Shown: positions 1 through 59,547 of the stretch, piece by piece
Numbering within the stretch: position 1 is the stretch's first letter
Layout of the letters: every line of letters starts with the position of its first letter
NCBI GenBank assembly: GCA_007118975.1
Contig: SKQO01000074.1
Span: 1-59,547 of the forward strand
DNA length: 59,547 nucleotides
Direction of reading: 5' to 3'
Origin: Halobacteriales archaeon
GTDB lineage: Archaea; Halobacteriota; Halobacteria; Halobacteriales; SKNY01
The notes under the pieces: generated by a model
Databases searched by the model: none
Told to the model about the DNA's origin: nothing
The model's input: only the letters and a program-made list of their open reading frames with translations
Position numbers and translations under genes: made by a program

Positions 1-471
1 GCGCGGATGGTTCGGCCGGCCCTGTCCGTCGACTCGCGGGCCATCGATCCGGTTGTAGGCCGGCAGCACGTCCGCCGTGATGCCCCCCGCCGACATTCGG
101 TCCCCGTATCGTACCCGTCTCACATCGTACGGAAGCGACTCCGGGGTCGATAGTTCCCGCGAGCGTCCGACACTCGCGCGATTCGCATCGACACCGTCGT
201 AGACGAGAATCGTGGCATCGTCGCTCGCGACACGTCGAACCCCGTCATCGTCGTAATGGTGGTCATGTGTCACCAGAACAATATCTCCATCCCGGGGCTC
301 GTAACTCGGCCCCTCGGGGTGTGGAACACCGCCATACTGTGCTGCCCATGTGCCATCCAGCGTCCCGTAGCGCCCGGGGTCGGTGTAGACAGTGGGCCCA
401 TCTTCGACCTCGACTCGCAGGCACGCATACCCGAGCCAGCTCGCCGAGAGATGGTCGTAATGGACCGTCAT
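1..471 (-). CDS. MBL-fold metal-dependent hydrolase, partial (runs off left edge)
   Basis: The frame is open from an ATG at 471 down to base 1, giving 157 codons without a stop, so the C-terminus lies outside the window. The N-terminus resembles UlaG/UPF0173-like metallo-beta-lactamase-fold proteins. An early strand is followed by a 'VYTDPG' turn. Next comes the metal-binding 'VTHDHHYDD' segment, the family's HxHxDH-type motif, near residues 75-83. Substrate is unknown. It starts about 50 bases downstream of the aldo/keto reductase stop and in the same direction, so the two may share a transcript. Confidence 0.8.
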   Translation of the reverse strand, partial: MTVHYDHLSASWLGYACLRVEVEDGPTVYTDPGRYGTLDGTWAAQYGGVPHPEGPSYEPRDGDIVLVTHDHHYDDDGVRRVASDDATILVYDGVDANRASVGRSRELSTPESLPYDVRRVRYGDRMSAGGITADVLPAYNRIDGPRVDGQGRPNHPR

Positions 472-522
472 GACAGCGACGAGTACTCGGATGTGTGGCA
501 AAAACGTTCGCCCCTTTCCGCT

Positions 523-1506
523 CTATCCGTGGCCGTTGACCGGTGCTGCCTCGTACGGTTCGTTTAAATATGCAAGGTCGTCGTCGGTGAGATCGACGTC
601 GACCGCGGCGACTGCCTCTTCTAAATGTTCGATCGAAGAGACGCCGATAATCGGCGCCGTGACGGGCTCGGTATGGAGGTGCCAGGCAATCGCGATCTGA
701 GCCATCGAGACCCCATGTTCGTCTGCAATCTCTTCGATACGACGGTTGATCGTCTCCCCACCGCCCGCTCGGTACGTGGCGTGACGGTCGGGGCGGCTTT
801 CGGATTCCTCGGACCCGCGATCGGTCGACGCAAACGCCTCGTGAGGCCTGGTGACGTACCCGCGGGCCAGTGGACTCCAGGGAATGACCCCTACCCCCTC
901 CTGTTGGCATAGGGGAAGCATTTCGCGCTCCTCCTCGCGGTATACCGGGTTGTAGTGGTTCTGCATCGATACGAACCGCTCGAGTCCGAACCGGTCGCTG
1001 GTGTGGAGGGCCGTAGCGAACTGGTAGGCCCACATCGACGAGGCGCCGATATAGCGGACTTGACCCCGCCGACCGGCATCATCCAGGGTCGCGAGCGTCT
1101 CCCGAATCGGTGTGTCGTCGTCCCAGCGGTGGATCTGATACAGATCGATTGTCTCCATCCCGAGCCGTTCGAGGCTGTTCTCGAGCTCTTGCTCGATGGC
1201 CTTCCGGGACAGCCCGCGAGCGTTTGGGTTGTCCTCGTCCATCGAGCCGTGGACTTTCGTCGCGACCACGAATCGGTCGCGGGCGTAGTCCGCGAGGACG
1301 TCACCGAGGACCTCTTCGGACTGGCCACTCCGGTAGACGTTGGCGGTATCGAAGAACGTAACACCTAGATCGATCGCCCGCTCGATGATCTCGCGGCTCT
1401 GCTCGCCGTCGAGTCGCCAGCCCTCGGCCTCCCAACCGAAGTTCATCGTCCCCAGACCGATCCTGCTCACCGACATTCCGGTGTCGCCTAGCGTCGTATA
1501 CTCCAT
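523..1506 (-). CDS. Aldo/keto reductase
   Basis: This 327-residue protein is a full-length NADPH-dependent aldo/keto reductase. The fold's catalytic tetrad is visible: Asp53 and Tyr58 in 'FFDTANVY', Lys84 in 'VATKV' and His126 in 'YQIHRWD'. A C-terminal 'PIIGVSSIEHLEEA' segment matches the cofactor-binding end of the barrel. Such enzymes reduce aldehydes and ketones in the cytoplasm; the substrate cannot be read here. It belongs to a co-directional minus-strand run, about 48 bases after the DUF4350 gene and about 50 before the MBL hydrolase. Confidence 0.93.
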   Translation of the reverse strand: MEYTTLGDTGMSVSRIGLGTMNFGWEAEGWRLDGEQSREIIERAIDLGVTFFDTANVYRSGQSEEVLGDVLADYARDRFVVATKVHGSMDEDNPNARGLSRKAIEQELENSLERLGMETIDLYQIHRWDDDTPIRETLATLDDAGRRGQVRYIGASSMWAYQFATALHTSDRFGLERFVSMQNHYNPVYREEEREMLPLCQQEGVGVIPWSPLARGYVTRPHEAFASTDRGSEESESRPDRHATYRAGGGETINRRIEEIADEHGVSMAQIAIAWHLHTEPVTAPIIGVSSIEHLEEAVAAVDVDLTDDDLAYLNEPYEAAPVNGHG

Positions 1507-1554
1507 GCCAGGGGGCGAAGTTGCCGCGGATCATAAGTCCCGGGGCGACCGAGG

Positions 1555-2454
1555 TCAGGGTTCCACGCCACTGAGGAACGCAACGATCGCCTCGATGATC
1601 CGTTCGTTATCGGCGACGTTGTACGTGTTGCGATCCATGAAAGTCAGATCCCCGATCGCCAGCACGGAGTCCGATGCCGTCGCAACCGTGTAGGTGTCCG
1701 GGGTTTCACCACCCGAGCGCTGGGCGGTCGAGTGCGTGACGAGCAATGGCTGGCTGTCCTCCCCGGCTGACACGTGCGTCCCGATGTAAATTGCTCCTTG
1801 ATCCACGTCGGTCATCAACGGATGATCGGTCGACTCGACCAGGACGTTCCGAAAGAGGCCGTCATTCGCCTCCATGTCATAGAGATAATCCGAGCCAAAA
1901 TTCACGCCCAACGCATTCGCAAGGGAGTTGATCTCGCTGTTGATCTGGCGGAGTTCCATGCCGACCACTTCCACGCGATCCGGTTGCCCCACGAGCATGA
2001 CCTGCCCGCCACCGGCCTCGAACTCCTTCACCGCCTCGATCTCTTGGCTCCCGTATGGGCTGGTCGGATCGATCACCACGAGCGCCTGTGCATCCTCGAG
2101 CTCGGCGTGGAATTCACTCCCTTCCTCGACAACTCGGACCTCGTGGCCGTAGGCCATCAGCCCTGCCTTGAGCTCCTGGATTTCCCCTTCTTCGAACTCA
2201 TTCATGTGGGCATCGTCGATCAGGATCAACCCGGGATCGGGATCATCGCCAGTGGGCGCTTGGACATCCACCTGTCCGTCAGCTTCGATCTTTTCGATGT
2301 AGTACTGACTCGTGTCATACTCCCGAAGCTCCGAATCGTCGGTGGGGATCAATAAGCCGGTGGCGAGTCCGAACGCGCCGGCGATCCCGATGATGAACAG
2401 CGACACGACCAAGAAGATCAGGACGCCGACCAAAAACTGGGTCGCTCTACTCAT
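1555..2454 (-). CDS. DUF4350-like membrane-anchored protein
   Basis: The chosen ATG at 2454 begins 'MSRATQFLVGVLIF', directly followed by one hydrophobic anchor (about residues 6-30); a longer upstream frame runs inside sppA and is rejected. The rest (299 residues in all) is extracellular or soluble and shows the DUF4350 / GATase-like pattern: 'LILIDDAHMNEF', an Asp/Gly-rich fold and 'GGGQVMLVGQPDR'. Its function is unknown. The start overlaps the 3' end of the S49 peptidase gene by 8 bases, so translation is probably coupled and the two proteins may act together at the membrane. Confidence 0.8.
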   Translation of the reverse strand: MSRATQFLVGVLIFLVVSLFIIGIAGAFGLATGLLIPTDDSELREYDTSQYYIEKIEADGQVDVQAPTGDDPDPGLILIDDAHMNEFEEGEIQELKAGLMAYGHEVRVVEEGSEFHAELEDAQALVVIDPTSPYGSQEIEAVKEFEAGGGQVMLVGQPDRVEVVGMELRQINSEINSLANALGVNFGSDYLYDMEANDGLFRNVLVESTDHPLMTDVDQGAIYIGTHVSAGEDSQPLLVTHSTAQRSGGETPDTYTVATASDSVLAIGDLTFMDRNTYNVADNERIIEAIVAFLSGVEP

Positions 2455-3418
2455 CGGTCTCGCCCTCCAGGTCCGTGTCCGTGGTGTTAGTCGCAGACTC
2501 GTTGCCCGCCATCTCCGCGGGGATGGCACCCTCGGGGAGCATCAAGATCTGGGGCACCATCGGATCTTCCTCGATGAGATCTTGGATCCCCATCATGGTC
2601 TTGTTGTCCGTCGATGCCGCCGCGTAATTGGTTCGATCCAGGAACTGGACCTGGCTCTGATACCCCATATACTCGACGCTGTAACTGTCCAAGCCCGCAA
2701 GTTCGGCCGCGGTATCGATCGCCTGTTGGGTGTCACCGATGCCGTCGACCAGCCCGTACTCAACCGCCTCCACGCCCCCGTAGATTTTGGCGTGGGCGAT
2801 CTCCTCGCGCTCGAGTTGTAGGTCCTCCCCGCGGTACTCCACTACCGTATCAACGAAGGCATCTCCCGCCATCTGTATGCTGTGTTCTGCACCACGTGGG
2901 GTGTCGGTCTCCGCCTTCCGCGGTCCCGTGATCACCTCGATTTCCATGGGGTCGAACGTGACCGGACGAATGCCAATCGTCCCGACGCTGCCGACGATCG
3001 TTTGTGGTTTCACGTACAGCTCGTCGGCAGGCAACATGGCCTTGTATCCCGCAGATGCGGCCATCGTCGAGGAAACTGCCACAACCGGTTTCTCCTGTGC
3101 GGTTCGATCGACTTGCATAAAGAGATCCTCCCCAACCGCTGCGATACCACCGGGGCTATCGACGTGGATCACGACGGCTTCAACGCTGGAATCGGTGCGC
3201 GCGGCCGCCAACCGCTCACTCGCGTCCGCGACGTTCTCTCCCTCGAGGGTTCCCGTAATTGGAATGACTGCCACCCGGTCCGGTGAAGGCTCGACTGTCG
3301 CTTCGTAGGCAAACGGTGCGACGGCGAGCCCAACCACGAGACCCAAGACTAGGGCGACGACGGCCGCCTGGCGGAGGGGCGATAGGGAGCGATACGCCGC
3401 GACCCCAGGTGTAGACAT
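2447..3418 (-). CDS. sppA: S49-family signal peptide peptidase (SppA)
   Basis: The 323-residue product (ATG at 3418; a TTG 15 bases upstream is less likely) has one N-terminal transmembrane helix (about 18-38) and then a Clp-fold S49 protease domain. The nucleophile region 'STMAASAGY' places Ser122. The probable general base is Lys168 in 'GPRKAE', matching the Ser/Lys dyad of SppA enzymes. 'VIHVDSPGG' is the usual preceding strand and loop. SppA cleaves residual signal peptides or membrane-protein fragments within or at the membrane. It is the first gene of an overlapping pair with the DUF4350 protein. Confidence 0.92.
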   Translation of the reverse strand: MSTPGVAAYRSLSPLRQAAVVALVLGLVVGLAVAPFAYEATVEPSPDRVAVIPITGTLEGENVADASERLAAARTDSSVEAVVIHVDSPGGIAAVGEDLFMQVDRTAQEKPVVAVSSTMAASAGYKAMLPADELYVKPQTIVGSVGTIGIRPVTFDPMEIEVITGPRKAETDTPRGAEHSIQMAGDAFVDTVVEYRGEDLQLEREEIAHAKIYGGVEAVEYGLVDGIGDTQQAIDTAAELAGLDSYSVEYMGYQSQVQFLDRTNYAAASTDNKTMMGIQDLIEEDPMVPQILMLPEGAIPAEMAGNESATNTTDTDLEGETDE

Positions 3419-3505
3419 GACAGGCCGCACCAAGCTGCGCGAGAATAAAGTTGTTTGCCATACTGGCTGACAGGTCTCCTCGGCTGATCGGGAACTTCAA
3501 CACCG

Positions 3506-3976
3506 TTACCGCAGTGGCGACTCCCAAAACTCAACGTTCCCCCGAATGAGAACGACGTATGCGGCGAGCAGCCAAATGGCTAGTTCAACAAAAAAGGCGG
3601 GCGTCCCCACATAGTAGATCGCGAACTCAAGTGGCGGGAGACGGACATCGGGAGTGTGCCGGACGAGCGGCCACAAAAGAAACGTGACATCGCCGGGACG
3701 GCCGTTGATAGCCATCTGGAGTGCATCCAGTGCGAGGTGAGACGCCCATCCCACCCAGATTGCCATCCACAACCGCGAACGCCACGCCAAAAGCCCCACC
3801 ACCAAGAGCGTGAAGATCGAGTGACCGATGGTATGATAGAGATCGACAACGCCGAGCATCGCCAGGGGCTTGTCGATGACGTCGGGCAGCGCAGCCCCGA
3901 CGACCACCCACGCCACCGGGAGTTGGAACCACCGACCTAGTAGATAGCCCGCCAACAGGTGCGTAGGAAAGAGCAC
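3506..3976 (-). CDS. Membrane-bound metal-dependent hydrolase, YdjM/DUF457 type
   Basis: A 156-residue integral membrane protein with about four helices. It carries the family's scattered His/Asp residues: 'FPTHLLAG' near the N-terminus, 'LPDVIDKP', 'YHTIGHSIF' and 'SHLALDAL'. These are typical of the YdjM/DUF457 'inner-membrane metal-dependent hydrolase' family, whose reaction is not established. The start is a GTG at 3976. It lies 88 bases upstream of sppA on the same strand and downstream of the glycosyltransferase. Confidence 0.85.
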   Translation of the reverse strand: MLFPTHLLAGYLLGRWFQLPVAWVVVGAALPDVIDKPLAMLGVVDLYHTIGHSIFTLLVVGLLAWRSRLWMAIWVGWASHLALDALQMAINGRPGDVTFLLWPLVRHTPDVRLPPLEFAIYYVGTPAFFVELAIWLLAAYVVLIRGNVEFWESPLR

Positions 3977-4056
3977 GGTCGGTCAAAGGGGCCTGGGCTA
4001 TATTTTGATTTTGTCCGAGTCCGAAGTCGACGATGTTGCCCCGCTGATATCGTTGT

Positions 4057-5172
4057 TCATGATTCGCCGAGTCGCGCTGCCACCAGCCGGGAGAGCCCTC
4101 GCTCGAAACGCTCCGGACGAAATCGATTCGGCGAAAACTCCGGCCGGTGACGCTCGTCGATCGCACGGGCCAGTTTTTCGACGGCGTCGGATGGATCCGT
4201 GAACAGTCGATCGCCGCGCCCCTGGAGAATTTCCCGCTGACCGCCGGCATTCGGTGCGAACGGAATCATACCGGCCGCGACGTATTCAGCGACGGCAATC
4301 CCGAACGATTCCCGCGGTCGGACGTTTAGTCCGTACCGGTGGGTTCCAAGCAGATCAACGATCCGCGAGCGGGGAACATCCGTCTCGATGGTGACGTAGG
4401 AGCGGGTGGCGACCAATCGTCGCACCGCTCGGTGATATTGGCGGTATGCACGCGGGGCGCTACCGACGAGGTGGAGGTGGAGATCGTATCCACGACCACG
4501 AAGTCGATCGACGATCTCAATCGCGGCGTGAACCCGTCTATCCGGTGCGATGCGCCCCAGCAATACGATCCCCTGTTCCCGGGCCTCCCAGTCCAGGACT
4601 GTTGGAATTGGGCATACCGGCGGGTAGAGGACGCGGGGGCGGAGGCCGTAAATGTGTTCGAACGCGTCGGCCGTCCACGCAGAATTCGCCACGTACGTGG
4701 CCAAGCGGTGTTCCGAGATGTCAGTCGGCGCCGCGACACGACTCCAGATCCGGTTGATGCGCCCGGGCTCGGCATCCGCCAGCCGATGGAGTTCGAACTG
4801 GGGAAAGTGGACGTACTGGACGGATGGGATCGGGAGGGACAACTCGTTGGTCGTACTGACGACCAGTTCGTATTCCGTGGCGATCGGGTCAAAGGCCCGC
4901 TTGACGATGGCACTTCTGAGGGCGAGCTGTGCCCCGATATGCGGGGCAAAACGAGCAAGCACGGAGGCGATGGTGCGACTCCAGGACGGTTCACAGAGAC
5001 GCACGTCGACATCGAGACCAAACCGCTCGGCCAGTGATTTGTGATCCGTCTCGGAAATCGTAACGAGGTCGACGTCGTGGGTTCGAGACAGACACGAACA
5101 AGCCGTCAACGCTACACGGTCCGCTCCCCCCTGGAAGTCGAGGGTGTTATGGAGGACGGCTACACGTGCCAT
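4057..5172 (-). CDS. GT4-family glycosyltransferase
   Basis: The ATG at 5172 gives a 371-residue GT-B glycosyltransferase. The N-terminal domain opens with 'RVAVLHNTLDFQGGADRV' and contains 'YVANSAWTADAFE' (about 160-172). The C-terminal domain has 'IVLLGRIAPDRRVH' (about 202-215) and the ExxxxxxxE donor-binding motif 'ESFGIAVAE' (Glu288 to Glu296) followed by 'GGQREIL'. An upstream open frame to 5481 lies inside the opposite gene and is rejected. It should transfer a sugar from a nucleotide donor to an unknown acceptor. It is divergent (95-base gap) from the CDP-alcohol phosphatidyltransferase operon, which suggests a related role. Confidence 0.88.
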   Translation of the reverse strand: MARVAVLHNTLDFQGGADRVALTACSCLSRTHDVDLVTISETDHKSLAERFGLDVDVRLCEPSWSRTIASVLARFAPHIGAQLALRSAIVKRAFDPIATEYELVVSTTNELSLPIPSVQYVHFPQFELHRLADAEPGRINRIWSRVAAPTDISEHRLATYVANSAWTADAFEHIYGLRPRVLYPPVCPIPTVLDWEAREQGIVLLGRIAPDRRVHAAIEIVDRLRGRGYDLHLHLVGSAPRAYRQYHRAVRRLVATRSYVTIETDVPRSRIVDLLGTHRYGLNVRPRESFGIAVAEYVAAGMIPFAPNAGGQREILQGRGDRLFTDPSDAVEKLARAIDERHRPEFSPNRFRPERFERGLSRLVAARLGES

Positions 5173-5267
5173 ATATTGAAGGGAACGGCCTCGGACGATA
5201 AGTGAACGGACCGTCCCAGCGGCTTTTTCGTCCCTCGTCTTGAGACTGCGGACGTCAAACGCACAGT

Positions 5268-6035
5268 ATGGTCCACGCTCGAACGATCCCGGGGCAGCTC
5301 CGATGGCAGTGGTATTTCGTCGTCTCGGCGTGGCTCCTTGGCGTGGTCGGCCTCGGATCGGCGTGGTACTGGTGGATGGATGAGCCAGGGCTGGCCGGGA
5401 CCTGGGCCCTCGGTGCCATTCTCGTTGGCGGGTTCGTCGTCGCGACCGTCCGGCTCCATCTGCGGCGAAACCACCCCCCAAACCGGCCCGAACGCACGTT
5501 TTCGACCCTCGGGCCGGCCACGCTCATCACCCTGATTCGCGGAGGATGTCTCACCGTGCTTGCCGGCATGGTCCTCGTTTCTCCCGCCGGGGTCCATTGG
5601 TGGCTTCCCGCGGGACTCTACGCCGGCGTTGCAGGCCTCGACTGGATCGACGGCCGGGTGGCCAGACGCACCAACCGCGTCACCGTGCTCGGGGAACGTC
5701 TCGATATGGCGCTCGACACCGCCGGGCTGTTGATCGCCACCATCGTAGCCATTCGTTGGTACCACCTGCCGGTTTGGTATCTCTGCATGCCCGCTGCCAG
5801 GTATGTCTATCGCGCTGGAATCGGCCTCCGTGAACGGCGAGGAAAACCGGTATTTCCCCTGTCTGACAGCCGCATCCGCCGGCCGATGGCGGGCCTTCAA
5901 ATGGCCTTCGTTGCGATCGCGTTGCTGCCGATCCTTCCGAAGCGTGCCATCGTCATCGGTGCCGCGATCGTCATGATTCCGGGGCTTTTGGTCTTCGTTC
6001 GGGACTACCTGGCAGTGACTGGGCGGATCGGGTGA
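5268..6035 (+). CDS. CDP-alcohol phosphatidyltransferase family membrane enzyme
   Basis: A 255-residue membrane protein with the complete CDP-alcohol signature D-xx-DG-xx-AR-x8-G-xxx-D-xxx-D between Asp125 and Asp150, beginning 'DWIDGRVARR' and ending 'GERLDMALD'. The family swaps CMP for an alcohol, making phospholipid headgroups or phosphodiester-linked polar lipids. An extended N-terminus with two helices (about 15-65) precedes the core. It is the first gene of a close operon with the PTPS-like protein and the methyltransferase, and is divergent from a GT4 glycosyltransferase. The alcohol acceptor cannot be deduced. Confidence 0.9.
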   Translation: MVHARTIPGQLRWQWYFVVSAWLLGVVGLGSAWYWWMDEPGLAGTWALGAILVGGFVVATVRLHLRRNHPPNRPERTFSTLGPATLITLIRGGCLTVLAGMVLVSPAGVHWWLPAGLYAGVAGLDWIDGRVARRTNRVTVLGERLDMALDTAGLLIATIVAIRWYHLPVWYLCMPAARYVYRAGIGLRERRGKPVFPLSDSRIRRPMAGLQMAFVAIALLPILPKRAIVIGAAIVMIPGLLVFVRDYLAVTGRIG

Positions 6036-6038
6036 GTT

Positions 6039-6509
6039 GTGCACGGACGGGCCACCGGCGAGACCGACAATTCCAACCTGATGGGTGTGCATACCCCACG
6101 CATGCACTCGGCGGCGCAACGATATCGACTCGGGATCGAACGAGAACTCACTGCCCGTCATTTTCTCACCGTTCCCGATGCTGGTCCCGAGGGTGAGTTG
6201 CACGCCCACCACTATGGCGTGGAGATCGTACTGGAGGGGGCGGAACTCGACGAGTACGGCTACCTGGTCGATATCGATCGGCTGGAAGTACTGCTCGATG
6301 AAACCCTCGAGCGATTTTCGGGAGCCATTCTCAACGATCTCGCGGAGTTCGGAGGCGATAACCCCAGCGTCGAGCGGTTCGCCCGTGTCATCGGCGACGC
6401 TGTCGCCGGAACACTGGACGCCCCCCACCTGGATCTGCTGACGGTACGGCTGTGGGAGGACGACGTTGCGTGGGCGAGCCACCAGCGACCGCTCGCCGAC
6501 AGCCGATGA
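6039..6509 (+). CDS. 6-pyruvoyltetrahydropterin synthase / 6-carboxytetrahydropterin synthase-like protein
   Basis: The fold is recognisable from 'ARHFLTVPD', 'GELHAHHYGVEI', 'EYGYLVDIDRLE', 'LNDL' and 'NPSVERFARVI'. Zinc ligands His41, His55 and His57 (GTG numbering) are present. The catalytic Cys that normally stands four residues before the HxH is Glu51 instead (ExxxHxH), so ordinary PTPS or QueD activity is doubtful. Glu-for-Cys replacement is known in PTPS-III enzymes, which act on dihydroneopterin. The GTG at 6039 sits 3 bases after the previous stop; internal ATGs at 6081 and 6102 are good alternatives. Its stop overlaps the methyltransferase start (ATGA). Confidence 0.85.
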   Translation: MHGRATGETDNSNLMGVHTPRMHSAAQRYRLGIERELTARHFLTVPDAGPEGELHAHHYGVEIVLEGAELDEYGYLVDIDRLEVLLDETLERFSGAILNDLAEFGGDNPSVERFARVIGDAVAGTLDAPHLDLLTVRLWEDDVAWASHQRPLADSR

Positions 6510-7360
6510 ACCACGCAGACCCGCGATACTTAGAGGCGAAACGGACCGTGGACCAGCGGGCGCGATCAACGCGGGTTCGCGAAACGTTTTGCGATGCTTT
6601 ACCCGACTCCCCGCGGATTCTAGAAATCGGTTGCGGGACCGGAAGTATGGTCACGAACCTCGTCTCATGGGGGATTGAAGGGTTTACGTATGTCGGCATC
6701 GATCTGGCGCCCAACGTCACCGCCTTCGGCGGATGGCTGCGGCCGAAGGAACTCCGATGGGCGGGCTATAAGGCTCAACAGACGCCGGATGGTGGACGCC
6801 TGGGCGCCACTTCGTTCGCGTTTCGGCCAGGGGAGGCCGTCTCGTGGCTGGAAACGGTAGAATCCGCGGATGCGGTCATCGCTCAATCCGTACTGGATCT
6901 CCTCGACATCCCAACTGTGTTGTCAGCTATCGAGCACGCTTTATCTACGGGTGGTGTCCTCTATGCCCCACTCACCTTTGATGAGGTGACGGTGTTTCTA
7001 CCCGAACATCCGGCGGATGACCACGTCCTCACCGCGTACCACAGACAGCTGGCTGCCAGTGACGGGAGCCCGCGAGCGGGACGAAAGTTGCTGGCGGCCC
7101 TCGAGGAAAAACCCGGTCGCACACTCGCGGTCGACAGCGCCGACTGGATCGTACGGCCGAAGCAGAGTACATATCCCGCAGACGAAGCGTGGTTCCTCGA
7201 CCGAATTCTCTCCATGGTCGGAAACGCCCTCGAGGATGCCGATGAACCCGAATATAAGGTCTGCGAGGAATGGCTTGCTACCCGACGAGCGCAATTACGG
7301 CAGGCACGGTTGCAGTACATCGCCCATCAGTACGATGTGCTCCACCAGTGGCCAGGGTAG
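6506..7360 (+). CDS. Class I SAM-dependent methyltransferase
   Basis: The ATG at 6506 overlaps the TGA of the PTPS-like gene and gives 284 residues. The SAM-binding motif I 'RILEIGCGTGSM' lies at about 37-48, followed by 'YVGIDLA' (motif II acidic residue). The C-terminal half is rich in Trp, Tyr and His and has no recognised substrate domain. The substrate is unknown. Tight coupling with the CDP-alcohol phosphatidyltransferase and PTPS-like genes suggests the three act on one pathway, possibly a modified lipid or pterin-derived product; this is inference from order only. Confidence 0.85.
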   Translation: MNHADPRYLEAKRTVDQRARSTRVRETFCDALPDSPRILEIGCGTGSMVTNLVSWGIEGFTYVGIDLAPNVTAFGGWLRPKELRWAGYKAQQTPDGGRLGATSFAFRPGEAVSWLETVESADAVIAQSVLDLLDIPTVLSAIEHALSTGGVLYAPLTFDEVTVFLPEHPADDHVLTAYHRQLAASDGSPRAGRKLLAALEEKPGRTLAVDSADWIVRPKQSTYPADEAWFLDRILSMVGNALEDADEPEYKVCEEWLATRRAQLRQARLQYIAHQYDVLHQWPG

Positions 7361-7469
7361 CGGGCGCTGAATACGCCAGCACGGATCGCCACCAGCAGTG
7401 CTTACAGGGAACCGATCGAAGCCCCCTGTGATGAACGGTTTATCCGGGGCACGGGGGTTGCCGGCGTAA

Positions 7470-8561
7470 ATGCTTGGCCTCGAAGCGTGGTTTGGATCCG
7501 TCGAAGCGAAGATCGTGGGGACGATCATCGTCACCCTCGCCGCCGGAATCGGGATGATACTGATACGCGGGATTCGCCGGCTTGGCAGGGAACGCCTCTC
7601 GCCGGTGATGCTCGATCTCGCAGCTTCCACGGTGATCGTCGCTATCGTCGTACTCACGACACTCGTGATCGCCGACATCTGGGGTCAAACAGACGCTCTC
7701 TTCGATCAGCTCGGGTTTCTCCGGATCGACGCGAGAGCCCCGGAGGTGATCGTCACGATCGTCGTGCTCATCGCCATTCAAGTGTTCACGGGAATCTCGC
7801 GACGATTGCTCGACGACCTGGCCCACGAGAGCAACACGTTGACCGACCACCAGCGGGAGGTAGGAGTTCGGATTAGCCAACTGGCGCTCTGGACGATCGG
7901 CCTCATCGTTATTCTCGGCGTCTGGGACATCGACCTGACCGGGATCCTGGTCGGTGCGGGGTTCCTCGGCATCGTACTCGGCCTGGCGGCACGAAAGACA
8001 CTCGGATCGCTGATGGCCGGGCTGGTGTTGATGTTCTCCCGACCTGTGGAAGTTGGCGACTGGGTCGCGGTGGACGGCCACGATGGCGTTGTGACGGATA
8101 TCACGCTGATGAGTACGCGGATTCGATCGTTCAACGGGGAGCGGGTGATCGTTCCCAACGATGTCATCACTGGAGAGATCCTGGTCAACCGATCCCGCGA
8201 GGGACGACTTCGCGTCGAGCAAGAAGTCGGGATCGACTACGACGACGATGTCGATGCAGCCGTCGAACTGGCTGGGTCAGTCGCGGCGACGGTCGTGGAG
8301 GACCACGAGAAGGGCCTCGAAAAACCGCCTGTCTCCGTGCTCGTTCGCCGACTGGACGATTCCGCTGTCACCCTCTCGGTGCGACTCTGGCTCGATAATC
8401 CACGGGCCGCGGACGTGAACGACGTCCGCCATCAACTGATCGAACGCCTCAAAACCACGTTCGACGAGGCCGGCATCAGTTTCCCGTTTCCCCAGCAGAC
8501 GCTGAGCACACGCCCGGAAGCGAGATTTCCGGGGTCCGACGGAGAGACGGACGAAGACTGA
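7470..8561 (+). CDS. mscS: MscS-family mechanosensitive ion channel
   Basis: A 363-residue small-conductance mechanosensitive channel. Helices lie at about 15-33, 50-70, 92-108 and 137-153. They are followed by the pore helix and beta-domain signature 'GLAARKTLGSLMAGL' to 'RPVEVGDWVAVDG' (about 171-203), then 'TRIRSFNGERVIVPN'. The C-terminal alpha/beta domain ends in an acidic tail. The channel opens under membrane tension to release solutes during hypo-osmotic shock, relevant for a halophile. It is a single gene, 110 bases after the methyltransferase. Confidence 0.95.
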   Translation: MLGLEAWFGSVEAKIVGTIIVTLAAGIGMILIRGIRRLGRERLSPVMLDLAASTVIVAIVVLTTLVIADIWGQTDALFDQLGFLRIDARAPEVIVTIVVLIAIQVFTGISRRLLDDLAHESNTLTDHQREVGVRISQLALWTIGLIVILGVWDIDLTGILVGAGFLGIVLGLAARKTLGSLMAGLVLMFSRPVEVGDWVAVDGHDGVVTDITLMSTRIRSFNGERVIVPNDVITGEILVNRSREGRLRVEQEVGIDYDDDVDAAVELAGSVAATVVEDHEKGLEKPPVSVLVRRLDDSAVTLSVRLWLDNPRAADVNDVRHQLIERLKTTFDEAGISFPFPQQTLSTRPEARFPGSDGETDED

Positions 8562-8624
8562 GGATACCTCCCCTCGCCGGACGGCATCACAACATCCTAA
8601 GGACGGAAGGCTGTATTCTCGGCG

Positions 8625-9194
8625 ATGAACGTCGCGTTCGTAACGTACGACGGGATGACGGCCCTGGATTTCGTGGGTGGGTACGACGCGATCACCCGTC
8701 TCGATCGGATGGGCTTTCATGAGCTGTCTTGGGATGTCTGTAGCCCGGCGCAGACGGTCGAGACCAACGCGCTTCGGCTGGACGTCGACCGGGTACGACC
8801 GAACCTGGGGGCGTACGATCTGGTATATGTTCCCGGCGGTGCGGCAACCCGCCAACTGACGAGCAACGAAGAAATGGTGGGGTGGGTCGCGGGTGCGGCC
8901 GAGGCCGAGCTCGTCGCGTCGGTCTGCACGGGATCGTTGTTGCTCGGTGCGGCTGGCCTGTTGGAGGGCCGACGGGCGACAACGCATCCGACGGCCCGCG
9001 AGTTTCTTGCCGAGTACGCGACGGTCACGGACCAGCGGATCGTCCACGACGGAGACGTCATCACGGCGGCGGGCGTTGCCACCAGTATCGATCTGGGTCT
9101 CTATCTCGTTGAGGAACTCGCCGGAGCTGAAACGCGGCGAGCTATCGCCAAACAGATGGACTATCCCTACGGTCCGTACGGAGCCGAGCAGTAA
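8625..9194 (+). CDS. DJ-1/PfpI-family protein
   Basis: This 189-residue protein has the DJ-1/PfpI (class I glutamine amidotransferase-like) fold. The nucleophile elbow 'VASVCTGSLLLGAAGLLEG' gives Cys101, and 'LVYVPGG' (about 67-72) is the preceding strand-loop. The 'RRATTHPTA' stretch is characteristic of the isonitrile-hydratase/AraC-N-terminal subgroup. Actual activity (hydratase, chaperone or deglycase) cannot be told from sequence. It is 63 bases downstream of mscS. Confidence 0.9.
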   Translation: MNVAFVTYDGMTALDFVGGYDAITRLDRMGFHELSWDVCSPAQTVETNALRLDVDRVRPNLGAYDLVYVPGGAATRQLTSNEEMVGWVAGAAEAELVASVCTGSLLLGAAGLLEGRRATTHPTAREFLAEYATVTDQRIVHDGDVITAAGVATSIDLGLYLVEELAGAETRRAIAKQMDYPYGPYGAEQ

Positions 9195-9274
9195 CCCGAT
9201 CCACTCGCCCAGTGCACGATCTTTGTGATACCCGCGACCGCGAGTGTTATCGGTGTCGGCCAGCTAGAAGGAGT

Positions 9275-9550
9275 ATGCCCGAAACGGTCCTCTTCGAATC
9301 GGAAAGCCACCAGTCGCTCGACGATGTCGCCGAATATCTCCAACACCTCGCGAATTCGCTCAAATCGGACGGGTCGGTGACGTTGCGGGCCGGTGAGGAG
9401 ACGGTCACCGTGGAGCCGCCAGCGGAGGTCGAATTCGAGGTCAAAGTCGAGCGGGAGGGTCCGACCGACGGCCCAGGCGAACTCAGCATCGAGGTGGAAC
9501 TAGAGTGGGACGAGGACGGGTCAGGTGACGGTCCGCTGTCGATCAAGTGA
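9275..9550 (+). CDS. Amphi-Trp domain protein
   Basis: A 91-residue acidic protein matching the small haloarchaeal amphi-Trp family: 'ETVLFESESHQSLDDVAEYL' at the start, a central 'GSVTLRAGEETVTVEPP' strand pair, then 'FEVKVERE' and 'LSIEVELEW' with the C-terminal Trp. A GGAG Shine-Dalgarno-like sequence ends just before the ATG at 9275, which settles the start against an upstream frame. Function is unknown. Confidence 0.88.
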   Translation: MPETVLFESESHQSLDDVAEYLQHLANSLKSDGSVTLRAGEETVTVEPPAEVEFEVKVEREGPTDGPGELSIEVELEWDEDGSGDGPLSIK

Positions 9551-9567
9551 GCGACCTTCACCTGTTG

Positions 9568-10845
9568 CTACAGGAGCGTCGAGAAGCTCAACCGGTCCTC
9601 GGCAACCTCGCCGGTGAGGCCAAAAATGGGCTCGTCCGTCAACCAGTTGCCATCGGTGAAATCCGGAAACGCGACCGTGTCGCCGGTCGCAATGGCGTCC
9701 TCTGAGAGCGGTGCGATCGCCATCCAGGTTGCGGCGTCGTAGACGTCGATCGGTGGACGGACATCCTGGGCGATCGACCGAACGAACGATCGCAGGACGA
9801 GGTAGTCGCTCCCGCCGTGACCGGCTTCGATACCGGCATTTCGATACTCCCGCCACAGCTCGTGTTCGTATTCGTCGATGTACGTCTCGGCGGGTTCCCA
9901 CTCGTGATCGGGGCCGCGATCGTCGATATAGATACTATCTCGCTCGTCTTGCCACATCCCCCGAGTGCCGCGGACACAATAGCGCTTGGAGTTGTCCGGC
10001 CGGGGGAGTGAGACATCGTGCGTGATGGTGCACGTTTGGCCGTTCGCGCACGTGAGCACGGTCGTGATGATGTCACCGTGGGACCAGTCGATATCCCGGT
10101 TCGGATGATCGTCCGGAAGGTGACGGTCCCCCCAGTCGCGCAATCCAGCTGCTTTCGAGGCGTGCGAGGATAGGGAGACAAACCGGTTACCCTGATTGAT
10201 GTCGAGGCATTTTGCCATCGGCCCGACCCCGTGGGTGGGGTACAGGTCGCCGTTACGTTTCTCGTGATGGATGCTCCGGTAGTACCGGTCGTTTTTCATC
10301 GGGATCGAGGTCTCCTCGCGGGACGTCCCGATGGTGGCGTTAAGCCGCGGTCTGAGGTCATGGCAGTACCCACACTCCGTGTGGACGAGGTCGCCGAGCA
10401 CCCCATCACGCGCCATATTCAAGACCGAAAGCGGCTCGCGGCGGAAACAACAGTTCTCCAACAACATACATTGCTGGCTGGTCTCCTGCGATGTCTGCAC
10501 GAGCTCCCAGCACTCCTCGAGCGACGAGGCGGGTCCCACGTCCATTGCCGCCCACAATCCGGCCTCCATCGCCTCGATGGCGAAGGGGATATGTTGACGC
10601 CAAGAGGTCGCGATGATCACGCCGTCGAGATCCGCCTCCGACACCATTTGCGAATGATCCGTATACCGATCCGGAGCCGGCTGTTGGAATTCTTCCAGGG
10701 TATGTTGGGCGGCATCGAGCCGTCGCTCTTGCAGGTCACAGACGGCCCTGATCCGTACATCTTCCATCGCGGCACAGTTCCGGAGTAACGAGGTTCCCCG
10801 GTGACCCACGCCGGTGATTCCGAGTGTGACAGTAGCATCGCTCAT
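9568..10845 (-). CDS. Gfo/Idh/MocA oxidoreductase, GH109-like
   Basis: The ATG at 10845 yields 425 residues with an N-terminal NAD-binding fold ('VTLGITGVGHRG') and a C-terminal Gfo/Idh/MocA domain. The central 'NGDLYPTHGVGPMAKCLDINQGNRF' region resembles the 'YPTHGLGP..NINRGD' signature of GH109 enzymes, which use NAD+ to hydrolyse alpha-N-acetylgalactosaminides. It may therefore be a glycosidase or a sugar dehydrogenase; the exact sugar is not readable. The gene faces the amphi-Trp gene (convergent, 17-base gap). Confidence 0.85.
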   Translation of the reverse strand: MSDATVTLGITGVGHRGTSLLRNCAAMEDVRIRAVCDLQERRLDAAQHTLEEFQQPAPDRYTDHSQMVSEADLDGVIIATSWRQHIPFAIEAMEAGLWAAMDVGPASSLEECWELVQTSQETSQQCMLLENCCFRREPLSVLNMARDGVLGDLVHTECGYCHDLRPRLNATIGTSREETSIPMKNDRYYRSIHHEKRNGDLYPTHGVGPMAKCLDINQGNRFVSLSSHASKAAGLRDWGDRHLPDDHPNRDIDWSHGDIITTVLTCANGQTCTITHDVSLPRPDNSKRYCVRGTRGMWQDERDSIYIDDRGPDHEWEPAETYIDEYEHELWREYRNAGIEAGHGGSDYLVLRSFVRSIAQDVRPPIDVYDAATWMAIAPLSEDAIATGDTVAFPDFTDGNWLTDEPIFGLTGEVAEDRLSFSTLL

Positions 10846-11191
10846 GATACCGTTCACGGAGTGGGTGAGACGGATAAACATTGGCGTCGGGAGTTACGGC
10901 TGGCGTGCGCGTCCGGACAGCAGAGTCGGTAAGCAGTGGTCGGTAGATGTTCCCTAGACCAAGATTTGATCGACTCGGCGCCACAACCATCGGGCGATTA
11001 TCGGAGCTGCCACTCACCGGGAACGCAATCGATCGGTGCGGAACCCGTCCGCGGTCCGTCCCCCGGCATTGTGCGCTACCGATCTCCGGACGGAAGATGA
11101 AGAGTGTTCTCGATGAGTCGGTGTGTTCGAGACTCAAACGAACGTTTGGCCGTACGCGAGAGATATATGCTCGCGGCGCGTACATTCTCGT
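10846..11191. other. Intergenic region, no gene seen
   Basis: About 345 bases between the Gfo/Idh/MocA start and a small ORF. The short open frames have arginine-rich composition unlike haloarchaeal proteins. It presumably holds the promoter of the minus-strand oxidoreductase and ends with the TATA-like box of the small ORF. Confidence 0.5.
11161..11170 (+). promoter_or_regulatory. TATA-like box for leaderless small ORF
   Basis: An AT-rich 'agatatatgc' is centred about 27 bases upstream of the ATG at 11192, the spacing expected when transcription starts at the first base of the start codon. Confidence 0.45.
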
Positions 11192-11305
11192 ATGTCCCGC
11201 AAGGAACCGTTCTCCCAGGAAGAACTACGTAAGATCGGTCGTGAGGCCGCAGAACGGGTCCGTACCACGTTGCATCGGAATGCACGACGGCACCCACAGC
11301 GATAA
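11192..11305 (+). CDS. Small basic hypothetical protein (37 aa)
   Basis: A 37-codon frame begins 'MSRKEPFSQEELRKIG' and continues as one amphipathic, Arg- and His-rich helix ending 'RNARRHPQR'. The support is the well-placed TATA-like box about 27 bases upstream and codon use that looks haloarchaeal. It has no recognised family. Its positive charge, unlike most haloarchaeal proteins, would fit nucleic-acid binding, but that is only a guess. Confidence 0.4.
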   Translation: MSRKEPFSQEELRKIGREAAERVRTTLHRNARRHPQR

Positions 11306-11806
11306 CTGCAACACGTCGTAGGGCAACGCCCCGTGCTTGGTTTCGGCGAGGAATTACTCGATACGCCGACCTGCAGTGTATCTCATCCGCAGCGAGCGTT
11401 ACGGAGTCCTCGGGAGGGAGGAAACCTCCGCATCAAACGTATCACAGTCGGAACGATTTTACGAAGGGAATCGTTGCGTGGGTCGACCGGTGTCATCGAC
11501 ATCCTCATCCACCGCGGATCCGCATCGATGCCAGGCTGAGCGATTCCTGCGGTCATTCCCTACTGGGCACCCCACCAGGCTGGGGGCCGAACACCGTCCT
11601 CCCAGGATCGATCGAACGATCCGGAATTGCGGCTGACGAGTGTCGGGGGAGCTCAATGTCTGGTCGAACGAAATCCCGCCGCCGGTCCCGTCCTCTAATG
11701 GCCGAATGGAGACAGTCCTGGGGAGCTGTGGCGTAACTGCGGCCGTCAGGCACAACCCCCTTGCCGAAGGCGTTGGGTTTTAGCGCCTGCCCGTCCCTCT
11801 GCGTCC
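11306..11806. other. Intergenic region, no gene seen
   Basis: About 500 bases upstream of the aminotransferase operon. Open frames here are Arg/Pro-rich shadows. The last 60 bases, with 'gggttttagc', probably include the promoter of the aminotransferase gene. Confidence 0.5.
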
Positions 11807-12970
11807 ATGCGCGAGGACTTTCTCCTCCTGAACCCGGGACCGGTGCCGATCGCCCACGAAGTAGCGCAGGCGATGGACGCGCCGATGATATCCCGACGAT
11901 CGACGACGTTCGGGGAGATCTACAATCGAACGATCGAGAAGTTCGAAGCGCTGCTGCGTCGTTCCACGGGGACGAGTGACACCAGCCCGGCGACAGGTGA
12001 TACCCTCATTCTCAACGGTACTGCGACGATGGCCCTCGAAGCGGGGATTTCGAACCTCGTCGGGCCGGAGGATGAGATCGTGGCCCTGACGAACGGACAG
12101 TTCGGCCGCCGGATGGCCGACATCGGTGAACGATACGCGACGGTAACGGTGGTCGAGACACCGTGGGGGGAACCGTTCGACCTCCAGGCGGTCAGGTCGG
12201 CAGTCACCGACGACACGGCGTTGCTCACGGTTGTCCACAACGAAACAAGCACCGGGTTGTTGAATCCGATCGCCCCGATCGGGGAGATCGCGGCCGCACA
12301 CGATGTGCAGTTGCTCGTCGATGGCGTTTCGAGCATCGGCGGCGCCCCGTTTCTGATCGACGAGTGGGGTGTCGACGTCGCAGTTACCGATCCGCAAAAG
12401 GCCCTTGCATCGCCGCCCGGGATCAGCCTCCTCTTCGCGAGCCCGGCAGCACAGACAGCAATGGTCGGGACGCGCGGTCCGTTTTATCACGATCTGGAGA
12501 CGTATCTGGAGGCCGCAGCCGACGACCGAACCCCCTACACGTGTGCGGCACCGCAAGTCCGCGCCCTCGATGTGGCCTTGGATCGAATCCTCACCGAGGG
12601 CATGGAATCGCGGATCGATCGCCACGCACGGTATGCACTTGCAGTACGGGCAGGACTGACGGCTATGGGCCTCGAACTGTTTCCGTCGCCCCGCGAAGAG
12701 GCGGATTATTCGCCGACATTAACAACAGCCGCATTCCCGGACGCGTTCGATCCGGTGGCCTTCCAGACGGAACTCGCGCGCCGAGGGGTGAGCGTTGGCG
12801 GCGGGATCGCCCACCTTTCGAGCGAGGTGTTTCGGTTCGGTAACATGGGTGAACTGAGCCCGGACGAGATTGTGCGTGGCATGTACGCAGTCGGGCAGGC
12901 GTTGCGTGCCGGTGGTGCTGACGTGCCGGTTTCGGCCGCCGTGGCCGAGACCGAAGCGGTCATCCGGTAG
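11807..12970 (+). CDS. Class V aminotransferase (alanine/serine-glyoxylate type)
   Basis: A 387-residue PLP aminotransferase. It opens with the family's 'LLLNPGPVPIAHEV' motif. 'VDGVSSIGG' (Asp172) binds the PLP ring nitrogen and 'TDPQKALASPPG' carries the Schiff-base Lys198. Members transfer an amino group from Ala or Ser to glyoxylate, giving glycine. The next gene starts 20 bases downstream and encodes a glycolate-oxidase-like flavoprotein, so a glycolate to glyoxylate to glycine route is plausible. Phosphonate or cysteine-related activities in the same fold remain possible. Confidence 0.9.
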   Translation: MREDFLLLNPGPVPIAHEVAQAMDAPMISRRSTTFGEIYNRTIEKFEALLRRSTGTSDTSPATGDTLILNGTATMALEAGISNLVGPEDEIVALTNGQFGRRMADIGERYATVTVVETPWGEPFDLQAVRSAVTDDTALLTVVHNETSTGLLNPIAPIGEIAAAHDVQLLVDGVSSIGGAPFLIDEWGVDVAVTDPQKALASPPGISLLFASPAAQTAMVGTRGPFYHDLETYLEAAADDRTPYTCAAPQVRALDVALDRILTEGMESRIDRHARYALAVRAGLTAMGLELFPSPREEADYSPTLTTAAFPDAFDPVAFQTELARRGVSVGGGIAHLSSEVFRFGNMGELSPDEIVRGMYAVGQALRAGGADVPVSAAVAETEAVIR

Positions 12971-12990
12971 CGGAGCCCCCTTCGAAACGG

Positions 12991-15972
12991 ATGGCATCCG
13001 AGCAGGGGGAGTCGGGGACGGATCCCGCTATGGACTCCAGGGCGGGCTATGACTACAGCGGGGGCTCGAGTACACCCAGTGTTGCCAGTATCGTCGAGGA
13101 ACTGCAGCCGGCACTCGATGGAGACGTACGGTTCGATGATTACTCACGGCATCTCTATGCCACGGATGCGAGCGCATATGCGGTGTTACCGCTCGGCGTC
13201 GTATATCCGAGAACGACCGACGACGTCAGCGAGGTGATGCGTCGGTGTGCTGCGGCGAATATCCCGGTGCTCCCCCGGGGCGGCGGTACCAGCCTCGCCG
13301 GGCAGGCCGTCAATGAAGCAGTCGTCCTCGATTTCACGCGTTATATGGACGAAGTGATCGAAATCGATCACGGTGCTAAACGTGCCCGGGCGCAGGCGGG
13401 CGTCACGATCGGTGACCTCGACCGGGCAGCTGGGGAGTACGGACTCCATTTCGGGCCGGATCCTTCCACTGCCGAGCGAAGCGCCCTCGGGGGCGCGATC
13501 GGGAATAATTCAACGGGCGCACATTCCCTGGCGTACGGAAAAACTGACGCGTACGTTGAGGAGCTCGAGGTCGTACTGGCCGATGGCACGATCACAAACC
13601 TGGGACCCGTGAGTCTGGGGGAGCTCCACGATCGAGCCGATCCGGCGGGGGAGATCATGGATCGGGTCGCCGCCACCCTTCTGTCGATCATCAAGGAAGA
13701 CGGCGATGCAGTCGCTGAAATGTATCCGAACCTCAAACGGAACGTCTCCGGCTACAACCTCGATCTCTTGATCGAAGAAGGGGAAACGGGAGAAATCAAC
13801 CTCGCCAGACAGATCGTCGGCAGTGAAGGAACGCTCGCGATCGTGACCGAAGCGACCGTCGGCCTGGAACCCCGACCAGCCACGAAGGCGGTCGCCGTGC
13901 TGAGTTACCGCCAGCTCTCGAGCGCGCTCGAGGACGTGCAGGCAGTACTCGGACACGATCCGGCGGCCGTCGAGGTGATGGACGATGTCCTTTTGGGGCT
14001 AGCCAGGGAAACGCAGGCGTTCGAGCAGGTCGTCGAACGGTTGCCGGAAGGAACGGATTCGTTTCTTCTCGTCGAATTTTTTGCGGATACGCCAGCGGAC
14101 GGGCGCGCACAGGTGAAGCGGTTGTTGGAGGATCGGGTCGGCGACCGTGCCTTCGACGCGTTGACAGCCTATGACGAGCACGAACGTGATCAGCTGTGGC
14201 GGATGCGGAAGGCTTCGACCCCGATCCTCCTCTCGCGGACGGGCAACGAGAAGCACATCGCATTTATCGAGGACATCGCGGTACCGCCGCGGGAACTCCC
14301 GGACTACGTCGCGGATATCCAGTCGCTCCTCAAGCGACACGGAACAATGGGGAGCGTCTACGCCCACGCTGGGCCGGGCTGTGTCCACGTCCGGCCGTTG
14401 ATCAACGTTGGGACCCGGACCGGTATCGAAACCATGGCAGCGATCGCCGACGAGGCGACGGATCTAGCGGTGGCATACGGGGGTAGTGTCTCGGGCGAAC
14501 ACGGCGATGGGCGTGCGAGGACTCAGTGGAACCGAAAACTCTACGGGGACGAGCTGTTCGAGCGATTCCGTGATCTCAAGACGGCCTTCGATCCGGACTG
14601 GCTCCTCAATCCGGGACCTGTCTGTGGGGATCTGAAGATGACCGATCATCTCCGATTTGACCTGGACGAATCGATGGATCCGGGATTCGAACCCGCACTC
14701 AGGTGGGACAACGACAAGGGCCTCGCCGGGATGGTGGAGTTGTGTCACGGATGTGGCGGGTGTCGGACGAGCCAGGAAGACGGCGGGGTGATGTGTCCGA
14801 CCTACCGGGCAGCCGAGGAAGAGATCACGGCTACCCGGGGGCGGGCGAACCTTCTCCGTCGGGCAATGTATGGTGAACTCCCGCGAGAGCAGCTCTGGAC
14901 GGAGGAATTTCAAGCAGAGGTGCTCGATCTCTGTATCGGTTGCAAGGGCTGTGCGACGGACTGTCCGAGCGAAGTCGACATGGCGAAGCTGAAGGCGGAA
15001 CTAACCCACGCCTATCACCAGCGCAACGGGGTCGACCGGCGGAGCAAGCTCTTCGCCAATATCGACCGACTCGCCGCCCTTGGCAGTGCAACGGCGCCGT
15101 TGTCGAACTGGTTGACCAGCATTCCGGGGTCGGGATTCCTCATGGAACGGACCCTCGGGATCGCGAGGGAACGCAACCTTCCGTCGTTTTCCCGCGAGAC
15201 GTTCACCGAGTGGTTCGATGCCCGGGGTGCGGCGAAGTTTGACCCGGGGGATGTGGACCGAGAGGTCATCATCTTCCCGGACACCTACACCAACTTCATC
15301 GAGCCCGAGGTCGGGCGCCAAGGAGTCAGGGCGCTGGAGGCACTCGACGTGCACGTGACGATCGCGCCGTTTACGGGGGGAAGTGGGCGGGCAGCCTACT
15401 CGACCGGGATGCTAGAGCTGGCGCGCAAGCGAGCGAAGGATACCGTCGATGTACTCGCACCGCTCGTCCGCGAGGGCAAAACGGTGATCGCGTTAGAGCC
15501 AGCTGACGCCGTGATGATACAGTCCGATTACGCCAACCTGCTACCTGACAGCGACGCCGCTGTCGTCGCCGAAGGAACCATGGGCGTCATGGAATACCTC
15601 GATCGAACGGACATCCTCTCAGGTGCCGAGCGAGCGCCGAGAACGCGGGCGTCGATGACCTATCACGCACACTGTCACCAGAAAGCGACCAAGCGAGATG
15701 CTCACGGCCCGGCGGTGTTACGGAAACTCGGATACGACGTGAACGTGTTGGACAGCGGGTGCTGTGGAATGGCCGGGAGTTTCGGGTACGAGGTCGAACA
15801 CTATTCGATGAGTCGTGCCATCGGGCAGGTGCTTTTCGACCAGCTCTCGAACAGCCCGGGCGAACACGTAGTCGCACCTGGCGTCTCGTGTCGAACACAG
15901 ATCGAGGACGGCCACGGCGCGACACCGTCCCACCCGATTGAAGCGGTAGCGAGAGCCCTAACGGGCGAGTAA
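12991..15972 (+). CDS. FAD-binding and Fe-S oxidoreductase (GlcD-GlcF / D-lactate dehydrogenase-type fusion)
   Basis: A 993-residue fusion. Residues about 60-230 form the FAD-binding PCMH domain ('PRGGGTSLAGQAV' at 95-107), followed by the FAD-oxidase C-terminal domain (about 270-550, with 'VSGEHGDGRAR'). Two 4Fe-4S motifs follow: CxxCxxC at 585-591 with a later Cys-Pro, and CxxCxxCxxxCP at 648-659. The C-terminus is a cysteine-rich domain with 'HAHCHQKA' and 'GCCGMAGSFGYE' (about 923). Such enzymes oxidise glycolate or D-lactate and pass electrons to the respiratory chain. It is cotranscribed with the aminotransferase. Confidence 0.93.
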   Translation: MASEQGESGTDPAMDSRAGYDYSGGSSTPSVASIVEELQPALDGDVRFDDYSRHLYATDASAYAVLPLGVVYPRTTDDVSEVMRRCAAANIPVLPRGGGTSLAGQAVNEAVVLDFTRYMDEVIEIDHGAKRARAQAGVTIGDLDRAAGEYGLHFGPDPSTAERSALGGAIGNNSTGAHSLAYGKTDAYVEELEVVLADGTITNLGPVSLGELHDRADPAGEIMDRVAATLLSIIKEDGDAVAEMYPNLKRNVSGYNLDLLIEEGETGEINLARQIVGSEGTLAIVTEATVGLEPRPATKAVAVLSYRQLSSALEDVQAVLGHDPAAVEVMDDVLLGLARETQAFEQVVERLPEGTDSFLLVEFFADTPADGRAQVKRLLEDRVGDRAFDALTAYDEHERDQLWRMRKASTPILLSRTGNEKHIAFIEDIAVPPRELPDYVADIQSLLKRHGTMGSVYAHAGPGCVHVRPLINVGTRTGIETMAAIADEATDLAVAYGGSVSGEHGDGRARTQWNRKLYGDELFERFRDLKTAFDPDWLLNPGPVCGDLKMTDHLRFDLDESMDPGFEPALRWDNDKGLAGMVELCHGCGGCRTSQEDGGVMCPTYRAAEEEITATRGRANLLRRAMYGELPREQLWTEEFQAEVLDLCIGCKGCATDCPSEVDMAKLKAELTHAYHQRNGVDRRSKLFANIDRLAALGSATAPLSNWLTSIPGSGFLMERTLGIARERNLPSFSRETFTEWFDARGAAKFDPGDVDREVIIFPDTYTNFIEPEVGRQGVRALEALDVHVTIAPFTGGSGRAAYSTGMLELARKRAKDTVDVLAPLVREGKTVIALEPADAVMIQSDYANLLPDSDAAVVAEGTMGVMEYLDRTDILSGAERAPRTRASMTYHAHCHQKATKRDAHGPAVLRKLGYDVNVLDSGCCGMAGSFGYEVEHYSMSRAIGQVLFDQLSNSPGEHVVAPGVSCRTQIEDGHGATPSHPIEAVARALTGE

Positions 15973-15991
15973 GACGAGGGGCCCTATCGGT

Positions 15992-16016
15992 CAAACGAGC
16001 GTTTGTCCTTAAGGAA
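15992..16016. promoter_or_regulatory. Adjacent inverted repeats between the oxidase and SIMPL genes
   Basis: CAAACG-ag-CGTTTG (15992-16005) is followed by the perfect palindrome TCCTTAAGGA (16007-16016), in the 76-base gap before the SIMPL gene. They could form a terminator or an operator; there is no T-tract, so an operator seems somewhat more likely. Confidence 0.3.
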
Positions 16017-16048
16017 CTTTGACTTGTACCGGGGAATGAGCAAGGCGT

Positions 16049-16723
16049 ATGGGACGGACGATCGAAGTTGCGGCGACGGGCGAGGCGTCGGCGGAACCCG
16101 ATATCGCGACCGTACGAGCGATGATTCGTGAGGTTGCCGACGAACCCGCGGTCGTTCGCGATGAGCTGCGACCGCGTGCCGAAGAGGTTCGCGATGCCTT
16201 GTTGGAAGCAGGCATCGACGAGGACGATCTGACGAGTGACGGGCCGAGAATCCGGCGTCGGGTCGACGAGGGACAGATGCGCCAGGACGGCGTCGAACCC
16301 CGGAGCGAGGAGGACATCGAACGGTACGAGTACTACATCGGGGAGTACGAATTCGAGATCACGGTGGCTGACACCGATGATGTGGGCGAGACAATCGACA
16401 TCGCGATCGACGCCGGGGTCGACGGCATCGGTCGCATTCGATACACACTGGCCGAGGAGACCAAGGACGAACTGCGGGACGATGCGCTCAACGCCGCACT
16501 CGGGCACGCTCAGGACGAGGCCGCCATTATCGCGGACGAAGCGGACACGAACCTTGGCGACCCGATCGAGGTCGATACCAGCACCCGAGGACCAGGGATT
16601 CCCTATGCGAGGGCGACCATGGACGACGTCGCAGACGCAGATGTGGCGCGGATGGAGACCGAGCTCCATCCCGACGACGTGACCGTAACCGCGAACGTCG
16701 AGGTCATCTTCGCGATGGAGTGA
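16049..16723 (+). CDS. SIMPL domain (DUF541) protein
   Basis: A 224-residue protein with the SIMPL/DUF541 pattern: 'IEVAATGEASAEPDIATV' at the start, a long helix 'LRPRAEEVRDALLEAGI', a 'LTSDGPRIRRR' strand and 'VTVTANVEVIFAME' at the end. Most homologues are exported, but no signal peptide or anchor is visible here, so this one is probably cytoplasmic. Function is unknown. Confidence 0.88.
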   Translation: MGRTIEVAATGEASAEPDIATVRAMIREVADEPAVVRDELRPRAEEVRDALLEAGIDEDDLTSDGPRIRRRVDEGQMRQDGVEPRSEEDIERYEYYIGEYEFEITVADTDDVGETIDIAIDAGVDGIGRIRYTLAEETKDELRDDALNAALGHAQDEAAIIADEADTNLGDPIEVDTSTRGPGIPYARATMDDVADADVARMETELHPDDVTVTANVEVIFAME

Positions 16724-16733
16724 CACGTGTCAC
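16720..16733. repeat. Perfect 14-bp palindrome over the SIMPL stop codon
   Basis: GTGACACGTGTCAC reads identically on both strands and covers the TGA stop. It may be a 3' hairpin or a protein-binding site for the following GNAT gene. Confidence 0.4.
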
Positions 16734-16817
16734 CTTATTGCTAAACCGGCGTCCCGGTTCGTCGCAAATCTTGAACGCTTACCTACGCGCGTGCAAACCG
16801 GCTGGCAAGACAGTGAG

Positions 16818-17312
16818 ATGGAGATCAGAGCGTATCGCCCAGCACACGACGCGAGCGAACTGTGGTCGTTGAAGCGGGCGTTCGAGGAGAGTCTCGGGGG
16901 GAGTTGCGGGGACGAAAAAGAACGCCAGTATCGCGAAAAGCTGACAGACACCTACCGGGATCGGTATTTGACCTGGGCCGAAACCTGCCACGCGGAAGCC
17001 CCCCAATGCATACAGGTCGCGGTGACGGGCGAACAACGGTTCGTTGGCTACGTGTTTTTGCTCCCCGCGTCGCTGGGGATGATCTGGGATAGCGGGGTGA
17101 TCAACGAATTATTCGTTCGCGAATCCCACCGGGGCAGCGGGCTTGCCGACGAGTTCATGGACATCGCAATCGAACTGGCGCAGGGGCAAGATCTGCCGAT
17201 GGATCGCGTCGTACTCGATGTCGGGACGAACAACGAACGAGCGCGACGGTACTATGACCGGTACGGGTTCGAACCGTGGGGTGATCTACTCGTTCATCGG
17301 CTACCCCGATGA
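16818..17312 (+). CDS. GNAT-family N-acetyltransferase
   Basis: The ATG at 16818 ('MEIRAYRPAHDASELW') gives 164 residues; a GTG at 16791 is possible. The acetyl-CoA loop 'RGSGLAD' fits R-x-x-G-x-A, preceded by 'INELFVRESH' and followed by 'VLDVGTNNERARRYYDRYGF', the usual beta-alpha end of the fold. The acceptor is unknown. Its 3' end overlaps the convergent MFS gene by 12 bases. Confidence 0.88.
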   Translation: MEIRAYRPAHDASELWSLKRAFEESLGGSCGDEKERQYREKLTDTYRDRYLTWAETCHAEAPQCIQVAVTGEQRFVGYVFLLPASLGMIWDSGVINELFVRESHRGSGLADEFMDIAIELAQGQDLPMDRVVLDVGTNNERARRYYDRYGFEPWGDLLVHRLPR

Positions 17313-18545
17313 CTCGGTAAGAGTGGAGTTGACTCCAGTACGCCGGTCATTGATGTATAACCAGACGAGGATGATGGCACTAACCGCGAGACAGACGAGA
17401 AAACCACCGAAGGCAACGCCGAACCCCGCCACACCGGCAACCACCCCAACGTAGGTCGGACCGAGACTCGACAACCCTTCGTAGATCGTCTTGAACGCCC
17501 CCAGATCACCGCCCTTTGAGGATTCAGGAAAGATGTCCATCAGGTAGGCCTGCAATACCGGCGTGAACGCCATGAGCCCGGCAGCGTAGAGTACGATACC
17601 TGCGGTAATCGAGAGGATCGATCCGGCCAGCAGCAAAACGGCCAACCCGAGGATACTGGTGACTGTCGCGATGCCAGCGATTACCCGACGGTCCCAACGG
17701 TCGCTAAAAGCACCGGCAGCCGGCTGCACAATAATACCCACAGCGAACAACGCCGCAAACCCACCGCTGGCAAACCAGGGGGACAACCCTTTGCTGACCT
17801 GCAAGTACGTCGGCAGAAACGTCAGGACACCCTCCCACGTGAAAATGATCAACGTATAGGCAACGACGAGGAGTCTGATCTCCGCCGTCCCAAAGACCCG
17901 CCGGACAGTCGTCCTGACGTGGGCGGTGCCACCAGCGAGCTGTCGGATCTCCTCAACCCGATACGGCTCCAGACTAACGAAGTGAAACGCGATCACCAAC
18001 CCGACGAGCAACAGGATCACGGGGATGAACGCAAGCTGCCAGGGACCGATCGCAATCGTGGTGACTGCCAGCCCCGCGGCGAGGATCGCGCCGATTCGGG
18101 AGAACGCGCTGTTGAATCCGAACGCGCGACCTCGCTTGCTCACGAAAATGTCAGAGAGGAGGACGCGTTCGGAGACGAAAAAGAACGCGGCGCCACCACC
18201 CAGCAACACCATACTGGCCATGAACATGGGATAGGACACGCTCTGGGTGAGCAACACGAATCCGAGCAGAAACACAACCAAACCACCCATGACCGCAAAC
18301 TTCCGCGATACGACGTCAGCTACCCGGCCGCTCGGGTACTGCAGAATGGCGAAGCAGATCCGCATAACGGTAAAGGCGAGACCCGCGGCGGCCGCCGAGA
18401 TGGCAAGATCGTCGATGATCGTCGGTAATAACGGCGGAAGTGCCTGCCGACCAAGATTCGCCGCGAGCACGCCGATAGCTACGAGCAAAAATATTCTCCC
18501 CGAGTACCCGCGAATCAGATACTCACCGTCGCCATGTCTATCCAC
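17301..18545 (-). CDS. MFS transporter
   Basis: This 414-residue protein has about 12 hydrophobic helices. It has the MFS inter-helix motif 'PSGRVADVVSRKFAVMGG' (about residues 71-88, the GxxxDxxxRR/K pattern) and a related loop 'AGAFSDRWDRRVIAG' in the second half. Substrate is unknown; there is no adjacent metabolic operon to suggest one. The start is a GTG at 18545. It converges with and overlaps the GNAT gene by 12 bases. Confidence 0.9.
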   Translation of the reverse strand: MDRHGDGEYLIRGYSGRIFLLVAIGVLAANLGRQALPPLLPTIIDDLAISAAAAGLAFTVMRICFAILQYPSGRVADVVSRKFAVMGGLVVFLLGFVLLTQSVSYPMFMASMVLLGGGAAFFFVSERVLLSDIFVSKRGRAFGFNSAFSRIGAILAAGLAVTTIAIGPWQLAFIPVILLLVGLVIAFHFVSLEPYRVEEIRQLAGGTAHVRTTVRRVFGTAEIRLLVVAYTLIIFTWEGVLTFLPTYLQVSKGLSPWFASGGFAALFAVGIIVQPAAGAFSDRWDRRVIAGIATVTSILGLAVLLLAGSILSITAGIVLYAAGLMAFTPVLQAYLMDIFPESSKGGDLGAFKTIYEGLSSLGPTYVGVVAGVAGFGVAFGGFLVCLAVSAIILVWLYINDRRTGVNSTLTESSG

Positions 18546-18836
18546 GTTGATCAGCCCGTTGGCGTCGGCTTGTACTGCCGGGTCAGGCGTGATAACCCTA
18601 TAGACTCACACCGGGAGGTGGACGGAAGTACAACGGCCGGATGTTGAGCATCCACCGCCGGCTTCAACCCGATCCACACTCCTATTGCTTCCGATCGGTT
18701 CGCGAGCCCGAGCCGAGCACCCTTCTTCAGGATCCCGGCAGCATCATGGAACGACGGCATGATCGGCACGCGGGCACCTGAAATATCGCTCGTTAGTCGG
18801 GCGGTAATCATATCGTTCCGTAGGTTTGTTCGGGGC

Positions 18837-20591
18837 ATGGCCCCCGAGCAGAGGCACCCCCGCCAAATCACAGGGGTGCGCAGGCGTGATGTGCTCGGAA
18901 GCCTCGGGTGTGCGGGGGCGGCGGCATTGGCGGGGTGCACCGTAAACATCGAAAGCGGAAGGAGCCGCGTAGACGACCTCACCGAACAGGACTTGACCGG
19001 AGTTTCCTGGACAGATGTGGATCTCCGTGATGCAAGAGCCGTGGGGGTAAACCTGTCGGAGGCCACGCTCAGCAACGTCGATCTCTCCGGAAGCGATTTG
19101 ACGGACGCAACGTTCGAAGAAGCGGAACTCTCGAAGGTGCGTCTCGATGGAGCCACACTCTCGATGGCCGAATTCTCCCGCGCGGAGCTGACAGACGTCT
19201 CGTTTGTCGGCGCCACGCTAGAAGCGGGGGATCTCACCGACGCGAGCATTCAAAATACCGACATGAACGGATCGACCTTGACGGGGAGTGACTTCGAAGG
19301 TGCGAGATTGCAGAAAGTGGATCTCGGCGAGAGCGACCTCGACGACGTATCGATGCGTGATACCACGATCGAGACGGTCAACTTAGCCGAAGCCGACGGC
19401 GAGCGTGTCGATCTCACCGACGCAAGCGTGTGTGACGCGGGAGGTCGCAGGGCAATACTCCGTAGGCTCGATTGCTCGCAGGCACGGATCGACGAGAGCG
19501 ACTTTTCGGGGATGGATGCGGAGGCTGGGCGGTTCGAAGAGGCGACGCTCACTAACCTTCATCTCCACGACGCGAACCTGCATGGTGCGGACTTCACCGC
19601 AGCGAGCGTTGAAACAGCGGATCTCTCGGCCACCGATCTTGTGGAAGCGACGATGAGCCACGCCACCTTAAAGCGGGTTGACCTGAAAGGCACCGACTGT
19701 ACAGGAGCAACATTCGACGGCGTCACAATTGCATCCTCGAACGCTCACGAAGCGGTTTTTTCGGACGTGATGTTGTCCGAATCAACCCTGGATACAGTCG
19801 AATTGACCGATGCCGTTTGCACGGATGTCGACCTGAGCGAGTCGACGTTGGACCGAGTCGTGGCCGACGGTTCGACCATGGATGGAGTAGATTTCACTGG
19901 TACTACGGCGGTCGATTCGTGCTTCGTCGAAGCCGATCTCTCGGGAAGCGTATTCGTGGGGGCTGATTTTGAACGCAACGACGTGACCGGAACAGACCTG
20001 AGCGGTTCGCGTTTGCACGATTCGTCCCTTGCTGATATCGACGGAGATCACATCGATATCACCGATATCGAATTCGTTGAGGTCGATCTTTCGGGGGCGA
20101 GTCTCCGGGCAATCACCGGAGAAAACGCTGTGATCGAAGGAAGCGCATTGGTGGAGGCCGATCTCTGGAAGGGGACGTTTCCGAACGCGACCTTCCGAAA
20201 CGTGGATATGTCTGGTGCCATCGCGGAAGGGGCAATGTTCGAGGAGGCGACTTTCGAGCATGTCGAGCTACCCGACGTCATCGCCGGTCGGACCACCTTC
20301 GAGCACGCCACCCTTGCAGGTGTCACGGCTGCCAACAGCGAGCTGTGGCGAGCGTCGTTCGCTGACGCCAGGCTCGAAGATGTTGATTTCACAGAAATCG
20401 AAGCGTACGCATTGAATCTATCGGGTGCACAGCTAGTGGATGTCGACTTCAGTAACGCCTGGCTCAGGGACGCATCGTTCGAAGGGGCGACAGTCACCCG
20501 ATCGACGTTTTCGAACGTCGACATGCTGGGCTCGACGTGGGTAGATGGGAGTGTCTGTGAATCCGATCGGTGCCGGGGGTTGATCGAGTAA
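18837..20591 (+). CDS. Tat-exported pentapeptide-repeat lipoprotein
   Basis: The ATG at 18837 gives 584 residues with a twin-arginine signal ('RRRDVLGSLG' at 15-24) and a lipobox ending at Cys34 ('ALAGC'). From about residue 45 to 570 the chain is almost entirely pentapeptide repeats of A(D/N)LXX type: 'ATLSNVDLSGSDLTDA', 'ANLHGADFTAASVETADL' and so on, roughly 100 repeats. This predicts a right-handed quadrilateral beta-helix some 25 turns long, lipid-anchored to the outer face. A short Cys-containing cap ('SVCESDRCRG') ends it. Function is unknown; known pentapeptide proteins include DNA mimics, but most are unassigned. A GTG/ATG further upstream (18759) is rejected because it would bury the Tat signal. 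Confidence 0.88.
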   Translation: MAPEQRHPRQITGVRRRDVLGSLGCAGAAALAGCTVNIESGRSRVDDLTEQDLTGVSWTDVDLRDARAVGVNLSEATLSNVDLSGSDLTDATFEEAELSKVRLDGATLSMAEFSRAELTDVSFVGATLEAGDLTDASIQNTDMNGSTLTGSDFEGARLQKVDLGESDLDDVSMRDTTIETVNLAEADGERVDLTDASVCDAGGRRAILRRLDCSQARIDESDFSGMDAEAGRFEEATLTNLHLHDANLHGADFTAASVETADLSATDLVEATMSHATLKRVDLKGTDCTGATFDGVTIASSNAHEAVFSDVMLSESTLDTVELTDAVCTDVDLSESTLDRVVADGSTMDGVDFTGTTAVDSCFVEADLSGSVFVGADFERNDVTGTDLSGSRLHDSSLADIDGDHIDITDIEFVEVDLSGASLRAITGENAVIEGSALVEADLWKGTFPNATFRNVDMSGAIAEGAMFEEATFEHVELPDVIAGRTTFEHATLAGVTAANSELWRASFADARLEDVDFTEIEAYALNLSGAQLVDVDFSNAWLRDASFEGATVTRSTFSNVDMLGSTWVDGSVCESDRCRGLIE

Positions 20592-20762
20592 CAATCGAGA
20601 CGGGAACAGGCTCCCGGTTCCGACCGATCTGGGACGGCGACACTGTTCGCGAGCTCCCATCAATTGAAGACCCGTACAGTCATCCCGCCAGGTTCATCAT
20701 GTTCGTGAGAGGAGAAAGACACCGGCAGATATGGGATCGAACGCCAATACACGAGAACGGCC

Positions 20763-21872
20763 ATGAATCTCGAGTGCAACACGTGTGCTGCGGAATACGA
20801 AGATCGTTGGCGATGCGAGTGCGGTGGAACACTGGTGTTCAGCGAGCGCGCATTACCCGACAGCACACCGCCGGATCCCACAGCGTTCGATGGCCGCAAC
20901 GGGTTGTGGTCCTTCCGAGATTTTCTCCCGGTAGGGACGACAGAAGGTGATCGAATCAGCCTGGGGGAGGGGATGACACCGCTGGTTCAAGCCCCGACGT
21001 GGGCCGCCCAGTTCAAGCTAGAATACGTTTCGCCCACGGGATCGTTCAAGGACCGTGGCGCGACGACCACCATCACCCGCGCCAGAGAACAGAATGTTGG
21101 GCACGTAATCGAGGACTCTTCCGGGAACGCCGGGTTGGCGATCGCTACGTACGCCGCACGAGCGGGTATTCCGGCGACGATTTTCGTTCCTGACCAGGCA
21201 TCCGCTGTCAAGCGGTCATTGATCCGCCGGACCGGGGCAACCGTCGTCCCGGTGCGGGGTTCGAGAGCGGCTGTCACTGAGGCCTGTTTGGCAGCTCTCG
21301 ACGCGAGTGCGGGATGGTACGCCAGTCATGTCTGGAACCCGGCATTTCTCGCGGGAACCAAAACCACCGCGTTCGAGATTGCCCTCCAGTACGATTGGAA
21401 CGTCCCGGATGCGGTGGTGGCGCCAGTCGGTCACGGGACGCTCCTGCTCGGTCTCGCAGCGGGATTCGAGGAGCTGATCCGGGCGGGCTGGATCGATCGA
21501 CGTCCCCGGCTACTTGCGGTGCAGGCGTCGGGAATGTCACCGCTCGTCGACGCGCTTTCGGACGAGACGACGGCCGGAAGACCGCGAAACGAACTCGCTG
21601 ATGGCGTTCAGATACGTTCGCCGCCCCGCCTCGAGGAAATGATGGACGTAATGGAGACCTTCGGAGGGTCCGCCGTCGCGATCGATGAACCTACCCTCGC
21701 TCATCACCACGAAGCGTTGTTACACGGAGGATTCACGGTCGAACCGACTGCCGCGCTCGGCCCGGCGGCATGTCAGGCATTCCGCGACGATGGCGTCATC
21801 GACGATACGGACGAGATCGTTGTGGTGCTCACGGGCGCGAATGGAGCGATTGGTGTCGACGAATCAATCTAA
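20763..21872 (+). CDS. Threonine synthase-like PLP enzyme
   Basis: A 369-residue fold-type II PLP enzyme. The N-terminus carries a small zinc ribbon (Cys5, Cys8, Cys18, Cys20). 'SPTGSFKDRGA' provides the PLP Lys96, and 'SSGNAGLAIATYAARAG' binds the phosphate. Length and ribbon match archaeal threonine synthase, which converts O-phosphohomoserine to threonine. Haloarchaea often have several paralogues, so it may act on another phospho- or hydroxy-amino acid. It is not in an operon; a 170-base gap separates it from the pentapeptide protein. Confidence 0.85.
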   Translation: MNLECNTCAAEYEDRWRCECGGTLVFSERALPDSTPPDPTAFDGRNGLWSFRDFLPVGTTEGDRISLGEGMTPLVQAPTWAAQFKLEYVSPTGSFKDRGATTTITRAREQNVGHVIEDSSGNAGLAIATYAARAGIPATIFVPDQASAVKRSLIRRTGATVVPVRGSRAAVTEACLAALDASAGWYASHVWNPAFLAGTKTTAFEIALQYDWNVPDAVVAPVGHGTLLLGLAAGFEELIRAGWIDRRPRLLAVQASGMSPLVDALSDETTAGRPRNELADGVQIRSPPRLEEMMDVMETFGGSAVAIDEPTLAHHHEALLHGGFTVEPTAALGPAACQAFRDDGVIDDTDEIVVVLTGANGAIGVDESI

Positions 21873-21997
21873 TCGAGCAAGCGATCGACCGGTACGTCGT
21901 CGTGTAGAACCGGGCCCCGTCGTCGGTCGGCAGCGGGTAACACAACTCCGTGGAGCGAGCTCCGGCCACTCGTACTGGCATCCAATGTTGTTAACGC

Positions 21998-22975
21998 ATG
22001 GTTGAGAGCACGCTCCCGCGTTGGCGGGGGCTCAACCTGCAAGCCAAGTGTATGGAGCACGAAGAGCGCGAGTTTCGCAAGGAACATTTCAAATCGATCG
22101 CAGACTGGGGATTCGATTTCGCCCGGCTTCCGATGGACTACCGGTGCTGGACCGGGGATGACTGGCTCGACTTCGACGAGTCGGCGCTCGCGGAGATCGA
22201 TGACGCCATCTAATACGGGCGAACGCGGAGCGCCCACGTCAACCTCAACTTCCACCGTGGACCGGGCTACACCGTCGCCGATCCGCCAGAGGAAACGTAT
22301 CTCTGGTCCGACGAGTCCACACAGGACGCGTTTGTTACCCACTGGCAGGAGTTCGCGGACAGGTACCGCGGCATCCCGAGCGAGGAAGTCAGTTTCGACC
22401 TGATCAACGTACCGGCCAACACCGCCCGTAGCGCGTACGCGGCAGTCGCGAAACGGACAGTCGAGGGGATTCACGAGGTCGGTCCTGATCGGCTGGTCGT
22501 CGCGGATGGGATGGCCTACGGTCGTGAACCGAGGTTACCTGGGTCGACGTCGACTGCTCCCAATCCGCCAGAGGGTACGATCCCCACACATGGACCCATT
22601 ACATGGCATCGTGGGCGGGAGGCGAGTGCTATGACGAACCGGATTGGCCACATGTTAATGATAATGGCAAAATAACGAACCGCGACTGGCTGTATGCAAA
22701 TCGAATCGCCGCCTGGGAGCGACTCGAGCAAGCGGGCGTCCGGGGTGCACGTGGGGGAGTGGGGCGTCTATTATCACACCGCCCACGACGTCGTGCTGGC
22801 GTTCATGAAAAACTGTCTTTTGCTGTGGGAGGAGGCCGGCTGGGCGCTCTGGAACTTTACCGAGCCGTTCGGGATCATCGATAGCGCACGAGACGACGTC
22901 GAATACGAGGATTGGCACGGTCACGATCTCGACCGCGAGATGCTCGGGGTCTTACAACAATACCGAGTATGGCGA
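21998..22975 (+). pseudogene. GH5 (cellulase-type) glycoside hydrolase, multiply disrupted
   Basis: The three plus-strand pieces together spell one GH5-like protein: 'RWRGLNLQAKC', 'WGFDFARLPMDYRCW', 'GPDRLVVADG', 'DPHTWTHYMASW', 'HVGEWGVYYHT' (nucleophile Glu region) and 'EAGWALWNFTEPFGIID'. Lesions are an in-frame TAA at 22211, a frameshift near 22530 and another near 22740. In addition, the acid/base motif normally 'NEP' reads 'NVP' ('FDLINVPAN'), so the catalytic Glu is lost too. No stop follows naturally at the expected C-terminus, so that end is also degraded. Several independent changes argue for real decay, not a sequencing error. Confidence 0.85.
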
Positions 22976-23015
22976 AGATGTCGAGACGATCACCTCGTCT
23001 GGGGGGCGGCAGGAA

Positions 23016-23600
23016 TTACGGTTGTTCGGAAGGCACGGATGTCTCAACGGCCGCTTCGACCCGCCAGCGTCCGCCAAGTGCCTCCCGGGGCTGACTCTCG
23101 AACGTCCCGTCTTCAAAGACCGTCACACGACCAGACTCTTGGCTCAACGTTACTGTCGCGATGACATCGTCCAGCGTCGACATGTCCAGCGCGCTCATAT
23201 GGCGCGACCCCATCCAGGGTTGATACGGGAGCTCCTGGTCAGTCATGTCCGTCCGGAAACGGACGAGCTGTTGGTTGACAACTCCATCAACCGAACAGAC
23301 GACGGCACCGTCTTGAGAGTACGCGACTGCCGTCGCGGCCTCGACGCTTCCACTCCAGTCGCTCGAAACATCGCGGATCCCATCCGCAGGCCACCGGTTG
23401 GCACCCATCGGGTCCGCATACGAGCCCAGCGAGGGACCCACCACGATTGCCACGTACATTCCGGGCCCGTACACTCGGGCTTCCTCCCAGCGATTGAAAC
23501 CGAGTGCGATCTCCTCGAGGGTCGCCCGCCAGTGGTGGAGCAACCGCTCCACCCCGTCGTGTTTCCGATAGTCGATCGTGATACCCGCATCCCGCGGCAT
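23016..23600 (-). CDS. dacZ: Diadenylate cyclase (DisA_N / DacZ-type)
   Basis: From the ATG at 23600 the product is 194 residues (a TTG 24 bases upstream is the alternative). The DisA_N nucleotide-binding motifs are visible: 'SQDGAVVCSVDG' with DGA at 97-99, and 'GSRHMSALDMS' (RHxxA at 133-137), followed by 'TLSQESGRVTVFEDG'. The family joins two ATP into c-di-AMP; archaeal DacZ is linked to osmotic homeostasis. There is no second domain. It lies alone on the minus strand between the GH5 pseudogene and the apiosidase-like operon. Confidence 0.85.
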   Translation of the reverse strand: MPRDAGITIDYRKHDGVERLLHHWRATLEEIALGFNRWEEARVYGPGMYVAIVVGPSLGSYADPMGANRWPADGIRDVSSDWSGSVEAATAVAYSQDGAVVCSVDGVVNQQLVRFRTDMTDQELPYQPWMGSRHMSALDMSTLDDVIATVTLSQESGRVTVFEDGTFESQPREALGGRWRVEAAVETSVPSEQP

Positions 23601-23704
23601 ACCCGCACTCTCGAGCGGATCCAATTAGCAGTTGGTGTCACGGTGGCCCGATTCGGACCCACCGCCTGCACAACAGTTATCAGCTGACAGCAGGGTGATT
23701 TTCC

Positions 23705-25303
23705 ATGCCCGTACCGTGGGAACCGGTCGAGCTGTCCTTCGTGGGGGACGACCGGCCGGCCGAACCGTACACCACCGAGCAAATCAACGTACAATTCGAA
23801 CACGATTCCGGAACCACCTACCGTATTCCCGGGTTCTGGGACGGCGAAACCACCTATCGTGTCAGATTCGCCCCGACGAAACCGGGGCACTGGGAGTGGA
23901 CTGCTGAGGGCGCCGCTCCCGGCCTGTCAGGGGAGGGCGAGATCGAGGTGAGGCTGGCCGAGCGGGCGGCACCGTTGCATACGCACGGCTACCTCCGTGC
24001 GAAGGATCGGAAGCTCGTCCACGCAGACGGGACACCGTGTTTCTGGCTGGCGGACACCGCCTGGGCGGCGAGTACGCGAGCAACGACCGATGAATGGAAG
24101 CGGTATCTCGACGCCCGTGTCGAACAGGGGTTCAACGTGGTGCAGGTGAACGCGCTCCGACAACATGACGGATCGAGACCTCACCCCCGCTTACCCTTTG
24201 GCGATTCCTGGAACTTGACCCGACCAGATCACGAGTATTTCCGCCACCTCGACCGACTCGTGGAGATGGCACACGCGCGTGGCGCCGTGACTGCGCTTGT
24301 CGCACTCTGGTTCGACTATGCGCCGGGGGCAAATGTGGACTGGGTTCCAGCCGAGCGCCGACACGAACATCCCCCCGTGCTCGCTCGAGCCTTGGGGAGA
24401 TATCTCGGTGCCCGGTACGGGGCCTACGGCGTTGCGTGGCTGGTTTCGGGCGACTCGTACATGAACGAAAAGTGTCTCGCCAGCTACCGTGCTGCAGGGC
24501 GGGCCCTGGGCCGTTCCTGCCAGTTTCCGCTACGGACCGCCCACCAGCCGGGCGGACAGGTCACGCCCACGATCCTGAATGACGAAGCGTGGCTGGATTT
24601 CAGGATGTACCAGTCGGGACACACCCTGGACATTACCCGACCCGCCCAACAGGCATCTCAGTCCCGCATACTCGAACCGACTCGACCCGTCATCAACGGT
24701 GAGCCATGTTATGCCGCGATGAAGACGTATGCATCTGGCAGCGTGATTGATCGCGAGACGGTGCGGGCGGCGGGATGGATGAGCGTCCTCTCGGGCGCAA
24801 ATGCAGGTCTCACCTATGGTGCGCTCGGCATCTGGAACTGGCATCGGCCCGGTGATACGTTCGAGGCGGCGGACCGATGGGGTGAGCCAGCAGCATGGTC
24901 GAACGCGGTTGCACTCGAAAGCGCCGACGATTACGCGCGTCTGGCCACCATCGTGACCTCAATTCAGGTCGAGCGTTTGGACCCCCGCCCGCAGATACTG
25001 GCAGAGAGAGAAGCGGGCGAGGTGGCGGCTGTAACGCCCGAAGCAGTCCTCGTATATCTCCGAGAAGGGCGTTCGATACAGCTTCGTGATGCACCACCGA
25101 TCGAGAACGCTAGGTGGATCGATCCGGCAACTGGAAAGGAACGTACCCCCACGAAAACCCTCGACGGGCGAGAAACCGGTGTCGAAGAACCGACATTCGG
25201 CGGGGACGCGCTGTTCATCGGATACCGCTCCAATCGAACACTGGCAGAAGCAAACGCGAATGTAGGCGGGCGGGAGGACATCCATCAAACCAATGTTTCA
25301 TAA
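23705..25303 (+). CDS. DUF5060/DUF4038 apiosidase-like glycoside hydrolase
   Basis: A 532-residue protein in three parts. An N-terminal DUF5060 beta-domain (about 1-88) contains 'PGFWDGETTYRVRFAPTKPGHWEW'-type strands. The DUF4038 TIM-barrel (about 97-420) contains 'FWLADTAWAA', 'GFNVVQVNAL', 'VSGDSYMNEK' and 'NGEPCY'. The C-terminal beta-domain (about 430-520) resembles the putative collagen-binding domain that usually follows. Relatives include GH140 apiosidase acting on plant cell-wall pectin. There is no signal peptide, suggesting intracellular action on imported oligosaccharides. It overlaps the next gene by 11 bases. Confidence 0.85.
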   Translation: MPVPWEPVELSFVGDDRPAEPYTTEQINVQFEHDSGTTYRIPGFWDGETTYRVRFAPTKPGHWEWTAEGAAPGLSGEGEIEVRLAERAAPLHTHGYLRAKDRKLVHADGTPCFWLADTAWAASTRATTDEWKRYLDARVEQGFNVVQVNALRQHDGSRPHPRLPFGDSWNLTRPDHEYFRHLDRLVEMAHARGAVTALVALWFDYAPGANVDWVPAERRHEHPPVLARALGRYLGARYGAYGVAWLVSGDSYMNEKCLASYRAAGRALGRSCQFPLRTAHQPGGQVTPTILNDEAWLDFRMYQSGHTLDITRPAQQASQSRILEPTRPVINGEPCYAAMKTYASGSVIDRETVRAAGWMSVLSGANAGLTYGALGIWNWHRPGDTFEAADRWGEPAAWSNAVALESADDYARLATIVTSIQVERLDPRPQILAEREAGEVAAVTPEAVLVYLREGRSIQLRDAPPIENARWIDPATGKERTPTKTLDGRETGVEEPTFGGDALFIGYRSNRTLAEANANVGGREDIHQTNVS

Positions 25304-26045
25304 CGTATCGATAATCGGCCACCGCGGATGTGCCGTCGAACAGCCCGAGAACACGCTCGAAGCTATCGAAGGAGTGTCCCGGATCGTTGATGCGGTCGAG
25401 ATTGACGTCCGCCGGTGTGGCTCCGGCGAACTCGTGGCATTTCACGACGAAACGCTCGAACGAGCTACTGGCGCCTCCGGTCGTGTTTCCGATCACTCGA
25501 TCGATGCCTTGAGGGAGCTCAACGTGGGGAACTCCGGCGCAACTATTCCCACGATACCCGAGATGGTCGAGGCCACTCCATCCGCTGTGGGACTCATTTT
25601 TGACGTGAAAGAATCCGGACTAGTCGCCGATCTGCTTTCGTGTCTCGAGGGACGTGAGGGGCGCGTCATGATCTCGGCCTTCGATCGCCGGGTGCTCGAG
25701 GAGACCCGACGGTTGGACGAAGATATCCGGCTTGCACATATCGTGACCGAGTCGCGACCGAATCGGACGCTCCGCCCAATCATCCCCGGGCTACCGCGTT
25801 CACTGTATGCGCCGGAAAATACCGTCGCGATGGTAGAAACCGCGATCGATCTCGGGTGCGAGGCGATTCATCCACGATATGAACTGTGCCTACAGACCGA
25901 CCTCGTCGAGCAGGCACACGATCGAGATCTTCAGGTCAACGCCTGGACTGTTTGTAATGTCCGTGAGGGGCGGGCACTCGCTCGTGCCGGTGTCGACGGA
26001 CTCATCGCAGATGTGTGTGAGGGATTAGTGGAACAACGTCCCTGA
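25293..26045 (+). CDS. Glycerophosphodiester phosphodiesterase
   Basis: A 250-residue GDPD-family TIM-barrel. The signature residues are His10-Arg11 ('IIGHRG'), 'PENTLEAI', Glu37/Asp39 ('VEIDVRR') and His51 ('AFHDETLERATG'). It hydrolyses glycerophosphodiesters to glycerol-3-phosphate (or, in archaea, perhaps glycerol-1-phosphate) and an alcohol, in the cytoplasm. The ATG overlaps the end of the apiosidase-like gene, so they are translationally linked. A second gene in a sugar operon may instead act on a sugar-phosphodiester. Confidence 0.9.
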   Translation: MFHNVSIIGHRGCAVEQPENTLEAIEGVSRIVDAVEIDVRRCGSGELVAFHDETLERATGASGRVSDHSIDALRELNVGNSGATIPTIPEMVEATPSAVGLIFDVKESGLVADLLSCLEGREGRVMISAFDRRVLEETRRLDEDIRLAHIVTESRPNRTLRPIIPGLPRSLYAPENTVAMVETAIDLGCEAIHPRYELCLQTDLVEQAHDRDLQVNAWTVCNVREGRALARAGVDGLIADVCEGLVEQRP

Positions 26046-26264
26046 GCGGTATGAGACGTTGCCCAGTTCATGGAGAAAACGGCCGTAGCGGCGGTCGGAG
26101 GTCACACCCGTGCACAACGTCTCTCGAGGGGCGAAAGCTGGCGACGATACACTCGGTAGGTACCCATGCACCAGCGAGGGTTGTCGAAGCAGCGAATCAA
26201 TCCGTGAGGTCCACTGACCGTCTCTTGTCCGAACGAATCACAACTGTTCCGATCCGGTGCACTT

Positions 26265-26615
26265 TCACACGCCCGGGACACCGAACGCACCGATACGCAG
26301 CGGCGTGAGGATGTGGAGGACGAGGAGGATCACGAGCGCGGAGAGCCAGGCGAGGATTCCGATACCGATCGCGACGCGCCAGCCACCCGGATACCGCCAC
26401 TTGATGACAGCGACCCACGCAACCAGGGCCACCAGCGGCCCGATTAAAGGTATCCAGGCGGTCAGCGCCCAGGCGATTCCGCCGAGGACCGCGGTGAAGA
26501 TCGCACGGGTGTAGTCATTGACGTCGACAACGATCCTCGCGGCGAGGTATATGGCCAGACCGCCGATCAGGGCGGCAACCACGAAGGAAACGAGCGAGCC
26601 GATGATGGGAACCAT
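26265..26615 (-). CDS. Small multi-pass membrane protein
   Basis: The ATG at 26615 starts 'MVPIIGSLVSFVVAALIGG' and gives 116 residues with three to four hydrophobic helices. 'VVDVNDYTRAIFTAVLGGIAWALTAW' shows the pattern of a conserved haloarchaeal membrane family of unknown function. It is divergent from the EEP hydrolase (109-base gap). Confidence 0.7.
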   Translation of the reverse strand: MVPIIGSLVSFVVAALIGGLAIYLAARIVVDVNDYTRAIFTAVLGGIAWALTAWIPLIGPLVALVAWVAVIKWRYPGGWRVAIGIGILAWLSALVILLVLHILTPLRIGAFGVPGV

Positions 26616-26724
26616 GCCAACTAACGTGGCTCGAACAAGTAAAGCCTGACCCCGGTTAGTGAGTAATGGTGACGTCCCAGAAATCACCTGGATTCATTTG
26701 ACCTACCGCAGTTTGTTGCGAACA

Positions 26725-27477
26725 ATGACCGAACCATCGGCTGGAACGGAACTCACGGTCGCCTCGTGGAACATTCACGCGGGGCGAGGGCTCGATGGGG
26801 CCTACGACCTCTCGCGCATCATCGACGTTATCGAAGCGTGTGATCCGGACGTCATCGGCCTCCAGGAGGTCGATCGACAGTTCAGAGCACGCAGCTCGTT
26901 CGACGACCAGATCGAGATCCTCGCAGAAGAGTTGGGGATGAACTATCGATTCGGAGGAAATATCCAATCGGACGAAGACTCGGATGGCGCCTACGGGATT
27001 GCGACGCTGGTCGATGAGAGTTGGCCCATCGTGGAATCCACGCACTCGCTTTTGCCTACGGTTCCGGACCGGGCATCGGAACTCGAGCAACGAGGGTTGC
27101 TCACAACGCGGTGTGCGATCGGGGATTCGACGTTCGTCTTGCTCAACACGCACCTCGGCCTGGACGCCGAGGAACGGAACCGGCAAATCGAATCGGTTCT
27201 CGAGGTTATACGAGAAACGAGCGACCCGCTGGTGCTCGTTGGTGACATGAACGCTCGCCCCGAGTCCGAGCCAATCCGTCGGCTGAAAGAACAGTTAGTA
27301 GATATACAGCCGAGCGCCGACGACCCGATGGGGGGTACCCATCCTACTGACGATCCCGAGAAACGAATCGATTACCTCCTCGTGTCACCGGCGATTGCGG
27401 CAGGCACCACGAAACTTGTCGCCTCGACAGCCTCCGATCACGCACTGATAGCAGCCGAGCTGACGATACCAAACTGA
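26725..27477 (+). CDS. Endonuclease/exonuclease/phosphatase family protein
   Basis: The ATG at 26725 yields 250 residues with the EEP metal-dependent phosphodiesterase fold: Asn16 ('VASWNIHAG'), Glu48 ('IGLQEVDRQF'), 'VLVGDMNARPESEPIRRL' (Asp/Asn pair) and the C-terminal 'STASDHALIAAEL' Asp-His. Family members cut DNA, sphingomyelin or inositol phosphates, so the substrate is open. An upstream frame from 26659 reads through non-conserved sequence and is rejected. Confidence 0.9.
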   Translation: MTEPSAGTELTVASWNIHAGRGLDGAYDLSRIIDVIEACDPDVIGLQEVDRQFRARSSFDDQIEILAEELGMNYRFGGNIQSDEDSDGAYGIATLVDESWPIVESTHSLLPTVPDRASELEQRGLLTTRCAIGDSTFVLLNTHLGLDAEERNRQIESVLEVIRETSDPLVLVGDMNARPESEPIRRLKEQLVDIQPSADDPMGGTHPTDDPEKRIDYLLVSPAIAAGTTKLVASTASDHALIAAELTIPN

Positions 27478-27649
27478 GAGTAATGTTTCGGGGTCACCAC
27501 CGAGGTCACGCGAAACGATGATCTGAAAAGGGCGCGTTCGATGGCCAACGCGTCGAGTCGTCTTGACCTACCGATCGACAGGATGATCACGCCCGAAGTT
27601 GCCACTTTCCATTGTCACACGACATCAAGGAGGCATTGGTCCCTAACAG

Positions 27650-29309
27650 ATGGCGTGGACCCTGACCACGTTTAGCCTGGTCGTCCTGGGGAGCGCGATA
27701 GTGGCTATGCTCGTCGCCGTCGCTGTGCTCCGACAGCGACGGCGACGTTGGCCCTACCTCTCGCTGCCCTCATGCTGGCTGTCGCTGCCTGGGCACTTCC
27801 GCATGCAATTGGTTTTGGGTTCGAGACCGAGGCCCAGCTGCTTCTGTGGGAACGGCTCCGGTACCCCGGGACGGTGGCCGCACCGGTCTTGTATCTACTC
27901 TTTTCGCTGCAGTATGCGGGATACGATCGATGGGTCTCCACGCGCACCATTGCCGGCCTGAGTGCCGTGCCGCTCGTGACGATAGTCATCGTCTGGACCG
28001 GCCCAGAGCTGGGCCTATTCTGGACAGCGATCGACGTCGACACGGCCTTCGGGACATCGGTGCTCGCACCCGAATACGGTCCATGGTATTGGATCAATCT
28101 AGCGTATCTGTATGCTGTCACCGCGACCGGTCTCACTGTCTATGCGAGTCTTGTCCTGAAAGCCGGCGCGATCTATCGCAAGCAGGCGCTCGTCATGTTC
28201 CTCGCCGGAGCGCTGCCTTTGCTCGCGAACGCGACGAGGATGTTCGGGTTTGTGTCGAGTCCGGCGGTCGACTTCACGACGGTCGGACTGGCTGCGACGG
28301 GAGTGTTGTTCGCCGTCACGTTGTTTTACCTCGATCTGCTGCAACTCCGGCCGGTGGCCAGGGAGCGATTGCTCGAGCAACTCGAGGATGGTGTGATCGT
28401 CATCAGGCCATGCGGTCTCGTCCGGGATCACAACCCGATCGCTGCCACATTATTCCAGGACTTGCTCTCAACCTACCTGTAGACGGGGTACTGCCGTCGA
28501 AAGTGACACCCGATGGCGGCGAACTAGTCGCGGAGATGGACGGCGAAAAGCGGTTCTATCGGAGTCGAGCGAACCCGATCACAGACTCGCGGGGCCGGGA
28601 AGTCGGTCGAATCGTGTATCTGAACGACGTCACGGACATCGTCGAGCGGGAACAGCGAATCAGCGTGTTGAATCGCGCGCTGCGGCACAACATCCGGAAT
28701 GAAATGAAGGTAATCGGTTGTCGCCTCGAGACGCTGAAGCCAACCACGCCGGCCGACCGGGAACACGTCGAGACAGCACAACACCGAGTCAACCGAGTGA
28801 TCGATCTATCCGAAAAGGCACGACTCGTTGAGCAAACACTCGAAGTAGGTGAGGAGTACTCGGTCGTTTCCCCGAAGGAGGTGATCGCCGACGCCCTCGC
28901 AACGGTTCGCGATACCTATCCAGAGGGACGCATCTCACTGGATGTTCCCGAGAATCGCGACGTACGCGTGGTCAACACACCGCTGTTAGAGCTGGCAGTT
29001 CGTGAACTCGTCGAGGATGGTGTCGTCCACCACGATCAACCGGAACCCTCCGTCGACGTGCGCGTGACAGCAAACGATGATTCGGTGGCAATTAGCGTGA
29101 CAGACGACGGACCCGGCATCCCAACGGAAGAGATCGCTGCCATCGAAGCACGTGCGGAGACATCGCTTACGCATGCCAGTGGCCTCGGTCTCTGGGTCGT
29201 TACCTGGTTTGTCACTCTCTCAGATGGGGAACTCACGTTCGAGGAAAACCAACCACGCGGGAGCAAAGTCACGATCAGGTTACCAAGAGGTAAAACGGTG
29301 TCTCAATGA
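27650..29309 (+). pseudogene. 7TM/PAS sensor histidine kinase, two frameshifts
   Basis: Three consecutive reading frames form one haloarchaeal kinase. 27650-about 27740 encodes the first helix. About 27740-28450 gives the rest of a 7TM histidine-kinase N-terminal domain ('WALPHAIGFGFETEAQLLLWERLRYPG') and a PAS start. About 28450-29309 gives 'VGRIVYLNDVTDIVEREQRISVLNRALRHNIRNEM' (His phosphoacceptor) and an ATPase domain with 'DDGPGIP' and 'SGLGLWVV'. Neither junction is a homopolymer. A functional protein would need both frameshifts suppressed. It would have autophosphorylated in response to a membrane-sensed signal. Confidence 0.82.
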
Positions 29310-29371
29310 ACGAGCCAACAGTATGTCGCCAGAAAGATGGGCGGGCAGGAGGAGCTTCGCGCGCCGTGAAG

Positions 29372-29809
29372 TTACCGAATGCCCGATAGGAAACGACGAA
29401 CGATCGCTCCGACCGATCGAGGTTCAGTCTGATTGGGGGTCGCTGGCTCGGCTGCTTCGATCTGCTCGTCACGATCCTGAATGACACGCTCGTATTGCTC
29501 GATGAGAGCCTGACAATCACTGGAAGCCTCATCGCCACTCGCGGGTTCGGTTACGTTATTCGGTTCGCCCTCCACCGGCTGCCCCTCGTCGATCGCTCTT
29601 CGCAAGCGCTGTTGTCGAGCTTTGAGTGAGGTAATTTCAGCATGCAAGAGATCGAGTTGTAGCTGGAGGCTCACAGGAGAGTTGGTGGCATCCACAGTGA
29701 CGCGCGACGGTGTATCTTCGTCCCCTTCTCCTTCACTCGACCATAGGATTGGAAATTGGGCCGATGCTGGACGTCGGTGCTGTTCGAGATGAGTACCTGA
29801 TTGGGACAT
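29372..29809 (-). CDS. Coiled-coil acidic hypothetical protein
   Basis: From the ATG at 29809 this is a 145-residue protein. Its first 40 residues are low complexity. Then come 'LQLQLDLLHAEITSLKARQQRLRRAIDEGQ' and 'CQALIEQYERVIQDRDEQIEAAE', both coiled-coil-like. It ends with a basic 'VGAIVRRFLSGIR'. No family is recognised. Acidic composition and codon use look real for a haloarchaeon. It faces the kinase pseudogene. Confidence 0.5.
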   Translation of the reverse strand: MSQSGTHLEQHRRPASAQFPILWSSEGEGDEDTPSRVTVDATNSPVSLQLQLDLLHAEITSLKARQQRLRRAIDEGQPVEGEPNNVTEPASGDEASSDCQALIEQYERVIQDRDEQIEAAEPATPNQTEPRSVGAIVRRFLSGIR

Positions 29810-29975
29810 CCGTGGCGCACGCATGTACCAACCCAGGGCGGATAAAGCTCAGTCAGACCGGTGTCCTACGCCTGGCAAGTAGCCGAGAAGACCGCACATT
29901 CTGGCTCAGTTTCAGCTCGTTCCGGCACACGTTCTCACCCGAGGTGGCGGAGTGTCGCCGGCCCGTGTCGACTAT

Positions 29976-30344
29976 TCACGACTCCTGGCTCCACTGGCGA
30001 GTTCGACGTCGAATTTCCGCTGCCCGTTCGGGGTGAAATCGTTCGTCGTTGCGTTCGAGTTTCTCCGCCACAGCAGCTACGAGTTCGAAGTCCAGTTGAT
30101 GTGCCATGGCCATGCAGTATATGACGACATCAGCAAGCTCCAATCTCACCTCTTCGACAAACTCGTCCCTCTCCACGATCTGTTCGCTATCGAGGTTATC
30201 GTGCCAGAGGAACAACTCGAGCAATTCCCCGGCCTCGATGTTGATCGCCTGCGCGACGTTCTGGGGAGTGTGAAACTCCGTCCAATCCCGTTGTTCGAGG
30301 AACGCGATGTACTCCTGTTGGAGCTCTGTGAGGTCGTTTGACAT
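29976..30344 (-). CDS. MazG-like nucleotide pyrophosphohydrolase
   Basis: A 122-residue all-alpha NTP-PPase. The EExxE-like metal site is spread over 'NIEAGELLELFLW' (Glu37, Glu40) and 'EVRLELADVVIYCMAMA' (Glu69, Asp72), as in the single-domain MazG/dCTPase group (RS21-C6-like). It would hydrolyse non-canonical or excess (d)NTPs to monophosphate and pyrophosphate. It is a single gene. Confidence 0.88.
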   Translation of the reverse strand: MSNDLTELQQEYIAFLEQRDWTEFHTPQNVAQAINIEAGELLELFLWHDNLDSEQIVERDEFVEEVRLELADVVIYCMAMAHQLDFELVAAVAEKLERNDERFHPERAAEIRRRTRQWSQES

Positions 30345-30705
30345 GAAGTTGGATTGGAGATATTGTCAATGAGCGTTGTGGTTCGTCGGGAAGCATCGGA
30401 AAGAGAGAAGCGGAGGAAGCGATGTACGGCGGTACAGGTCTGACCAAGGGTATGATTCCAAACTCAAACGGTTCTTTGATCCGATCAATGACGTCGTTTT
30501 TACCCGGGCGATCTACGTGGTTTCGAGCGAAACCAGTGAACCGGTCGGTCGCGTATAACCACTGAATACCGGGATCCTGCCTTTTTCGAAAAGGTTCAAT
30601 CACGATTTGAGCATTCAGATATGTTTTATTGGCCCTCGGCTAACGAGTTACCGCCCCGATGCGCAATATCAATTGCCCGAACACAGTGCCAGGAGTGAAC
30701 GCGCG
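30345..30705. other. Intergenic region, no gene seen
   Basis: About 360 bases between the divergent MazG-like and ArsR-type genes. Frames here lack haloarchaeal composition. It should hold both promoters; an AT-rich 'tatgttttattgg' near 30620-30632 could serve the plus-strand gene. Confidence 0.4.
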
Positions 30706-31386
30706 ATGAGCCTGCGGCGGTTGGTCTCCCCTCGTCGGGAGATCACGCTTCCCGACGAGCCGGAAATATGGGATCTTTCGAGCGAGGAAGCCGGACAGGC
30801 GTTCGAAACGCTGTCATCCGAAACGGCCAGACGGACCCTTTCACACCTCTACGAGGACCCGCTGACAGCCTCGGAATTAGCGAACCGTCTCGATTCGTCC
30901 CTCCAGAATGTCGACTATCACCTGAAAAACCTCCTCGAGGCGGGGTTGATCGAGGTAGTATCGACGGAGTACAGTTCGACGGGCAACGAGATGAAGGTGT
31001 ACGCACCGACCAACAATGCCGTACTACTCCTGTCGGAAGATTCGACGGCCCGCCGGATACGGAACCGCCTCGGCCGATTGTTCTCGAGTCTGCTGCTGAT
31101 CGGTCTCGGGGCGCTGGTATTTCGCACCCTCTTCGTGGGGACGATCATCGACATTCCAGAAGTAGAAATTAGTCTCGACGACGAGGAACCGGAGCCGGTG
31201 GCAGAAGACGTGGATCTGGACGATGCTGACCCAGCCGACGATACGTATCAGCTCGACACGGCTGAGGAATTCGTTGCGACAATCGATCCGGTGGAACACT
31301 TGCCACTGTTACTCGATCCCGGGGTCGCATTTCTGCTGGGAGCGGTGTTCGCGATACTTGTCGTAGTTGGACTGCGTCGATGGTGA
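30706..31386 (+). CDS. Membrane-anchored ArsR/winged-helix regulator
   Basis: The ATG at 30706 gives 226 residues. Residues about 28-105 form an ArsR-like winged helix ('AFETLSSETARRTLSHLYEDPLTASELANRL' then 'LQNVDYHLKNLLEAGLIEV'). One transmembrane helix follows at about 124-148, then an acidic external loop ('VEISLDDEEPEPVAEDVDLDD') and a second helix ('FLLGAVFAILVVVGL') near the C-terminus. DNA binding and membrane anchoring in one chain suggest a one-component sensor of envelope or ionic state. An upstream start at 30607 is less likely. Confidence 0.85.
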   Translation: MSLRRLVSPRREITLPDEPEIWDLSSEEAGQAFETLSSETARRTLSHLYEDPLTASELANRLDSSLQNVDYHLKNLLEAGLIEVVSTEYSSTGNEMKVYAPTNNAVLLLSEDSTARRIRNRLGRLFSSLLLIGLGALVFRTLFVGTIIDIPEVEISLDDEEPEPVAEDVDLDDADPADDTYQLDTAEEFVATIDPVEHLPLLLDPGVAFLLGAVFAILVVVGLRRW

Positions 31387-31579
31387 GTCGACGCAGATCA
31401 AGGCATACCACTGTTCTGATTACTTTGTACCTGTTACGACCAGCGACACTCCCCGTCACGGTCAGTTGGGACTCCCGACTCCCGCGGGACCGGCATAATT
31501 CAGCCGAGTGATCCACTCCTTGGGACTGACAGCAGCAGCTAGAATGGCGAGTTATCGCCACGCTCCATGCCGTGTGCTC

Positions 31580-31888
31580 TCAGTCGTCTAGATGCTCGAT
31601 GCCCTGTTTCGAGACGTTTGCTTCCGTGACCGCATCCGGAAGCCAGTCCGGGCCCTCCTCGGGTGCGCTCTCTTCCCAGGCCCACGCTTCGTAGATGTGG
31701 ACTTTATCGGTCCCGCGTTCCCGCAGTTGCAGCTCCTCCGGATCCGCATCCTCCTCGGACGGCGCCGGATCGAGGCGACGTGCGGCCTTCATTGCCGCCT
31801 GTCGGGGGTATTTCCCCGAAAAGACGCTCGATTCACTGCCGTCCGGTTCCCGTACTACGAAGTTTCGCTTGCCGTCCTCTCGTGCCAT
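31580..31888 (-). CDS. Archaeal chromosomal protein MC1
   Basis: The ATG at 31888 gives 102 residues matching MC1: 'KRNFVVREPDGSESSVFSGKYPRQAAMKAARRL', 'LRERGTDKVHIYEAWAWEE', 'PDWLPDAV' and 'KQGIEHLDD'. MC1 is a monomeric DNA-binding and bending chromatin protein of methanosarcinas and haloarchaea. Here the usual basic surface is moderated by an acidic insertion ('APSEEDADPEE'), as in other haloarchaeal copies. It is a single gene with a palindrome upstream of its likely promoter. Confidence 0.92.
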   Translation of the reverse strand: MAREDGKRNFVVREPDGSESSVFSGKYPRQAAMKAARRLDPAPSEEDADPEELQLRERGTDKVHIYEAWAWEESAPEEGPDWLPDAVTEANVSKQGIEHLDD

Positions 31889-31936
31889 TGCTGGGTGCCT
31901 CACCACCCACTATGCACAATGCTGACTAAATACTAT

Positions 31937-31950
31937 GGCCAAAAATGGCC
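31937..31950. promoter_or_regulatory. Inverted repeat upstream of MC1 promoter
   Basis: GGCCA-AAAA-TGGCC forms a short inverted repeat about 50 bases upstream of the MC1 start, just outside the probable TATA element ('agtattta' on the minus strand, near 31928-31935). It is placed as an operator would be. Confidence 0.4.
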
Positions 31951-32767
31951 CCATAATCGGCTTCATGCAGGAAGTTCGCCTGGTACTCGGTCCATTCCCT
32001 ACCGTGCCAACCGCATGCGATTGAGGAGCGGATGGGAAAACAGACCAGGAATAGGACGAACGACCTGAAAGAAGTGTACGGTTGAATCGAGGGAACGCCT
32101 CGTCGTTTCAGTACGGGGAGAAAGCCGACCAGTCGTCTTCCGAACAACCCAGTTCGGACGGCCCGGGCCACCCCTCATCACTTTCGGTCACTTTCAGGTG
32201 CCGCCCTGGCTGATCCTCAGGTCGATTGTACCCCCCTGACCTCGATCATCGATGCGGCGAACCAACAGGCTCGCAGCGACACCACGCCATTCCTGGCAGC
32301 AAGCGAATCTCTGTGAGGACTCGCCGCCAGACGTGGCGACTACAACGGAATCCACCATCGCCGTCCAGGCATATTTCGAGCAGCAGGACTGCCGGGAGGC
32401 AGAGACTTATCCGCTGTACGATGAGTAGTGTCGGTGTCGGGTACGGCCACTGCCCAACAACTCGCCCGAAAGAACGACGAGGAGACGGAATCGTTCGATG
32501 ATCCCGCCACAGCTTCCGTCGAGAACAACCCTCGCGTTCCAGGCTTGAGGTAACCGCGAGGACAGTTCCCCATGGCCCAGAACGGGCACAGGACGGACAC
32601 CGATATGGCGGTGACGTACTGCCAGTGGACCTCCAGCTCGTCGGCAAAGAAGGAAACGCCCGGATCAACCGACAAACGAGACGTGAGCAACCCTGCAAGT
32701 TCCATCGGGGCGATGACTCGTTGCGTCGCCCACGAACGAATCTCGCTCCGTTAGTGGCGAGAGGAGG
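31951..32767. other. Mostly non-coding stretch
   Basis: About 800 bases. Long minus-strand frames (32246-32705) have Arg/Ser/Cys-rich, non-haloarchaeal composition and are taken as chance. The only piece with coding-like composition is the short frame at 32428-32553. Confidence 0.4.
32428..32553 (+). CDS. Possible small acidic protein or gene remnant (41 aa)
   Basis: A GTG-started frame of 41 codons (stop TAA at 32551) has typical haloarchaeal composition, e.g. 'NDEETESFDDPATASVE' and 'NNPRVPGLR'. There is no recognised family, and no clear promoter. It may be the surviving end of a lost gene. Confidence 0.25.
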   Translation: MSVSGTATAQQLARKNDEETESFDDPATASVENNPRVPGLR

Positions 32768-33943
32768 TCAAAGCGGGTCGTCATCCAGTAGCCCATCGTC
32801 TCCGTCATCCCCGTCATCGATGTCGTTGTCTCCATCGTCTGCCGGCTCAGTCTCCTCGTCGTCCGTATCCTCCCCGTCGTTCGAGTCCGCATCGTCCTCG
32901 TGATTATCGCCATCGTCTGCCTCGTCGTTGCCACGATCCGAATCGTCGTCAGCTGACTCGGTCGGAGGCTCCCCCACGTCGCCACCTTCCTCGAAGATAT
33001 CGGTGCCGATCCACTCCTCGTAGGTTAGCGCATCGAGATCGACCGAAATTTCTTCCCCAGTGGGCAGTTCGATGACCGCAGCGAACTCGATTCGAAGTTC
33101 ACTGACCTGATGGCCGTGAACGTCCTCGTCAAGGTGGGAAGCCCACCACTCATCGAGTGCCGTGGCATCGATCGTCGTCGTCAAATCAAGTTCCTCCCGA
33201 CCACCCCCTTCGATTACGTATTCTCGCTCGGTATGCCCCTCCCCAACCTGAATATCGTTCATCGAAATCTCATACGCCGTTTGCGTTATCACGTAGGGTT
33301 CGATGTTCGGGTTGTAAACGAGAAAGGACATGTCGATGGGTGTCTCCGAATCGGTTACCTCATCCCAATTTGCTCGCGTTTCGTTGATGTACAGTACCGG
33401 ATCATCAGCGAGGTCGTGATCGGCGTTCACCGCGCGCGTCTCGTCAGAATTGAATGCCGCCAGTAGATCTGTTTCGACGGCCGTTTGATGCGTGTGCTCG
33501 AGCGTACGATCGAACCGATCCGACGACACGGTGACGTCAATGCGGACATCGGAGGACTCGTCCTGGTCGATGTGGGTCGGCCACCACTCAGTGATCCGCT
33601 CGTTCTGCAGCGTCGTTGTCAACGCGATCGAGTCGTTCTCGCTTCCGAGGTCGATCCCGTCGATCTCCCCGGTTGCCATTGGAACCTGGTTCATCCGGAT
33701 CGAATAGTTGCCCACAAGCCCCTCAAGCGACGCCCCGACCGGGTTTGGATTGTCGATATGTACCGTCGTTTCAACTACCGACTCCGTGTCGGTGACCTCG
33801 CCGAACGAATTCTCGACGCTATCGATTGCGGGTGCGCCAAGCACTCCAAACCCGACCGCGGCGGCCAGGAGTATCACACCGAGGATGGCCACCACGACAA
33901 CAATTCGTTTGATTGAAAAGAAGTCGCGAACGCGATCGATCAT
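32768..33943 (-). CDS. Double LEA type 2 / WHy-domain protein with Asp-rich tail
   Basis: A 391-residue protein. One N-terminal transmembrane helix (about 12-38) is followed by two tandem LEA_2/WHy-like beta-domains. Domain 1 (about 42-165) contains 'VVETTVHIDNPNPVGASLEGLVGNYSIRMNQVPMA' and 'NERITEWWPTHI'. Domain 2 (about 195-310) contains 'IDMSFLVYNPNIEPYVITQTAYEISMNDIQVGEG' and 'ATALDEWWASHL'. The matching NPNP/NPN and EWW..H features show duplication. Residues about 322-391 are an almost pure Asp/Glu/Gly/Asn tail. WHy domains are tied to desiccation and water stress in plants and bacteria; an external, membrane-anchored role is inferred. Confidence 0.87.
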   Translation of the reverse strand: MIDRVRDFFSIKRIVVVVAILGVILLAAAVGFGVLGAPAIDSVENSFGEVTDTESVVETTVHIDNPNPVGASLEGLVGNYSIRMNQVPMATGEIDGIDLGSENDSIALTTTLQNERITEWWPTHIDQDESSDVRIDVTVSSDRFDRTLEHTHQTAVETDLLAAFNSDETRAVNADHDLADDPVLYINETRANWDEVTDSETPIDMSFLVYNPNIEPYVITQTAYEISMNDIQVGEGHTEREYVIEGGGREELDLTTTIDATALDEWWASHLDEDVHGHQVSELRIEFAAVIELPTGEEISVDLDALTYEEWIGTDIFEEGGDVGEPPTESADDDSDRGNDEADDGDNHEDDADSNDGEDTDDEETEPADDGDNDIDDGDDGDDGLLDDDPL

Positions 33944-34152
33944 AACGCCGACAACGTCCGAGGCCCAATAAATCCGCCGTCATGAGATAGGTGAATAATG
34001 ACAGATCCTCAACTGTCGCGACGGGCACGACCCGTCTGCAGACAAGTTTATTGCGTACCACAGACCGAGTGGCCAGGGGTCCTTCGAACATCAAAGATAT
34101 TCGTGCGGACAGGGCACACTCCGCGTCGCGAGCCACGTGATACCGAGGTCGT

Positions 34153-34380
34153 TTACGGAAACGACTGGAGCGAGTACCCATCACTGTGGAGAACGTCTTG
34201 GACTACCGGCTTGTGGGCATCCTCGAGTGTTTGGCGTGGGCGAAGCACTCGCTTTTCTGGATCGTCGACATCGAATTCGTACGTACTGACGACGAGTTCA
34301 TCAGTTTCGTCGCGTTGAACGACCTCAACGAGGACGCTATCCCCGAGCGGGTACGCCGCGACATCGATGAGATTACCCAT
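34153..34380 (-). CDS. Small hypothetical protein (75 aa)
   Basis: The ATG at 34380 starts 'MGNLIDVAAYPLGDSVLVEVVQRDETDELVV', then 'EFDVDDPEKRVLRPRQTLEDAHKPVV'. The composition and alternating strand pattern look like a real haloarchaeal protein. No family is recognised. A longer frame to 34452 adds an unlikely Arg/Pro segment. Confidence 0.5.
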   Translation of the reverse strand: MGNLIDVAAYPLGDSVLVEVVQRDETDELVVSTYEFDVDDPEKRVLRPRQTLEDAHKPVVQDVLHSDGYSLQSFP

Positions 34381-34729
34381 CGTTACCACCCCGACCCGCC
34401 TGGGGCCTGACGGTACCCTGCAGGGGTTGGTCTCTTCGGAACGTGTCGCCATCCCGACTGTAGCGTCTTCGCTCGTATGTCAGCTTGCATCCCGAGGTGT
34501 TCCATCTCATCGCATCGCGATGTCGGTGGGCTTGGGGGGACTGATGAACGCCGAGGGTACCGCGGATCGTAGAACCCGTTAAAGTCACATTCATTCATTA
34601 TAGACCCCGTGATTGTTTAAGCATTCCGTCTACATGATATCGGCGTTTCCTCGAGGCATAGATAGATTCATTCTACCGACCAAGCGGCGGGTAGATGCTA
34701 TATCCGTTCGGGGCAGGTCACCGACTGCA
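34381..34729. other. Intergenic region left of the insertion sequence
   Basis: About 350 bases with no credible gene; AT content rises toward 34600-34700 ('gtgattgtttaagcattc'), consistent with the flank of an inserted element. Confidence 0.4.
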
Positions 34730-34738
34730 GACAGGGTG
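34730..34738 (+). repeat. Left target-site duplication of IS5-family element
   Basis: GACAGGGTG lies immediately left of the left inverted repeat and matches GACAGGGCG right of the right inverted repeat at 8 of 9 positions. Confidence 0.65.
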
Positions 34739-34753
34739 GGTCTTGTTTAACGG
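34739..34753 (+). repeat. Left terminal inverted repeat
   Basis: GGTCTTGTTTAACGG, pairing with 35702-35716 at 13 of 15 positions. Confidence 0.7.
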
Positions 34754-34855
34754 CTGAAAATCGGCCGTCTTGAGTGCTGGGGAGCTAGTATCGATGAACT
34801 AGTAACTCCAAATATATACCAAACTTACTATGAAGTGAAGCGGGACGGTTCCGGT

Positions 34856-35685
34856 GTGCAAACCAAGACATCCCGCTTCATCAAGCAGATGGTGTCACTT
34901 GCCAAAACAAGCCGTCGTTGGACAACCATCTCCGGCATTTCGACCCGGTAAAGGTGGCTAAGCAGACTGGGTGATCATCGCGAGTCAGGGACTGAAAGAG
35001 TCCCTCGATCATCCTTACCGGAAGCTGATGGTTGTGATCAGAGAAATGCCGAGAGTGACGAGAATGTTCGGTTTAACGTTTGAAACGGTTCCTCACTTGG
35101 GCACAGTTTTCTTACCCAAACAACGGCTTCGGATAACACACTTGCGGGCTGTTTATGATTATTCGACTGAGCTCCATGATCTTGGAGAGATCCGGGCAAT
35201 CGACGCAACCGGTGTGGCTCGCATCGCCGCGGGCTAGCACTACGCCAAGCGAACGAATCACACGTTTCAGGCCGTCAAAACGTCGTTGCTTGTGGATTGC
35301 GAAATCAGTACGATTCTAGATAGACATTGTTCGATGAAACAACCGCACGACACTCAGGTTGGCTGGCAACTCCATATCAGGAATATCTATCAACTGTCAA
35401 CTGTGACTTCTGACAAGAGATACGATTGGGAGCTGCTTCGACGAATACTCCGTGAAGAGGGCGTTACACCGTTAATTAAGGCCCGATCGAAGAACTTGCC
35501 AGGAACACCCAAGAATGCCTTGATCGATGATACGAGGTATCATCAGCGGTCGAACGTTCAATCTGTCTTTTTCGGATCACGTCCCGCTGGGCGACACGTT
35601 GTTGGCGCGAACGTGGTTCGGTCAGTTTCGTGGGCTCGTGCTCAAATGTGCGGTTCGAAACATCGAACGCGCCGTTGAGGTCTGA
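34856..35685 (+). pseudogene. IS5-family transposase, inactivated
   Basis: Stitching the plus-strand frames gives a near-complete transposase: 'TKTSRFIKQMVSLAKTAVVG', 'GLKESLDHPYRKL', 'LHDLGEIRAIDATG' (first catalytic Asp), 'HYAKRTNHTFQAVKTSLLVDC', 'KQPHDTQVGWQ', 'VTSDKRYDWELLR' (second Asp), 'DDTRYHQRSNVQSVFF' (the usual Glu is replaced by Gln) and 'LVLKCAVRNIERAVEV' at the end. Lesions are a one-base insertion near 34905, TAA at 34959, TAG at 35235 and a frameshift near 35580. It cannot make an active enzyme. Confidence 0.85.
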
Positions 35686-35701
35686 AACATGCCAATTCGA
35701 A

Positions 35702-35716
35702 CCCTTAAACAAGGCC
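35702..35716 (-). repeat. Right terminal inverted repeat
   Basis: CCCTTAAACAAGGCC on the plus strand, the inverted partner of 34739-34753. Confidence 0.7.
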
Positions 35717-35725
35717 GACAGGGCG
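35717..35725 (+). repeat. Right target-site duplication
   Basis: GACAGGGCG, one mismatch from the left copy at 34730-34738. Confidence 0.65.
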
Positions 35726-36004
35726 TACGTCCGCGATCCCCGGGAGTGTCAAATCTGTTACGGAGATGCCAGCGATCGACCGGTTTGTTGAGCACGTCAT
35801 CGACAACCGGTTCTCCCCGTCAGGATGTCCTGGCGTATGGGACCGTTCGGTGGGGTCGTCCCACCCCCAGGAGAAGGCATGAGCGCACATCTTCTCGGCT
35901 CATCCGATTCGTGGTCTTATCGAGACTGGGTGGAATCGACGCTATGACCGCCTGAGCGCGGTGGTAGCACAACCAGCGATCGGGGAGCCGGCCGTCGTAA
36001 TGTG

Positions 36005-36847
36005 TTATCGGTCGGCGCTTGTGGGTTTGATCGCCCGAAGGGAGAAGGTAAACGGGAGATCGTACGGGAGATCAGGCAACCACCAGCGACCGAGTTCGTC
36101 TTCCTCCATCGCTTCGAAGCGCTGGAAGAACGACCACGGGAATTCGTGGAGGAAGTCGATCTCCAGTCCGGCATCTACTAACGCGGTGACGATCGTTCCG
36201 AGCGGATGAGCGAAGCCATGGGAACGCTGGTTTTCCAGCCCGAAGTCCCACCCGGCGTAACTTCCATCGAATTCCTCCGTGATCGGTTCAGAGTCGAAAT
36301 ACGGATGCGCGACCGAGAGGTCCTCGCCAGTGCTTTCGTGGTCGAACATCCCGGCGATCGGATGCCCGTCCGCGATGTAGAACGTTCCTCCTTCAGCAAT
36401 GTGTGCGGAGACGACCTCGGCCCAACCTTCGATGTCCGGAAGCCAGTAGATGGTTCCGTACGACGTGAACACGACATCGAACGTCTCCGGAAGCCGGTCG
36501 GGGAGGTCATACACGTCGCTCTCGATGAAACGTGCCCGATCCGGATCCAGGCCTACGCGATCACGGAGTTCGCGGGCGGTCTCGATCGCTGTCGGGGAGA
36601 AGTCGACGCCCGTCGCGTGGCGTACGCCTTCATCACGAACCCAAGAGAGCGTGTCGAGCCCGAAGTGACACTGGAGATGGAGGAGCCGCTTGCCGGTCGG
36701 ATCGAGCTCGATTCGTTCCAGTTCTCGGAGGGTTGCATGTCCCGCGAGGAAGGATTCGACGTCGTAGTGGTCGGTATGGGGATGGTGGTCGGCCAGCTCA
36801 TCCCAATGGGCTTGGTTGTCTTCGATGTACTGTTGGCGATCTTTCAT
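36005..36847 (-). CDS. SAM-dependent methyltransferase
   Basis: The ATG at 36847 ('MKDRQQYIEDNQAHWDELA') gives 280 residues. The SAM fold shows 'KRLLHLQCHFGLDTLSW' (motif I in the Gly-poor 'LQCHFG' form seen in one family branch), 'ATGVDFSPTAIETARE' and 'FDVVFTSYGTIYWLPD'. The C-terminal region is aromatic-rich ('EFPWSFFQRFEAMEE'). It acts on an unknown small molecule. It is divergent from the amidohydrolase (156-base gap). Confidence 0.87.
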   Translation of the reverse strand: MKDRQQYIEDNQAHWDELADHHPHTDHYDVESFLAGHATLRELERIELDPTGKRLLHLQCHFGLDTLSWVRDEGVRHATGVDFSPTAIETARELRDRVGLDPDRARFIESDVYDLPDRLPETFDVVFTSYGTIYWLPDIEGWAEVVSAHIAEGGTFYIADGHPIAGMFDHESTGEDLSVAHPYFDSEPITEEFDGSYAGWDFGLENQRSHGFAHPLGTIVTALVDAGLEIDFLHEFPWSFFQRFEAMEEDELGRWWLPDLPYDLPFTFSLRAIKPTSADR

Positions 36848-37003
36848 GCTGGAGACTGTCCGGGATCGAAGATATACGCATGGGGTCACACGCCGCCTAT
36901 TTCGCGCGATCTGGGGGAAATATAAGTCGTCTTGGGTATATGGTACAATCAAGCTCATGCAATTCCACCGTCGACGAATGACTGATCAGCGCAGGGGATT
37001 CTG

Positions 37004-38011
37004 ATGGCGAGCGAGACATCGCACGCGGAGTGGCGTCGGGAACAACCTGTGGTGGACATGCACACGCACATTCACCCAACGTTCGTGGAAGAGGCGGTTC
37101 GATACATGGATCTCGTGGGACTCGAACATGTGGTAGACATCAGTCCGAATCACGGGGAACGTTTCGAACGTAAGCGCACGGCCTACGACGCCTATCCCGA
37201 TCGATTCTCACTATTCGGCGGATTTGACTTCGAAGGATTCGGCGGCGACGACTGGATCGATCGTGAACTCGAGCGAATGGAAGCACTCGTGGATGAGCGA
37301 GCGGTTGGATTCAAGATCCACAAGGCGCTCGGAATGGAATACACCGACGAAACCGGGGAAATCATTCCGGTCGACGATAATCGACTCGCACCGTTGTTCG
37401 CACGTGCCGCCGAGTTGGACACCGTCATCGCGTTTCACATCGCGGATCCAAAATCGTTCTTCGTCGAGGAGGGTGAACTCGATCAACAGTGGGTGGATCA
37501 GGGTTGGTGGTGGGGCGACCGTGAAGAGTACCCGTACCAATGGTGGGATCTCATTCGCCAACTCGAACGCGTCATCGAACGGCATCAGGAGACGACTTTT
37601 CTCGGCGTTCATTTCGGCTGTGCCTCCGAAGAGGTCGGTTACGTCGCCGATGTCATGCGTGAACACCCGAACTATCTCATCGACGTGTCGGCGCGCCTCC
37701 CGTGGATCGGCGCCCACCGGGCAGACGCGGTCCACGACATGTTCGTCGAATTTCAGGATCGCATCATGTTTGGGACGGATTTTGCCGTCCGTGATCCGAT
37801 CATGCTTGGTGTGCCGCAAGGATTCGACCCTGTCGACGAGGATGTGGAGACGTTTTTCGACGCTCATTGGGAATACTTCGAGACGAGTCGAACCGACATC
37901 GAGAGTCCCACGCCGTGGATCGCCGATTGGACTATCGACGCGATCGATCTACCGAGAGATGTCCTCGAAAAGTTTTATGTCAAGAATGCCGCGCGTCACC
38001 TCGGTGTCTGA
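37004..38011 (+). CDS. Amidohydrolase-superfamily metal-dependent hydrolase
   Basis: A 335-residue amidohydrolase_2-type TIM-barrel. Metal ligands are 'VDMHTHIH' near residue 20, 'VGFKIHKALG' and 'IAFHIADP' (His), 'FLGVHFGC' and 'MFGTDFAVRDP' (final Asp). The family includes ACMSD-like decarboxylases and lactone hydrolases; the reaction here is unknown. An SD-like 'gggga' precedes the ATG at 37004. The neighbouring divergent methyltransferase may be unrelated. Confidence 0.88.
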   Translation: MASETSHAEWRREQPVVDMHTHIHPTFVEEAVRYMDLVGLEHVVDISPNHGERFERKRTAYDAYPDRFSLFGGFDFEGFGGDDWIDRELERMEALVDERAVGFKIHKALGMEYTDETGEIIPVDDNRLAPLFARAAELDTVIAFHIADPKSFFVEEGELDQQWVDQGWWWGDREEYPYQWWDLIRQLERVIERHQETTFLGVHFGCASEEVGYVADVMREHPNYLIDVSARLPWIGAHRADAVHDMFVEFQDRIMFGTDFAVRDPIMLGVPQGFDPVDEDVETFFDAHWEYFETSRTDIESPTPWIADWTIDAIDLPRDVLEKFYVKNAARHLGV

Positions 38012-38026
38012 CCCGGTGACGGTCGT

Positions 38027-39394
38027 TCAGCCGAACCTGATCTCGATCCGGGCCCCGCTATCTTCTGACTCATCCATGTCGATCTGCCAGTCGTGTGCAT
38101 CAACGATTCGTTTGACGATTGGGAGTCCAAGTCCCGTTCCATCTTCGGTTCCCGTGTACCCTCGCTCCCACACCGCCTCCCGCTCTTCCGGGGGAATACC
38201 GGGGCCATCGTCGGCAATGTAAAACCCGTGAGCATCCTCGAGGGTTCCAATCCTGACGGTGACGTCCGGGCCGCCGTGCTCGACGGCATTGCGAAACAGG
38301 TTCTCGAAGACCCGGATGAGCTGGTTCTCGTCCGCATACAGCTGGAGATCGGTCTCCACGCGCATCTCCGCCTGATCGTTGCCTGCACTTGCCCAAGCGT
38401 CTTTTACAATCTCGGTGACATCCAAGGGAACAATCTGGGTCACCGATTCCCCTTGCCTGGCCAGGGCAAGCAGATCGTCGATGATTGATTGAATTCGGTT
38501 GAGTGCGTCGTCGATGTGTTCGGTGTGTTCGCTATCGCAATCCTCGGCGACGAGTTCCAGCCTCCCTAACGCAACATTCAACGGATTCCGGAGGTCGTGG
38601 GAAACCATGCTGGCGAACTCGTCAAGTTGGTCACGCTGATGACGGAGCGCATCCTCCTGCTTTTTTTGTTCGGTGATGTCGTGGGCAATGACCGAGAGTC
38701 CCTCCTCGGACGGGTATAGGTGGGCGCGGAACCACCGATCCCACGGACCGTACCGCGCCTGGATCGATTTGGGTTCCCCGGCATCCATGGCTTCGTGGAA
38801 CGCCTCGAAAAAAGGGGTCTCAGTCGCCCCTGGCAACTGCTCCCAGAGCGAGTCACCGAGTAGCTCGTCGGCAGCGACGTCGAACAACTCCTCCGCCGCG
38901 GAGTTCAAGTACGTGAATTGCCAGTCCTCGTCAACCGCATAGAAAGCGTCCGTCACCCGTTCGATGACGTCGACGGGCCGCTCGTTCGCTCGCTCGACAA
39001 ACTGTGCCCTTCGATACTCCGCCGCCGCCTCGTCGACCCGGTCGAGGAGGTCCTCGAACTGGCCCCGGCCACCCTTGAGGACATAATCCGTCACCCCGGC
39101 GGAGATGAACTCGCTTGCGACTTCCTCGCTCCCTTCTCCCGTCAACACGATGAACGGAAGTGTCGGGGCGTCCGTTCGCACCTCCTCGAGAATCTCCAGA
39201 CCACTCATCTCCGGCATTTCGTAATCGGAAACGACACAGTCGAAGTCGCGGTTCTCGATCTCCTGCAGCGCCGCGGTGGGGTCCGTCGTGGCCCGCAGTG
39301 TTACGTGCGGAGCGTTGGCGTCGAAATAGCCGGTAGCTAACTCCAGATACTCGGCCTCGTCGTCGATGAGTAGCACCTCCAACCCCCCGCGCAT
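38027..39394 (-). CDS. Response regulator-PAS-histidine kinase hybrid
   Basis: The ATG at 39394 gives 455 residues. An N-terminal receiver domain (about 5-120) has Asp11/Asp12, phospho-Asp57 ('VVSDYEMPEMSG'), Thr85 and Lys107. A PAS domain follows (about 138-245). The HisKA domain has His266 in 'MVSHDLRNPLN'. The ATPase domain has 'FENLFRNAVEHGG', 'DDGPGIP' and 'GTGLGLPIVK'. It is cytoplasmic, with no transmembrane segments, as in many haloarchaeal kinases. Its partner regulator is not adjacent. An upstream start to 39466 adds an unlikely Cys-rich extension. Confidence 0.92.
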   Translation of the reverse strand: MRGGLEVLLIDDEAEYLELATGYFDANAPHVTLRATTDPTAALQEIENRDFDCVVSDYEMPEMSGLEILEEVRTDAPTLPFIVLTGEGSEEVASEFISAGVTDYVLKGGRGQFEDLLDRVDEAAAEYRRAQFVERANERPVDVIERVTDAFYAVDEDWQFTYLNSAAEELFDVAADELLGDSLWEQLPGATETPFFEAFHEAMDAGEPKSIQARYGPWDRWFRAHLYPSEEGLSVIAHDITEQKKQEDALRHQRDQLDEFASMVSHDLRNPLNVALGRLELVAEDCDSEHTEHIDDALNRIQSIIDDLLALARQGESVTQIVPLDVTEIVKDAWASAGNDQAEMRVETDLQLYADENQLIRVFENLFRNAVEHGGPDVTVRIGTLEDAHGFYIADDGPGIPPEEREAVWERGYTGTEDGTGLGLPIVKRIVDAHDWQIDMDESEDSGARIEIRFG

Positions 39395-39579
39395 GGGAAT
39401 AGAAACATGAAGGGTACAGCAAAGACGTTTCGATACTCCTACCATTTCACGAGCGGGGATATACAATCAACGCCGCTCGATGGGTTCCAGTGCCACTGGC
39501 AGGGCGCGGACATCGAGGCAAATCTTTCCCTAACGTTTACGACTAAATAACGATACCTGAACAAACGAGTGTGTACGGA

Positions 39580-40287
39580 ATGGTAGGGATCGAAGAAGCG
39601 TTACGGTATCCGATGGAGCGGGAGAACTGGTACACGACGATCGTCATCGGTGGGATCCTTTCGTTATTTTCGTTTCTCATCATCCCCCTGTTTCTGGTGT
39701 ACGGATATCTGCTTCAGGTGATCCAACGTCGCCTGGCGGGGCAGTTCGAGCCTCCAGTGTTCGAAGAGTGGGGACAGTTACTCGTTGACGGCGTCAAAGT
39801 CTGGATTATCGGACTCATCTACCTGTTGATCCCCATCTTGATTGCGGTCTTTACGGTCGGAAGTGCACTCGTCGGCTTCGTGACTGGGACGGAGGTTGGC
39901 GCCGCAATCGGACTTGCGGGTATGGTCGTTGGACTGTTCGTGTCGTTCGTGCTTTTCCTCGTGTTCGGGTACATTGCAGCGGCCGCGATCGTCAACTTCG
40001 CCCACGAGCAGGAATTCGGTGCAGCGTTTGATTTCGCGTCCCTCAAACCCATTCTACTCCACGGCGACTACGTTGTGGGGTGGTTGATGGCCGTCGGCGT
40101 ACTGATCGGCGGTGGCATCCTCGGTGGATTCCTCAATGCCGTCCCAGTACTCGGCGCGATCCTCGCTGCGTTTCTCCTGTTCTACCTGCAGGTGGTCGCG
40201 GTCGGCATGATCGCCGATGGATTTGCCGCCGCGGCGGAGTCTCTTGCCCTCGGCGACCAAGCAGTCACTGACGAGGCGCCTGCCTGA
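39580..40287 (+). CDS. DUF4013 membrane protein
   Basis: A 235-residue membrane protein (ATG at 39580; a GTG at 39571 is possible) with about five helices. It starts 'MVGIEEALRYPMERENWYTTIVIGGIL', then 'VYGYLLQVIQRRLAGQFEPPVFEEWGQLLVDGVKVWI', the DUF4013 signature. Function is unknown. A TATA-like 'actaaataac' lies about 35 bases upstream. Confidence 0.88.
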   Translation: MVGIEEALRYPMERENWYTTIVIGGILSLFSFLIIPLFLVYGYLLQVIQRRLAGQFEPPVFEEWGQLLVDGVKVWIIGLIYLLIPILIAVFTVGSALVGFVTGTEVGAAIGLAGMVVGLFVSFVLFLVFGYIAAAAIVNFAHEQEFGAAFDFASLKPILLHGDYVVGWLMAVGVLIGGGILGGFLNAVPVLGAILAAFLLFYLQVVAVGMIADGFAAAAESLALGDQAVTDEAPA

Positions 40288-40346
40288 ATGATGGCATCAA
40301 CGCTAAGATAGGCCCACACGAACATATACAAACTCGCTATCGGACC

Positions 40347-40646
40347 CTAGTTCGTTTTTGTCGAAACCCCGTCTGGGACACCAATACCCATCGATTCGAG
40401 TGCGTATCCTTGATCAATGAGTTGGACATTGCCGTCACCGTCCACGCGGACGTGATAGCCAAAATAATCGAACTCAACCGTGACCGAGTCGTCAGCACTC
40501 TCGACTAACCGCTCCAGACACGTTGGATCGAGTACATCATACAGCGTTGGAAGATCAAGAGGGTCGATACCTGATAAGTCAGAAACATGATATATAATGG
40601 ACTGAACGATGGTTTCGGTCGATAATTGTGACTGCTGATCAGGCAT
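40347..40646 (-). CDS. Stand-alone HalOD1 domain protein
   Basis: From the ATG at 40646 this is a 99-residue protein. The HalOD1 core reads 'SIIYHVSDLSGIDPLDLPTLYDVLDPTCLERLV', then 'VTVEFDYFGYHVRVDGDGNVQLID'. HalOD1 is a haloarchaeal output domain often fused to receiver domains; alone it is thought to be a signalling output or partner module. It is one of three in this region (also 41662 and 43333). Confidence 0.87.
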   Translation of the reverse strand: MPDQQSQLSTETIVQSIIYHVSDLSGIDPLDLPTLYDVLDPTCLERLVESADDSVTVEFDYFGYHVRVDGDGNVQLIDQGYALESMGIGVPDGVSTKTN

Positions 40647-40841
40647 TGAAAGAGCATTATCCAGCCACCAGTAATAAGTATTGTTCACAACTAATTAGTT
40701 TTCACACCAGCACAAGTTTTTAATTGTACAATTCTGCAGTGGCGGAATAGCGGATTTCGAGAAAACGTGGGCACCTGATCGCCCTGGTCACTCTCCCCGA
40801 TCGCTACACTCTCCGAAGACCCGGCACGACCGGCCGAAACG

Positions 40842-41258
40842 TCAATAACGATACAAGGAAACCACGAACGGCAACTTGCCGTACATCCAGATCGCGATCG
40901 GAATGCCCAGGATCGAGATGGTAAAGAGGTACGCAACGGCCATCCAGAGCAGACTCGCCCACCACCCGACGAACACGAACCAAACACCTCGGACGAGCAG
41001 ACCATGTTGTTGGCTGGCCCGAACTGAGGAGCCTTCGTCCGTCGAGACCAACTCTCTTGTTGGGGATTTGAGCGAAACGACAAGCGGCACGAGATTGATC
41101 ATTTTGATCCCCAGCGGTAACGTTATGATCAGAACGTTCAGCAACCACGCCAGGGAAAGCCAGATGCCGGTTGCCCACCAGCCGATCAACAAGAACCAGA
41201 CGGCCCGCAAGAGCAATGACCGGTTCTCCGAAACGTTCCTGGAGCGCCCGTGGGACAT
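40842..41258 (-). CDS. YccF-domain membrane protein
   Basis: The ATG at 41258 gives 138 residues with two copies of the YccF/DUF307 unit: 'LLLRAVWFLLIGWWATGIWLSLAWLLNVLIITLPLGI' and 'LLVRGVWFVFVGWWASLLWMAVAYLFTISILGIPIAI'. Four helices in two repeated pairs. Function is unknown. Confidence 0.88.
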   Translation of the reverse strand: MSHGRSRNVSENRSLLLRAVWFLLIGWWATGIWLSLAWLLNVLIITLPLGIKMINLVPLVVSLKSPTRELVSTDEGSSVRASQQHGLLVRGVWFVFVGWWASLLWMAVAYLFTISILGIPIAIWMYGKLPFVVSLYRY

Positions 41259-41661
41259 AGCTAAGCAACGTACCTGCAAGGGGATGGATGTTCGCATCAC
41301 TGTGGCTCACTTTCGTACTCGGTGAGGGACGGACGACGTCCCCCTCGAAAGTGCTCGGATTGACATCGTGGCAGCGGCTCCGATTTGAATCCCCCATACC
41401 ATCACCTCCCAGAGGTCCGGGATGAGTTGTCCGCGAACGAGATCTCGTTGCGAATAATGCCATCGGCGTTACTGATCGGGAACTTCAATCGGTCGGCGGA
41501 GTATGACCCAGGATCACATCCCTGGATTCTCGTGGGCGGATTTGCATACGATGATCGAGGATATGCGCGGAACAGCCCTATGAGCGGGAAATTCCGGTCA
41601 CTTATGAACGCGTTGGCAAGTCAACGGCTACGCTATTGACGGGGGGCAACGTAAATTGCCC
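41259..41661. other. Intergenic region, no gene seen
   Basis: About 400 bases between divergent YccF and HalOD1 genes. A plus-strand frame (41385-41639) lacks coding character. Both promoters should lie here. Confidence 0.4.
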
Positions 41662-41940
41662 ATGGACATGGTCAGGCCGTGGGAAAGTGAAAACCCCTCT
41701 CGGGATCTCAGTGAGGCAGTCCTGGCCGCAGTGGCGCGCGCCGAGGGAAAACAACCCGCGGAACTGTCACCGCCGCTCTTTGACGTGATCGACCCGGACG
41801 CACTCGATCACCTGTTCGATGGAAAGCCAGAGACAGCGGGCACGGTCGCGTTCCGATATCACGGGTATCTCGTGATCGTGGACCAGTACGGTCGCGTCAC
41901 CGTCGAGGAGGAAACCCCGGTGCCAAGTGACCCGCTGTAA
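41662..41940 (+). CDS. Stand-alone HalOD1 domain protein
   Basis: A 92-residue HalOD1 protein (ATG at 41662). The core 'EAVLAAVARAEGKQPAELSPPLFDVIDPDALDHLFDG' then 'GTVAFRYHGYLVIVDQYGRVTVEE' is the closest of the three to the canonical family pattern. It lies 148 bases upstream of the Bat-like regulator on the same strand and may be coexpressed with it. Confidence 0.9.
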   Translation: MDMVRPWESENPSRDLSEAVLAAVARAEGKQPAELSPPLFDVIDPDALDHLFDGKPETAGTVAFRYHGYLVIVDQYGRVTVEEETPVPSDPL

Positions 41941-42056
41941 CGAAGTGGCCTCCGGATTACCGAGCATGATTTGGAGATCTCTCGGGACTGTTACTCCTAT
42001 TCCAGAATATCATTGATGATGAAATAGGTCCCCCGAGAGAGCTGATTTGGAGCCGT

Positions 42057-42065
42057 CTTTTTATC
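42057..42065 (+). promoter_or_regulatory. TATA-like box of the Bat-like regulator
   Basis: 'ctttttatc' is centred about 28 bases before the ATG at 42089, consistent with a leaderless transcript. Confidence 0.5.
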
Positions 42066-42088
42066 ATCGCACGTGATGTTACACTTTC

Positions 42089-42748
42089 ATGAGTGTCCTC
42101 GTCGACCTCACGACGCCCATCTCGGGGGACGTACCGGATTCTACCCCTAGACGGATCCTCCAAGAACTCCCTTCAGCAACCCTCGAGGTCGTTCACGTCG
42201 GTCAGGACGGCCTCCTTGCGATACCGTACCTGTGGGTTCGCGGGGTCTCCGGCCGTGATTTCGAGGAAGCTCTCACGAGCGACCCTCGAATCAGGGACAC
42301 CGAACGGCTCGACGACGGCGATCAGGGGACGTTCTACAAGGTCGAATGGGAGGTCGATAGCCCGTTGATCGACTGCGTGCTCCACACGGACGGAATTATC
42401 CTGGCAGCCAACGGTGATGGAAACGCGTGGTCCCTAAAAGTGTGGTTCGAAAGTAACGAACTGGCGAGTCGGTTTCAATCGTGCTGTCACGAGGAGTCAG
42501 TACCGATCGAGATCCGCGAACTCGCCTCGGTTACGGATCTCATGTCCGAGACGAACTCGCACATCACGCACGAGCAAGTAGAGGCCATAACGTTGGCCTA
42601 CGAACGTGGCTATTTCGAAGAGCCACGGGGAACAACTCAGTCAGAGCTCGCGGCGGAGCTCGGTATTTCGACGACTGCCTTCGGCCGGCGACTCCGTCGC
42701 GGCGTCCGAAACCATCTCGAGTACACGTTGCTCGACTCGCCAGGGTAA
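42089..42748 (+). CDS. Bat-like HTH_10 transcriptional regulator
   Basis: A 219-residue protein of the bacterio-opsin-activator group. Residues about 1-150 are the variable sensory/GAF-like N-domain ('LEVVHVGQDGLLAIPYLWVRGV', 'CVLHTDGIILAANGDGNAWSLKVWF'). Residues about 157-212 are the HTH_10 domain: 'ITHEQVEAITLAYERGYFEEPRGTTQSELAAELGISTTAFGRRLRRG'. It should bind DNA and regulate genes, probably nearby signalling genes. A leaderless promoter is visible. Confidence 0.92.
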   Translation: MSVLVDLTTPISGDVPDSTPRRILQELPSATLEVVHVGQDGLLAIPYLWVRGVSGRDFEEALTSDPRIRDTERLDDGDQGTFYKVEWEVDSPLIDCVLHTDGIILAANGDGNAWSLKVWFESNELASRFQSCCHEESVPIEIRELASVTDLMSETNSHITHEQVEAITLAYERGYFEEPRGTTQSELAAELGISTTAFGRRLRRGVRNHLEYTLLDSPG

Positions 42749-43260
42749 TCACCACGGGGCATCGGTACTTTCTAGCTGATTCGACGAACAGTGACTTTTT
42801 CTCCCGTGATCGGTCAGCGCTCGGCACTGCGCCGTCTTTGAGAGCTTGCTACAACCGATGCCTCGAAAAAGATTTTCGTCCGGTGAGCACCGTAGAGCGG
42901 TGAGAGATTCCAGAATCGGACTATTGGACATCACATGCTTCGATTCAGAATGCAGGTTCGGATGGTGGTCCGGTTGGGGTCCGGCCAACCAGTCGACAGA
43001 CCATGCATCGAACATCACTCGGGACGGTACAAATGCCGATCTATCGTACAATTACTGACGGCTCAAGCCATTGGAGTGTCAGCAGCAGCGGGTGAGCATC
43101 CCGGCCTACAAGTCCAATCCGCGGGTCGCGAAGGCAGGTGTGTTGAGGCGTGCTCTCGGACTACAACCGGGCTTTGCACCTAGAATCCGATAATCGGACG
43201 AGACATCGTCACTACAAGGTGAGGAGCATAAAGGATGGCAAAATAATTCATTGGACTGAC

Positions 43261-43268
43261 ATTATATA
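43261..43268 (+). promoter_or_regulatory. TATA-like box of third HalOD1 gene
   Basis: 'attatata' lies about 70 bases upstream of the ATG, predicting a start site near 43290 and an untranslated leader of about 40 bases, with 'gaggga' just before the start codon. Confidence 0.45.
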
Positions 43269-43274
43269 GTCATT

Positions 43275-43294
43275 CGTCAGACGTGCGTCCGACG
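43275..43294. promoter_or_regulatory. Palindromic candidate operator
   Basis: CGTCAGACGTGCGTCCGACG is an imperfect palindrome of form CGTC-n-GACG-nn-CGTC-n-GACG. It lies between the TATA-like box and the predicted start site, a position where a bound protein would block transcription. Confidence 0.5.
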
Positions 43295-43332
43295 ATGGTC
43301 CTCATCAGCACATACAGACTTATGAGGGAGAA

Positions 43333-43566
43333 ATGATACGTTCTGTTATGCCCGAAAGCCTGACTATGTGTCTCCTCGAACGGGTCGCGAACGCGAAGGG
43401 CGCCGATATCCTCGAACTCCCGCCGCTCGGGAAAACTATCGATCCGGAAGCAATCGAGCGGCTCTTCGACGAGCGGGCACAGTCAGTGGCCCTCGAATTC
43501 ACGTACGCAGAATGCCATATTTCGATCGCTGGCGGGAGGGATCCTCACATCACCGTCGAGCGTTAA
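43333..43566 (+). CDS. Stand-alone HalOD1 domain protein, divergent
   Basis: A 77-residue protein (ATG at 43333; 43348 alternative) with a shortened HalOD1 core: 'CLLERVANAKGADILELPPLGKTIDPEAIERLFDE' then 'VALEFTYAECHISIAGG'. It keeps the 'IDP(E/D)A(I/L)(E/D)(R/H)LF' signature. It is the third HalOD1 gene within 3.3 kb and the one with a visible palindromic operator. Confidence 0.85.
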   Translation: MIRSVMPESLTMCLLERVANAKGADILELPPLGKTIDPEAIERLFDERAQSVALEFTYAECHISIAGGRDPHITVER

Positions 43567-43916
43567 CTCGATCTAGTGTGGAATACACACCAGTCTGGGA
43601 CAACCCGACCTTATCGTCCACGCATCGGCATCGTTCTCCAACGCAAACGGGTATATCGTTGGAGAGAGGAAGACGCGCACCTAGCGCCGGTAGCTGAGCT
43701 CCGTCCTTCACTGCACGTGCGTCACCAACGAGAAGAAAACTGACGAATTTTCGGTGCATGCGACGATCCGGCCGGTACAACCTGGCTGAAATCCCCTGAG
43801 TGGGTGCAATGCCACCAGCAATGGGCGATCCGTGGCTGTCGGGTAAGTATTCGGGTTCGTGAACCGCGGCGCAAGCCTTTTGCTCCATCCCGATCTAAAG
43901 TTGATCCTCGCTGCAC
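43567..43916. other. Intergenic region, no gene seen
   Basis: About 350 bases. Frames on both strands look like chance. It should contain the promoter of the small membrane protein. Confidence 0.4.
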
Positions 43917-44165
43917 ATGCACTACTATGATCTCGTACTGGTGGCGATCGCGGCGAGCCTAGCTATCGGGGTGATCGTTGCGGTGTTTACGCCAATCTCG
44001 GCCGCGATCTCGATTTCGATATTGGGACTGCTATCGATCGCAATCGTTGGGCACGCGCTGTTTGTCAACGGGCCGATCGAAGAACTCGAAGATCTCACCG
44101 AGCCGGTTGAGCCCGAAGAGGTGCCTGGACTTGCGACGGTCGCCGAACTGACCGAGCAACACTAG
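43917..44165 (+). CDS. Small two-helix membrane protein
   Basis: An 82-residue protein with two hydrophobic helices (about 5-24 and 29-50) and an acidic tail ('PIEELEDLTEPVEPEEVPGLA'). Composition and the acidic end are typical of conserved small haloarchaeal membrane proteins of unknown function. It converges with the enolase-superfamily gene. Confidence 0.75.
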   Translation: MHYYDLVLVAIAASLAIGVIVAVFTPISAAISISILGLLSIAIVGHALFVNGPIEELEDLTEPVEPEEVPGLATVAELTEQH

Positions 44166-44213
44166 AACATCTGACCATAGCGCATCGGGAGCAACCCGTA
44201 TCCGAGGCCGACC

Positions 44214-45404
44214 TTACTCGAGTCCGTACGACTCTTTTCGTTCGACCGTATTCTCGTCGATCTCGACACCGATCCCGGGTCGCTGCGGGAGCTCGATTAC
44301 ACCGTCGTTGGGCACGATTGACTCGTCGAAAAAATGCTGGTATCGAGCATTTCGCTGGATGAGGAACTCGACCAACGGGCAGACCGTCGGGGGTTGGGCC
44401 GCGATAACGTGAACGTTCGCGGGAACGGAATGGCCGTGCAGCATCACCGGGACATCGTGTGTTGACGCCAGGGTGCAAATCTTCGTGGCTTCGGAGACTC
44501 CTCCGGTATAGTAGGTGTCAGGCTGGATGATGTCCAGGGCATGCGCGGAAAGCAACTGATGAAAGTCCCACCGAGTGGTATCGTGCTCGCCACCGGCGAT
44601 CGGAAACGGCGCGTCGGCGGTTAGCCTGGCGAACTGATCGATGTGCTGACTGTCGATCGGTTGTTCGAGCCACCGAGGTTCGTATGGCGCGAGCCGGTTC
44701 ACCATCGTTCTCGTGTATGACGTCCCCCAGCTCCGCCAGCAGTCGAACATGATGTCGTAGTGCTCTGGCGTTGCTTCGGTGGCCGCCTTGGCGAGGGCGA
44801 GATTCCGTTCGATTCCCTCCTCACCGGAGCCAGGCCCGTGGCGGAAAAACCACTTCTGTGCCTGGAACCCGCGTTCGTGATACTCGGAAGCCCGCTGACG
44901 AACGTCATCGGGATCAACGGAAAAGCCGAGCATGGATGCATAACAGGGCAAGGTATCCCGGGTTGGACCGCCGAGCAGCTCGTAGACCGGCGCATCGTAA
45001 TGCTTCCCGCGGAGGTCCCAGAGGGCAACATCGATGGCGCTGATCGCCTTGGCACGGACGCCAGTGATCGCATCACCCCATCGCCCAAAGAGTACGTCCG
45101 CGATCTTTTCGGTCGCGAGCGCGTTCTGGCCGAGCAAATCCTGACCCATTTCGAGGGTCGCGGTTGCCCAGAGTCGGTCCAACGGCCCTCCAAGGCCTCT
45201 CAGGCCGTCGCTCGTCTCAATCGTGAGAAAGTACTGCGTCAGTGGATGGGGCCCTCCGGGCTCCGTTGTGACGTGGCGCGAGCCCACCGCTCGGTACTCG
45301 TCGTAGACATCGGTCGGCCGGGCGAGCCGCTCCTGCAGTATCCCCTCCGGGTACTCCTCGAGCGTTCCCTCAAGTTTGACACACGTGACATCCGTAATTT
45401 CCAT
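44214..45404 (-). CDS. Enolase-superfamily sugar-acid dehydratase-like enzyme
   Basis: The ATG at 45404 gives 396 residues of the mandelate racemase/muconate lactonizing group. 'AQKWFFRHGPGSGEEG' carries the active-site Lys. Metal ligands are 'MFDCWRSWG' (Asp), 'RWLEQP' (Glu) and 'IAGGEHDTTRW' (Glu). 'IIQPDTYYTGG' and 'MLHGHSVPAN' give the Asp-His dyad. The pattern is nearest to rhamnonate-type acid sugar dehydratases. It would dehydrate a sugar acid to a 2-keto-3-deoxy acid. The adjacent Ldh-family gene supports a catabolic role. Confidence 0.88.
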   Translation of the reverse strand: MEITDVTCVKLEGTLEEYPEGILQERLARPTDVYDEYRAVGSRHVTTEPGGPHPLTQYFLTIETSDGLRGLGGPLDRLWATATLEMGQDLLGQNALATEKIADVLFGRWGDAITGVRAKAISAIDVALWDLRGKHYDAPVYELLGGPTRDTLPCYASMLGFSVDPDDVRQRASEYHERGFQAQKWFFRHGPGSGEEGIERNLALAKAATEATPEHYDIMFDCWRSWGTSYTRTMVNRLAPYEPRWLEQPIDSQHIDQFARLTADAPFPIAGGEHDTTRWDFHQLLSAHALDIIQPDTYYTGGVSEATKICTLASTHDVPVMLHGHSVPANVHVIAAQPPTVCPLVEFLIQRNARYQHFFDESIVPNDGVIELPQRPGIGVEIDENTVERKESYGLE

Positions 45405-45611
45405 CGTTCCGTCCACACGTGCCCAAGCAGGTGGAAAATAGTTTCCGCCGGGTATCGCTGGTCAGACTGGGGTTTCGCGACCAATCACGGCGTCCCGATA
45501 CAGAGCCAATTCAAGTGTGACCCGGTGGATCGAGCTTCCCCGGTCAACGGGCAACTTCCGGTGGCTAGCTCCGAAGCTACCGTTATCCCAGAATATGCAG
45601 TTCCCCCGATC

Positions 45612-46607
45612 TCACGCCCAGGGGATCGCGACGCCCAGGTCCCCGGCCAGTGTTTCGAGCTCCTCGCGATCCTCGTCACACACTGGAACACCCTCCTTCC
45701 GGTAGGTTCGCTCACGTTCGGCTTCTGGACCGCCTGGGAGACGCGGGTCGAATCCGTCCAGCGGTTCCAGTGTCCGGGCCTTTCGGACGTAGGTATCCAT
45801 CTTGCGTTTGAAGCGATCGGCGTCAGCGAACAGATCGACCCGACAGAACAAGGCGAACGCTCCCTGGTTTGCTCCAGCATACTCCTGGTATGCCGGCGCT
45901 TCGTCGAGACTTAACCCAGTAAGCAACCCACCCCAGGCTTGACAGACAGATCCCAGGCCGATCGACCGGAGTACGATGCCCGGCGCCAGCTCCTCGATAG
46001 CCTCCCGGTGGGGACTGCCCACGTACAGGTCCTGCATCGTCCCGAAATCAAGCACCAGCGGATCCTCTTCCGCAGTCGGCGCACAGAACGACATCGGGGA
46101 ACCCCCAGCCGCGGTATGGATGGGATCCCCCGGTGTCATCGATAGCTGCACCCCCGAGGTGACGAAAGCGATGAGATCCTGCTCGAGCGCCTGCCGTGCA
46201 TACCACCCTGCAGCGCCGAAATGGCCATGATTTCGAGTCGCCATCGCAGCGATGCCATGTTCCGTAGCCTTCTCGATTGCGAGTGTTGTCCCCGTATCGG
46301 CGGGAAAGTACCCGAGCCCACCATCACCATCGACGAGGACGCTCACCGGGGATTCTCGGATTGTCTCGATGTTCGGATCCGGGTTGATGTCGCCCTCGGC
46401 CATCATCCTGGCGTACCCCTTTCCGGCGTAGGTCGCTATCTGGCGTGACCCGTGACTGAACACCCCACGAAGGTCGTTGGCCGAGAGCATGCACCCCAAG
46501 CGGTCTGATTTGTCCTCCGGTAGCCCCGCTGCCAACGCCGTCTCACGAACGATCGTACGCAGCTCCTCGTGTGGAATCCGTGTATACTCCTCCGGCGGTT
46601 GGTTCAT
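45612..46607 (-). CDS. Ldh-family (malate/L-lactate/sugar-acid) NAD(P)-dependent dehydrogenase
   Basis: A 331-residue member of the Ldh/Mdh2 family: 'SANDLRGVFSHGSRQIATYAGK', 'GHFGAAGWYARQAL', 'FVTSGVQLSMTPGDP' (normally 'NT..' here) and 'GGPEAERERTYRKEGVPV'. Members reduce 2-keto acids (malate, lactate, 2,3-diketogulonate, ureidoglycolate). Together with the enolase-superfamily enzyme downstream (207-base gap, same strand) it may handle keto acids from sugar catabolism. Confidence 0.88.
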   Translation of the reverse strand: MNQPPEEYTRIPHEELRTIVRETALAAGLPEDKSDRLGCMLSANDLRGVFSHGSRQIATYAGKGYARMMAEGDINPDPNIETIRESPVSVLVDGDGGLGYFPADTGTTLAIEKATEHGIAAMATRNHGHFGAAGWYARQALEQDLIAFVTSGVQLSMTPGDPIHTAAGGSPMSFCAPTAEEDPLVLDFGTMQDLYVGSPHREAIEELAPGIVLRSIGLGSVCQAWGGLLTGLSLDEAPAYQEYAGANQGAFALFCRVDLFADADRFKRKMDTYVRKARTLEPLDGFDPRLPGGPEAERERTYRKEGVPVCDEDREELETLAGDLGVAIPWA

Positions 46608-46854
46608 GGTGGATCTTCGCCCGGATTGACAAAACTGTGGAGGTTGTTCGATTCCGTTCGGCTGAGATGTGAATGGTCACCACGCGAGCCGTCCGAGAGA
46701 AACAAGCGAGCCCGCCGTTTCTGGTTAGACAGTACCCGCCGTTGATCGAAGCGTTCCCAGGGTTCTGGCGGCCTTAGGATTCACAGCCGGTTGAAGTTGC
46801 TCGTGGCAGAATTCCAGAGTGTTATTACATCGGATATGAGTGTCTCGATTAAAC

Positions 46855-47808
46855 ATGCTGGTGGGTGGTTTCCTCCTGTTGATCGTCGGGCTCGCCGTTG
46901 GCGCGCTGATCGCAATATACGTCGGTATCCATACAAACCTGCGGGAACTGGCAATGCTTTTTGGGATCGGCGGCTGGCCCGGCCGGATGGCAGCTGTCCA
47001 GGCGATACTGTGGATCGTGATCATCTTCATGATGGGACCACCTCCCGATGGATGGGTATTCTACGCGGTCGTCCTGATGCTGTTAAGTGGGACCCTGGCT
47101 ATTCCGTTCTATGTCAACAATCGACCACTCTTGAGGACCGTTCGTGCCCACGAGGAACCAGTTGCCCCGGAAGAGAGGGTAAAAGACCAGCCATCCCTGC
47201 TGCCATGCTCTGGGCAGGTGGTCGTCAGCCCCGATTCTGACGACGACCAAGACCACCTGGAGCCCGTGGTCGCCCCATTTACCTCGACGGCGTGTGCTGC
47301 GTACGAGTGGGCAGTACAACGAAAACAACGACTTTCCAGACGAAGAGCCTACACGACGATCGATGCCGGGGAGGAGGCAGGCACCTTCGATATCGTGACA
47401 GATGGGGGGACAGTGACCGTAGCCCCCGAGGACCCGACGCTGCTCCTCGTGTACGGTGTGGGGATTACTGGGTATGAAACCACCACGAACAAGCCATCCC
47501 CATCGGATGCCACGACGACAGCCCAAAACCCCATCTCGTCGGCGTTTTCAGGAGAGATGCGATACTGCGAGACCACCGTCACCGATGGAGATGCGATTAC
47601 AGTTATCGGCCCGGTGACCGACACTGCCAGTCCAGCGGATCACTCATTCACGCTCGCGGATACCGGGGACGAACCACTGTTCATCATCAATGCGGAGTAC
47701 AAGCGACTCAAACGGGCCGTCGATCAGTATCTTCGATGGACCCCACACATCGGCGCCCTCGGGCTGCTCGGCAGCTGGGGGTACGCCGTTTTCCTGCTGC
47801 TCGCATGA
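46855..47808 (+). CDS. GIDE-like membrane protein (E3 ubiquitin-ligase-type domain)
   Basis: The ATG at 46855 (GTG at 46840 alternative) gives 317 residues. Three N-terminal helices (about 1-22, 40-60, 66-83) precede a large soluble region. It carries the GIDE/MULAN-like pattern: 'GQVVVSPDSDDD', 'LEPVVAPFTSTACAAYEWAVQRKQ', 'FDIVTDGGTVTVAPEDPTLLL', 'RYCETTVTDGDAITVIGPV'. One helix ends the chain. No RING finger is present, so it is not a ligase itself. Function in prokaryotes is unknown. Confidence 0.78.
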   Translation: MLVGGFLLLIVGLAVGALIAIYVGIHTNLRELAMLFGIGGWPGRMAAVQAILWIVIIFMMGPPPDGWVFYAVVLMLLSGTLAIPFYVNNRPLLRTVRAHEEPVAPEERVKDQPSLLPCSGQVVVSPDSDDDQDHLEPVVAPFTSTACAAYEWAVQRKQRLSRRRAYTTIDAGEEAGTFDIVTDGGTVTVAPEDPTLLLVYGVGITGYETTTNKPSPSDATTTAQNPISSAFSGEMRYCETTVTDGDAITVIGPVTDTASPADHSFTLADTGDEPLFIINAEYKRLKRAVDQYLRWTPHIGALGLLGSWGYAVFLLLA

Positions 47809-47904
47809 GCAACCCACACGATATCCGCCACCGCTTTGCAGCATGTCGAGCCGTCGATCGAACCTTCACCTAGATGGCGTGTTTGACGAACTCAGGGACT
47901 CCGC

Positions 47905-49146
47905 TCACTCCTTCGCAAACTCGCTCATCGTGATGGACTCGATCGTGGTCTGCTCGCCCCAGCCGTCGGTGATGCGGAATTCGGCTTTCGAGAGGGCTAC
48001 TTCGCTATCGACCCGGAGGAGCGTTCCGGGGTACGTAATCACCTCCGCACACACGTCTAGTCGCGAATCCGTGACCGCAGTCGCCTGGCCGGTCAGGAAG
48101 TACCCGTCATCGTTCGCGACGACCACGAATTCCCCGAACTCGAGGCGACGATAACACGCGTTCGGACCGACACTCTCTACGAAGTACACGAAGTCCTCAT
48201 CGAAGTCGGTGAGTTCGATGAATCGTTCGACATTCTCGCTATCCTCCGTGATCACCTGTACCTCCTCTTCGGTGTCGAGCGACACGACCACACCCGTATC
48301 ATCTGTTGTTGCTTCACTGTGCCAGGCGCCGGGAGATTTCGCGCTTGCCGGGACGATGTCGATGTCCTGAAGCGGGCCAGGTGTCTCGGGGATATCGTCG
48401 TGGTCGTCATCGTCGCCGTTCATCCGCTGGAGATCAGCATCCGAGGCGATGTTAACCCTGGTCTCCTCGCTAGTCGTCAAACTGACCCAGACGCGTGCTA
48501 CCTCGTGCTCGGCTGGTCGATCGACGACTACGCCGGAGACTCGCGTCGTATAGTCGCCGGTCTGGATCCACGGCTGTCGGTAGTAGCCGTGGAGGTGGAG
48601 TTCGTCGCAGTTATCCTCGAGGCGTACCCATTCGTGACGGACGGACGAGGAACCGAAGCCGGATAGCACGACCACGACGGCCTCGACATCAAAATCAATC
48701 TCTTGTGCCCGATCCTGGGCATCGTCTCCGACGGGTTCGACGAGCTCCTCGAAGTCCTCCCGGGAGGTGAGGAGCTTGGCGTAGATCACCGAGTCACCGT
48801 CGAATTCGGTGACATCGACGACCGGTTCGCGGAATCGCAGATTGATGCGATCGAATCCGAGGTCTGGCGTCTCCTCCATCCGGGCGCCGAGATAATGTTC
48901 GTCCCACTCGTCGGCTTCCTCGACGTCATCGGGCTGAGGCGGCCGTTCGGGGTCGTGCGGAGGCTCATCCGTCAGGGGAAGGTCAAGCGGGTCACAGGAT
49001 TCGTTGTCGTCGTTCGGCTCGTCGGTCGGAGCTCCAGGTTCGCCGTCGTCAGCATTGCCCTCATCCGACGTTTCGAGACAGCCAGCAATGAACGACGATC
49101 CTGCACCGACACCAGCGAGGACTACCTGTCTTCTGGAGGGACTCAT
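47905..49146 (-). CDS. Tat-exported lipoprotein, unknown function
   Basis: The ATG at 49146 begins 'MSPSRRQVVLAGVGAGSSFIAGC': twin-Arg motif and lipobox Cys23. The mature part (about 390 residues) starts with an acidic, Asp/Glu/Pro-rich linker (about 25-85), then a beta-rich domain with few hydrophobic segments ('VVVVLSGFGSSSVRHEWVRLEDNCDELHLHGYY', 'CYRRLEFGEFVVVAND'). It should be lipid-anchored at the cell surface. No family is recognised. Confidence 0.82.
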   Translation of the reverse strand: MSPSRRQVVLAGVGAGSSFIAGCLETSDEGNADDGEPGAPTDEPNDDNESCDPLDLPLTDEPPHDPERPPQPDDVEEADEWDEHYLGARMEETPDLGFDRINLRFREPVVDVTEFDGDSVIYAKLLTSREDFEELVEPVGDDAQDRAQEIDFDVEAVVVVLSGFGSSSVRHEWVRLEDNCDELHLHGYYRQPWIQTGDYTTRVSGVVVDRPAEHEVARVWVSLTTSEETRVNIASDADLQRMNGDDDDHDDIPETPGPLQDIDIVPASAKSPGAWHSEATTDDTGVVVSLDTEEEVQVITEDSENVERFIELTDFDEDFVYFVESVGPNACYRRLEFGEFVVVANDDGYFLTGQATAVTDSRLDVCAEVITYPGTLLRVDSEVALSKAEFRITDGWGEQTTIESITMSEFAKE

Positions 49147-49552
49147 GATTGCAAGAGTGTACGGACTGGAGGGATAAAACGAGGGAGTAAGTACAAAGAA
49201 CGCTTTGAGTTTATCCATTGTTCCGGAAAATGGTGGGCCAGTCGATCTTCTTGGCAAGCGAACAGTAAGTAGCCGGACTGTGACGAATCCGATCATACGT
49301 CAGCGGATCGTTCACATTCAATGGGGGCCGGTCGGCGGGCGAAACACTCGTAAGGAGTGACAAGATGAGCGAGCGACCAGGAGCGGGATCGGGCCGTCGA
49401 ATACCCTTCACCGGCGAATGCGCGAGCAAACCATCCGAGGCAACCAGAAGACAATTGCGTTGTGAGTCCAGTATCCGTTGTCAGCTTCCGAACACACGTA
49501 TCGCTTCACTACTGCCCGACACGTTATCGCTGCCCAACCCGATACCCCGTCG
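49147..49552. other. Intergenic region, no gene seen
   Basis: About 405 bases between divergent lipoprotein and cupin genes; presumably both promoters. Confidence 0.4.
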
Positions 49553-49939
49553 ATGACGGACGAGTTCGCCATCACCAATCTCGAGGACGTGAACGAGGAA
49601 CCGTTCCCGGAATCGGGGCTCCCGCACCGGAAGCTCACCCAACCGCTCGGTTGCACGGAGGTCCGCCTGAACGCGGTAACCTTACTGCCCGGGCAGTTCA
49701 CAGCGCTGCACGCACACGAACGGCAGGAGGAGGTGTATGTGGCGTTTGACGGGGGATGCGTTCAAATTGACGGGAAGATTTACGACGTGTCACCCCGTGG
49801 TATCGTTCGCATCGGGCCTGAGTCCGTTCGAAGTCTGCGCAACGAAACAGACGATCGCGAACAAACGTGGCTCATGATCGGCGCGCCCCCACACGGGACC
49901 GTCGAAGATTTCGGCGAATACAAAGTTTCCAAGGAATAA
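49553..49939 (+). CDS. Cupin domain protein
   Basis: The ATG at 49553 gives 128 residues with a single cupin barrel: motif 1 'LPGQFTALHAHERQEEVYVAFDGG' (His, His, Glu metal ligands) and the motif-2 segment 'VSPRGIVRIGPESVRSLRNE'. Bound metal and substrate are unknown; small cupins bind sugars or act as isomerases or dioxygenases. Confidence 0.88.
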   Translation: MTDEFAITNLEDVNEEPFPESGLPHRKLTQPLGCTEVRLNAVTLLPGQFTALHAHERQEEVYVAFDGGCVQIDGKIYDVSPRGIVRIGPESVRSLRNETDDREQTWLMIGAPPHGTVEDFGEYKVSKE

Positions 49940-50152
49940 CACATCTTCTGCACGTCAGAATCCCCGCAAAGCAGACCTGACGAGCTCACACGCACGGCTG
50001 TTTCAATAGCTGAAAGAGACGGATTGGGCAATTTACCCACATATCGTCAGTTCGTAAGGGGACAGGCAATCAACAATGAGAGTGATTTCCATAGTAAAAC
50101 CGGATTTTCAGTTATCCCAATTATGTAGTGGGTTAAAGACGATTGTATCCGT

Positions 50153-50704
50153 ATGCAGCGGCGTATTCTGCTTGGGTCTGGGGCCACGATGTTTCTAGCT
50201 GGCTGCACAGGAATCGGATCGGATGAAACGATACTCGATTCAGAAGTGACAGCTGAGGAGAACACCCGCGTTGTCGAATTTCTCGACGCTGGGGAGAACA
50301 TCGCAAACGTTGACCTCCGGTGGCCGGAGGTCCATCCGCTACACGAAGCTTCCGTTGATCATTTCCACATCAGCCCGACGAACGCAAGCGGTCTCGAATG
50401 GATAGCGCTCACGTTGACCATTGCATTCGACGAGGAGTTTGAGCCGCCCTTTCTGTATCTCCAAGTTGATGGCACGGTACCGAGGTCGACAATCGATCGA
50501 GGGCGAGACGGAACGACAACAGTGCACATTGACGAACGAGCTGCCAGATACGATGGTCTCGATTTTGCCGTGGTCCGACGTGACGACACGGAGAAAAAAA
50601 TGACGATGAACGTGAATATACAGGTGGAAGTAGCAGACAAGGGCATATTTTCGACAACATATTCGGGAGAGGAATCAATCTCGACGACATTACCGACCCG
50701 ATAA
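50153..50704 (+). CDS. Small exported lipoprotein
   Basis: A 183-residue protein with signal 'MQRRILLGSGATMFLAGC' (twin Arg and lipobox Cys18). The mature part is beta-rich: 'VVEFLDAGENIANVDLRW', 'WIALTLTIAFDEEFEPPFLYLQVDG' and 'DGLDFAVVRRDD'. Function is unknown. Confidence 0.75.
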   Translation: MQRRILLGSGATMFLAGCTGIGSDETILDSEVTAEENTRVVEFLDAGENIANVDLRWPEVHPLHEASVDHFHISPTNASGLEWIALTLTIAFDEEFEPPFLYLQVDGTVPRSTIDRGRDGTTTVHIDERAARYDGLDFAVVRRDDTEKKMTMNVNIQVEVADKGIFSTTYSGEESISTTLPTR

Positions 50705-51316
50705 CACCGGGCGATCACCGCTTGGTGACAAACCGCAGCACTCTGCTATGGGCACTGGTCAACGTGGCAAAGTGGGTTTCTGCGGCAAACACGCCCAGCC
50801 ACTGATCAGCCGTTTTCGCCCTTGTATGGTTACTCCGACCGTCGCAGTTTACGCTGAACGAGTGTTACGGTTTCGTTGAAGATGATACCCTCTATCGTTT
50901 CTGATTGACGAAGGGGAGACAATCACCGAGGTTACACGCTACAACGGCACGACTTCGGCGATTGTGACCGCGTTCTACCGACTTCTGGCGATCAAACGAG
51001 TTCGCCGTCGCATTATCGCCTGACGATGTGCCGTCCAATAGCTTACCGACAGACGTTATTGAGAACTCCTTCGATACCTACCACCGTCCTCTGAGAGAAC
51101 GTTTCGCCAGACATGACAAGCATCACAGGACAGCTAAATCGCAGTCTCATCGGTCAGGGAATCGATTACGAATCGACCATTTTGTGCGTCGAGGGGAGGT
51201 AAACGAAGAGCACTCAGACGGTAAGAAGCAATTCTATTGCTGGATCGTGGTAATAAGAGAAAGAACAATGACAATGTATAGCTAAAATGCATGCACTTGA
51301 CGGCTGATTGGTAGCC
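50705..51316. other. Intergenic region with a possible gene remnant
   Basis: About 610 bases. A plus-strand frame from 50886 to about 51023 reads 'FLIDEGETITEVTRYNG' then 'AFYRLLAIKRVRRRIIA' and stops; it has no start and no recognised family. It could be the tail of a lost gene. Confidence 0.35.
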
Positions 51317-51745
51317 ATGAGCGGATCAACACTTCAACAGATCGTTCGAGACAAAACGGTGTTTGTTGAGCCGAGGACCACCGTCGCGCAAACAATTAAG
51401 GAAGTCAGAGAATTTACGCCCACTGATGATGGCGCATCGGTGTACTATGTCTATGTGATAGACGATGAGAAACTGATCGGCGTCGTATCACTACGTGAAT
51501 TGCTGAATGCGGTCGACTCTGATCCCGTCTCCGAGGTGATGACGACAGAACTTGTGACAGCGAGTACCTCCGATACATTGGCAAGAGTGATTCGTCAAAT
51601 CATCGACTCTCGATTCGAAGTGCTTCCAGTGGTAGACGAATCGGAACGCTTTGTTGGGGTCGTAAGAGCGAACGACGTTATCGACGCGCTCGACGAACAA
51701 ACGACCAAACAACTGTTCAAACAAGCCGGATTCTGGATGAGATAG
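51317..51745 (+). CDS. CBS-domain pair protein
   Basis: The ATG at 51317 gives 142 residues with two CBS motifs: about 1-65 ('YYVYVIDDEKLIGVVSLRELLNA') and about 70-128 ('VMTTELVTASTSDTLARVIRQII', 'FEVLPVVDESERFVGVVRANDVID'). The first half resembles the CBS part of MgtE Mg2+ channels ('EVREFTPTDDGASVYYVYVID'). CBS pairs bind adenine nucleotides or Mg2+. No membrane partner is adjacent. Confidence 0.9.
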   Translation: MSGSTLQQIVRDKTVFVEPRTTVAQTIKEVREFTPTDDGASVYYVYVIDDEKLIGVVSLRELLNAVDSDPVSEVMTTELVTASTSDTLARVIRQIIDSRFEVLPVVDESERFVGVVRANDVIDALDEQTTKQLFKQAGFWMR

Positions 51746-52098
51746 CCTCCAAGAGGAGTTTCCTGAAACTCGTCAGCTGCTCACTGCGTGGCCAAAGACC
51801 GCCTGGGCCATGCGCTCGAGCAGGAAGGACCCCATCCAGTGACTCCTGCTAACGGTTTCGTCTACGTCGTTTCTAATGGGGACTCGTTGGTCGTGTCTGC
51901 CGATCTGGCAGATGTCGGTTGCGGCTACAAGCAAGACAAAAACGTGGAACTGCTCGAACATCAGTCCGAACCGCGACCTCATTCGCCTCGCTCACGTCTG
52001 AACCCAGCTTCGTGTGAACACGCCTGATACATCCGGGATCTACCGAACATCGGGCAGTGAAGGTACAAGCACCAGTTTCGCTCCCCACCCTCACATAG
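51746..52098. other. Intergenic region, possible remnant
   Basis: About 350 bases. A minus-strand frame (51773-51982) ends 'HWMGSFLLERMAQAVFGHAVSS' with coding-like composition but no start or family. I see no clear gene. Confidence 0.3.
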
Positions 52099-52655
52099 TC
52101 ACGAGGGCGCCGGCGGATACGTCGGATAGCTCTCCGCCCCTTCCGTGTGCCTTCCAGTCAACTCGATCCACACGCCATCGGGATCGTCCACGCTTGAGTC
52201 CCAATGGAAATTTCGTACTGGTTCCCGTTCCAGCCGAACGTCAACCCGTCTTCTCCGCCCCCGGAACCACACGCTAAGTCCGATTTCGATGTCCTCATTT
52301 CCGTCATGGTCGATGGCCGCTGTACTGGCGGCGTCGAAATAGCGACGGTTCGGCCGGTAGTCATTGACGGTTTCCTCGAGGGGTCGTTCCACGAGTTCCA
52401 CCGGTGAGAGGACTGGTTCGGTTCCTCGGCGATGCTTTGTGTCGATGGTGTCCTCGATTTTCGACTCGAGCCGAAATATCCGAGGGTTCTGGGGCCCCGG
52501 ACCTCGCTTGTTTTCGCCGATGGCATCGGTCGACGCTCAGCATCGACGACCGTGTGATTGATTCCATCGTAGCCATCGGCATCCGCGATGTGCAACTCAC
52601 CAAAATGTGGTTCTCCATCGTGAACCGGGAGAGGTAAGCTACCCCGCCGATTCAC
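52099..52655 (-). pseudogene. Unknown acidic protein gene with a frameshift
   Basis: Two minus-strand frames join into one haloarchaeal-looking protein. 52655 to about 52535 reads 'VHDGEPHFGELHIADADGYDG', then 'INHTVVDAER'. After a frameshift near 52530 the next frame reads 'TDAIGENKRGPGPQNPRIF' and 'RLESKIEDTIDTKHRRGT', then 'VELVERPLEETVNDYRPNRR', 'AASTAAIDHDGNEDIEIG' and 'DDPDGVWIELTG' to the stop at 52099. The N-terminal 'FGELHIADADGYDGI' resembles VCBS/FG-GAP repeats. No intact start is seen; the gene is probably decayed or truncated. Confidence 0.6.
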
Positions 52656-52667
52656 TCGTAGGTTAGT

Positions 52668-53027
52668 TTACGTCTCCATGTGGAGGCACCCACCGACGTA
52701 ACCTCCAGCTGCGTTCAAGCCGACGAACCAGAGCAACATCATCGGCAGCATTACGACGAAGATAACCACTAACTCAAGCCCACCAAGAAAGCTGAATCCT
52801 GTAGGTATCGCTGCGAACAGAACGAATCCGAGAACCACGATCAGGAATAGGGGAATCGTGGGCAATCCTCCAGAGATGGCGCCTACTCTTGCTCCACGAG
52901 CAGGTGGTTCCGCCTGAAGGTAGCCCGCGACGCCACCACCGAGGAGTGGCGAAATTCCTGTGAACGAGAGGCCCAACGTGATAACCGCCCCAATAACTGC
53001 ATTGATCCACGTAGCTCCCTGTCCCAT
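52668..53027 (-). CDS. DUF5518 membrane protein
   Basis: A 119-residue protein with about four helices: 'WINAVIGAVITLGLSFTGISPLLGGGVAGYLQAEP' (the DUF5518 hallmark), 'GARVGAISGGLPTIPL', and 'LNAAGGYVGGCLHMET' at the end. Function is unknown. It stops 12 bases before the degraded gene at 52655 on the same strand. Confidence 0.87.
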   Translation of the reverse strand: MGQGATWINAVIGAVITLGLSFTGISPLLGGGVAGYLQAEPPARGARVGAISGGLPTIPLFLIVVLGFVLFAAIPTGFSFLGGLELVVIFVVMLPMMLLWFVGLNAAGGYVGGCLHMET

Positions 53028-53332
53028 GCGTGGAAAGATACCACGCCGGAAGTTAATTCATGACGTGTATTCTTCAATGTGAAATAGTAGGGCCTGACAG
53101 GATCGACATCAGCCGTCAATCTCTGTCACCTGGTACCAGAGATCGGTCATCAGAAATATGCGATAAATTCATATTCTCTGAAGATTCGATATATCAGCAT
53201 CACAATTTCTATCATTTCACCCAGCACCCCCTGGCCATCTCCTCGACCGCAACGATCGCTACACGAACTAACCCATAGCGGGAACCGGCCAGGAGCCTTC
53301 GGCACTGAAACCCGCCCTTAGGACTCAACCAC
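53028..53332. other. AT-rich intergenic region, no gene seen
   Basis: About 300 bases between divergent genes. The segment 53150-53215 is clearly AT-richer than its surroundings and may hold promoters. Confidence 0.4.
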
Positions 53333-55297
53333 ATGGTCTCGACGGGGGCGCTGGTCGTCTTTGGCATCATCGGTGTGGCAATCGTGCTGTTCGTATCGGA
53401 AGCGATCCCAACTGATGTCACAGCAATCGGCATTATCGTCAGTCTCGCTGTGCTCGAGCCACTGAGCGGAATCGACCACCAACTGGCGATCTCGGGTTTT
53501 GCGAGTACGGCGACAATAACCATCGTGGCGATGTATATGCTAAGCGCCGCGATTAACCAAACTGGAGTCATCCAGCGGTTGGGGTATCACCTCGCGACGG
53601 CCGTCGGCGGAAACGAACGGCGAGCCGTGATCGCGACAGTGGCGACGACCGGACCGCTCGCCGGGTTCGTCAACAATACGCCAGTGGTCGCAATGTTCAT
53701 CCCGATGATCACCGATCTGGCCGATCGATTGGACATATCGCCGTCAAAACTGTTGTTACCGCTCTCCTTTGCCGCCATCCTCGGTGGAACGCTGACGCTC
53801 ATCGGGACCTCCACCAACCTGATCGCGAGCGAATTTGCCGTCGAACTACTCGAGCGGGGACCTATCGAGATGTTCGAGTTCACGGCGTTAGGTGCACTGA
53901 TTCTCCTCGTGGGGGCGACATACCTGTTCACGATCGGATACTGGCTGACGCCAGCCCGAATTGCTCCGAACGCCGATCTCGTTACGGAGTTCGATCTTTC
54001 GGATCATTTGACATTTGTTCGTGTCCGGGGCGGCGGAGTTCCCAATGGCAAAACGATCGCCCAATTGGAGGCTACACACGATATCCGGATCCTCCAGCAT
54101 CGACCTACAGCGGCATCGAGTACGCTCGAAGAGCGGGATCCACCGACCCAGGTGAAACGAGAGCTTCAGCCTGATGGGGGCTCCCCGCACGACAAGAACG
54201 ACGAGACATCGGAAGAACCGGTCCCCGCCGGACCGATCGAGAAAAGCACTGCTCAATCCGAGAGTCCGTCTGACAGTGAGATCTCGGAAGGGGACATTCT
54301 CACGCTACATGGCACCCTTCAGGCTGTCAATCAGTTCGTCCGGCAACACGACGCTCTCGAGCAATTGATTCGAAAATCCGTCACTGAGGAGAGCTTTGGC
54401 CAGACCGACGCGGACGGGATCCTGGCGAAAATGATCGTGCCACCGGATTCCGCATTCGTCGGACAGCGCATCCACGACACGCACCTTCGTTCAGTCTATG
54501 ACACGACCGTTCTGGCGGTACGACGCGAGGAGGCGTTATTCCGGACAGACCTGGCTGACGTAAAGATCGCTGCGGGGGACGTACTGCTCGTGCAAACAGT
54601 TCCCGAGTCGGTTGGGTATTTCTACGAATCCGACGAAATCGTTGTGATCGAAGATACCCGCCCCGTCGAATCCCGATCGGTCGATAAACATGCACCTCCA
54701 TCGGTTACATCCAAGGCACCGGTTGCACTTGGCATCATGGCGACTGTCGTGAGTCTTGCGGCGCTCGGATACGTCTCAATCGTCATCGCGGCGCTGGGTG
54801 GCGTCGTTGGAATGATCCTCACACGGTGTCTCACGATCAACCAAGCCTACGAGGCTGTCTCCTGGAACGTTATATTCCTCCTTGCCGGTGTCATTCCCCT
54901 TGGCTACGCACTCGAAACAACTGGCGGTGCGGCACTCATTGCCGGCGGCTTGGTGACCCTCGGTGACGTACTTCCCGTCGTAGTCGTCTTATTTGCACTG
55001 TATCTTCTAACGGGCTTACTATCGAACGTAATCACCCCGGTTGCTTCAGTGGTCTTGATGATCCCTGTCGGCATTCAAGTCGGGAGACAGCTGGGCGCGC
55101 CCGAATTTTCGTTTCTACTAACGGTGATGTTCGCCGGCGCAACCTCGTTCATGACACCAGTCGGATATCAAACCAATTTGATGGTATACGGGCCGGGGGG
55201 ATACACCTTCATGGATTTCGTCCGTGTCGGTGCTCCGCTCCAGTTTTTACTTGCCGTGGTCTCCACGGGTGGAATCGTCGTATTGTGGGGTATCTGA
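53333..55297 (+). CDS. SLC13-family permease with TrkA_C domains
   Basis: A 654-residue transporter. The N-terminal half has about six helices with the DASS/ArsB-NhaD signature 'PLAGFVNNTPVVAMFIPMI' and 'LIGTSTNLIAS'. The cytoplasmic middle has a TrkA_C domain (about 215-340) split by an acidic, disordered insertion (about 260-315, 'EPVPAGPIEKSTAQSE'). A second TrkA_C (about 365-435) contains 'VPPDSAFVGQRIHDTHLRSVYDTTVLAVRR'. The C-terminal half repeats the permease fold ('LLSNVITPVASVVLMIP', 'TPVGYQTNLMVYGPGGY'). It imports anions (sulfate, dicarboxylates or similar) with Na+ or H+, probably gated by the TrkA_C parts. Confidence 0.93.
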   Translation: MVSTGALVVFGIIGVAIVLFVSEAIPTDVTAIGIIVSLAVLEPLSGIDHQLAISGFASTATITIVAMYMLSAAINQTGVIQRLGYHLATAVGGNERRAVIATVATTGPLAGFVNNTPVVAMFIPMITDLADRLDISPSKLLLPLSFAAILGGTLTLIGTSTNLIASEFAVELLERGPIEMFEFTALGALILLVGATYLFTIGYWLTPARIAPNADLVTEFDLSDHLTFVRVRGGGVPNGKTIAQLEATHDIRILQHRPTAASSTLEERDPPTQVKRELQPDGGSPHDKNDETSEEPVPAGPIEKSTAQSESPSDSEISEGDILTLHGTLQAVNQFVRQHDALEQLIRKSVTEESFGQTDADGILAKMIVPPDSAFVGQRIHDTHLRSVYDTTVLAVRREEALFRTDLADVKIAAGDVLLVQTVPESVGYFYESDEIVVIEDTRPVESRSVDKHAPPSVTSKAPVALGIMATVVSLAALGYVSIVIAALGGVVGMILTRCLTINQAYEAVSWNVIFLLAGVIPLGYALETTGGAALIAGGLVTLGDVLPVVVVLFALYLLTGLLSNVITPVASVVLMIPVGIQVGRQLGAPEFSFLLTVMFAGATSFMTPVGYQTNLMVYGPGGYTFMDFVRVGAPLQFLLAVVSTGGIVVLWGI

Positions 55298-55959
55298 GGA
55301 CCGATCTCGAAGATACGCTTTCCTGGTTTGTACCCTCACATCAAGCGACTTCGTATATGTCCTGGCATGGGAAATCGTTCCGTAGCGATTTACGTATCAG
55401 TCGCATGTATGGAGAAGCTTGCCAATTGGAATCAGCAAACTCGAGATGGAGAGTGTGTCCGCTATAAGGTTACAACACCTTGTCGAGCCGGACAGGACTG
55501 CGATGCACTTCCGACTGTGACCAAGTAGTTCACAACACCGAGCGTCATCGATGTTCCCTGCTGGGAACGTTCCTGCCCTTTTGACCGGCAAAATAAATTG
55601 TCCCGCCGAGTCAACTGATCCCGTGTGGGTCCGGCGTCGGCTTAACTACTCATGACAGTGCCTGTCGTGTCAATGTTCGCAGGTTCGCTGCCACCCCACA
55701 AGGTCTCCTACGCCGAGGTCAACGAGACGCCTCTCTCGAGCGGAGGTCGCTCGTATCGTCCAGGCGGCAACCAAATCACGGCCTCATTTACAGGGATCAA
55801 TCCCCATTTCGGGAGTGGAGACACCTTGACCCCACTAGCTCCCATCCGGATCCGCGGACGGACGAAGGCGAAACGTGGCCCGCCCCTCTCTGTGGTCGTT
55901 CTGCAGGCGCGCTGCCTCCAACCCACCATTTAACTAACGTTTCCGTGAATAGGGCATTC
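55298..55959. other. Intergenic region, no gene seen
   Basis: About 660 bases. Frames at 55397-55591 (minus) and 55652-55933 (plus) have Cys/Arg/Pro-rich composition unlike neighbours. No RNA structure or element is recognised. Confidence 0.4.
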
Positions 55960-56652
55960 ATGCCACGCAATCTCTCGGGACGAATGACGACTGGTACGGT
56001 TATCGTCCTTATCGGGATTGTTCTGTTGCTCTCGACGACGGGATTCGTCGAGATGCGGTCGGTGTGGGGATGGATCGCGGTCATCTTCATCCTCGTCGGC
56101 GTGTGGGCACTCGTCCGCAGCGAGTTCCGAAACCTCGTCGGGCCGGTCATGATCATTGCGATTGCGAGTGCCTTTTTCCTCCGAAACGTGGGGGTCATCC
56201 CCGACGGGACGATCGGAACCTGGTGGCCGCTGTTCGTTGTGCTCTTTGGCCTCTTGGTCATGGTCAATCGCTCGCGGCGTCGTCAGCGCATCAGACTCGA
56301 AGGTCATGACGTAGGCGAAGTGGCTTGTGTCGCGGTCTTCGGGAGCGATGAGCGTCGCCCCCTCACTGACCGGTTTACGGGTGGTGAACTCGTCGCGATA
56401 TTCGGAGACGTGCGATTGGACCTTGACGATTCTGCCGTCCTTGTTCGCCCCGCGATCGTCGAGACGATTGCAGTGTTCGGCAGCGCCGAGATCCGGGTAC
56501 CCGCCGAGTGGAACGTACGGTTAGGGACGCTGAGCGTCTTCGGTGATACCACCGATCGGCGGCGACGTGCCGAGGAACGGAACACCACAGACGACCCGGA
56601 GTTAATCGTAACCGGCATCTCGCTGTTCGGAGATATTGAAATTAGGGATTGA
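55960..56652 (+). CDS. LiaF-like membrane protein
   Basis: The ATG at 55960 gives 230 residues. Four hydrophobic helices (about 12-100) are arranged like LiaF/DUF5668 N-domains ('VIVLIGIVLLLSTTGF', 'WGWIAVIFILVGVWALV'). A beta-rich, repeat-like C-terminal domain follows, with three similar units: 'EVACVAVFGSDERRP', 'VETIAVFGSAEIRVP' and 'LGTLSVFGDTTDRR', ending 'GISLFGDIEIRD'. LiaF proteins act with two-component systems in envelope-stress sensing in bacteria; the role here is unknown. Confidence 0.85.
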   Translation: MPRNLSGRMTTGTVIVLIGIVLLLSTTGFVEMRSVWGWIAVIFILVGVWALVRSEFRNLVGPVMIIAIASAFFLRNVGVIPDGTIGTWWPLFVVLFGLLVMVNRSRRRQRIRLEGHDVGEVACVAVFGSDERRPLTDRFTGGELVAIFGDVRLDLDDSAVLVRPAIVETIAVFGSAEIRVPAEWNVRLGTLSVFGDTTDRRRRAEERNTTDDPELIVTGISLFGDIEIRD

Positions 56653-57243
56653 TTGTCGGTAGGATGCTCAATTAGGGCGTACACCACATTCCAAGCGGTT
56701 GAGGACGAACTACGTCTTTGGGCGTCGACGCCGAAACAGGGCATGCCTAGTTCGTACTGTACAGGGTCTCAATTCGCCCGGATACGCCCTGGATGTTTGC
56801 AACCCTGGTGGAATCAAGTAATAGACCACGAGATTGCTCCCGGTCAGTTACACGTCTTGTTACGTACGGGGGAGTAAGCCCTCAATTCAGCGAATTGAAA
56901 CGGTGGGGACAAGGTACCGCACTGAGAAGAGTATTGATCCAAACAATCTTTCAGTTAGAACGAACCTCATGAAGAGATAGCGCGGAAATGGACGATCGTC
57001 GTGAACATATGCGTCGATCGACCATCTACCGGTTCGATACGAGCAACCCCCACTTCCCCCTCCGGAGCGAGATTGGCGACAATGGATCGTTTGCTGGGGC
57101 GGCCGTAGACGGGCCTCGAATCTCGCACCCGTCGTCCCAACCAAACTTCCCGCCAACACTGGTGTGCCAGGCGAGGGCCATGCGAAGGCTCGTCGAGCCG
57201 TGGATGGGTAGCTTACTCTGTCTCCAGGCGTAAGTGCGCGTAT
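56653..57243. other. Intergenic region, no convincing gene
   Basis: About 590 bases. A plus-strand frame at 57009-57233 begins 'MRRSTIYRFDTSNPHFPLRSEIG' but has no family and poor composition later; I do not call it. The end contains the promoter of the DUF389 gene. Confidence 0.35.
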
Positions 57244-58698
57244 ATGCGTCTCGTGCAGGTCGCCGTCCCGGATGGAAAACGGCAGGTGGTCGAGGAGACC
57301 CTGACCGCCGAGGGGATCGAGTACACCATCACCGACGAAAGTAACACCAAGGACGACACGGCTCTCGTCACGTTTCCGCTACCGACGGCCGCTGTGGAGT
57401 CGACACTCGAAGCGCTACGAGCTGCCGGGATCGACGAGAACACGTTCACGGCGGTTCTCGAAGCCGAGACGGTGATTTCCGAACGATACGACGAGCTCGA
57501 AGAACGCTATACGGAAGACGCTGACTCACCGGACGAAGTACTGACAGGCCCGGACCGCATCGCGAGAGAGGAACTCGAGAGTCGGGCGAAGGAGTTGCTC
57601 TCGAGCATGTCGACATATGTTGTGTTAACCTTGGTCAGCGCTGTCATCGCGACCGCTGGGATGCTCCTCGATTCCCCGGCAACGGTCGTCGGATCGATGG
57701 TCATCGCGCCGCTCATTGGCCCTTCAATGGCCGCAAGTGTCGGGACCGTCATCAACGACCGGGTGCTGTTCGAGCGCGGCGTAAAAATGCAGGTCATCGG
57801 CATCCTTGTCGCTATCGTGAGCGCAGCGGTGTTCGCTCTCATGGTGAGATATCTGTTCCTGGTGCCGCCGGGGATTGACATCCTTCAGATGAGCGAGATC
57901 AACGAACGTGCGACGCCGAACTTCCTCGTGCTCGCCATTGCTCTCGGGGCCGGGGTCGCAGGCATCCTGAGCCTAATGACGGGCGTCTCGACCGCCATCG
58001 TTGGCGTGATGATTGCCGTCGCGCTTATCCCCCCGGCAGCCGCCGTCGGGCTCGGGATCGCCTTCGGTATTCCGAGGCTTGCCCTGGGGGCCAGCGTTCT
58101 CGTGACCGTGAACGTCCTCTCGATCAACCTAGCGTCGCTTATCGCGCTGTGGTTCGAAGGATACCGTCCGGAACGGTGGTTACAAATCGGGGAGGCGCGA
58201 GGCGCACTACTCCGTCAGGTTGCGGTCCTTGCAGTGACCATCGCGGTCCTGTCGGCCTTCTTGGGCGGGGCGACCTACGAATCATACGTGGCCGCGACGA
58301 CCGAAGAGGAGATTCGGGAGATCGTCGCCGATGAGATCGATGCCGCCGAAATCGAGCTCCATCTACGGGACCTGACCGTCACCCGATCGGGCATTATCCC
58401 GCCGTTGGAGACCGACCGTGTCATTGTCACGCTGACAATCGATCCCGACGACGATCCCCCGCGACTTGCCGACCGGCTCGAATTCCGGATCGCGGGACTG
58501 ACCCAGGACGATGCTGTCGTCGAGGTGGAGTACGTCCTGGTCGAACGGCGCGGTGACATCGGAGATCTCGATTCGGATGTGCCACCGGACTCGGGTGAAA
58601 TCGAGTCCAACAGCCGAATGGCAGGAGTAGTTAACGAGTCCGACGCGGCGCTGAATTCACTCGTTGAATCCCCCAGCCCGATGGCAATATCCTCGTGA
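57244..58698 (+). CDS. DUF389 / TIGR00341-family membrane protein
   Basis: A 484-residue protein. A cytoplasmic ferredoxin-like N-domain (about 1-120, 'MRLVQVAVPDGKRQVVEETLTAEGI') precedes about six helices (about 125-345). The family signature is 'DSPATVVGSMVIAPLIGPSMAASVG', and the repeat half is 'ALIPPAAAVGLGIAFG'. A C-terminal acidic domain of about 140 residues follows. Predicted to be a membrane protein of unknown function, possibly a transporter or sensor. Confidence 0.92.
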   Translation: MRLVQVAVPDGKRQVVEETLTAEGIEYTITDESNTKDDTALVTFPLPTAAVESTLEALRAAGIDENTFTAVLEAETVISERYDELEERYTEDADSPDEVLTGPDRIAREELESRAKELLSSMSTYVVLTLVSAVIATAGMLLDSPATVVGSMVIAPLIGPSMAASVGTVINDRVLFERGVKMQVIGILVAIVSAAVFALMVRYLFLVPPGIDILQMSEINERATPNFLVLAIALGAGVAGILSLMTGVSTAIVGVMIAVALIPPAAAVGLGIAFGIPRLALGASVLVTVNVLSINLASLIALWFEGYRPERWLQIGEARGALLRQVAVLAVTIAVLSAFLGGATYESYVAATTEEEIREIVADEIDAAEIELHLRDLTVTRSGIIPPLETDRVIVTLTIDPDDDPPRLADRLEFRIAGLTQDDAVVEVEYVLVERRGDIGDLDSDVPPDSGEIESNSRMAGVVNESDAALNSLVESPSPMAISS

Positions 58699-59547
58699 TT
58701 TGTCCCATTGAGCAATGTACAGAACTACACTAACCCCGGGAGCCGCCCATCCGAGAAATCGCACCATATCGCAACGAGATAGCGCTTGATGGTGTGACTG
58801 GACCGGCACAGTGTGGTTCGTCAATCGCTTGCCGGCAACCGTTATGCTGGTAGCTGCTGCTCCAATACTCCCGAAGCACATGAGCGGTAACACTGATCGT
58901 CACGGCCTGCAATTCACCAGTGTATCATTATGAACCGACCGCCAACCCTCCACCCAGCAGATTCGCTCGGGACGAGTTCATAGCATCCTATTGAGAAGAT
59001 GCGATCGGAACGTTGTGACGTTGCGCCACTTTCGGCCTGAGGAGATTTTCCACGTTACTCCTGAACGCATTTGCTGTAGTCATGGGGATCGATATCGGTG
59101 CGGGTGGATCCTCACGGAGGTGCGTCTGGCGGGTCGAAACGGATCCACAGCCAGTCGTGCCGCATCTCTCACCAGCGATTCGATCAGCAATTGCGTCGCT
59201 TGGAGACTGATGCTATCGGTCGAGAGTTATTCGCACAAAGAGGGCTCGCCCGGTTCTCGGTGTAGCCGCTTCGTCATCATGGGGAGCACCGCTCACAGAC
59301 ACCGGAAACCACCGCCACCGATGACAACATCCATTCACGCGGAAGAGTCTCGATGTGTTCGCACCACCTACAAGCCTCCAGGTGGGCTCCTCGCAGAATT
59401 TCACGGGTCGGACCTTGTCTGGATGGCTGCAGTGTGATAATTCAACTAGCGATAGGTTACCGTTGCCTGAAGAGATGAGGATGGCGACCTCTGGCTGGCA
59501 AAAGACAATAGAAAACCGAACCAGATCGGTCTACGCCACCCACCGAC
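58699..59547. other. Right end of window, no gene seen
   Basis: About 850 bases. A plus-strand frame (58991-59437) is Arg/Cys/Ser-rich and a minus-strand reading near 59060-59280 is interrupted; neither is convincing. A gene start could lie at the very edge but cannot be judged. Confidence 0.4.

Follow-up and report, generated by a model that had tools for sequence, protein, structure and literature searches.

Among the described members of the PTPS/QueD superfamily, the closest solved relative of the protein examined here is SCO6650 of Streptomyces coelicolor (PDB 3d7j), a PTPS-IV protein that, like ours, has neither the catalytic Cys nor the Asp-His dyad. This bacterial branch is already named in the literature, and the available part of one article (PMC5445326) characterises it by the signature FGPAQ and by neighbouring genes for a PF00925 GTP cyclohydrolase and a PF01872 RibD_C protein. 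In the accessible sections of another article (PMC5041015), PTPS-III is defined by the motif ExxHGH, whose Glu precedes the first His by three residues, and PTPS-IV is given a part in F420 synthesis by reference to unpublished work, the only role for PTPS-IV found in the literature consulted. Searches on SCO6650, on phosphohalopterin and on the combined names of the cluster gene products returned nothing. Here, we describe a related locus in a 59,547-nucleotide stretch of a Halobacteriales genome (hereafter the window). We give about an even chance to the reading that its genes represent one version of a cluster that haloarchaea share with a few other archaea, with actinobacteria and with proteobacteria, and whose predicted product would be a methylated and glycosylated GTP-derived pyrimidine or pterin conjugate, phosphodiester-linked to a membrane lipid.

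The locus comprises four main genes, the proteins of which all exceed the cut-offs of their Pfam families, and a possible accessory gene (Table 1). The earlier note, made from the letters of this DNA, had placed the glycosyltransferase gene in divergent orientation 95 bases from the CDP-alcohol transferase gene and had reported an ATGA overlap between the PTPS-like and methyltransferase frames, both in agreement with the coordinates. By contrast, its 3-base gap between the CDP-alcohol transferase and PTPS-like genes presupposes that translation begins at the GTG at 6039. The frame is open from that codon, but the public copy of the protein (P0001) has 135 residues and the family profile alignment begins at 6105, so that ATG 6102 is the likely start, with a probable gap of 66 bases and the Glu of the Cys site at residue 30.

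Table 1. Genes of the cluster in the window, with their Pfam matches.
Feature	Coordinates	Strand	Pfam match
YdjM-type membrane protein, 156 aa (possible accessory)	3506..3976	-	PF04307, 3.2e-7
GT4-type glycosyltransferase, 371 aa (GT4w family)	4057..5172	-	PF00534, 2e-11; 44.1 bits (cut-off 26.4)
CDP-alcohol phosphatidyltransferase family membrane protein, 255 aa	5268..6035	+	PF01066, 7.6e-16
PTPS-like T-fold protein, 135 aa	6102..6509	+	PF01242, 3.1e-23; 82.5 bits (cut-off 22.4)
Class I SAM methyltransferase, 284 aa	6506..7360	+	PF13489, 2.9e-7

The four-gene set recognised in that note is genuine, but it turned out to be only part of a system that also includes an alcohol dehydrogenase (ADH), a GTP cyclohydrolase and bacterial counterparts. 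Neither an ADH nor a GTP cyclohydrolase gene adjoins the PTPS-like gene in the window, and the one GTP cyclohydrolase III gene of this genome (78% complete) lies on a different contig. Its best ADH-type matches reach 77-86 bits, whereas the top match of every one of the 53 genomes scored ADH-positive has at least 209.7 bits, so no ADH orthologue was found in it. The YdjM-type family is present in 8 of 53 loci, the window included; a gene annotated as metal-dependent hydrolase near the Haloarcula halophila cluster is of similar size. Viral contigs were also searched for relatives, and none was confirmed.

The PTPS-like protein belongs to the PTPS/QueD superfamily (PF01242, COG0720) by profile score and by its T-fold. 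The top fold match of its AlphaFold2 model (mean pLDDT 89.9) is PDB 3d7j (E 3.8e-11), SCO6650 ranking above QueD in this comparison as well as by sequence profile (54.3 bits, the best solved relative, versus 35.8). With QueD (PTPS-I) it shares the fold, the Pfam family, the zinc-ligand His residues and the ring-anchoring Glu, but it lacks the Cys, the Asp-His dyad and the association with QueC, and many of the genomes that carry it have QueD as a separate paralogue. The QueD model scores it at 43.3 bits against a cut-off of 89.25, and CxxxHGH with the catalytic Cys was not found in it. The residues singled out in the earlier note (His41, Glu51, His55 and His57 in its numbering) are all present, and the proposed comparison with homologues gave a uniform answer, with Glu at the catalytic Cys site in each of the 120 listed out of 467 found. 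Among these 120, His41 and His57 are invariant and His55 occurs in 119, and the dyad is missing from 119 as it is from the window protein. The ring-anchoring Glu, as in QueD, is retained in 120 of 120 listed haloarchaeal-type homologues and in 14 of 14 bacterial ones. The PTPS-IV signature, as given in the available part of PMC5445326, was found neither in the window protein nor in any of the 120.

About half of the sampled haloarchaeal genomes (55 of 98) carry the PTPS-like gene, and cultured Haloarcula and Halobellus carry the cluster. Within the 79 genomes at least 90% complete, the Cys-less PTPS-like protein, the methyltransferase and the ADH are either all present (47) or all absent (32), without exception, and in four genera that contain both states the three switch together. 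Loss of gene-order conservation had been named beforehand as an outcome that would refute the grouping; instead, the gene set is conserved across haloarchaea. Over the whole set, the methyltransferase is present in 51 of 55 PTPS-like-positive genomes and in 0 of 43 negative ones, one 22-bit match having been dropped before this count. The CDP-alcohol transferase follows the same distribution less strictly (41 of 47 cluster-positive versus 2 of 32 cluster-negative genomes), and 32 of 53 loci encode it close to the PTPS-like gene. Two GT4 families were never found together, GT4w being present in 7 of these loci, the other in 42 and neither in 4. Finally, ten genomes have a pair of full-length GTP cyclohydrolase III genes, and in all ten one copy is 1.0-3.7 kb from the PTPS-like gene, while a second copy was found in none of the 43 PTPS-negative genomes.

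These distributions and residue states disfavour an archaeosine role, a PTPS-III identity and a requirement for F420. A Glu in place of the Cys could suggest a folate-type 6-hydroxymethylpterin synthase (PTPS-III/PTPS-VI) with incidental neighbours, since the PTPS-III motif also has a Glu. We judge this highly improbable: the cluster Glu stands four residues before the first His, the position three residues before it is Gly in 120 of 120 listed homologues, 32 of the 79 good haloarchaeal genomes lack the gene, and the neighbours are conserved rather than incidental.

Public annotation names the Cys-less protein 6-carboxytetrahydropterin synthase, in line with a QueD variant for archaeosine/preQ0. 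This reading also draws on genus g14, in which the PTPS-like gene is separate from the ADH and methyltransferase genes, beside QueC and QueE-like genes, and where a search for a second PTPS-family gene found none; this neighbourhood favours a link to queuosine/archaeosine there. For the family, we nevertheless regard a QueD role as very doubtful, given the missing Cys and dyad and the independence of the PTPS-like gene from QueC across the 79 genomes (both 30, PTPS-like only 17, QueC only 24, neither 8; Fisher p = 0.33). The other PTPS-family paralogue does track QueC (both 46, paralogue only 0, QueC only 8, neither 25). The remaining PF01242 matches (53 in 98 genomes) have the catalytic Cys in 20 of 20 fetched, and the Cys-bearing QueD is, to judge from these sequences, a paralogue separate from the cluster protein. 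The other refuting outcome foreseen, homologues with restored Cys beside queuosine/archaeosine genes, therefore mostly does not refute the grouping, since the Cys-bearing proteins form this separate paralogue; the exception is g14, where the Cys-less gene itself adjoins QueC. Moreover, genome G087 has QueC and no PTPS-family gene, so a missing QueD need not force the variant into its role.

That the cluster is a branch of F420 (deazaflavin) metabolism, making or decorating this cofactor, is encouraged by the PTPS-IV role mentioned in the accessible part of PMC5041015 and by CofG in 79 of 79 good genomes. However, the cluster occurs in only 47 of these 79 and is therefore not needed for F420 itself; we consider this reading improbable, with a decorated F420 as its conceivable form. 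The early archaeal riboflavin/F420 pathway (ArfA, ArfC) does have likenesses here, with GTP cyclohydrolase III inside haloarchaeal clusters or close to them and RibD-type reductases in bacterial ones, but the cluster copies have PTPS-like, GT4, methyltransferase and CDP-alcohol transferase genes as neighbours.

Like the haloarchaeal clusters, those around bacterial FGPAQ-PTPS genes contain ADH, GT4 and methyltransferase genes and, in part, a CDP-alcohol transferase and a GTP cyclohydrolase. Of 14 fetched bacterial plasmid loci, 8 repeat the block ADH-PTPS-GT4-methyltransferase; in three of the 14, all on Streptomyces plasmids, the PTPS gene has no cluster around it. In the 14 loci, the best matches of the haloarchaeal profiles are the bacterial cluster genes (ADH, E 2e-59 to 5e-71; GT4, 7e-26 to 3e-60; CDP-alcohol transferase, 9e-27 to 2e-34; methyltransferase, 2e-13 to 3e-26; PTPS, 2e-11 to 2e-19). 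Of the ten annotated clusters, eight have a RibD family gene, five RibA and nine at least one of the two. Two archaeal clusters also contain RibA: in G145, a non-haloarchaeal archaeon, a 577-residue fusion of GTP cyclohydrolase II (RibA) and ADH is followed by PTPS-like and GT4 genes, whereas in G115 RibA, ADH, PTPS-like and GT4 are separate genes, accompanied by a methyltransferase. In place of the PF00925 enzyme of the PTPS-IV neighbourhood, haloarchaea have GTP cyclohydrolase III, with no RibD_C near their clusters among the matches listed. The active sites of the bacterial and haloarchaeal proteins differ: FGPAQ occurs in 13 of 14 bacterial sequences, including all 10 clusters, with Ala at the Cys site and the third zinc His lost in 14 of 14, where haloarchaeal proteins have GPEG, Glu and three His, so that an identical reaction is not certain.

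The Streptomyces cluster RibA has a Met where E. coli RibA has Tyr105, and this Met presumably changes the cyclohydrolase product. As a general mark of a formylaminopyrimidine-forming enzyme, this Met was rejected, because Tyr is kept in 4 of 5 bacterial cluster RibA proteins, for which such a product is thus not implied, and in G145 and G115. A creatininase was likewise rejected as ArfB deformylase, its ArfB-model matches being weak (37 and 21.2 bits versus 180).

CDP-alcohol phosphatidyltransferases share the motif D(x)2DG(x)2AR(x)8G(x)3D(x)3D, which is intact in the window protein (DWIDGRVARRTNRVTVLGERLDMALD) and matched exactly by 25 of the 30 haloarchaeal members and all 6 bacterial ones, the other five having one spacing shorter by one residue. 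The cluster proteins thereby share Pfam family and complete motif with archaetidylinositol-phosphate synthase and other CDP-alcohol transferases, but they miss all NCBIfam equivalog cut-offs by far; for the Streptomyces protein, archaetidylinositol-phosphate synthase is the best model, with a weak match (23.8 bits).

Such enzymes might instead serve a cell-envelope glycolipid or inositol-type phospholipid pathway, in which the CDP-alcohol transferase, GT4, methyltransferase and oxidoreductases would build a decorated phospholipid headgroup, the PTPS fold being recruited for a sugar or polyol step and no part being GTP-derived. The loss of PTPS catalytic residues, a Gfo/Idh/MocA-AKR profile matched in 12 of 53 loci, an inositol monophosphatase gene in Palleronia and, around some bacterial clusters, mdoH and genes for membrane proteins of flippase-like or lysylphosphatidylglycerol-synthase-like type are consistent with this. 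We find it unlikely in view of the in-cluster GTP cyclohydrolases from two different Pfam families, the RibA-ADH fusion, the RibD-type reductases, and the conserved QueD-type ring-anchoring Glu.

The earlier idea of a product that carries a methyl group, a sugar and a pterin-like unit and is linked to a lipid or through a phosphodiester was a partial view, but it agrees with the data more closely than do the other readings examined. From conservation, co-occurrence, the extra GTP cyclohydrolase copies, the cyclohydrolase-ADH fusion and the residue states, all observed directly, we infer the following chemistry for the GTP-derived conjugate. GTP cyclohydrolase III in haloarchaea, or II in bacteria and other archaea, would open GTP to a ribosylaminopyrimidine phosphate, the ribose C1' of which would be reduced by a RibD-type reductase, encoded in the cluster in most bacteria seen. 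With no nearby RibD_C gene among the matches listed, this step would need ArfC in haloarchaea, presumably the housekeeping enzyme. The ADH may then oxidise a secondary alcohol of the side chain. FolE makes a 1-deoxypentulose by Amadori rearrangement, and C2' is an attractive target because its oxidation would yield the same compound. The PTPS-like protein, with its ring-anchoring Glu and neither Cys nor Asp-His dyad, would bind the intermediate and aid ring closure, side-chain cleavage not being envisaged. The CDP-alcohol transferase would use CDP-archaeol (in bacteria, CDP-diacylglycerol) as phospholipid donor, with the polyol or its phosphate as acceptor, and GT4 and the methyltransferase would decorate the product, for which phosphohalopterin is a purely speculative candidate. 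Counting against this pathway are the window cluster without ADH, the CDP-alcohol transferase undetected in 6 of 47 good positives and present in 2 of 32 negatives, the split g14 layout and the 3 of 14 bacterial PTPS loci without a cluster.

Through this pathway, a PTPS subfamily that is annotated as a synthase although its catalytic residues are missing would gain a function, and the Streptomyces SCO6650-type clusters and those of haloarchaea with GTP cyclohydrolase III would come together in a single testable scheme. More speculatively, and improbably in our estimation, a lipid-anchored glycosylated pterin may be a membrane-bound cofactor common to archaea and bacteria, made by a FolE-independent route (cyclohydrolase II/III, C1' reduction, C2' oxidation, Cys-less PTPS closure and transfer to CDP-archaeol or CDP-diacylglycerol). 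Our literature searches turned up no lipid-linked pterin membrane cofactor, and such a product, if true, would be a kind of membrane cofactor without match in them.

Of the 98 genomes of the order sampled, the window's own among them, 55 encoded the Cys-less PTPS/QueD-family T-fold protein (PTPS-like protein). The methyltransferase was matched in 52 (51 after removal of one 22-bit match), the alcohol dehydrogenase (ADH) in 56 at E 1e-20 (53 after removal of three genomes with at most 86 bits) and the CDP-alcohol transferase in 49 (48 without one 21-bit match). Across the 79 genomes at least 90% complete, 47 encoded the PTPS-like protein, methyltransferase and ADH together and 32 encoded none of the three (Fisher p = 7.6e-23 for the methyltransferase and for the ADH versus the PTPS-like protein, ignoring shared descent), and the CDP-alcohol transferase accompanied them in 41/47 genomes versus 2/32 without them. 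These three genes also switch together in all four genera of mixed presence (g6, g7, g8, g17). PTPS-positive genomes without the methyltransferase (four) were 64–81% complete; those without the ADH were the window's own (78%) and G080 (71%). G076 and G092 carry a CDP-alcohol transferase of the cluster family without the three other genes. Where the PTPS-like gene was matched on haloarchaeal plasmids (ten records, two from one strain), the methyltransferase was present in every case. In Haloarcula marismortui the PTPS-like match is split in two, with no gene annotated and an adjoining methyltransferase match in one piece; it is perhaps a broken copy.

A six-frame profile search covered 53 loci, i.e. 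up to 20 kb around the PTPS-like gene in 52 of the 54 other positive genomes and the window's first 16 kb, some being cut by contig ends. Besides the PTPS-like gene (53/53), it detected the ADH (44/53), a common GT4 glycosyltransferase family (42), the methyltransferase (39), the CDP-alcohol transferase (32), a DUF7475 membrane protein (25), GTP cyclohydrolase III (22), Gfo/Idh/MocA-AKR (12) and an FkbM methyltransferase (6). The GT4 family of the window occurred in 7 loci, never together with the common one, and 4 loci had neither; this mutual exclusion suggests that the window glycosyltransferase most likely substitutes for the common GT4. A weakly sulfatase-like protein, below the family cut-off, lies near the ADH in 7/53 loci.

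In the window, the coordinates of the earlier note were confirmed, as was the 95-base gap between the divergent GT4 and CDP-alcohol transferase genes, and all four gene products scored above their Pfam cut-offs. The claimed 3-base gap before the PTPS-like gene holds only for a GTG start at 6039; since the public copy of the protein (P0001) has 135 aa and alignment to the family profile begins at 6105, an ATG start at 6102 with a 66-base gap is more likely. An MscS-type channel gene lies directly downstream of the methyltransferase and, its family occurring in just 3/53 loci, is probably outside the cluster.

Coordinates of the window genes and of related features
Feature	Location	Position	Strand	Evidence
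GT4 glycosyltransferase	window	4057-5172	-	Pfam match above cut-off
CDP-alcohol transferase	window	5268-6035	+	Pfam match above cut-off
PTPS-like ORF	window	end 6509	+	Pfam match above cut-off
Methyltransferase	window	6506-7360	+	Pfam match above cut-off
MscS-type channel	window	7470-8561		
Weakly sulfatase-like protein	L046 (+ 6 related loci)	11467-12351		PF00884 20.6 bits
H. marismortui split PTPS-like match	NZ_CP039137.1	232705-233039		
H. marismortui split PTPS-like match	NC_006395.1	104289-104623		

The confident AlphaFold2 model of the window PTPS-like protein (mean pLDDT 89.9) best matched SCO6650 of Streptomyces coelicolor in the PDB, its best solved relative, with QueD behind. We aligned 120 cluster homologues (those listed of 467 found) with 14 bacterial proteins and with 20 sequences taken from the 53 other haloarchaeal PTPS-family matches, naming sites after the QueD catalytic residues. 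The Glu noted earlier at the Cys site recurs in all 120 listed homologues; this site is Ala in 14/14 bacterial proteins and Cys in 20/20 paralogues. The third zinc His is present in 120/120 listed homologues and is Ala in 14/14 bacterial proteins, the Asp-His pair of the dyad segment occurs in 20/20 paralogues, 0/14 bacterial proteins and 1/120 listed homologues, and the ring-anchoring Glu is found in all 154 sequences. For the cluster ADH, 36/43 sequences carry GYA or GYS (6 fell outside the search pattern) where zinc ADHs presumably carry GHE, so that its zinc-binding label may be wrong.

In genus g14 (L032, L039, L070, L073, L074, L075, L082), all seven loci place the PTPS-GT4 pair close to GTP cyclohydrolase III and QueC, and five of them also have a radical-SAM QueE-like gene there. 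The CDP-alcohol transferase, ADH and methyltransferase are grouped elsewhere in six of these genomes; in the seventh (71% complete), none of them was detected. The search revealed no further PTPS-family gene in any of the seven. It is nevertheless highly improbable that the PTPS-like protein is a QueD variant serving archaeosine/preQ0 synthesis: over the 79 genomes, it showed no association with QueC (30 both, 17 PTPS-like alone, 24 QueC alone, 8 neither; p = 0.33), whereas the other PTPS-family paralogue never occurred without QueC (46 both, 0 alone), QueC being counted at 90 bits or more because weak matches were listed for all 98 genomes. G087 (99% complete) has QueC and no PTPS-family match.

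In a sample of 294 genomes from the phylum, the PTPS profile gave a match at 1e-12 in 44, of which 10, all fetched, lie outside the order. Four of these 10 (G142, G168, G289, G293) encode a PTPS-family protein with the QueD-like Cys, and cluster genes were not found in their fetched loci. The others combine methyltransferase, RibA (GTP cyclohydrolase II), ADH, PTPS-like and GT4 (G115), ADH, PTPS-like, GT4 and CDP-alcohol transferase (G321), ADH and PTPS-like (G178, G194) or PTPS-like and GT4 (G213); in G145, a 577-aa GTP cyclohydrolase II (PF00925, 3e-66)-ADH (PF00107, 6e-11) fusion precedes PTPS-like and GT4. GTP cyclohydrolases of two Pfam families, one ADH-fused, thus hold the same place in the cluster.

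Searching plasmids with SCO6650 matched 21 records, 20 of them bacterial, of which 14 were fetched. Ten annotated loci, from Streptomyces fungicidicus, Microbacterium, Thiodictyon, Methylosinus, Peteryoungia, Neorhizobium, Agrobacterium, Rhizobium, Palleronia and another Rhodobacteraceae, encode ADH, then PTPS and then methyltransferase, all in the same orientation. They also hold GT4 (9/10; eight between PTPS and methyltransferase, that of Palleronia upstream), a RibD family gene (8/10; a RibD C-terminal reductase domain in the two scanned), CDP-alcohol transferase (6/10), RibA (5/10), cytochrome b (4/10, one scanned) and FkbM (3/10). In an unannotated Arthrobacter record, ADH and GT4 adjoin the PTPS gene by profile, the methyltransferase profile giving no match. 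Three Streptomyces plasmids (L105, L110, L111) lack the cluster but have a PTPS-IV-type gene, whose neighbours include cupin, sigma-70 or BTAD-regulator genes and, in two of the three, a discoidin-domain gene. The haloarchaeal profiles scored bacterial cluster genes best, the sole other bacterial matches being a second Zn-ADH in Palleronia (ADH profile, 1e-7) and a glycogen synthase (GT4 profile, 1e-8), which indicates at the sequence level that both gene sets are homologous, beyond likeness of names.

GTP cyclohydrolase III, expected in haloarchaea for riboflavin and F420, occurred in 93/98 genomes; the family adjoining the ADH belongs to it (PF05165, 9e-87, one member scanned). Ten genomes have two full-length copies, with one located 1.0–3.7 kb from the PTPS-like gene in all ten, and not one of the 43 PTPS-negative genomes carries a pair; the simplest reading is that this copy is dedicated to the cluster. 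Deletion of arfA (HVO_1284) causes riboflavin auxotrophy, and a paper cited for its homologue MJ0145 announces in its title a new GTP cyclohydrolase class producing formylaminopyrimidine nucleotides (PMC8305020).

PTPS-IV is defined by FGPAQ in one report, which also records PF00925 and PF01872 among its genomic neighbours (PMC5445326); another places it in F420 synthesis, as unpublished, and calls PTPS-V function unclear (PMC5041015). A branch of F420 metabolism, making or decorating this cofactor, is nonetheless an unlikely role for the cluster, as CofG is present in 79/79 genomes at least 90% complete versus 47/79 for the cluster. Our literature search, covering few subscription papers, returned no description of the ADH-PTPS-GT4-methyltransferase-CDP-alcohol transferase set, its haloarchaeal counterpart or its product. 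Among the haloarchaeal RibD_C matches listed, none lay near the PTPS-like gene.

FolE makes a 1-deoxypentulose intermediate by Amadori rearrangement. Judging from the enzyme set, the cluster could reach the same intermediate by C1' reduction followed by C2' oxidation. This scheme would match the bacterial set of RibA, RibD-type reductase, ADH and T-fold protein, and its haloarchaeal version would require a housekeeping reductase.
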